Part shown: in pieces, positions 1 through 30,779 of the stretch
Layout of the letters: each line of letters begins with the position of its first letter
How positions within the stretch are numbered: position 1 is the stretch's first letter
IMG/VR virus record: IMGVR_UViG_3300043539_000549
Location: 1-30,779 of that record
Length of the DNA stretch: 30,779 bases
Direction: 5' to 3' (one strand)
Source of the DNA: a virus
The notes under the pieces: model-generated
What the model was told of the DNA's origin: nothing
What the model saw: only the letters and a program-made list of their open reading frames with translations
The model's database searches: none
Position numbers and translations under genes: made by a program

Positions 1-1
1 G

Positions 2-658
2 CGGCTTGGGCTCAACAGGCGCAGGAGGCGTCGGAGTCACGTCCATGATGGATGAACTCACGGTGACCGACTGGACCACTTGCTGGGCCGCAGGGGTGTC
101 CTGGACCTCTTCCGAGGTGTGCATACCGAGTGCGATCTCAGGCGCGTAGGTGCGGCACCAGAAGGCGCCGGCCCGGTACTGGAGCATCTGCTCCGGCATA
201 GTCTTCCACTTGGAGCCAGACTTGCCGTACCAACCCTCGACCTTGGCCATGTTGATGTTTACGAGGGCGCCAACGAGTTCGAGGTTCGAGTCGCGCTCGA
301 CTGCGAAGGCGCGGCAGCCCCACTCATCTGTCCCCTCTTTTCCAACCCAGCGGAAACGCATCGGACTGAACCGACCGCAGCTGTTGACGGTAGCAATCAG
401 GAACGAGGCAGACCACGTTGGCTTACCGTGAATGGGAACCATGGACTGCATGACAGCCATGACCGAGGCGCCAATGCGCTGGCTGAGTTCCAGAGCAATG
501 ATGCAGTTCCCGAGGTTAGCCTCGCCCCGGTAGGCGTCGGGAACGAGGGTGCTGGACGCAAGGGCCTTGGCCATGCGTTGGACTGAAACGAACGCGTTCT
601 CCGAAGAGAAGGCGCTGAGAGGTTGTGCTTGCTGTGTTGCGACTGATAGGTTGCTCAT
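2..658 (-). CDS. recT: RecT-like single-strand annealing protein (partial, C-terminus beyond the left edge)
   Basis: At least 219 codons are open from an ATG at 658 to the window edge with no stop, so the gene is truncated by the window. Residues 1-30 are a low-complexity leader. About residues 30-170 look like the RecT family of phage annealing proteins. The visible features are a helix with MAKALASSTLVPDAYRG, then NCIIALELSQRIG, the block GKPTWSASFLIA, and MLQYRAGAFWCRTYAPEIA followed by an acidic helix. The visible C-terminus is Pro-rich. RecT proteins bind and anneal single-stranded DNA, usually working with a 5'-3' exonuclease. None is visible here, but the gene downstream lies outside the window. 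It is the last gene of the leftward unit, 42 bases after the giant gene. No Shine-Dalgarno sequence precedes the start, and the start codon lies in a hairpin arm. The family call is from recalled motifs, not a search. Confidence 0.72.
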   Translation of the reverse strand, partial: MSNLSVATQQAQPLSAFSSENAFVSVQRMAKALASSTLVPDAYRGEANLGNCIIALELSQRIGASVMAVMQSMVPIHGKPTWSASFLIATVNSCGRFSPMRFRWVGKEGTDEWGCRAFAVERDSNLELVGALVNINMAKVEGWYGKSGSKWKTMPEQMLQYRAGAFWCRTYAPEIALGMHTSEEVQDTPAAQQVVQSVTVSSSIMDVTPTPPAPVEPKP

Positions 659-675
659 ACGTCAGTCAACGTATG
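656..675 (-). promoter_or_regulatory. Inverted repeat covering the recT-like start codon
   Basis: Perfect 7-base arms CATACGT and ACGTATG flank a 6-base loop. On the minus-strand transcript the 3' arm contains the ATG of the RecT-like gene. The gene has no recognisable ribosome-binding site. The hairpin could hide the start codon or be a protein-binding operator. The structure is visible in the sequence; any regulatory role is inferred. Confidence 0.4.
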
Positions 676-700
676 GCAAGTGGCGTTAGGTGTCCAGCAA

Positions 701-3700
701 TTACCGAACGCTTCGGTCGATTTTTTCTCGGATTCTTGTCCGAATGCGTTCTGTGTCGCGGGAGATGGTCTTGATCGCCTCGTCCGGAGTTGAGGTGATT
801 AGTTGCGGGCCTTTTCGGAGGACATATTCCCGATACTGCTGACCCACCTCTCGTTGATAACGGTAAAATTCCTCGGGCGTCATCTGCCGGCGAGTGCCGT
901 TTTCTTTGACCGAGGCAGCTGCGGACGGCGTCGGAAGGAAAACTCCGCGCTCAGACAACGTCGCCAGCGTGTTCCAGGCGGGATCATCCTTCCGGGTTTT
1001 GATCCATCGGCTGAATGGGTGCTTCATCAACTCGATAGGTTCACCAAGAACATTGACCATCGGGCCGGCTCCAATGTCGCGGCGAAGCATGGGCACTTGC
1101 TGGAGAAAATACTCCGAACCGATTTTTGCCTGATAATACTGCGGATCGAAGTACGTATCGACCTGCTTCAGGACATTCGGGATGAACGATCCAGCAAGGC
1201 GTCCTGCCCATCGAGCCAGGTCTTTGTTGACCAAGTCATCAGCGTTGTATTTGTACGCGTTGCTCATGCCAACGAGTTCCGTGAACGCGGAGATTGCAGG
1301 TGAGTCGGTCAGCACAAACATACCGGCCTGAGCAGCGTCCTTGAACTTTCCGAGGATCGCGTCGCGATTCCAGTCCTTAGGGTTGTGCAGCTGGTGATCG
1401 CGTAACTCGCCGATCGCAGCCAGGCCCATCGCGAATGGCATCTGGCGATAGCTGATGAACGTGTCTCCGATTCGGATGGAGTACGGCTGGCGCCCCTGCG
1501 CGAGCAGCTGACGCTTCTTGTCAGGATCCAGTGATCGGTAAGATCCGGTGATGTCGATGTTGCGATCCTCTTCCTTGTCATCATCACCCAGGAAGGTTGC
1601 CGCCGCCATGGCCATGATTGCGGTTCCAATGGACGCCTTCATCAACAAGAGTTTCCGCTCGTTATCGCTGATCTGGTAACCGAACGGCCGGTCGATCCGG
1701 GTCGAGTTGCTCAGGTAGTACCGGGTGAAACCCCACGGAGTGTAGTCGATCGCGCCGTTAGTGGCATTGGCCGCAAACCTCAGAAACGCCAGACCAGTGA
1801 CCATCTTGACGCCGGGATACTTCTTCTCGGCTTGATTCAGCCATTGATAGAACAGCCCGACAATTCCAGTCGGGTCCTGCTTGAAAGCGGCCTGCCGAGC
1901 AAGCTCCTTGGCATCGACTAGGATCTCGGACGGGATGCGGCTCTCAAGGATTTCCCGAACGCGCTGGTTGATTTCATTGGCAGGAATACCCTCAGACTCA
2001 GCCTTGTCTTTCGCCAGCTGAACATCCTCCGAAGTCGGAATGAGGAACTTCTTGATCTGCTCCGCATCGCCACCGCGAGTAATGATCCACGCCTTCATGG
2101 CCTCGTAGTTTGAGGTCACGGCAATGTGATCCATGGCATCCATGAATCGCGATACGAAGCGCAAATTGCTGATAGCCTTGAGAGCCTCGTTGTCGGATTT
2201 CTTGAGTGCTTCGAGCGTGCTGGTCGGGCGCTCCGGATCGAAGTTGATGCCACGGAACATCTCACCTTTTCCAAAGATGCCCGGCAAATCCTTGGCCGAA
2301 CGGCGCAAGCCATCGAGCCACGCCGACGCAATGTAAGGAGCTGATCTCGGGCTTTGCACCGAAGCCAGTCCAGCTGTGATCATGCTGTTGATAATCCCGG
2401 TGCCCTGCTCGACCGCTGTGGTTAGTCCTGACAGGACGGAACCGTACCAGTAATCCATGACAATGTTTCGAGCGCGGATGCCGCCTTCTCGCTGCATCAG
2501 CTGGTACATCTCCTGGATGATCTTGTTTCGGGACGTGCCTCCAGTTCTCTGGGCACGTTGCGCCATGTCAGAAATCTTCTGAGCAGTCTCTCCGTTGATC
2601 TGAGCGACTCCGAACTTCGGTGCGATGGCGTTTCGGAACGCATCAGCTGCTGCTTCAGGGTTGGTAAGCAAACCCAGATTCGCCCACTTGATGATTTCCG
2701 GAATCGAGTCGTAGATTTTCTTGCGAAACTTATCTTTAACCTCGGGCAGTTTGACCTGCTTACGGAACTCTTCGCGAACGATCTTGTTGCGCTCCTTCTC
2801 GAAAGCGTTGCCGAGCAGGTTGGCGAGTTCGATCTGACCCGCACGGCTCAGCGTCTTAAGGATCGGGTGCTCGCTGATCACGTCGAGCAGGATGCGCTTG
2901 TAGTTCCCCTGCTTGTCTAAGCTGGAGGTCATTATGTCCTCCCACGAAACACCAAGCTCCCGGCGAGCTTGCTTGAGTTCGCGTGACACGACGTTGTCGG
3001 CAATCGACAAAGTGGACCGGATATTCGCGATCGCCCGACGTGAGGAGTCGAGCAACCAGCGGCGGATCTGATCGGATGAAACGTCAGGGAACGGAATCTC
3101 CTTCTGGCGCTCAGTGATCAGGTTGTAATAGGTCAGCGTAGGGGTCAGGTAGTCGATGTCATTGATCATCGCCCGACGCGCTTGACCGCTCTGTCCGAAG
3201 TCCTGAGCACCGCTCTGGGCAGCGACCTCACCGATTTTTCGCAGCAGATAGACCCACCTCTGCTGGTCGATTGGGTTTCGGAACGACCCCTGGATTCGGG
3301 CGGCAGTGCGTTCGAGAAGCTCTCCAAGAATGGTCTGCTGAAGAGCCGGCGTGATACCGAACTGAGCGGCTCGATTGCCTCCAGTAGCCGCAGTGAAAGC
3401 CTCTTCAATGTCGTCGCCAAACTGATCGACCCATTCACGGGCAGCGGATTTGCGCTCCGCGTTGGTCTCGCGAACGATGCGCCCCTGGAAGAACCCAGCA
3501 GACGGGCGGCGGCGTTGACCAGCGGCGGCGCGAGGCGCCTTGATGTTTTCTCGGTCAAACGGACCAGCGCCAGGAGTCTCAAATGCGCCTTCAATTATCT
3601 GGCCGATTTCGACCTCGGCAGCAGCGAAGTCCGTATTTGACGGTGCATTATCGCGCACATACTCGAACGCCGCCTGACGCGCTTGCACGATGTCGCGGGT

Positions 3701-6700
3701 CTTAATGTAGACCGCACGCGCAGCTCGCAGCGCCAGATTGATAACCGCCAGCGGGATTGCCGCCGTAGATTCGTATGAACCCTGCGGACGGGTAGCTTCG
3801 ATGGCCCGGTTCAGCAGGTTCTCGACCTTGTCGTACATCAATCGGCCGAGATCGGGATTGAGTTGTTCGGCCAAAGACAGCAGGGCGGGCGCGTCAGCCG
3901 CGTCCATCGTGCCGACAAGGAATGATCCCCTCTGGACAAGATTGTCCGGGAACATCCGCTGGATGCTCGCGTTAGACCAGACTGGGCGTAACGAACTTCC
4001 GGCCCGGATGCGGACTTCGTACTTTCCGTTGCCGACAGGCTTGATGCGTAGGAGTTCGCTAGCCTTTCCTCCCTCGCTCTGACCCTTGGCAAAAATCTCA
4101 GTGCCGCTTTTTAGGAGCGATATAGCTTCTTCTCTGCCGATCCGGATGTCCTTCACCATGCGCTCAGGTGTGAAACTGGCTGGCATCACAATACCAGTCT
4201 TCCGCTTGCCGGTGTTGGTCGTGTAGATGGTAATCTTTGGTCGAACCTCAGATGCGCCACGCGCTCCTTGAAAACCCTTCAGGAGGTTTCCAGTCACGAT
4301 GTACCGCTGATCGGTCGTCTCCGTTGTGGTCTGCCATTCTTCAGCGGCATTGTCTACTTCTTGACCAAGAGATGAAGCGACCTCTGATCCTTCGGACATT
4401 GACAGCGGCATAGAGGCGCGTGAACGCACCATGTTGCGTATCAAAAGAATCTGATGATCTGAAGGACGAGTGAAGTTCCCAGGATCGTTTGACTTAAGTT
4501 TCAGTCCAATCGGAACTGCGACGTAGCCAAATTGGTTTTTGAATGCTTTCCCGATCTTTTGATAAGCCGTGATAACCATTTGTCTGGTTTCTTCAAAGCC
4601 ATCTTTAACTGATTGTATCTGCGATGGAGACATTTCTTTAGTCTGCATCGTAGCAATACGTTGATCCTCAAATGCTCTGCTCTGTTGAAGCCATCCTTCC
4701 GCAATGTTTTTAGTTGAAGGTTTATTCTTAGCAGCTTCTTCGGTTGCAGTGCTGTAGGTTGGCGGTGCCTTCGGCGAATTGATTGAGACGCGCTCCATGA
4801 TAGACGGGCCGTCAAATGGAGTCGTTCCAGTTCCAGGAGTAAATTCTGTAGACTCAAGAATTTTAGCTCTAAAATCATCGACGTTAGCCTTCAGCGGGTT
4901 CTCACCAACCTCATCGAGCGCCCGGATTCGGTCCGTGTAGAGTTCCGAGATGTCGCGCCAAAGCTTGGCAGCGTAGTCGTCCGGAAGGATTACGAAGTAA
5001 CCCGTGGCCGATCTAGCGAAGTCGCCACCTTCGTCGATTCCTTCGTCGAGCGGAGGCAGACTGAAGTCCATCTGGTCAACGATCTCAGGATTGGATTTTA
5101 GGACGTTGTAGACCACGTCATCGCCAATCGAGTTGAAGATGTCAGCAACCAGACCTTCGTTTGCGGTCAGATCGGATTCAGTATCGGCAGATGTGTTGGC
5201 GTTCAACGAAGCCATCTTGCGCCGCAGCAACACCATGAACCGATTCTCAGCGGCCAGCGAAGAGGATAGAACCACGTAGCGCGGCAAGCTGGTCTGACCA
5301 AAACGCATGATGCGTCCGAGCATCTGCATGAAGTCGTTGATGTCTGGGGCAGCTTGGCCGACGATCATCACGCGGCGCCGCTGGTCTTTGAACTTCGGAT
5401 CAGTGTGAGCACTGGTTCCAGTTGAGCCTGCTTTGTTTACAATAATCGCATCAAGTCTTCCGTTGTTGTAATCATCCAAGATCACCCGGCGATCGCGCTT
5501 CTTCCTAGGAACAGAGGCTGACTTACCTTCAGGTCCCGTAACAATCTCCGTGCTTCGACCAGTGATCTCGTCGATAGAATAACCCGCCTGTTGAATCCGG
5601 TTCTTAATGAAATCGATTGGCGAGATGGGCATATCTCCAAAGTCTCCACCTGCGATCTCATCTCGAATGTCCTCATACTGCTGACGAGCTTCATCTGGAA
5701 GTTCATCAGGAGTGATCTTGACCGTTTTCTTAGTGTCGTCTGCTTTGTCTTTGACGGTGACTTCAAGCAGCTTGTCCAGCTGACGAAGCAGTAGACCTTG
5801 ATACGAGACATCGTAACCCTCTTCCTTAAGGGTCTCGATAGGGCCTTCCATCGTGTTGTTGATCGCGATGAAAGGCTTTTCATTGCCCTTGAGAGTTCGG
5901 ATCGCATTGTCAGCGATCGCCTTGGCTTTAAGCGAAAGAATGTACTGGGTCGAAAGGTTAAATAGATGACTTCCGAAATTCGTGGATGAAACGCTTACTT
6001 TTGATTCCGATGCACGGGTTTGATTTTCCACGTTCTCCATCTTCTTCGCGACCTTTGAGACCTTCTTACTGAAGCGCAGAATCTGCTGAAGAAAGTCCGT
6101 GTACACGTCAGCAAGCTCGCGCTCGCGCTCTGCGTTGTCGGTAGAGGTAACGAAATCAAACGGCACTCCGCCCCAGTTCTGCTCACGGCGCACGAACTCT
6201 CCGGATTCGGAGAGCATCGAAGTAAGCGCCTGCTGAAGCGCCAAGCCGCCGCTGTCGAGCAGTTCGGTCATTTCAGCTGGGCGCAATCCAGCACGCTGCA
6301 TCAAAGTTTTGAGCGCGTAGAGACCGAGGTTATCCGGACGCTTAGCGAACGTCGCAGATGCGAAGTACGCACCTTTTGACTTGGGAAGAATCTGATCGAA
6401 TCGAATGTTCGTGTCGGAATTTGCGCCGGCCGCTAGGTGAGCCTCGTCCAACACGAAGATTGCGTTTGGAGCAATACGAGATAGCGCCTCCCAGATGGGA
6501 CCAAACGATTTGGCAATTCGCTTAGATTGACGGGCCCGCTTCTGTTTGGCGCCTTCCTTGAATCCAGGAGGAACATCCGATTTTAGCTGATCGTAGGTCG
6601 TGAAAAATGCGTTGGTTCCCTGAGGAAGTTCAGCCGTGTCGTTGATCTTTGCCAATTCCTCACGACTCTTAGCGGATGTTCTTCGCACCTTCACGGTCTC

Positions 6701-9700
6701 ACCAGTGGATGCGAGGTAATCGACGTTGCTGTTCGTGACATAAGGCCGAATACCATTCTCACCGATCGCCGGAAGATCTCGACCAGCCATGTCAGAGTAC
6801 AGGGTTGGCTTGGCGGTGATGAAAACCGGAGTCAGTCCGTTCAGGCGTGCATACCGCAAAATGGCAGCAACGGTGCGCCCCTTGCCCACACCAGTTTGGT
6901 CTGAGTTGATCAGCGCCGAACCGCGTTCAATGTTCCGAATTGCCAAACCAGTAGCGTCAATCTGGGCGGCGGACATTATCTTAAACAACTGGTCCTTGGT
7001 CATCTGCAACCGATTAGCGACGTAGTTGTCGATCGGCATCTTGACCTCGGCCTCCAATTCGCGGAGGGCTCGCTCAGTGGCGTCAGCGATGTTTGAGGGG
7101 CTGACGAGTCCGGTTTCAGCGTTTTTGCTCTGGCTCTTGTAGGGCTTAGTACGCGCCTCAGACATAGCCTCCGGCTCTGACTCGATTTCGGGATCGACCG
7201 CAATCTCAGGCTCGGTGGGCACCGTGGTTTGGTCGATCGCATCAATGACGCCGGTTGCCTGGGTTCGATTGAGATCATCCAATCCCTCGACGGTATTGGC
7301 GGTCTCCTGCCAAATGGATAGAAGCGACCGCTTGAGCTTATCCCAGATTTCAGGGAGATCAGCACGCACTTGCGAAGCGAACTCGGCAAACGTGCGGATG
7401 CCGGCCTTGACGTACAAGGAAGCCATCTTGACGCCGATTACTAGAATCTCGGGGTCCACGCCCATGGCGGTGCCCCCTAGCTTGTCGCGCAGCTGCTTCT
7501 TTAATGCCTCCAGTTGCGTTTGCTCATCCGTAGATAGCTTCGATGTTAACCCGGGCCTTGCGGCAGGCGGCTTAACCACAGGTTCAATCCGTCCTCCTGC
7601 CACGCCTCCAGCTGCTCCTGGTTCTTTGACTCTGGGCGCTGGCTCAACCACTGGTCCAGTTGCCGCCGGTTCACTTGGAGTAGGAGTTCGTTGTTCTGGA
7701 GCACTTGGTACAACTGCTCCGGGTCCAGGAACAGGCTGCTCGACAGGAACAGGTTCTGGCCGCTTTCCTTGAGATAAGAGTTCAGGACTCGCAGGCGCTC
7801 CTGGAACGCCTCCGGGTTGTCCTGCACCTCCTTCAACTGTCGGCTCCACAGCTGGGACATTTCCCATGCTAGTTGCTGCTGGGACGACAGGGGTTGTGAC
7901 TTTCGATTTGCGAGCTTCATTGATCAGCGGTTTGAGTTGTGCCCAGTTGTTGTAAACGCGAGGTGCTGAAACCCACGGACGGACCAAACCTCCTTGGGCG
8001 GATGGAGAGGTTGATCGTTTTCCGTCGATTACCACAATATCGACCGGCCATCCTGCCCCCATCTTGGAGTACATACTGCCGTCGATGGTGAAGAAGTCGG
8101 TAACATTAAACCGATTGAACAGGTCAAGGTACTCAGCCCGTTCGTAGGATTTCAGCCGGTTTTCTGGAGTTCCCAGCTTGTTGGACTGCGATCCAGTCTT
8201 GGATCCCAAGATCAGCACGGCCTTTCCGTTGGGGGCCATGGCTTCGAGCGTGTTCAGCGCAATAGCGAGGTCGATGCTCGAAGTATCCGCCCGCTTGATA
8301 CTGCTTCGGAAGAGCGGGAACGATTCCTTATAACCTTCAAGGAATCGAGCGCCAAACGGAGGGTTGATAATGACGCGATCCGGTTGAGCAGAATCCAACA
8401 AGTCAAAGAACTCCTTGCTGACGGCATCAAGTCCGGTGGCAGGTTTTCCAATAAAGCGTTCCAGACGCGTGCGGCGGTTGGGATCCAACTCGTTAGCAAG
8501 AATCTCCTGCTTAGTCGGATCTGACGTGACAAGCAGCATTCCATTGCCGGCGGTCGTTTCGGCAATGCGTTGACCACTCTCTATGTCAGCAAGGATGCCG
8601 GCCAGATAAGCAAGCGGAGGCGGCGTGGAATAGGCTTGCGCGGTTTTACTGGACGCAGTTCGAGTACGCAGATCCGGCCCTTGTTCGTACCGCTGAGTCA
8701 GCTTGTCGTAGGTCTCAGTCGGATCTACTCCAGCAGACCGATCTTCACGCACAGTCTGTGCGGTAGCTTGAATGATCTGCGATTCAAGTTCCTCTTCGAC
8801 TTCTTTCTTGTTCGGTTCAACCAGTATTGGGCCGGGAACAGGTGTTGGTTTGGCAGGAGGAAGCACGGACGCCGCTAGAGAGATTTCCTCCGGAGGACGG
8901 ATTAGCTCTTCTGGTACGATCGGCGCTTTGGGTGTAGGCTCTACCGGCGGCGCAATAGCCTCTTCAACAGCGGCAGGAATCGTGGGTTCCGGCTGGATTG
9001 AAATCGGTCCAGAGGGCGGCCCGCCTGCATTGATCCCGCCAAGCTCTTCGGCAATGTCGGGAGTGAGCGCATCCTCTATGCCAGATACGGTGGCAGCAGA
9101 ATTCGGAAGAGGGTTTGCGGGATCATCACCAATGGCTGCACGGCTGGCAGCCTCACGATCAATGAATCCAGGAATGCCATCAACCACCGCACCTCTTCCA
9201 AGGCGCTCCTGCTGCAAGCTACGAAGCCTCTGTCCACGCGAAATCTTGCCAGCTCCACCGGCAACGAGTCCGACCAGTGTTCCGACGCCCGCACCAACCT
9301 CTCCGGACTCAAGGATTCCTTGGCCTAGTTTCTGGTCAGGGTTGTAGATTTTCTGAGCGGCCAGATTCTGAAGGAACTGTTCCGACGATTCCTGTGCTGC
9401 TTCTTCAAGGCCAGTTTTGAAAGCGCCACGAACAACCCTTTTTCCAATAGCGCCAGTTACCAGACGCTTTACTGCTGGAACAGCACCTAACGCGCTTTCG
9501 GTGATCGCACCAATCGGTGCTGTAGCCATGAGCACCTTACGCTGTGCCTGTGGCTTTTCAGCGCGAAGCCGACTGGCTTCCATCGCGTCTCCTTTTGCCA
9601 ACGCCTCCGCAATCTTGGTGTCGTAGAATTGACCTGCCTCTTGCGCGGCATCTTCACCAGAACTAAGGCCGTATGCCAGCTGTCCAACGCCGGGTATCGC

Positions 9701-10153
9701 TGCAACCGGAAGCGATCCAACGCCGCTTGCCAACTGGGTAAGATAATCTTCTTCCCGCAACGGATTGACCGGGAACGCTTCCGCCGCTCCTGCTTGAAGG
9801 TTCTGACCCAGCTTAAACGTCGGATCATTTTCAGTTCTCGCTTGGAGAACTTCAGGTGAAACTTCCCTAGTGCGTTGCTGCCATGCTTCGAGCCTACGGT
9901 TGTAAGCTTCCATTCCAGCGGGGCTTTCTGCTTGCGCCGCTGTCATCATCGGAGGCGGCTCTTCTGACGCTAAACGCGCAAGGCCCATCATGCTTCCACC
10001 AACCATGCGACCGCCTTCCCGCATGAAGGCTGATCCAGCGGAAGAAAGCGCACCTTGATCTAAGGTATCGACAAATTCTTGAAGTTCATTTTCACCAACA
10101 TCATCAGGAACCTCGATTAGACCGATGTCTTGAATATCAATGAGCTTAGGCAT
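701..10153 (-). CDS. Giant polyvalent protein: N6-adenine methyltransferase-like plus strawberry-notch-type SF2 helicase, probably injected from the virion
   Basis: This is a single uninterrupted 3150-residue protein. Residues about 125-305 hold Gly/Ala-rich hydrophobic segments separated by acidic helices, as in phage proteins that cross membranes. A Pro-rich linker follows. Residues about 490-700 look like an N6-adenine methyltransferase, with an SAM-binding-like AETTAGNG near 530 and a catalytic NPPF at 597-600. A second Pro-rich linker precedes a helicase: Walker A TGVGKG from 1087, DEAH at 1236-1239, GSTGTSAHT near 1577 and QMLGRIMRFGQ from 1610. The last two, with the following RYVVLSS and ENRF, match the strawberry-notch (SBNO) helicase family. 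Residues about 1700-3150 are largely unassigned and contain hydrophobic segments near 2571-2600 and 2840-2856. Methylase-helicase fusions such as P1 DarB are virion-delivered anti-restriction proteins. The gene lies 3 bases after two ejection-type genes. The start is the only sensible ATG; no Shine-Dalgarno is seen. No lysozyme or transglycosylase motif was recognised. Confidence 0.85.
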   Translation of the reverse strand: MPKLIDIQDIGLIEVPDDVGENELQEFVDTLDQGALSSAGSAFMREGGRMVGGSMMGLARLASEEPPPMMTAAQAESPAGMEAYNRRLEAWQQRTREVSPEVLQARTENDPTFKLGQNLQAGAAEAFPVNPLREEDYLTQLASGVGSLPVAAIPGVGQLAYGLSSGEDAAQEAGQFYDTKIAEALAKGDAMEASRLRAEKPQAQRKVLMATAPIGAITESALGAVPAVKRLVTGAIGKRVVRGAFKTGLEEAAQESSEQFLQNLAAQKIYNPDQKLGQGILESGEVGAGVGTLVGLVAGGAGKISRGQRLRSLQQERLGRGAVVDGIPGFIDREAASRAAIGDDPANPLPNSAATVSGIEDALTPDIAEELGGINAGGPPSGPISIQPEPTIPAAVEEAIAPPVEPTPKAPIVPEELIRPPEEISLAASVLPPAKPTPVPGPILVEPNKKEVEEELESQIIQATAQTVREDRSAGVDPTETYDKLTQRYEQGPDLRTRTASSKTAQAYSTPPPLAYLAGILADIESGQRIAETTAGNGMLLVTSDPTKQEILANELDPNRRTRLERFIGKPATGLDAVSKEFFDLLDSAQPDRVIINPPFGARFLEGYKESFPLFRSSIKRADTSSIDLAIALNTLEAMAPNGKAVLILGSKTGSQSNKLGTPENRLKSYERAEYLDLFNRFNVTDFFTIDGSMYSKMGAGWPVDIVVIDGKRSTSPSAQGGLVRPWVSAPRVYNNWAQLKPLINEARKSKVTTPVVPAATSMGNVPAVEPTVEGGAGQPGGVPGAPASPELLSQGKRPEPVPVEQPVPGPGAVVPSAPEQRTPTPSEPAATGPVVEPAPRVKEPGAAGGVAGGRIEPVVKPPAARPGLTSKLSTDEQTQLEALKKQLRDKLGGTAMGVDPEILVIGVKMASLYVKAGIRTFAEFASQVRADLPEIWDKLKRSLLSIWQETANTVEGLDDLNRTQATGVIDAIDQTTVPTEPEIAVDPEIESEPEAMSEARTKPYKSQSKNAETGLVSPSNIADATERALRELEAEVKMPIDNYVANRLQMTKDQLFKIMSAAQIDATGLAIRNIERGSALINSDQTGVGKGRTVAAILRYARLNGLTPVFITAKPTLYSDMAGRDLPAIGENGIRPYVTNSNVDYLASTGETVKVRRTSAKSREELAKINDTAELPQGTNAFFTTYDQLKSDVPPGFKEGAKQKRARQSKRIAKSFGPIWEALSRIAPNAIFVLDEAHLAAGANSDTNIRFDQILPKSKGAYFASATFAKRPDNLGLYALKTLMQRAGLRPAEMTELLDSGGLALQQALTSMLSESGEFVRREQNWGGVPFDFVTSTDNAERERELADVYTDFLQQILRFSKKVSKVAKKMENVENQTRASESKVSVSSTNFGSHLFNLSTQYILSLKAKAIADNAIRTLKGNEKPFIAINNTMEGPIETLKEEGYDVSYQGLLLRQLDKLLEVTVKDKADDTKKTVKITPDELPDEARQQYEDIRDEIAGGDFGDMPISPIDFIKNRIQQAGYSIDEITGRSTEIVTGPEGKSASVPRKKRDRRVILDDYNNGRLDAIIVNKAGSTGTSAHTDPKFKDQRRRVMIVGQAAPDINDFMQMLGRIMRFGQTSLPRYVVLSSSLAAENRFMVLLRRKMASLNANTSADTESDLTANEGLVADIFNSIGDDVVYNVLKSNPEIVDQMDFSLPPLDEGIDEGGDFARSATGYFVILPDDYAAKLWRDISELYTDRIRALDEVGENPLKANVDDFRAKILESTEFTPGTGTTPFDGPSIMERVSINSPKAPPTYSTATEEAAKNKPSTKNIAEGWLQQSRAFEDQRIATMQTKEMSPSQIQSVKDGFEETRQMVITAYQKIGKAFKNQFGYVAVPIGLKLKSNDPGNFTRPSDHQILLIRNMVRSRASMPLSMSEGSEVASSLGQEVDNAAEEWQTTTETTDQRYIVTGNLLKGFQGARGASEVRPKITIYTTNTGKRKTGIVMPASFTPERMVKDIRIGREEAISLLKSGTEIFAKGQSEGGKASELLRIKPVGNGKYEVRIRAGSSLRPVWSNASIQRMFPDNLVQRGSFLVGTMDAADAPALLSLAEQLNPDLGRLMYDKVENLLNRAIEATRPQGSYESTAAIPLAVINLALRAARAVYIKTRDIVQARQAAFEYVRDNAPSNTDFAAAEVEIGQIIEGAFETPGAGPFDRENIKAPRAAAGQRRRPSAGFFQGRIVRETNAERKSAAREWVDQFGDDIEEAFTAATGGNRAAQFGITPALQQTILGELLERTAARIQGSFRNPIDQQRWVYLLRKIGEVAAQSGAQDFGQSGQARRAMINDIDYLTPTLTYYNLITERQKEIPFPDVSSDQIRRWLLDSSRRAIANIRSTLSIADNVVSRELKQARRELGVSWEDIMTSSLDKQGNYKRILLDVISEHPILKTLSRAGQIELANLLGNAFEKERNKIVREEFRKQVKLPEVKDKFRKKIYDSIPEIIKWANLGLLTNPEAAADAFRNAIAPKFGVAQINGETAQKISDMAQRAQRTGGTSRNKIIQEMYQLMQREGGIRARNIVMDYWYGSVLSGLTTAVEQGTGIINSMITAGLASVQSPRSAPYIASAWLDGLRRSAKDLPGIFGKGEMFRGINFDPERPTSTLEALKKSDNEALKAISNLRFVSRFMDAMDHIAVTSNYEAMKAWIITRGGDAEQIKKFLIPTSEDVQLAKDKAESEGIPANEINQRVREILESRIPSEILVDAKELARQAAFKQDPTGIVGLFYQWLNQAEKKYPGVKMVTGLAFLRFAANATNGAIDYTPWGFTRYYLSNSTRIDRPFGYQISDNERKLLLMKASIGTAIMAMAAATFLGDDDKEEDRNIDITGSYRSLDPDKKRQLLAQGRQPYSIRIGDTFISYRQMPFAMGLAAIGELRDHQLHNPKDWNRDAILGKFKDAAQAGMFVLTDSPAISAFTELVGMSNAYKYNADDLVNKDLARWAGRLAGSFIPNVLKQVDTYFDPQYYQAKIGSEYFLQQVPMLRRDIGAGPMVNVLGEPIELMKHPFSRWIKTRKDDPAWNTLATLSERGVFLPTPSAAASVKENGTRRQMTPEEFYRYQREVGQQYREYVLRKGPQLITSTPDEAIKTISRDTERIRTRIREKIDRSVR

Positions 10154-10156
10154 GGT

Positions 10157-11101
10157 TTATTTGGCTAAGACTAGCTTGCCTGTAACCGGGTCTCGTTGAA
10201 AGCGCGCTTTTACGGGAGCATTGGTGGATTGCGCTGATTTTTGTTGGGCTAACTCGCTTGCAACCTGCTCTGCGGTCAGCTTGATTTTCATTGGACCTCT
10301 AGGGGTTTCGATTTCGATTTCTCCTGGAAATACAGGTTTCTCAGCTTTTTCAGCCTTGGGTTTCCTTACCAAGACATTTTTTCCATTGATTACACCGCGT
10401 GTGTAACCTTCAGGAATAGTTTGAGCAGGTGCTGTCCTCGTAGGAGCTTGCGCCATCATTTGTGGCACATTATCTTGGGAGATCCCTTCTCCAAGCACGT
10501 CAAGCGTGGTCATAATTGGCTCAGATCCACCGCCCATAATACCAAATGTGTTGTCTCGGGGAGCGCCGCTGATGGTTGATTCCAAATCGGGAGGAATTGG
10601 CACACCTGCCGAATCGCCTCCTGGAAGAATTCCTTGCGAGGCCATGATACGAGCCATCTGTTGATCATTCGTTGCTTTCTGGATAATCCCCTGAACCTTT
10701 CCCTTCAGATACGACTTAGATTTTCTATCTTCGTCGGAAAGCGTGATTCCGCCCATTTCGATTCCGCTTGTTTCCGCAAATCCAGCTGTCTCTAACAACT
10801 GATCTTTGTTTCCGCCCTCTTCCTGCGCTGTGGCAGATCCAACAATGTCTATCGAGCCGTCACGATTACGTTTCAAAAACCTACCAAACTTAATCGCTAG
10901 CCCTTCATCGCGCCCTGTTGCCGCCAACGCCGCCGCCTCTCGCCGCTGGTCAACGAGGTCCTGGTAATACTGCCCGCGCATCCGCGTCTCTTCAGCACGC
11001 TGCGCCGCTGCTTCCTCCCTGGCCTGGCGCTGATTCGCCAGCTGCACGCCTTGGAGGTACGATTGCCCGATGTTTTCGAGTCCTGAGAAGGGGTTTGCCA
11101 T
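10157..11101 (-). CDS. Putative internal virion / DNA-ejection protein
   Basis: A 314-residue protein. I chose the start MANPFSG at 11101 because it follows the previous stop by only 4 bases. An upstream in-frame ATG at 11176 would lie inside the previous gene. The N-terminal ~80 residues are rich in Gln, Arg, Glu and Ala (SYLQGVQLANQRQAREEAAAQ), predicting a long coiled coil. The middle is Gly/Ser/Pro-rich, and the C-terminus is basic with a GVINGKNVLVRKPK stretch and a final FQRDPVTGKLVLAK strand pair. No catalytic motif is visible. Coiled-coil proteins between a small Ala/Gly-rich membrane-type protein and a giant protein are typical of the internal (ejected) protein cassette of short-tailed phages. 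The role rests on that context. The gene is AT-richer than its upstream neighbours. Confidence 0.55.
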   Translation of the reverse strand: MANPFSGLENIGQSYLQGVQLANQRQAREEAAAQRAEETRMRGQYYQDLVDQRREAAALAATGRDEGLAIKFGRFLKRNRDGSIDIVGSATAQEEGGNKDQLLETAGFAETSGIEMGGITLSDEDRKSKSYLKGKVQGIIQKATNDQQMARIMASQGILPGGDSAGVPIPPDLESTISGAPRDNTFGIMGGGSEPIMTTLDVLGEGISQDNVPQMMAQAPTRTAPAQTIPEGYTRGVINGKNVLVRKPKAEKAEKPVFPGEIEIETPRGPMKIKLTAEQVASELAQQKSAQSTNAPVKARFQRDPVTGKLVLAK

Positions 11102-11105
11102 AAGA

Positions 11106-11858
11106 TTAGATCGTTTTCGGCATGATGCTCTGTTGCATTGCAACATTGCTGCTTCCAGCGCCTGCCCCGCCACCAAATCCGCCTTGTCCTAACGCACCAA
11201 ATCCAAGGTTGGTCAATCCAGATCCTAGCGATCCAAGGTACTGGCCACCAACCCCGCCCGCGCTTGGCATATTATAAGTCCCAAGCAAAGCGGCTTGTTT
11301 TTTGGCGCGTTCATCAGCCCTCAAGTTTGCAATCATCTGAGGCGTAAACTCATAGTTTGCCATCTGCGCCATCGGAGTGGTGCCTATAATGTTGGAAAAC
11401 TGTTGAGCTCCAGCCTGCTGGAGATCCATTGATGTCCTACCTAGGTCCCGCGCCGTTAGGTTGCGAGCCGCCTGGCTTCCAGCGTATCCTCCAGTTAGAG
11501 CCTTTGAGGCGGTATTGCGTTGAATTTGGGCAGCAAGGTCAGGCGGCAACTCTCCACGAAGCAACGACATCGCGTTCTGGGTGCGCTGAGCTTGGCCCTC
11601 CTGATAGCCGGGAATCTGGATGCCGAGGGATTCAAGAAGCTGCGCCCGGTTGAAGGCGTTTCGTTGTGCTTCAAGTTCTCTGGTTTGAGGTGCCAGTTTC
11701 CCTGACTCTCCAATCAACTCTCCAAGGTCTAGGCCAGGCAAATTTGCCGCGCCGCGAGCGCCAGCGCGATCTTTGCTAGCTTGGTTGGCAGAAACTGCTG
11801 CGCCAGCCGCGCCAGCAACAACGCCGGTTGTGATAACTGCCGATGCTACGAATGACAT
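11106..11858 (-). CDS. Small Ala/Gly-rich internal virion protein (gp14-like ejection protein candidate)
   Basis: A 250-residue protein. A hydrophobic Ala/Gly-rich N-terminus (residues about 3-24) looks membrane-inserting. A Gln/Arg/Asn-rich helical centre follows (NASKDRAGA, RELEAQRNAFNRAQLLESLG, AGSQAARNLTARDLG). The C-terminus is strongly Gly-rich, around residues 195-240. This hydrophobic head, helical body and glycine tail is common in small podoviral proteins that form part of the channel for DNA entry. It overlaps the end of the cupin gene by 13 bases and is followed after 4 bases by the coiled-coil protein, so the three are likely translated together. The function is inferred from composition and position; no homologue was checked. 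Confidence 0.5.
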   Translation of the reverse strand: MSFVASAVITTGVVAGAAGAAVSANQASKDRAGARGAANLPGLDLGELIGESGKLAPQTRELEAQRNAFNRAQLLESLGIQIPGYQEGQAQRTQNAMSLLRGELPPDLAAQIQRNTASKALTGGYAGSQAARNLTARDLGRTSMDLQQAGAQQFSNIIGTTPMAQMANYEFTPQMIANLRADERAKKQAALLGTYNMPSAGGVGGQYLGSLGSGLTNLGFGALGQGGFGGGAGAGSSNVAMQQSIMPKTI

Positions 11859-12310
11859 AGTAAGTATTGGTTTTGACCCACGTAAGTGAGGTCGTTCAAA
11901 AGCTCTTCGTGATCCGTCTTGTTATCCAGATTCAGGTGAACCGTGGTCCAAATGGTGTCCTCATGGATCAGCAGCACGCGGCGAGTTCCTGGCTTGGTGA
12001 TGCCCGAATACGGCGCCGTGTAGGTCACCATACCCTCGTTCTCGCTAACCACCGTGACCCTGCCTTTGGTGATGAAGAACGGATTGTCGAACTTATGGAT
12101 GCGGCTGGTGACGACACATCCAGCCGGCATGAAGATTTCACGCACGTACATCCCCTCTGGGAACGTGTGTTTTAGCGGACACTCCTGCTGCGGAATATTC
12201 GCCACAAACGCTTCCCACCTGTCCAGACGATCGTCGAACGTGACGGTCTCATCCGTCAGGATGTCGAGCCACGTAACAGGTTGAACGGCTACTGGAAGCT
12301 CCTCAGTCAT
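11846..12310 (-). CDS. Cupin-fold phage protein
   Basis: A 154-residue protein. The central part (residues about 50-130) reads as a small beta-barrel of cupin type: YVREIFMPAGCVVTSRIHK, then FFITKGRVTVVSE, then a Gly/Pro turn and a second set of strands ending GTRRVLLIHEDTIWTTVHLN. The His and Glu residues around TSRIHK and the HEDTIWTTVH stretch could be metal ligands, although the full cupin motif is not conserved. The ATG overlaps the stop of the upstream structural gene by one base (TGATG), indicating coupled translation. The fold is judged by eye. Its role in the particle (assembly aid, metal-dependent enzyme or minor structural protein) is unknown. Confidence 0.6.
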   Translation of the reverse strand: MTEELPVAVQPVTWLDILTDETVTFDDRLDRWEAFVANIPQQECPLKHTFPEGMYVREIFMPAGCVVTSRIHKFDNPFFITKGRVTVVSENEGMVTYTAPYSGITKPGTRRVLLIHEDTIWTTVHLNLDNKTDHEELLNDLTYVGQNQYLLCHS

Positions 12311-13398
12311 CAGATGAATCCACTGAACCGAAATTGAATCTTCGCGGACCCGAACGGCTGCACGTTAATCACGCTGCGCTCATTGGGGCTGTACGCCTCA
12401 AGCTCATTCCGAAGCGACCGCAGTGCTAGCTGGATCTCGCGCTCAGCCTCGGTGTACTGATTCCGGTCTTCCTTCTGGATCGCTTTCATCATGTGCTTGA
12501 TCGCCTGGAGGTTCCCGATAAACAGCCAGTCTGAATCAACGATCGCCGGTATGAAGTCCAGACGAACGATCGCCTCCACGACCGTGTTGGTGCAAGCCTC
12601 GTCTGCTGGCACGCAGCCGTCTCCGTTGTCGATGCAGCAGTTGTCCTGGGTGGTGCTGCACGAGTTGGCGCCACCGCACACCTCGGGCATCCCGACAAGG
12701 TAGGTGCGACGGTACTCAGGGTTCTGCTCGCTCGGACCCCAGACTGCGACTTGGGTTTGTAAAAGGGTTGTCGGGTTGTACGCCAGAATCGTCAGGCTTC
12801 CTTGAGTCAACGGCTTCTGGGCGCCAGTCAGACCCGGCTGCTTGAAGAGGTTGGTTGTCTGGACGTAGGCCGTGATGGAGGGGTTTGGAAGCGTGACGTA
12901 CTCGCCCCAGACGTATTCTCCGCTGACCGAGTCCAACGTGCGGATTGGAATTCCATTGGGATCGAGCCCCTGCAAGAGAACACGCTTACCAACGTCAGCT
13001 GATAGCTGTGGTGTCACCCTGATGTAGCAGTTACCAACCGAGTCTCGAAACTGCGTCACCATGCCGCGATCTAGCAGCTGGTCTTGCTCGCATCCTTCAC
13101 GGCCACATCCGGTGCGCGGTGCCCGGGTGTCCGTCTGGAACTCGTACCACTGGTTCTGGATGGGAATGTTGTAGCCGCAGAGGTTCATCGCCTCGATCGT
13201 CTTAACCTCGCGAGGCCAGGTGATGCAGCCAGCGGTGACGCAGACGCGCAGCTTCTTGTACGTACCCCACCACTTGCCCATGTCCGCCAAGCGAGCTTGA
13301 GCCTCGTTGAGCAACTGGACAAAACGCTCGTCGCAGGTGGCCAGACCTACTGCCTGCGGGATCGTGGAGTTCTTGGCTTGGGCGAGGGTTTTTCTCAT
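12310..13398 (-). CDS. Cys-rich virion structural protein (tail or adaptor type)
   Basis: A 362-residue protein. The N-terminus is helical (ERFVQLLNEAQARLADMGKWWGTYKKLRVCVTAGCITWPREV). It continues with a beta-rich section and a C-terminal helical part rich in charged residues (IKHMMKAIQKEDRNQYTEAEREIQLALRSL shortened here to its helical character). The WWGTYKKL...C...CITWP.EV segment is a pattern I associate with conserved structural proteins in uncultivated short-tailed phages, next to propeller-like tail proteins. Residues 241-269 hold six Cys in 29 residues, suggesting a small disulfide or metal-bound loop inserted in the body. The start lies 1 base after the preceding stop. It is probably a tail or head-tail connector component; the exact role is unknown. 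Confidence 0.55.
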   Translation of the reverse strand: MRKTLAQAKNSTIPQAVGLATCDERFVQLLNEAQARLADMGKWWGTYKKLRVCVTAGCITWPREVKTIEAMNLCGYNIPIQNQWYEFQTDTRAPRTGCGREGCEQDQLLDRGMVTQFRDSVGNCYIRVTPQLSADVGKRVLLQGLDPNGIPIRTLDSVSGEYVWGEYVTLPNPSITAYVQTTNLFKQPGLTGAQKPLTQGSLTILAYNPTTLLQTQVAVWGPSEQNPEYRRTYLVGMPEVCGGANSCSTTQDNCCIDNGDGCVPADEACTNTVVEAIVRLDFIPAIVDSDWLFIGNLQAIKHMMKAIQKEDRNQYTEAEREIQLALRSLRNELEAYSPNERSVINVQPFGSAKIQFRFSGFI

Positions 13399-13399
13399 G

Positions 13400-14377
13400 T
13401 TATCGGATGGCGCGGGCCATGACTTTCCATTTGGCTTCGGTAATGGCGGTAAGCGTTCCGGTGGTTTTGTGGTTTACAGAAAGAGTCGTAATTTGATCGC
13501 TGCGTACAAATCCGATTGAAGTGGTGTTGGAATAAGATGTAACGCGCAGGTCGCTTTCTGATTGATTTGATCGAAGGATACTTCCAACTGGGATGTAGTC
13601 TCCACCAGCTGGATTGACTCCCGCGTATCCAGCATCACCACCTGCATCTACGCAGATAATCCCAATATCCCAAGTCAGCGGATCAGCTCCTAACCCGTGT
13701 AAAAAACTCACCGAAGCACCAGAAGCCGGAATCGCCAGATAACTCGCAACCGGAGTAATATACCCCGACTCCCAGACCGTAGCCGGAGTCGAGTTTGTCC
13801 GTAAAAACTGGCGGTCAATTCCAGGAGAGAAATTCGATGGACCCACATTGCCGGGATTCAGAAGCTGAAACCGAGTGCCGTCGTACACAACGACGCACAC
13901 CTGCCCGGCTCGTATGTCGCCTGCAACCAATGGAACGGTACCAAACTTCGTGATTGCCTTAACCGCAAGGCCGTCAACCGACAGCGTGCTAGCTCCAGTG
14001 TTTACGATTGACCCAACAAAAACGTATGACACCCCTGTCCGGTACGCCTGATTTACACCAGGAGAGGCGGGCGTCAACGTAAGCGTGTAGGCGTTGGCAA
14101 CGCCGGCTCCGACGCCATACGTAAACTGCGTCTGAACCCGCGACCATCCAGCCGGCGCCGTCGTGTTGTACTTCAGGACCTCGACCGGATTCTGGTTTGA
14201 GTCCAGTCGCAGCCAGTAGAGCGAAAGATCAGCTGGGGCAACTGCGCCTGCCGACCACTCTGGTGGCGCTGAATACTGGGCGATTATCGCCTCCGCGTAG
14301 GCGTCCAAACGATCCTGCTCGGATGCGTAGCAGGCGGGCGGAGGAAGTGTGCCGGCAGTTAGGTTGATTTCAGGCAT
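13400..14377 (-). CDS. Fibre-like tail protein
   Basis: A 325-residue protein. After a short head region (residues 1-60) it becomes Thr/Gly/Ser/Val-rich and beta-structured. It carries the segment TGASTLSVDGLAVKAITKFG, followed by a region ending VVVYDGTRFQLLNPG. This strand block (adding a constant, then a 'the value may be read from the object' type of ending) is common in phage tail fibre and tail needle proteins. The C-terminal ~120 residues form a separate beta-rich domain beginning near SYLAIPASGASVSFLHG. It starts 2 bases after the spike gene stop, in the same operon. It may be an accessory fibre or an attachment partner of the spike. Confidence 0.55.
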   Translation of the reverse strand: MPEINLTAGTLPPPACYASEQDRLDAYAEAIIAQYSAPPEWSAGAVAPADLSLYWLRLDSNQNPVEVLKYNTTAPAGWSRVQTQFTYGVGAGVANAYTLTLTPASPGVNQAYRTGVSYVFVGSIVNTGASTLSVDGLAVKAITKFGTVPLVAGDIRAGQVCVVVYDGTRFQLLNPGNVGPSNFSPGIDRQFLRTNSTPATVWESGYITPVASYLAIPASGASVSFLHGLGADPLTWDIGIICVDAGGDAGYAGVNPAGGDYIPVGSILRSNQSESDLRVTSYSNTTSIGFVRSDQITTLSVNHKTTGTLTAITEAKWKVMARAIR

Positions 14378-14379
14378 GG

Positions 14380-17300
14380 CTAGATGCGGTAAAGGTAGTC
14401 GTTTGGCTTACACGGGCCTGGGTCGCATTCAAGCGCCAAACAGCCCTCGGGACAATCGAAATAGAAGAACTGCTCAAGAGGCGCAACGCAGCGTGTTGGG
14501 CGCCCTGTGAGAAATGCGTTACCGAACTGACCTCCGTTATTGCGTACCAACCCTTGTCCGCTGAGCCTTCGGACGCTGTTGCATCCAATCTGGATGTTAT
14601 CGACGTACCGGAAGAAGTTTCCGATCGAGGAGGTAAACGCTACGTCTGGCCCAGGACTCGCGCAGGTAAACGTTGTGGTCGTCGGGGTTCCGGTTACGAT
14701 CACCTGGTCGTTGAACGAAGCGTTACTAAGCCCTTCAACGGTCACGTGGTATCCAAGGAGTATTTGGTGCGCCTTGTTCGTCGTGTACGTGGCCACTCCA
14801 GCGGTGCGCTGGAATCCGATGGGTTTGATTTCCCATGGGAAGTTGATCGGGCTGTTGATGCCGAGGAATCCGCTTCCTGACGTAACTGGCGTATTTGGAA
14901 GCGGACCCACCGGGTTGTTAACCGTAAACTGCGTGGTCGAAGGTGTTGAAAGGACGGTAAACACGCCGTTAAACGTGCCGTCCGTCACACTAACCATCGA
15001 AATTTCCATTCCCACCTGAAGTTCATGCGGGGAGACCGTGGTGAACGTCGATATACCAGCTGCGTCTCTTGACGCCCCTGTCGGAAATGGGGCCGGCGGA
15101 GCCAGTGGCCTAATCGGTATCTGGTAGTCCGTCGGATAGTACCAAGTGGACTTGTTGACATCGTGGTTGTTGACCAGGAAAACAGCGTCCAGCGGGGTGT
15201 ATGCTGTCTGGTAGAACCATGATCCTGGCCCTGTCAGGAGAACATCGTTGTTCTCGATCAACATATCCTTGTGCCCCGAAATCAAGGTTGAGTAGGTCTC
15301 AGGGTTAGTGACGCTGGGCACCCCTGAAATCAATGTAAACCAATCCTGCACAACCAAGGCGATAAACGCTGATATGTTCAGCGCCGAGTTGTGATGGATG
15401 TGGGTTCCCTTGTGCTGGTAGGAATCGACGTAGAAGCAGGTGCCACGGAACCCGTCGAAATTGTTGTAGCTGATATCGGCGCCGTTAGTTTCACGAACGG
15501 TGATAGCAGTAACCGGACTCTGCTGGTCAACTGGATTAGGGCCACCCTGAACCCGGTTGTATTTGAACTCGCATCCTGTAGCAAAGATGCGCTGGCTTCG
15601 GAGCATGATTACCTGGCCGTCGAGGTAAAGGCCGGGGAGTATGTTTGGGCCAGGTGCGGAAACAGTGAATCGGTTGTCATCCAGTAATGAAATCACCGTC
15701 GATTTTGCGTAGACAGGTGGTTTGTAAAACACGCTGCCAACGACTGTAGCGGGCACGTTCGGGAGAACTTGAGCAACGGTGAAGTTAAAATCGTCGATAA
15801 TCGACGCGACAACCCATGTTCCGTTAAACGAAGAATCAAATGTGATGCCACTGATTATAACCTGGTCTCCCGTGTTGACGAAGTGTATTCCAGCTGTGGT
15901 GTATGTCGCAATGCTAGCATTCCGTTGGACTACTGAGGCGTATGTCATCGTCACCGGGACCACATCCCCAACCCGCAACGTGTGTTTCATCACGCAGGTG
16001 TATGTCGCAACTCCACCAACGCGAGAAACCACATTGATCGGGTTAATAAGACTTGAAAACCCGCCAACCACACACTGAGTGTTCGACTCTGCGCTACCGG
16101 GGTACAGGGTGCTTTGAATCGAGTTGCGTCCTTGGTAGCTGAAATCGTTGTTTAGAACCCTTGCTCCCTGAGTGTTGTCAGAAACATTCATCGGAAGAAA
16201 CGACTTCGCGATAAACGTCTCGGCATCCGCAATTCCAACTCCAAAATCGTAGAACTGGTTGTTCTGAATGAGCGCGTTCTCGCCGACGTGGTTGATTCCA
16301 GCGACGGTGAATAACGAGTTTACACCAGCTTTGGTTTGCGGTGTAAGAGCTACATTTGGATAAGCCCAAGCGCGGGCGTTTTCGTTTACCAAAGTGTAAA
16401 CGTATCCAACACTAGGAGTGGATCCAATATTTGTTCCTACATTAACGCAAGTAAACTGAGTTGGGCTCGGTGGAGCCAATGTTACAAACGTACCGTTAAA
16501 AGACGCATTTGAAAGACCCTCAATAAGAACAGTTTCACCGCCTACAAAGCCATGTGGAGTTGCAGTATCATATATAGCAACGTTTGTGTTTCGCTCGAAT
16601 CCGTTAATTTGAGTTGCTGTAGTAGGCGCTGCATTTAGGCAGAATACCTCTTCAGTTGAAAGAAATCCGGCAACTACAAAAGTGCCATTGAAAGCCGCAC
16701 TTGCAAATCCTGTGACATTTATTGAATCTCCGATTGTAAATCCAAAATTCCACTGCGGATGTTTAGTGTAGATAGCATAGCCAAACGGATTTATTCTTGC
16801 ACGTAAAAGCACCACCCTTAGGTCGCGTTGAAAAGAAAATGATGTTATGTTTGTAATGCTTCCAAATCCTACAAATGAAAGATCGTTTCCTGTGCCTGCT
16901 GTGATTACATTACTTATGTATTGCGAAATTGCGCTAATGTTAGTGTATGGCGCAGGTGAAATAGGGGGGCTGTAGGCCGGAGGGGCAACTGCGTAAAATT
17001 GAGTGTTAGGTAAATTCGGTTCGTACAACGGTTGCAATACGTTGTAAGTATTTATACCATTTGTCCTTTGAACAGAAACTATCTTTATATCGGCCACCGA
17101 ATTATTGGCGTAGTTTCCGTCGAAAGTAATTCCTTCAATTATCGTGTTCTTGCAGTTGATGCTATCCAGAGGCGCGCCTGCGTAAGCGCCAGGTGCCCCA
17201 ACAACTCCAAACCCTGTGTAATTTCCAAGGGTCTTCAGCATCTGAATGTTGAATCCAAAAGTGTCCCCTCTTTTCGTGGAAGTGTTATCGGCAAACTTCA

Positions 17301-17784
17301 GGATGGTCTTGCCGACGCCCTGGCCTGTGAATGCGACGTTGTTGATTACGCCTGTGAATGGTGGGTAACCCATCACAAGTGACGAAGTGTAGCCGCCGCC
17401 AATTAGGTTGATCCAACCGTCTTGGGTGACCAGGGGTGCATCAGGTCCAGGAACCGCTGCTGTAAATTGCGTCGGAGTAGGTATGCTGAGAACCGCGAAT
17501 CCAAACTGTAACGGCCCGGTGCCGTTGAAGGTGATGTCCGTAAACCCGTACAAGGTGATCTTCTCGCCGACAACGAGCCCGTGCGGTGTGGACGTGTTGA
17601 ACGTCGCAACGCCTGCGGTGCGGACACGGTCGATGATCTTCGCCCCAGGACTCGATCCAAGCAGGAATGTCCCCACTGGAAAATCGCAGCGCAGCGCAGC
17701 GAATAGGCATTCATTGATCGCCCACGCGCTGTTTCTCAGTCCACAGGGATCGGCGCCGTAATCGACTGGGTTTGAAGAAGGCAT
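14380..17784 (-). CDS. Large beta-helical tail spike with seven FCCH-like repeats
   Basis: A 1134-residue protein. I chose the start MPSSNPVDYGAD at 17784 because it follows the previous stop (17786-17788) by one base. An in-frame ATG at 17856 would overlap that gene. The protein is mostly a right-handed beta-helix, with Asn-rich turns such as IIEGITFDGN near 215, ALIQNNQFYD near 504, RVLNNDFSY near 543, ADISYNNFDG near 769 and MLIENNDVLL near 841. Interleaved are about seven copies of a 55-65 residue module of the type 'R.aGVATYTT..pHgl..Gd.v.i.G.....FNGtf.V...ptptqFt'. It resembles the phage repeats annotated as E1 FCCH-like. The C-terminus is Cys-rich (CPEGCLALECDPGPC). The likely role is receptor binding or surface-polysaccharide cleavage; no active site was identified. 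Confidence 0.75.
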   Translation of the reverse strand: MPSSNPVDYGADPCGLRNSAWAINECLFAALRCDFPVGTFLLGSSPGAKIIDRVRTAGVATFNTSTPHGLVVGEKITLYGFTDITFNGTGPLQFGFAVLSIPTPTQFTAAVPGPDAPLVTQDGWINLIGGGYTSSLVMGYPPFTGVINNVAFTGQGVGKTILKFADNTSTKRGDTFGFNIQMLKTLGNYTGFGVVGAPGAYAGAPLDSINCKNTIIEGITFDGNYANNSVADIKIVSVQRTNGINTYNVLQPLYEPNLPNTQFYAVAPPAYSPPISPAPYTNISAISQYISNVITAGTGNDLSFVGFGSITNITSFSFQRDLRVVLLRARINPFGYAIYTKHPQWNFGFTIGDSINVTGFASAAFNGTFVVAGFLSTEEVFCLNAAPTTATQINGFERNTNVAIYDTATPHGFVGGETVLIEGLSNASFNGTFVTLAPPSPTQFTCVNVGTNIGSTPSVGYVYTLVNENARAWAYPNVALTPQTKAGVNSLFTVAGINHVGENALIQNNQFYDFGVGIADAETFIAKSFLPMNVSDNTQGARVLNNDFSYQGRNSIQSTLYPGSAESNTQCVVGGFSSLINPINVVSRVGGVATYTCVMKHTLRVGDVVPVTMTYASVVQRNASIATYTTAGIHFVNTGDQVIISGITFDSSFNGTWVVASIIDDFNFTVAQVLPNVPATVVGSVFYKPPVYAKSTVISLLDDNRFTVSAPGPNILPGLYLDGQVIMLRSQRIFATGCEFKYNRVQGGPNPVDQQSPVTAITVRETNGADISYNNFDGFRGTCFYVDSYQHKGTHIHHNSALNISAFIALVVQDWFTLISGVPSVTNPETYSTLISGHKDMLIENNDVLLTGPGSWFYQTAYTPLDAVFLVNNHDVNKSTWYYPTDYQIPIRPLAPPAPFPTGASRDAAGISTFTTVSPHELQVGMEISMVSVTDGTFNGVFTVLSTPSTTQFTVNNPVGPLPNTPVTSGSGFLGINSPINFPWEIKPIGFQRTAGVATYTTNKAHQILLGYHVTVEGLSNASFNDQVIVTGTPTTTTFTCASPGPDVAFTSSIGNFFRYVDNIQIGCNSVRRLSGQGLVRNNGGQFGNAFLTGRPTRCVAPLEQFFYFDCPEGCLALECDPGPCKPNDYLYRI
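14644..17628 (-). repeat. Protein-level repeat family (FCCH-like module) in the spike gene
   Basis: The module recurs at spike residues about 53-110, 329-388, 397-452, 586-613 (interrupted), 619-676, 904-960 and 990-1047. In bases these are roughly 17628-17455, 16800-16621, 16596-16429, 16029-15946, 15930-15757, 15075-14905 and 14817-14644. Shared elements are a VATYTT-like strand, 'HGL..G', 'I.G' and 'FNGT..V', ending in a 'T.FT' strand. The copies are diverged in nucleotide sequence, so this is an old protein repeat rather than recent DNA duplication. Confidence 0.65.
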
Positions 17785-17785
17785 A

Positions 17786-19825
17786 CTATTCGGAGAGTAG
17801 CGGGCAGGCAACGCGGCTGAGATCGCCGTAGATATCCTCTTGGAGTCGCTGGGCAACCATCGCCACGCGCTTGAGCCGGAAGCGGCCGGTGTTCACGTAG
17901 CGCAACTGGAACTCGTAGCCATCACGAGTAAACCCTCCGGTCTGCACGTCACACTTGTCCGGAGGCTGCGGGAGGGCAATGCGCGATCTGGCTGGCGGCT
18001 GGTAGTATTTGACCTCTTGGCAGTTAATCACCGCAGGAGGGCAGGAAATCTCGCCCGGCTCGCAGTTGCGGTACTTGGCGCAGTCTTTAATCTCGGCCCA
18101 TGGTTGCCAGCACTCACCCTCGTTAGCCTTGAAGTAGACCTTGGCTTCGATATTGCCCATCACCTGGTCATACCACTGCTCGGCGCTAACAAGGCGCTTC
18201 TTGTTTGTGGGTTCACCAAATGTCAGTGAGCGGGTCTCAATGGTCCAGTCGATCGGTACATCATCGAACCCATCGAAGTCAAACTGGCCGTTCTTGGTGA
18301 CCTCAAAGAGACCGATGTCCCCTTGATTCAGTCCAAACATGAAGCAGCGTTCTTGCTTCTGGATTCGGATCGTCAGCATCTGGAATACATCAACTCCAGT
18401 CCAGACCCCCTCCCATGCCGGCGGGAGTTTTCGGCCCATGCCCGAGACAAGATCAAAGTCCAGCACTACGACCCCTCGGTGTATGATACCTCGGTTGTTG
18501 ACCTTCTGAGGCTGAATGGTCATTAGCAACCGATTGTCGAAGTTCACGGAGCTAGCAGCCGTCAGGTAAAAATCCGTGTCGTAAGCCAGCGCACGGGTCA
18601 CCTGCCGGCTGATCGGAGTATTTCCAAACTCAGTGAAATCGCGCCTGGCATAGATCAACGAGCGAATACCGTCCTGAGCGCGGAAGAATAGATCACCGTT
18701 CACTGGCACGATGGATTCGTGGTTGAACGATCCGAAGTTTAGAAGCGCGAATCGCTGGATTGGATAATTGAGATCCTTCCAAACATCCCGGTCCACAGGC
18801 GCGTTAAACGCGTAAGTGGCGGTCGGGGTGAACACCAGCAGGTCGCCGTCGCCAAGGGACGTGTCCAGGTTGGCCGCGAATGCCAACCCTGTGATCGGGC
18901 CGCTTGAGACCGCAAAGGCGCCGCCTTCATTGATGAATGTGTTCTCGGTAAATCGAATCACGCTGTCCCGGCCGTAAGCAGGATCACCGTAGACCAAGTC
19001 TCCGCCGTAGTATTCCGAACCGCTGGCAACCCAAAGGCGTCCTTTTCCGTATGCCATCGGGCCGCCTGTTGGCACTTCTTCTCCAGTTGCTCGACGCAAT
19101 GTGGAACCGTCAAACAGATACGGTTGATTCTGAGTGTCTTGGACGATCATCCAATTCTCAGCCTGCTGAAAATAGACGTGTAAAATCTGAGGATTATTGG
19201 CCGCTAGCTGATAGGCATTGAATGTTGGGCCAAGCAACGGACCTGCGTCAACTCCCGGTGAGTACGTGGTAAATGTCGTTAGGCTTGGGGTAGTCTGAAC
19301 CAGAAAATCTCCGAAAAATCCCTGCGGAAAAGACGCACCTGGAGGTTCAGGAAGCCGTACCACCATGCCTGGTGATAATCCGTGAGGCGCTCCGCAAACG
19401 TAGGTGGCGACGTTAGAAACTCGACCGCGAGTTTGAATCTGAAACTGGAAATTTATTGGCGTTATGTCTGTAACGCTGAATCCGGCGTTGATGTCGATCT
19501 GGAAGACTTTGCCTCCGATCGACACAAAAATGTAAGGGTCTTCGTTGTCGGCAGTGTAGGTTCCGCATCCCTGAAAAAACCCCTCTTTGAACGCCGATTG
19601 CACCGCAGCGTTGTAGTAGCCTCCGTTGTAGAGAACGGTTGGATCGGCAAACTTCAGCAGTTTGGTCCAAATCCCAGGCCGCGCTTTCGGGAATCCTCCG
19701 CGCACCGTCGTGTTCACCGCCCATGCTAGCTGGTTGGGTTGGATGAGTGAGGGCGAAAAACCGCTATCCACCCCACCTTCAGCGGTGAGGAGGCCATCTA
19801 CTATGCGATTTTTTTCTGCGACCAT
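17786..19825 (-). CDS. Propeller-like tail protein (gp12 / stabilisation protein type)
   Basis: A 679-residue protein, first gene of the leftward unit. The start MVAEKNRIVDGLL at 19825 was chosen because the next residues (GGVDSGFSPSLIQPNQLAWAVNTTVRGGFP.ARPG) match the usual N-terminus of a large family of phage tail tube or stabilisation proteins. The upstream 14 residues of the longer frame look unnatural. The body is repetitive beta structure with blade-like elements (PYIFVSIGGKVFQID, NWMIVQDTQNQPYLFDGS, GKGRLWVASG, DLLVFTPTATYAF, GDLFFRAQDGIRSLIYA). It also contains one copy of the FCCH-like module at residues about 132-195 and a Cys-rich stretch near 580-625. It probably forms the tail nozzle or a head-tail stabilising ring. 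The start shares the CATG with a possible opposite-strand start. Confidence 0.65.
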   Translation of the reverse strand: MVAEKNRIVDGLLTAEGGVDSGFSPSLIQPNQLAWAVNTTVRGGFPKARPGIWTKLLKFADPTVLYNGGYYNAAVQSAFKEGFFQGCGTYTADNEDPYIFVSIGGKVFQIDINAGFSVTDITPINFQFQIQTRGRVSNVATYVCGAPHGLSPGMVVRLPEPPGASFPQGFFGDFLVQTTPSLTTFTTYSPGVDAGPLLGPTFNAYQLAANNPQILHVYFQQAENWMIVQDTQNQPYLFDGSTLRRATGEEVPTGGPMAYGKGRLWVASGSEYYGGDLVYGDPAYGRDSVIRFTENTFINEGGAFAVSSGPITGLAFAANLDTSLGDGDLLVFTPTATYAFNAPVDRDVWKDLNYPIQRFALLNFGSFNHESIVPVNGDLFFRAQDGIRSLIYARRDFTEFGNTPISRQVTRALAYDTDFYLTAASSVNFDNRLLMTIQPQKVNNRGIIHRGVVVLDFDLVSGMGRKLPPAWEGVWTGVDVFQMLTIRIQKQERCFMFGLNQGDIGLFEVTKNGQFDFDGFDDVPIDWTIETRSLTFGEPTNKKRLVSAEQWYDQVMGNIEAKVYFKANEGECWQPWAEIKDCAKYRNCEPGEISCPPAVINCQEVKYYQPPARSRIALPQPPDKCDVQTGGFTRDGYEFQLRYVNTGRFRLKRVAMVAQRLQEDIYGDLSRVACPLLSE

Positions 19826-19868
19826 GACGCTTGAACGTATTGAAAGGCCGCAGCAGCATTCCCGCAAG
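19826..19868. promoter_or_regulatory. Compact divergent start region between the tail operon and the packaging operon
   Basis: Only 43 bases separate the minus-strand start at 19825 from the terL start chosen at 19869. If terL instead starts at 19824, the two start codons overlap in CATG. No clear -10/-35 pair or Shine-Dalgarno was found on either strand. A direct repeat TTGAACGTATTGAA (TTGAA twice) lies at about 19832-19845. Promoters for both directions must lie here or within the coding starts. This is inferred from geometry. Confidence 0.3.
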
Positions 19869-21641
19869 ATGAATGAAAGCGCAGATTACCTGTCTATACC
19901 GTGGCGTACTAAAGACCGCTTTCTCATCGAAGCCGAAATGGTTCGTCGCGGCGGATACATAATGTCCGGTGGCGTCAAGTACGGATGTGGGAAATATCAT
20001 CACTTCAAAGCAGCCATGACGGCGCTTTGGCCTCACTTCGATTGGCACATCTGGTCTGACCTGCTAATCAAGACTTTCGCGGAAAATCAAGAGGTTGGAA
20101 TCATGGGCCCAGGATCATCTGGCAAGACCTACACCTCCGCAGCATTCGGGCTCTGCACGTTCTACATCTACCCCACCGGCACCTCGATCATCATGTCGTC
20201 AACGACGCGTGAGGGCCTCCAGCTGCGAATCTGGGGCTCGATCAAGGAGCTGCACAACAAGGCCAAGGCCCGCCGGGAATGGCTTCCTGGGCGCGTTATC
20301 GAGAGCCGGTTTATCCTGACCAGTTCTGACCAAGACGCCGAGGCGCAGGATTTCCGCGATGGAATCATCGGTGTAGCGTGCAAGGTTGGTGGTACGTTCG
20401 TTGGCCTCTCGAACTACGTCGGACTCAAGAACGACCGAGTGATGCTGATCGCAGACGAGGCGTCTCTAATGAGCCGGGGATTCCTCGATTCAGTCGCTAA
20501 CCTTCGCAAGAATCCAGAGTTCAAGCTGATCGCGATGGGGAATCCCAAGGATCGCAACGACGCGCTTGGGGTAGTCTGTGAGCCGCACTCTACGATGGGC
20601 GGCTGGGAAGGCATTGAATACCTTGAGCAGACACGCACCTGGAGAACGCGGGCTCCAGGAGGGGTTGCTGTCCAGCTATGCGGGTACGACACGCCGAACG
20701 CGAAGTTTCCGAAAGGAACCAATCCGTACCGAGGCATCATCACGCCAGAGCAGATTCAGGCGGACTTGGATTACTACGGCCGAGACTCGTTGCAGTTCTC
20801 GATGATGAACCTCGGTTTGCTGCCCCGAGACGGCGGTACCCGACGCGTGGTAACCATGTCTCTGTGCGAGCAGAACCAAGCGTTCGATGAAATCGTGTGG
20901 CAGGGCGCCGACAAGATCACACGAATCATCGGGATCGACGCGGCGTACTCAGGCATCGGTGGTGACCGATGCGTTATGATCGACCTTCAGTACGGCCCGG
21001 ACAGCACTGGACGCATCGTGCTAGCATTCGCTGAGGCCCCGATCGTAATCCCTGTGACGGCCGTCAAAGCGCAGCAGGCAGAGGAGCAGATTGCCGAGTA
21101 CGTGCTTCTCTACTGCAAGCAGCGCAACATCCCGCCTAATCAGGTGGGATTCGATTCCACCGGACGCGGCACGCTGATGTCTGCGTTCGCCCGCCTGTGG
21201 TCGCCCGAGGTGGTGCCGATCGAGTTTGGTGGCCGGCCGACGGATCGCCCTGTTCGGAAAGGTGATCCGAAGACTGAGCGGGAAGCCTACGGCAAGATGG
21301 TCACGGCCCTTTGGTATTCGTCGCGCCTGCTGATCGAATCCAAGCAGCTGAGGAAACTGCCTCGGGAAGTTGCTGAAGAAGGGTCTATGCGCGAATGGGG
21401 AATCTCCCGCACTGGTTTGATCGACGTGGAGCCCAAGCACAAAACCAAGGAACGCATGGGCCGATCCCCTGATTTATGGGACTCTTTCGTGGTCGCACTC
21501 GAAATGGCTCGCAGAACGGGATTTGAGATTGCAGGCGGGCAGGGGGTTGGTATTGTCAAGCGACAGACACCAAAGTGGCTGACACGTCTGTCAGATAAGC
21601 GTCGCACGATGGATACTGAACATTCGCTAACCTATTCCTAA
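19869..21641 (+). CDS. terL: Terminase large subunit (ATPase and nuclease)
   Basis: A 590-residue protein from the start at 19869 (MNESADYLSIPW). An in-frame ATG at 19824 would add 15 residues and overlap the opposite start. ATPase domain: Walker A GPGSSGKT at residues 80-87, Walker B VMLIADEAS with D196 and E197, coupling motif MGNPKD near 223. Nuclease domain of RNase-H type: IIGIDAAY with D357, VGFDSTGRG with D429, and DLWDSF with D538. It cuts and pumps concatemeric DNA into the prohead through the portal. It starts the plus-strand packaging unit and is followed after 4 bases by ssb. No small terminase subunit is recognised in the window. The set of motifs makes the assignment secure; only the start is uncertain. 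Confidence 0.95.
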   Translation: MNESADYLSIPWRTKDRFLIEAEMVRRGGYIMSGGVKYGCGKYHHFKAAMTALWPHFDWHIWSDLLIKTFAENQEVGIMGPGSSGKTYTSAAFGLCTFYIYPTGTSIIMSSTTREGLQLRIWGSIKELHNKAKARREWLPGRVIESRFILTSSDQDAEAQDFRDGIIGVACKVGGTFVGLSNYVGLKNDRVMLIADEASLMSRGFLDSVANLRKNPEFKLIAMGNPKDRNDALGVVCEPHSTMGGWEGIEYLEQTRTWRTRAPGGVAVQLCGYDTPNAKFPKGTNPYRGIITPEQIQADLDYYGRDSLQFSMMNLGLLPRDGGTRRVVTMSLCEQNQAFDEIVWQGADKITRIIGIDAAYSGIGGDRCVMIDLQYGPDSTGRIVLAFAEAPIVIPVTAVKAQQAEEQIAEYVLLYCKQRNIPPNQVGFDSTGRGTLMSAFARLWSPEVVPIEFGGRPTDRPVRKGDPKTEREAYGKMVTALWYSSRLLIESKQLRKLPREVAEEGSMREWGISRTGLIDVEPKHKTKERMGRSPDLWDSFVVALEMARRTGFEIAGGQGVGIVKRQTPKWLTRLSDKRRTMDTEHSLTYS

Positions 21642-21645
21642 CCTT

Positions 21646-22065
21646 ATGGCATCATTCAACAAAGTCATCCTGATCGGCAACCTCACCCGAGACGTAGAAC
21701 TCAAGTACCTTCCAAAAGGGACTGCTGTTTGTAACCTGAGCTTGGCGGTTAATCGCCGCTGGAAGACCGAGGCTGGTGAGGAGAAGGAAGACGTGTACTT
21801 TGCTGAGTGCAAGGCGTTCGGGAAGCAGGCTGAAACGCTTGCTCAATACGTCAGGAAAGGTAATCCGTTGATGATTGAAGGGCGCCTAACCCGGGAAGAG
21901 TGGGACGACAAGAAGACCGGAGACAAGCGATCCACCACGCGGATTATGATCGAAACCTTCCAGTTTCTTAAGGAACGTAGCGAAGGTGCCGCGTCCGCGC
22001 CGCGCCAGGAGTCCGCGCCGGCCGCCCCGAAGCCTGATCTCGACGCCGATGATCTGCCGTTTTAA
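21646..22065 (+). CDS. ssb: Single-stranded DNA-binding protein
   Basis: A 139-residue SSB of bacterial type. It has the typical N-terminus MASFNKVILIGNLTRDVEL, the strand block GTAVCNLSLAVNRRW, and the OB-fold core EDVYFAECKAFGKQAETLAQYVRKG, then PLMIEGRLTREEW and TRIMIETFQFL. A flexible Ala/Pro-rich tail ends in the acidic tip DLDADDLPF, which in bacterial SSBs binds partner proteins. It coats single-stranded DNA during replication and recombination and could work with the RecT-like protein at the left edge. The start is 4 bases after terL with no Shine-Dalgarno, so it is probably read through from terL. Its place in a packaging and head operon is uncommon. Confidence 0.95.
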   Translation: MASFNKVILIGNLTRDVELKYLPKGTAVCNLSLAVNRRWKTEAGEEKEDVYFAECKAFGKQAETLAQYVRKGNPLMIEGRLTREEWDDKKTGDKRSTTRIMIETFQFLKERSEGAASAPRQESAPAAPKPDLDADDLPF

Positions 22066-22077
22066 AAATCAGGCAGC

Positions 22078-22356
22078 ATGAATTACAACACGTTTCCAAA
22101 CGGTGGATGGCAGTTCTACGAACCCGCAACCAAGTGGACCGCGCCAAACCCGATGAATTACGATTTTCATTCGATGGCGCGATTGATCCAGCAGCACAGG
22201 ATTGCCAACCACCTTCCATCGTCATTTGAACAAGCGGTGAGTGATCTGGAAGCCTACACAAAAGCTCGTTTTCCCCAGCAAACAACAACTCAATCCACTC
22301 AAACCAATGCTCAACCAAGGGTATCAGGCTGTCGCTCGTGCGGTGGAAAGGGTTAA
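22078..22356 (+). CDS. Hypothetical protein with C-terminal CxxCGGKG
   Basis: A 92-residue protein that I do not recognise. It has an aromatic, Asn-rich N-terminus (NYNTFPNGGWQFYEPATKW), a helical middle (residues about 27-65: FHSMARLIQQHRIANH then EQAVSDLEAYTKARF), a Gln/Thr-rich linker, and the ending CRSCGGKG, which resembles half of a zinc knuckle. It starts 12 bases after ssb with a weak AGG upstream. Its last 50 bases overlap the next gene in another frame. Short proteins with a terminal CxxC-Gly tail are frequent next to terminase and portal genes; their role is unknown. Confidence 0.65.
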   Translation: MNYNTFPNGGWQFYEPATKWTAPNPMNYDFHSMARLIQQHRIANHLPSSFEQAVSDLEAYTKARFPQQTTTQSTQTNAQPRVSGCRSCGGKG

Positions 22357-22699
22357 AAATACGGCGCAAGGGGTAAGGATTCTTGCGGAATGGCTGGGCG
22401 ATGGCGGTATTCCTGTTGATCGCTCAGTAGCGCAGCATCGTCTTGATACGTGTCTGCACTGCCTGCACAACAAACCCACTAAGCCAGATGCAATCGAGAA
22501 GACTGTCGCTGAGGTTATCATTGAGCAGGAGCAACTGCGCCACGACATGGCTATGATCCTTCAAGGTGAGTCTAATGCTGGCACCTGCGAAGTCTGCGGC
22601 TGCTACCTGAAGCTCAAGGTTTGGGTGCCATTGAGTTATCTAGGCGATCGTGAAATGCCTGATAAATGCTGGATTTCGCAGGAACGGAAAGCAATCTGA
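22307..22699 (+). CDS. Small zinc-ribbon protein
   Basis: A 130-residue protein. The start MLNQGYQAVARAVERV at 22307 was chosen over an earlier ATG at 22241 because the extra residues look unlike protein and would increase the overlap with the preceding gene. The N-terminal half is helical (ARAVERVKNTAQGVRILAEWLG). A CLHC pair near residue 46 is followed by a helical spacer and GTCEVCGCYLKLKVWVP, then DKCW. The CxxC and CxC/C pattern followed by LKxKVWVP is typical of small phage zinc-ribbon proteins. The binding partner, DNA or protein, is unknown. It overlaps the previous gene by 50 bases and ends 7 bases before the portal. Confidence 0.65.
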   Translation: MLNQGYQAVARAVERVKNTAQGVRILAEWLGDGGIPVDRSVAQHRLDTCLHCLHNKPTKPDAIEKTVAEVIIEQEQLRHDMAMILQGESNAGTCEVCGCYLKLKVWVPLSYLGDREMPDKCWISQERKAI

Positions 22700-22706
22700 G
22701 ATCAAT

Positions 22707-24980
22707 ATGAGTTTCAAAGAACCAAGTAGAGTCTGGAATGTTGTTAGTGCGATGCTAGAGGCTGAACAGCCTCGTTCTCGCAATCGCGCTCGCATAAACG
22801 CTACCTTTAACGGTAATCCTCCATACAGCGAAGAGGAGGCTCGCGACAACAAGATCCAGACAAACGTCAACTTCCTGGAAGGTACGCGCATCATTCATGC
22901 GGCACGCCAGCAGTTTACGAACGCGTTCCTGAAGCCTCAGAATTACTTTTCTGTGGGCCTCGATACCGGCCCTCGGGATAAGCGCACTGAGTGGGGCAAC
23001 ATCATCACGAAGCAGTTGAACCGCGTGATGAAGCGGTCTCCGAAGTATTCCACGGTCTTGGAATCTCAGTTTGCCGCGACGGTTCTTCACGGCATTGGTC
23101 CGGTGACTTGGTTGCGTGATCGTGAATGGTGCCCGTCGGCTCGTGGAACCGAAGACATTCTGGTTCCTACGAACACGCTGACCACGATGGAGAATATGTC
23201 GCACTTCGCGATCTACACCTCCTTTACGGCTGCTGACCTTATCCGCATGACTCGCGGTGAGAACGTCGATCCCGGCTGGAACCTAAAGCTGGTGAACGAG
23301 CTGCTGGCCGCGATGATCCAGCGCGAGGCATCGAGCCTCCAGGTCAACGATTGGTCCGGCCAATACTTCCCTGAAAAGATTGAGGAAGACTTCAAGGAGA
23401 ACTCTGGTTACTGGGGCTCTGATGCGACTCCGGTGCTGCGGTGCTACGATTTCTACTTCCTAGACACGACCAGCGACGATCCTTCTTGGCGCCGCCGCAT
23501 CATTGTTGACCAGTACAACAGCGGGATCGGTAATATGCAGACCGCTGGCGAATGGCTCTTCGATGCCGGCGACCGCTGTTACGGCCGGGATATCTTCGAG
23601 CTGATGCACATCCAGTTTGCTGACGGCGCTGTGGTTCCCCCGTTCCGTTGGCACTCAGTACGATCACTGGGCTACCTGCTTTATGCGGTGTGCCACCTCC
23701 AGAATCGCCTGCGCTGTAAGTTCACTGACTCCGTTTTCGAGCAGATGCTCTGGCTCTTCCGCAATGTCGCTGATGGTGACATGGAACGGATGGAGAAGAT
23801 CGACCTAGTGAACATGGGCGTGATTCCCGAGGGTCTCTCCTGGGTTCCGCAGTCTGAGCGTCACGTTGTCGATTACCCAATGCTGTCAGGCGCTATGGCG
23901 ATGCACCGCCAGATCATGTCTGAGTCGAGTGCTGCCTACACGCAGGACGTGAATGACGGATCATCGAAAGAGCTGACCGCTACCGAGGTTATGGCTCGCG
24001 TGAACAACGCCAACGCGCTGATGGGCTCGATGCTTACACGCGCCTACACGCAGCAGAATTTCCAGTACCGCGAGATCGCTCGCCGGTTCTGCACGATCGA
24101 CCACCCCGACTGCAAACAGTTCCGTCGTAAGTGCGAGGCTGACGGTGTTGATCCCTCCGTCTGGAACAACCTCGACGCGTGGGACATCATGCCCGAGCGC
24201 GTCATGGGTTCCGGCAACAAGATGCTGGAGATCGCTCAGGCTGACCGCCTGATGGCTATCCGACCGCTGCTAGCTCCGGATTCTCAGGCCGAGGTCGTGC
24301 ATATGTACGTCGAAGCTAACACTGATGATCCCCTCCTGGCAAATCGCTTGGCTCCGATCGACAACAAGCCGGTCTCCCCGGCTGTCGAACGCGCTACCCT
24401 GGCGTGGGGCACGCTTATCGACGGTCAACCTGTCGTTATCGCAAGCGCACTCAATCGCCCCGAGTACATCCAGACGCTGCTTCAGATGCTTGGTGGCGCC
24501 ATTGGTCGTATTGAAAAGGAAGGTGGCGGCATGACCACGATGGACCGCGTGCTGGGATTGGCCAACGTGATACAGCATATCCAGGAGCAGATCCAGTTGA
24601 TCTCTCAGGACCCGGGCCAGGAGCAGAACATCAAGCTCTACAACGACGGCATCAGTCAGGCTTCAAACTACATCAAGGGCTACGTGCAGCGCCTTCAAGA
24701 GCAGGCTCAAGCTCAGGCCGAAGCCGGCGCAGCTGGCAACGGAATGGATCCCGAGACGGCTGCAAAGATCCAGGCGATGCTCATCACCGCTCAGTCCAAG
24801 TCGCAGATCGCTGCGGCAAACTCCGAACAGAAACGGATTCAGAAGCAGGTCGCGTTCGATCAAGATCAGCAGCGCAAGAATGCTAGCACGATCGCTGAGG
24901 CTCAGCGTAAAGGCGCTCTGACTCGCGCAGACATTGCTGCCATGGATCTTAAGACTCAGGCCAATATTCTCAACCAATGA
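22707..24980 (+). CDS. Portal protein
   Basis: A 757-residue protein starting MSFKEPSRVWNVV at 22707. A longer frame from 22650 lies over the previous gene and is unlikely. It has the layout of podoviral portals (head-to-tail connectors). The helical N-terminal part contains IQTNVNFLEGTRIIHAARQQF. The mixed core contains WRRRIIVDQYNSG, PPFRWHSVRSLGYLLYAVCHLQNRL and a dodecamer-forming helical region. The segment LTATEVMARVNNANALM is the classic portal 'TATEV' motif. A C-terminal Gln/Ala-rich coiled coil (residues about 620-757) probably forms the barrel reaching into the head. It forms the ring through which terminase pumps DNA. Its stop overlaps the next start (ATGA). Confidence 0.9.
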   Translation: MSFKEPSRVWNVVSAMLEAEQPRSRNRARINATFNGNPPYSEEEARDNKIQTNVNFLEGTRIIHAARQQFTNAFLKPQNYFSVGLDTGPRDKRTEWGNIITKQLNRVMKRSPKYSTVLESQFAATVLHGIGPVTWLRDREWCPSARGTEDILVPTNTLTTMENMSHFAIYTSFTAADLIRMTRGENVDPGWNLKLVNELLAAMIQREASSLQVNDWSGQYFPEKIEEDFKENSGYWGSDATPVLRCYDFYFLDTTSDDPSWRRRIIVDQYNSGIGNMQTAGEWLFDAGDRCYGRDIFELMHIQFADGAVVPPFRWHSVRSLGYLLYAVCHLQNRLRCKFTDSVFEQMLWLFRNVADGDMERMEKIDLVNMGVIPEGLSWVPQSERHVVDYPMLSGAMAMHRQIMSESSAAYTQDVNDGSSKELTATEVMARVNNANALMGSMLTRAYTQQNFQYREIARRFCTIDHPDCKQFRRKCEADGVDPSVWNNLDAWDIMPERVMGSGNKMLEIAQADRLMAIRPLLAPDSQAEVVHMYVEANTDDPLLANRLAPIDNKPVSPAVERATLAWGTLIDGQPVVIASALNRPEYIQTLLQMLGGAIGRIEKEGGGMTTMDRVLGLANVIQHIQEQIQLISQDPGQEQNIKLYNDGISQASNYIKGYVQRLQEQAQAQAEAGAAGNGMDPETAAKIQAMLITAQSKSQIAAANSEQKRIQKQVAFDQDQQRKNASTIAEAQRKGALTRADIAAMDLKTQANILNQ

Positions 24981-25234
24981 CCCCAAAACAAGAGTTTCAA
25001 AAAAACCAACAGCGCCTCAACGAGCTTAAGCGCCTCCTGGATAATCAGGACTTACAAGCTGCCCTACTCGTTGCGTTCAATAATTTCTGCTGGAACCTGC
25101 CAGCCTCAGAGAATCCTCAACACGGATGGAATGCAAACTGTCGCAGACAGGGCGCAAAAGCGTTGATTGATGAACTCAACGGGCTTGCAGAGATGCGGAA
25201 AGATAAACCGACCACCACTCAAAACCTCGAATGA
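24977..25234 (+). CDS. Hypothetical small protein between portal and scaffold
   Basis: An 85-residue protein with translation coupled to both neighbours (ATGA overlaps at each end). The N-terminal helix is charged (PKQEFQKNQQRLNELKRLLDN), followed by ALLVAFNNFCWNLP and a conserved-looking Gly/Asn/Arg turn, then a second helix ALIDELNGLAEMRK. I recall similarly sized helical proteins in this slot in related phages, but cannot name a family. It may be a minor head or assembly protein; the role is unknown. Confidence 0.65.
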   Translation: MTPKQEFQKNQQRLNELKRLLDNQDLQAALLVAFNNFCWNLPASENPQHGWNANCRRQGAKALIDELNGLAEMRKDKPTTTQNLE

Positions 25235-26478
25235 GAATCCTATTATCACCTGATGCCCCAACTGATCGCGGGGCGGATTACACTGACGCCTTTGCAGGAA
25301 TCGACGCCATCGAAGGCAGCGGGCTGGACAACCCAATGGGATCATCGTCCCAGCAGGCTCCTCAAGAGGTAACACCTGCGCCTGCGGTATCCGCTCCAGA
25401 GGTTCAGGCGCCTGCCCCCGCTGACCTTGCTAAGCCCAAGAACGAGGATTTCTTCAACCTCGATAAGTTCACCCCCAAGAAGGATGAACCGGCACCGACC
25501 GCTAAGGCTGAGCCCACCAAGCCTGAGCCCACCTCTATCAAGCAGTTTCGTGAGCAGTACGACTTGACCAAGAAAGAGCGCGATGATTTCGCGGCCAAGG
25601 TCTCTGAGCTTGAGCGTGCTAGGTCTGAAGGCACTAGGAAGGAAGTCGAAGAGGCCACCAAGTCACTGAAGGCCGAGATGGATTCCATCCGGAAGAACGC
25701 CGAGGAGCTGGACACCGAGGTGCGGTATCTAAACTACACGCGTTCCGGTGAGTACAAGCAGAAGTACGAGACCCCTCTGCGCGAAGCCTGGCAGACCGCC
25801 CTAGGCGATATTGACGGAATCCGTGTCACTGATGCCGATGGCACTGAGCGCGACGCCAGTCACCATGATATCATGGCGATCCTGAACGTGCCGGTCGCCA
25901 AGGCCGCGATTATCGCCCAGGAGATGTTTGGTGCAGCTGCGCCTGAGATAATGACTCACCGCCGCCGGTTACTCGAACTCACTCAGTCTCGCGACAAGTC
26001 CATCGCTGAATGGAAGGAGAAGGGAGCGCAGCGTGAAGTTGAGCGATCGAAGCAGGTGGAAGGACGTCAGTCTCGCTCACGTGAACTCTTTGAATCGCAG
26101 TTCTCGGATTACGAAAAGAGTCACCCACAGCTGTTCGGCAGGGAAGAGGGAGATGATGATGGCAACAAGCTCCTAGACGAAAGCGATCGGCTGATCCGAA
26201 TCGCGCTGAAAGGCGAGGGCGTCGATGCTGACATGGGCTACGAGGACAAGGTTGACCTCATTACGAAGGCTCAGGCACAGGTTGCCCTACGTGCTCGGGC
26301 CTATGGCCGTGAGCGCCTGCGAGTAATCCGTCTCCAGCAGAAGGTGGCAGAGCTGGAGAAGAAGGTTGGAAAGGTCCGATCCTCGGAACCCGGTCAGGGT
26401 GAGGGGACTTCTACTGCGACGCGCATGGCTCCTAAGAGTGCTGAAGACGCGATCGACGAGTTGCCGTCGGCGTACTGA
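25231..26478 (+). CDS. Head scaffold protein
   Basis: A 415-residue protein. The first ~120 residues are disordered, rich in Ala, Pro, Glu and Lys. The middle is long charged coiled coil (DLTKKERDDFAAKVSELERARSEG and onward to ~170; a second stretch near 250-300; a third ending the protein near VAELEKKVGKV). Acidic helical proteins just after the portal are typical scaffolds that guide capsid assembly and leave before packaging. No protease motif is visible. The start overlaps the previous stop (ATGA). It is the last gene of the plus-strand unit; the next gene is convergent and only one base away. Confidence 0.8.
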   Translation: MRILLSPDAPTDRGADYTDAFAGIDAIEGSGLDNPMGSSSQQAPQEVTPAPAVSAPEVQAPAPADLAKPKNEDFFNLDKFTPKKDEPAPTAKAEPTKPEPTSIKQFREQYDLTKKERDDFAAKVSELERARSEGTRKEVEEATKSLKAEMDSIRKNAEELDTEVRYLNYTRSGEYKQKYETPLREAWQTALGDIDGIRVTDADGTERDASHHDIMAILNVPVAKAAIIAQEMFGAAAPEIMTHRRRLLELTQSRDKSIAEWKEKGAQREVERSKQVEGRQSRSRELFESQFSDYEKSHPQLFGREEGDDDGNKLLDESDRLIRIALKGEGVDADMGYEDKVDLITKAQAQVALRARAYGRERLRVIRLQQKVAELEKKVGKVRSSEPGQGEGTSTATRMAPKSAEDAIDELPSAY

Positions 26479-26479
26479 G

Positions 26480-26725
26480 CTACCAGGCGGCGCAACTCCA
26501 GTGCTTCGCAGAGAGCTTCGTGCCCGGTGTGTCACAACCATGCCGGGCACGAAAGCTTTTACGGTTCTTCGGGATGTGCTTCTTGATGGTCATGTTCGGA
26601 TCACCAAAGCGCACGAGCTTCACTTGCCCGCCTTCCTTAGCCAAGACAGCGGACTTCTTCGAGGCGCCTGGCGTAGACTTCGGTTTGTTGTACCCGGCAA
26701 ATTTCTGGCCCCGGTAGGTAATCAT
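26480..26725 (-). CDS. Conserved small basic phage protein
   Basis: An 81-residue protein. The start MITYRGQKFAGYNKPK at 26725 was chosen because its ATG overlaps the lipoprotein stop (ATGA). The protein begins with ITYRGQKF.GYNKPK.TPG, has a KK..AVLAKEG pattern and VKLVRFGDPNM, and ends with a basic helix KSFRARHGC followed by KLSAKHW. I recognise this as a widespread family of short phage proteins (I recall the label DUF6321, not checked) with no agreed function. It is strongly basic and may bind nucleic acid or the virion. It ends one base from the scaffold stop on the other strand, and its last third contains the opposite-strand terminator-like hairpin. Confidence 0.7.
   Translation of the reverse strand: MITYRGQKFAGYNKPKSTPGASKKSAVLAKEGGQVKLVRFGDPNMTIKKHIPKNRKSFRARHGCDTPGTKLSAKHWSCAAW
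26514..26560 (+). terminator. Rho-independent terminator candidate for the packaging operon
   Basis: The arm AGCTTCGTGCCCGG (26514-26527) pairs with CCGGGCACGAAAGCT (26543-26557) with a single bulged base, giving about 14 pairs around a 15-base loop, followed by TTTT. It starts 36 bases after the scaffold stop. It lies wholly inside the oppositely oriented 81-residue gene, so the same DNA encodes that protein's C-terminal part. The structure is visible by eye; activity is inferred. Confidence 0.65.
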
Positions 26726-26940
26726 TTGGCTTTCGGCAGTACGTACCACCCAGCTGGAAGTGTAACCCGACTGGGCCCAGAGAGCTTGCCGTCCTTGTCA
26801 AACGCGTAGACGCGAGCGCGGACGGGCTCTGCTAGCATCACGGGGTCACCGCTAGGAACGAGGATCACCTTGGTCTGCTGGCAACCCAGGCAGATTGGCA
26901 ACACGAGCAGCCAAATCAGATTTGAGAGGCTTTGGCGCAT
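26722..26940 (-). CDS. Lipoprotein, possible Rz1-like spanin or surface protein
   Basis: A 72-residue protein. The start MRQSLSNLIWLL at 26940 is chosen over an ATG two codons upstream (26946) because a GGAAG sits about 6 bases before it. A hydrophobic signal segment (residues about 5-19) ends in a lipobox-like ICLGC, placing the lipid cysteine at C20. The position -3 residue is Cys, which is not the usual one. After that the protein is a short beta-like domain (VILVPSGDPVMLAEPVRARVYAFDKDGKL and SRVTLPAGWYVLPK). Small phage lipoproteins near holin-like genes are commonly outer-membrane spanin subunits; that is the likely role but is not proven. Confidence 0.65.
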   Translation of the reverse strand: MRQSLSNLIWLLVLPICLGCQQTKVILVPSGDPVMLAEPVRARVYAFDKDGKLSGPSRVTLPAGWYVLPKAK

Positions 26941-27019
26941 TTCCATCTTCCACTTTCGGTGCAGGCGTCTCTCGGAAGAAATCCAAGAGAGCCTTCACGA
27001 GTTGATAGATCCAGTTCAA
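26852..27019 (-). CDS. Small amphipathic protein, TTG start
   Basis: A 55-residue protein starting at a TTG (NWIYQLVKALLDFFRETPAP...). The TTG overlaps the stop of the preceding holin-like gene (TTGA), and no in-frame ATG exists nearby. The N-terminus is an amphipathic hydrophobic helix, followed by a Pro/Lys/Asp-rich tail. The reading frame is supported by coupling geometry at its start and by its amphipathic pattern. It overlaps the first 89 bases of the lipoprotein gene in another frame. It may be a small membrane-associated lysis or injection accessory; the function is unknown. Confidence 0.5.
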   Translation of the reverse strand: MNWIYQLVKALLDFFRETPAPKVEDGNAPKPLKSDLAARVANLPGLPADQGDPRS

Positions 27020-27210
27020 ACCGGAGGAACGACAGGAGTCTTTTCGGCGTCCTTGGCCATTATGAGACCAATGCCGGCGGTCACCGCTGCGATGGTCGAA
27101 GCGATGTCGATGTTGGTGCTGGGATCGGCGTCGAAGGCGGCCCGTAGGGCGCCGCCAACAGCGATAAGGATTGCCCCGAGGCCAGCGAGAGTTGTTTTCG
27201 TGTTTTTCAT
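27016..27210 (-). CDS. Holin-like two-segment membrane protein
   Basis: A 64-residue protein with two hydrophobic segments, residues about 7-27 (TLAGLGAILIAVGGALRAAF) and about 38-54 (ASTIAAVTAGIGLIMAK), joined by a short acidic loop, with a basic N-terminus (KNTKT). This is the arrangement of many small phage holins, which form the pores that time lysis. The ATG overlaps the previous stop (ATGA). The specific holin label is inferred from topology and neighbours; no endolysin is seen nearby. Confidence 0.55.
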   Translation of the reverse strand: MKNTKTTLAGLGAILIAVGGALRAAFDADPSTNIDIASTIAAVTAGIGLIMAKDAEKTPVVPPV

Positions 27211-27377
27211 TTGGATTTGAACAGCCTATAGGCTCCGTAACAGGCGCACAAGAGACCAACCACAGCGGTCACCAGTCGCACCCAATCGGTTAGGATTGGC
27301 AGGAATGATGCAGCGGTGGCACCTGCTGCTGCTGCTAGGCTGAGTCCAGGGCTGGTGCTGCTGTTCGTTGGTTCCAT
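27207..27377 (-). CDS. Small membrane protein
   Basis: A 56-residue protein read from ATG at 27377 to TGA at 27207-27209. Two hydrophobic stretches are visible, an Ala-rich one (residues about 13-28) and a stronger one, LVTAVVGLLCACYGAYRLF (about 35-53). The C-terminus is Lys-rich (KSK). The start overlaps the previous stop by one base (TAATG) and the stop overlaps the next start (ATGA). It may be a second holin or antiholin; the pairing of two small membrane proteins side by side fits that, but this is inferred. Confidence 0.5.
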   Translation of the reverse strand: MEPTNSSTSPGLSLAAAAGATAASFLPILTDWVRLVTAVVGLLCACYGAYRLFKSK

Positions 27378-27526
27378 TACTCGGATTTAGGCTGTGCGGC
27401 TGCAACTATAAGGTCCACAAGCGGAAGGGCTGCACGGGCGTTAGCAACGCCACCAGCCTTAACCGCGATGTCGATGAGTTGGAGGAGGCTGTTGGCCTGC
27501 TCCTGAGTGAGTTCGATGGTAATCAT
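27377..27526 (-). CDS. Very small helical protein
   Basis: A 49-residue protein (ITIELTQEQANSLLQLIDIAVKAGG...). It is almost entirely helical and slightly acidic with a Lys/Ser/Glu end. The ATG overlaps the stop of the upstream gene (ATGA) and the stop overlaps the next ATG by one base. I recall short proteins of this pattern in phages but cannot assign a function. Confidence 0.5.
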   Translation of the reverse strand: MITIELTQEQANSLLQLIDIAVKAGGVANARAALPLVDLIVAAAQPKSE

Positions 27527-27894
27527 ACGACGGGAGCGTCAGCGATAACCACAGGCTCCGCAACCTTAACCGGAGGCGGCACCGGCACCCACGGCAACGG
27601 CAGCGTCACCACGGGCGGATTGATCTGATTCTCAATCTGCTGCGTCACGTTGGCTTCGATAGCGGTCTTATCGACTCCGTTGCTATAGCACCAGTTCAAG
27701 ACCTGTTCCTGCGTCAGGTCAGGATATGGCGTAAACTCACCAGACGGCGGCTGGAACGAGCAGGAGCCGTAGCAAGTGCCGCTGTATTGATCCTGAGTGC
27801 CGTTGCATCGCCAGTCGGCGGTGATTACGACATCGGTGAGACTGCCTTCGGTCGGCTTAACGAGAAGGCGTTCGATGATCCAGAGGATGGTCAT
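27523..27894 (-). CDS. Conserved small phage protein, Trp/Cys-containing
   Basis: A 123-residue protein. It begins TILWIIERLLVKPTEGSLTDVVITADWRCNGT, followed by a beta-like part with four Cys (WRCNG, TCYGSCSF, WCYSNG), then an acidic helix and a Pro/Val-rich C-terminal tail (VTLPLPWVPVPPPVKVAEPV). I recall the pattern 'VKPTE..LTDVVITA.WR' as a recurrent small phage protein with no known function. It lies 3 bases after the S74 fibre gene and overlaps the next start (ATGA). It may be a fibre accessory, judging by position. Confidence 0.6.
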   Translation of the reverse strand: MTILWIIERLLVKPTEGSLTDVVITADWRCNGTQDQYSGTCYGSCSFQPPSGEFTPYPDLTQEQVLNWCYSNGVDKTAIEANVTQQIENQINPPVVTLPLPWVPVPPPVKVAEPVVIADAPVV

Positions 27895-27897
27895 AAA

Positions 27898-29409
27898 TTA
27901 GCGGGATTCGAGGGTTTGGACGCGGGCGGTGAGTTCTTGGATTGCGGCAACCAAGATGGGGACAACTCGGGACATATCGACTCCCTGCGGCTTGATCGAA
28001 CCATCGGCGTTCACGGCATCCTTTTCACCAGTGACAGCGGCAGGAACGATGTCGGCCAATTCATGGGCCAAGAATCCTTCGCCAGCAGAACCGTCAGACT
28101 TCCAATTATAAACGGAAGGCTTAAGCGCATTAACGCGAGTAAGACCACCAACCAACGGCTTGACAGATTCCTTCAGACGGTAATCTGAAATGGTGTTGTA
28201 AGTGGTAGCAAGCGTTGTAACTGAGATGTTTCCAACCTGAAGCGTCTCACGATAAAATTTAATTGTTTCACCATCCGTTGCAAGTCGGTTACAGAATAAC
28301 GAAGCATCGCTTGTGACTGTTGCTTGAATATACCCTCCTGCTGCTTCTTCAAGACCAACAGTGCCAAGTGCGCTTGCCGTCTTTCCTATAAGCAATCGCC
28401 CATTCGCATCGAGGGTCATTCGAGGGGTTAAAGTCGCCGCAGTGCCAGCTCCAGACGCTCCTGAATTTGGGGCATTGTACCAAATGAATTGTCCCCCATT
28501 TTGATAAAAAGAAGCAGCAGCCGTATTGCTGTTCGCATATTTAAGCCCACCATCATAATAGAGATTTGACCAAAGATACGCTTCGGAGTTACCGCAATAC
28601 AATCCAAATCCTTTTACAGATCCAACCTCAAGACCTCTGTAACCAGATGCACTGAGACTATTAACACTCGGCGTAACCCCCACGCCCAACCCCGTAGAGT
28701 TGAGGGTCATGGCGGTGCCAGCGTTGGTGGCCCATGCGTGTTCGCCAGTCTGATTGATGACGTATCGGTTACTTGCCGCAGTCACTGACCGAATAACAAA
28801 TGAACTGTTTGAAGCACTCGGAATTCCAGCAGACAACGCAAACTCCTCACCACCGGCACCGCTGTTGACCATACGAATTCTTACGTTCGCATTGTCGTTT
28901 CCGCGAATCAAAATCGCGTCAGCTAGATTGTTTGTAAAAATGTCCAGCGGCGCACCGGGAGTCGCCGTACCAATACCCACCCGATTGTTCGTCGAATCCA
29001 CCTTCAGCGTACTCGTATCCACCGTCAGATCGCCAGTGACAACAAGCGGACCATCAATATCCAGCCTGTTTGCGGTCTTGTCCCAGAGAAATTTACTATC
29101 CCCTGCCAACACCCCACCATCATTAAAAATCACCTGCTTATCCGCACCAGCACCACCGGGAGCCGGCGGGGAGAACACCATCCGCATCATCTGATCGACG
29201 ACGATCGACATGATGTCGTCGCTTGGCTGGCGAACGATCTCGTAGAACTCGTCCCACAGCTGTTGCGTGGTCAGGTTCGGATTGAGCGGGGTGCCTACGT
29301 TTGCGTTAGCAAGTACGGCGGCAAGCGTGGCGCGGATCTCATTGGTAGACTTCAGGTTTAGAACCTGTTGAGCCTGCGTAATAAGGGTTTGAATCGAAGG
29401 AGTGGACAT
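27898..29409 (-). CDS. Tail fibre / receptor-binding protein with an S74 intramolecular chaperone
   Basis: A 503-residue protein. The N-terminal ~90 residues are helical (VLNLKSTNEIRATLAAVLA and LWDEFYEIVRQPSDD), likely the particle-attachment part. Next comes VIFNDGG...LAGDSKFLWDK, then repeated beta units of the fibre type (NRVGIGTATPGAPLDI, NGRLLIGKTASALGTVGL). The last ~96 residues are an intramolecular chaperone of the peptidase S74 family, starting SDYRLKESVKPL with the putative self-cleavage Ser at 408, then GFLAHELADIVPAAVTG and a C-terminal coiled coil VVPILVAAIQELTARVQTLESR shortened to its helix pattern. S74 domains help the fibre trimer fold and then cut themselves off. The central part is AT-richer than the ends. 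Confidence 0.8.
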   Translation of the reverse strand: MSTPSIQTLITQAQQVLNLKSTNEIRATLAAVLANANVGTPLNPNLTTQQLWDEFYEIVRQPSDDIMSIVVDQMMRMVFSPPAPGGAGADKQVIFNDGGVLAGDSKFLWDKTANRLDIDGPLVVTGDLTVDTSTLKVDSTNNRVGIGTATPGAPLDIFTNNLADAILIRGNDNANVRIRMVNSGAGGEEFALSAGIPSASNSSFVIRSVTAASNRYVINQTGEHAWATNAGTAMTLNSTGLGVGVTPSVNSLSASGYRGLEVGSVKGFGLYCGNSEAYLWSNLYYDGGLKYANSNTAAASFYQNGGQFIWYNAPNSGASGAGTAATLTPRMTLDANGRLLIGKTASALGTVGLEEAAGGYIQATVTSDASLFCNRLATDGETIKFYRETLQVGNISVTTLATTYNTISDYRLKESVKPLVGGLTRVNALKPSVYNWKSDGSAGEGFLAHELADIVPAAVTGEKDAVNADGSIKPQGVDMSRVVPILVAAIQELTARVQTLESR

Positions 29410-29412
29410 AGG

Positions 29413-29817
29413 TCAGACAAATTCAGCAAAGGTGTAGGACGGGCTTCCGGCGACGGGGGCGACGCTGATTGGGCCAGTGTAGCCTTCAAAAGTCAGTGAT
29501 GATGCGTGAGCGCCAGCGGTTGCGGCGCTCAGAAGAACGTAGTGGTAATCAGTCGCAGTGCATCCGGTTCCAAACTTCAAGTGGAGATGCTCAGCCTTCT
29601 GATTCTGGATTACAAACCGACGGCGACCAGGATTGGCAGCGGCCGTTGCAGTCGCAGTCAGGAGTCCACTTGGGCTCGTTGTGATGCGGGCAGCGTCAGT
29701 TGAAGCAACCTGAATCTGCTGAAGCAGCGACAGCAGCATCGTCTGCTGCAATCCAGGTTCCAGGCAGTCAAAACAACCGCCCGTATCGGCGAGTTCTTGG
29801 GGGGTTAAAACTGGCAT
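29413..29817 (-). CDS. Small virion-type protein, tandem to the fibre
   Basis: A 134-residue protein. The start MPVLTPQELADTGGCFDC at 29817 follows the upstream stop by one base; an ATG at 29841 would overlap it. The N-terminal half is helical with a CFDC pair (QQTMLLSLLQQIQ). The C-terminal half is a beta domain (RRRFVIQNQKAEHLHLKFG, YHYVLLSAA, SSLTFEGYTGPISVAPVAG). I recall a helical head plus beta sandwich with this pattern as a minor structural protein placed next to the capsid and fibre in related phages. The exact role is unknown. Confidence 0.6.
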   Translation of the reverse strand: MPVLTPQELADTGGCFDCLEPGLQQTMLLSLLQQIQVASTDAARITTSPSGLLTATATAAANPGRRRFVIQNQKAEHLHLKFGTGCTATDYHYVLLSAATAGAHASSLTFEGYTGPISVAPVAGSPSYTFAEFV

Positions 29818-29818
29818 A

Positions 29819-30085
29819 TTAGGCTTCCTCCTCCATGTCATCCATCTCCATTTCGGCGCCTTCCATCTCTTCTACGTCCTGCCGGCCGGACTCACCAAGT
29901 GTGATGCCGTCAAACCCGATGATCTCGATGGTGCCACGCGCCGTGGTGCGCCAGTCAACCATTGCGGTTCCGGAGTCGCCTTCGAGTCTCAGCTCCTTGG
30001 GCGGAGTAAACTCGACGGTCTCGACTTCGGGTTCCATACGGCCCATGCCGTCCATCTTTCGTTTACCCATCATTTGTCCGTACAT
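29819..30085 (-). CDS. Small acidic-tailed protein
   Basis: An 88-residue protein starting MYGQMMGKRKMDGMGRM. The start is supported by an AGGA (30093-30096) 7 bases upstream, one of the few clear ribosome-binding sites in the window. The N-terminus is basic and Met/Gly-rich, the middle is beta-like (ELRLEGDSGTAMVDWRTTARGTIEIIGFDG), and the C-terminus is an acidic Met/Glu tail. It lies downstream of the capsid gene and its terminator. It may be a head decoration or completion protein; the evidence is weak. Confidence 0.6.
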   Translation of the reverse strand: MYGQMMGKRKMDGMGRMEPEVETVEFTPPKELRLEGDSGTAMVDWRTTARGTIEIIGFDGITLGESGRQDVEEMEGAEMEMDDMEEEA

Positions 30086-30107
30086 CGTAAAATCCTTTTC
30101 TTTAAAG

Positions 30108-30133
30108 TCTTGGTGAGAGGTCTTGGTGAGAGG
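30108..30133. repeat. Perfect tandem direct repeat, 13 bp x 2
   Basis: TCTTGGTGAGAGG occurs twice in a row, at 30108-30120 and 30121-30133, in the gap between the capsid gene and the 88-residue gene. It directly abuts the nested hairpin at 30133-30169. It could be a binding site or a slippage duplication. Confidence 0.8.
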
Positions 30134-30169
30134 CTGCTAGCGTCCCGGACGCTCCGGGCGGCTACCAGC
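30133..30169. other. Nested GC-rich inverted repeat
   Basis: Outer arms 30133-30141 (GCTGCTAGC) and 30161-30169 (GCTACCAGC) pair with one mismatch. Inner arms CCCGG (30144-30148) and CCGGG (30154-30158) pair around a 5-base loop ACGCT. The element sits between the tandem repeat and the capsid terminator, in non-coding DNA. It may be a processing hairpin in the transcript or a protein site. Confidence 0.55.
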
Positions 30170-30174
30170 ACCTC

Positions 30175-30203
30175 AAAAGGGGGCTCCCCCGAAGGAGAGC
30201 CCC
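30175..30203 (-). terminator. Rho-independent terminator after the capsid gene
   Basis: On the minus strand GGGGCTCTCC pairs with GGGGAGCCCC (one G-U pair) around a UUCG tetraloop, followed by CCTTTT. The stem spans 30180-30203 and the T run covers 30175-30178. It begins 17 bases after the capsid stop. It probably ends most capsid transcripts, allowing higher capsid expression than the downstream genes. Confidence 0.8.
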
Positions 30204-30219
30204 GTTGTTATCGACCCGA

Positions 30220-30779
30220 TTAAATCGCGAACTCCAACGTGACGTTGGTGCAGCTGCTGCCGGCCAGTTGGATAAGGGTGCCAGAGACAACGCTCCAGGT
30301 TCCCTGGCCAGCGCCGAACTCGGCGTCCCAAGCAGCTTGCAACGCGATAATCAAGGCAGCCACGCTAGCTGCGCTGATACCAGCGTTAGCGACGATGTTT
30401 CCATCGCACAAGATGCCGGTGGTTCCGATGACATAACGAGCCGGGTCGGCATCGTTGATGACGGCAGTGAACTGAATCACACTCGGGCAGACAGGGTCCG
30501 CAGAGTTGTAATCCTGAGCGGAATCGCCAGGATCCGCAGCGCAACCAGTGACAATCACAGGGCACGCACCTTGGACCTTGTGGAAGATCGCCTCAAGCCA
30601 TTCCGGATGCTCAGGCTTCACGGCCAACTGGAAGTCGGCGATGAACTTACCTTTGTTTCCACGGCTGTTGTCGATCGGCTTGCCAGCGCAATCGGCGCCC
30701 AAGTCGTTGGTCGCGAACTTCCAGCGACCACCGTAATCCCGAACCAGGAACGGCATATTCGGGTTGACGGCCTCGGGGC
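30220..30779 (-). CDS. Major capsid protein (C-terminal part; N-terminus beyond the right edge)
   Basis: The frame is open from the stop at 30220 to the right edge, so only about the last 186 residues are visible. An internal Met at 30756 is not the true start: upstream codons read ...PEAVNPNMPFLVRDYGGRW with no stop. The visible part contains FLVRDYGGRWKF, NLGADCAGKPIDNSRGNKGKFIADF and LAVKPEHPEWLEAIFH, which I recognise as the C-terminal region of a phage major capsid protein. It ends with a beta-rich domain containing several Cys. The strong terminator just downstream fits a highly expressed gene. It is on the strand opposite to portal and scaffold. Confidence 0.75.
   Translation of the reverse strand, partial: PEAVNPNMPFLVRDYGGRWKFATNDLGADCAGKPIDNSRGNKGKFIADFQLAVKPEHPEWLEAIFHKVQGACPVIVTGCAADPGDSAQDYNSADPVCPSVIQFTAVINDADPARYVIGTTGILCDGNIVANAGISAASVAALIIALQAAWDAEFGAGQGTWSVVSGTLIQLAGSSCTNVTLEFAI

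Follow-up and report, generated by a model that had tools for sequence, protein, structure and literature searches.

Capsid protein is usually the most abundant protein of the virion, and in phage T7 the terminator that follows the capsid gene, T-phi, is a hairpin. This terminator lies directly after capsid gene 10 and only part of the transcripts pass it, according to passages of PMC5592923. Part of the text of PMC10134795 similarly places an apparent strong terminator directly after the major capsid protein (MCP) gene of phage LUZ100. In bacteria, hairpins and REP sequences can stabilise messages (PMC4942690 for REP), and passages of the same source report that a REP sequence inserted in a 3'UTR raised the level of MalE. 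Short conserved boundary sequences have also been proposed at the joints of phage modules, in sections of PMC3029335.

Here we describe a pair of stem-loops, H1 and H2, found directly after a probable capsid gene in a linear virus record of 30,779 bases (IMGVR_UViG_3300043539_000549, positions 1–30,779; this whole stretch is called the window below). The motif was unreported in the open-access literature that we searched, within the wording used.

Genomic context of the post-capsid gap

The two stem-loops occupy a 134-nt gap at 30086–30219 that separates the probable MCP gene from an 88-codon gene, all on the minus strand. The frame open to the window end stops at 30220–30222 and the co-directional 88-codon gene starts at 30085. 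Same-strand gene junctions that could be assigned elsewhere in the window overlap or measure at most about 12 nt, by reading. From the capsid stop onward, the minus strand carries a leader, the UUCG hairpin H1, CTTTT, the nested hairpin H2, a 13-bp unit twice, AAAAGGA and the ATG of the next gene. The features are as follows, with the coordinates of H1 and H2 converted to the window by hand and the counts taken over 29 distinct junctions defined in the next section.

30220–30779, minus strand: probable major capsid gene, 3' part only, with 185 codons inside the window; 527–541 codons in relatives
30204–30219, minus strand: leader 3' of the capsid stop; varies among haplotypes
30180–30203, minus strand: H1, a GC-rich 10-bp stem with a UUCG loop; present in 29/29, 99.7% of cells paired, compensatory change in 3/10 pairs
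30175–30179, minus strand: CTTTT tail 3' of H1; short and not conserved
30128–30174, minus strand: H2, a nested hairpin of 17 pairs, its stem interrupted by unpaired bases and a G-G mismatch; present in 29/29
30107–30132, minus strand: two perfect copies of the 13-bp unit (30107–30119 and 30120–30132)
30093–30099, minus strand: AAAAGGA, Shine-Dalgarno-like, for the 88-codon gene, by direct reading; largely invariant in the alignment
29819–30085, minus strand: next cistron of 88 codons, with its own ribosome-binding site

A 13-bp perfect tandem repeat, a nested GC-rich hairpin and a UUCG hairpin had been described here in an earlier note made from the sequence, and all three were found, on the minus strand. 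That note listed the repeat and the nested hairpin side by side as additional elements. Both exist, but they are not separate: repeat copy 30120–30132 overlaps H2 and carries the 3' end of its stem.

The gene upstream of the gap probably encodes an HK97-like capsid, as judged from a structure model. A first model was set aside (mean pLDDT 39), and the full protein modelled by AlphaFold2 from 14 sequences was still weak (mean pLDDT 51). Foldseek matches of this second model were not significant (best E 0.15 in PDB, 1.1 among viral structures). In a second-look structure alignment the top seven matches were all phage capsids (GP4, N4 twice, Pan3, Moo19, B2 and LME-1), with Z of 6.4–7.6 where values <8 can be chance. 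PHROG gave no family for the full capsid protein, the capsid part in the window or the 88-codon product, and Pfam returned nothing for the C-terminal capsid part in the window or the 88-codon product. There was no tblastn match of the capsid and putative portal to the phage collection, and nothing meaningful in a profile search of solved structures. Residues 445–531 (L002 numbering), a better-modelled C-terminal domain, was similar to domains from the capsid and tail proteins of Bxb1 (Z about 6). The 3' region of the capsid gene is highly variable among relatives. The capsid gene, an identity that is itself modestly supported, is followed by co-directional genes, with a tail-fibre-like gene further on.

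Elsewhere on the minus strand of the window, a 3150-codon gene (701–10153) has strawberry-notch-type helicase domains (AAA_34 and Helicase_C_4) and a DarB-like antirestriction match; it spans about 9.5 kb, and the record of a relative, the L013 contig with a 127-bp terminal repeat, about 46 kb. An 89-codon gene (26480–26749) matched phrog_7595, of unknown function. A 137-bp stretch within it shared 75% identity with Roseobacter phage CRP-2, which was the sole DNA match of 25231–30779 in the phage collection.

Fold and covariation

Among 767 minus-strand windows of 110 nt, the gap ranked first in stability. Its minus strand folded at -58.8 kcal/mol (z = -3.5 against 200 shuffles, of which 2 folded as well) and its plus strand at -56 kcal/mol (z = -2.7). 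The 13-bp repeat was the sole perfect tandem duplication with a unit of 12–30 within the window, and 40 first-order Markov surrogates contained none. Rfam 15 gave no match in the window at the gathering score; when E up to 5 was allowed for 30000–30300, three weak matches appeared far below that score, none of them credible. A simple sigma-70 consensus scan gave no promoter-like site in the gap, with output no higher than for shuffles. A long-range pairing, GGGUC/GACCU, occurred only in the window and was dropped, as the alignment showed by eye that it is not maintained in relatives.

The capsid part of the window had close relatives at 37 loci, all with the same kind of gap followed by a gene starting ATGTAYGG. 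These loci and the window gave 38 junctions, of which the 29 distinct ones were aligned and used for counts. With no structure supplied, RNAalifold recovered H1 and H2 only from this alignment, as 27 pairs, and 99.6% of the 783 cells (27 pairs in 29 junctions) were paired. Folding with covariance in relatives had been proposed in the earlier note as a check, and its result favoured an RNA: 7/27 pairs had changed at both positions (2.4 on average after shuffling), a number that 0/500 shuffles equalled, and controls with the structure slid along the alignment gave 0–2 compensatory pairs. The count of further pair types was not above shuffles (243/500). On the capsid-sense strand there were 68 G-U cells versus 3 A-C cells; these are not independent, since 45/68 G-U cells fall in two pairs, and counted by pair the bias is G-U in 7/27 versus A-C in 2/27. 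The compensatory changes and the wobble bias point to selection on the capsid-sense RNA rather than on a DNA site, and favour an RNA function of that strand. Both hairpins were also well kept where the coding sequence had diverged. For locus pairs with capsid 4-fold sites <60% identical (168/378), identity averaged 93% in H1 and ranged over 84–91% by bin in H2.

The suggestion of a stable 3' RNA made in the earlier note was thus borne out as far as structure is concerned, on the strength of these compensatory changes and this bias. Its two other suggestions, a small RNA or a DNA site, fared poorly. The compact and stable fold of both strands would suit an independent element of either kind, but no promoter-like site or Rfam match accompanies it, the next gene follows immediately, with its own ribosome-binding site and an ATG 17–46 nt after H2 across distinct junctions, and the strand bias of the wobble pairs disfavours a DNA site. 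We regard this explanation as extremely improbable. A direct-repeat DNA operator built from the H2 arms was considered and rejected: the changes at pair 60–86 (C-G, U-G, U-A) keep pairing and not repeat identity.

Variation among lineages

Counted by hand from the junction sequences, the 13-bp unit occurred twice in 11/29 junctions and roughly three times in L004, with at most one copy in 17/29. It has the appearance of a slippage-type duplication that took in the 3' arm of H2 and spacer, and no separate role need be invoked for it. The stem of H2 was far more constant, with 99.6% of its cells paired, compensatory change in 4/17 pairs and 11/17 pairs invariant across the 29 distinct junctions. 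When 39 sources and 18 whole records were searched for the element, they returned only the main match, its antisense self-match and weak matches of <16 bits, with one strong match per record in 18/18 records. The exact H2 pattern was found in 36 stretches of viral contigs, none outside the known set, and L028, the 37th locus, also has the pattern.

Outside the H2 clade, L133 and L184 retained H1 and lacked H2 in front of a homologous next gene. The L133 contig measures 6.3 kb and is catalogued under a Nitrospiraceae genome; the homology of its next gene was established by translation, and the next gene of L184 is 47% identical over 62 residues. L180 has two hairpins of other sequence, and its next gene is homologous as well (55% over 58). 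Among 14 loci outside the H2 clade, a model of the element matched only L133 and L184, weakly, over 77–87 bases that we read as H1 alone.

The constancy of H2 could reflect binding by a protein, in which case H2 would be an RNA operator or processing site, recognised for example by the 88-codon product or RNase III, that controls translation or cleavage between the cistrons. The invariant pairs would fit, as would the identity of H2 where 4-fold sites have diverged, its single strong match per record and its confinement to the known set of viral contigs. Yet L133 and L184 do without H2 despite a homologous next gene, and because the distance from H2 to the ATG varies over 17–46 nt, H2 leaves the ribosome-binding site uncovered. 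On balance we find such a site rather improbable.

To place the junction more broadly, we used 21 loci, 7 representing the H2 clade and the 14 outside it. L127 (junction as in L126), L146 and L147 (identical or nearly identical to L145) and the incomplete loci L130, L132, L189 and L190 were left out, and the start-codon offsets for L128 and L133 are approximate, about one base off. A very stable hairpin was present at the capsid junction in 21/21 loci, down to about 40% MCP identity and often in unrelated sequence. The 60-nt window at the junction lay within the most stable 0.9% of its own locus in every case, and 11 loci had no equal elsewhere. By reading, a T run of at least 3 followed the hairpin in 4/14 loci outside the H2 clade (L142, L144, L180 and L184). 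Given stable hairpins at all 21 loci and a T run at so few, the common trait is a strong post-capsid stem-loop, neither one sequence nor a canonical terminator. The earlier note had held that loss of the repeat and hairpin from close relatives, at kept gene order, would refute its reading. Half of this was seen: the repeat is down to one unit or less in 17/29 and H2 is gone from L133 and L184, but H1 persists in both and a very stable hairpin stands at every one of the 21 loci. In L125 (7630–7830) the post-capsid hairpin is largely duplicated within the next reading frame, like an inserted REP-type element.

These data also bear on a plain intrinsic (Rho-independent) terminator, in which H1 and its U-run would end the capsid transcript and H2 would be the leader of the next one. 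H1 with its UUCG loop and the CTTTT that follows it in the window have the right appearance, TTT lies within 7 nt 3' of H1 in 17/29 junctions, and T7-like phages offer precedents for a terminator at this place, in the passages cited above. However, the U-run is missing in 12/29 junctions and, by reading, in 10/14 loci outside the H2 clade, H2 has none 3' of it in 29/29, and no promoter-like site lies from H1 to the next gene. H1 was also absent from a mechanical terminator scan of the window, which requires 5 T in 8. Of the marks of an intrinsic terminator, the GC-rich hairpin was thus found throughout (H1, 29/29) and a conserved U-run was not. Because the U-tract 3' of H1 is short and so often missing, the function that is conserved is not that of a textbook terminator, and we consider the plain terminator unlikely. 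The UUCG terminator named in the earlier note is real as a hairpin; the terminator label is weak for a tail that is only CTTTT and unlisted by the scan.

Possible recombination at the junction

We compared the gap with two flanks, the final 300 nt of the capsid gene and the initial 210 nt of the gene that follows. Its identity exceeded that of both by 12 points or more in 37/378 pairs, and the reverse held in 1 pair. Between L003 and L013, the gap is 99% identical versus 59% and 71% for the flanks. L003:5556–5671 holds an L013-type gap (98%) amid L004/L017-type flanks. As its leader likewise belongs to the L013 type, exchange of about 110 bp appears the simpler reading of the L003 sequence. 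Strong purifying selection would explain part of the higher identity of the gap.

Such exchange raises the possibility that the gap is a recombination joint, kept alike as an anchor for homologous exchange of the tail genes and of the capsid gene's variable 3' region. The excess of pairs in which the gap surpasses both flanks and the mosaic in L003 would fit a joint, but a pure DNA anchor would not predict compensatory pairing and G-U bias, and the hairpin is retained in distant lineages though its sequence is replaced. We therefore think this very unlikely as the role of the gap; it is compatible with the stabiliser and attenuator proposed below. A bolder version of the operator would make H2, with its near-invariant 17-pair stem, a new phage RNA operator, bound by a virion or host protein that would tie the making of capsid to the next gene, swapped as a cassette among diverged genomes and replaced elsewhere by unrelated hairpins. 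We rate this slightly lower than the operator or processing site discussed above.

Proposed function

We propose that the gap acts between the cistrons, stabilising the 3' end of the capsid message and partly attenuating transcription, and so raises capsid mRNA over downstream messages, a reading to which we assign a probability of roughly 0.6. In the capsid-sense transcript the two stem-loops would lie 3' of the capsid stop and 5' of the ribosome-binding site of the next gene. There they would stop exonucleases that work 3'-to-5' and thereby shield the capsid portion of the message, and the U-run after the hairpin, where present, would terminate part of transcription. Capsid mRNA would then exceed downstream mRNA. 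Since the gap has no promoter-like site, the downstream genes would be expressed via read-through or after processing. Some observations count against the stabiliser and attenuator. The conservation of H2 exceeds the need of a mere exonuclease block, and both the absence of H2 from L133 and L184 and the short or missing U-tract fit it poorly.

An uncultured phage group thereby gains an RNA motif with covariation support. The pattern across lineages suggests that selection after the capsid gene keeps the strong stem-loop itself, not its sequence or U-tract, and annotated phage post-capsid 'terminators' may often work mainly as 3'-end stabilisers.

Comparison with known elements

Like T-phi of T7 and the LUZ100 element, as far as the cited passages describe them, the motif lies directly after a probable capsid gene; theirs precede co-directional virion genes that need read-through. 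Unlike them, it has two hairpins, its U-tract is not conserved and H2 is near-invariant. The gap also resembles, in the sections cited, the short boundary sequences that have been proposed where phage modules meet: in some pairs it surpasses both flanks in conservation, and it appears to have been exchanged. It differs by its RNA covariation. REP sequences and puf-operon hairpins share with it, in the portions of the sources used, stable stem-loops between or after cistrons and no requirement for a U-run. They are bacterial, whereas each phage record has the element here once, at one junction, rather than as a dispersed repeat. One mark of an intercistronic stabiliser, a strong stem-loop that needs no U-run, was found in 21/21 loci, and the many dispersed copies that define REP proper were not, each of the 18 records having its one strong match. 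Most likely, the sequence motif is new and the mechanism ordinary, one well known among the control elements of phages.
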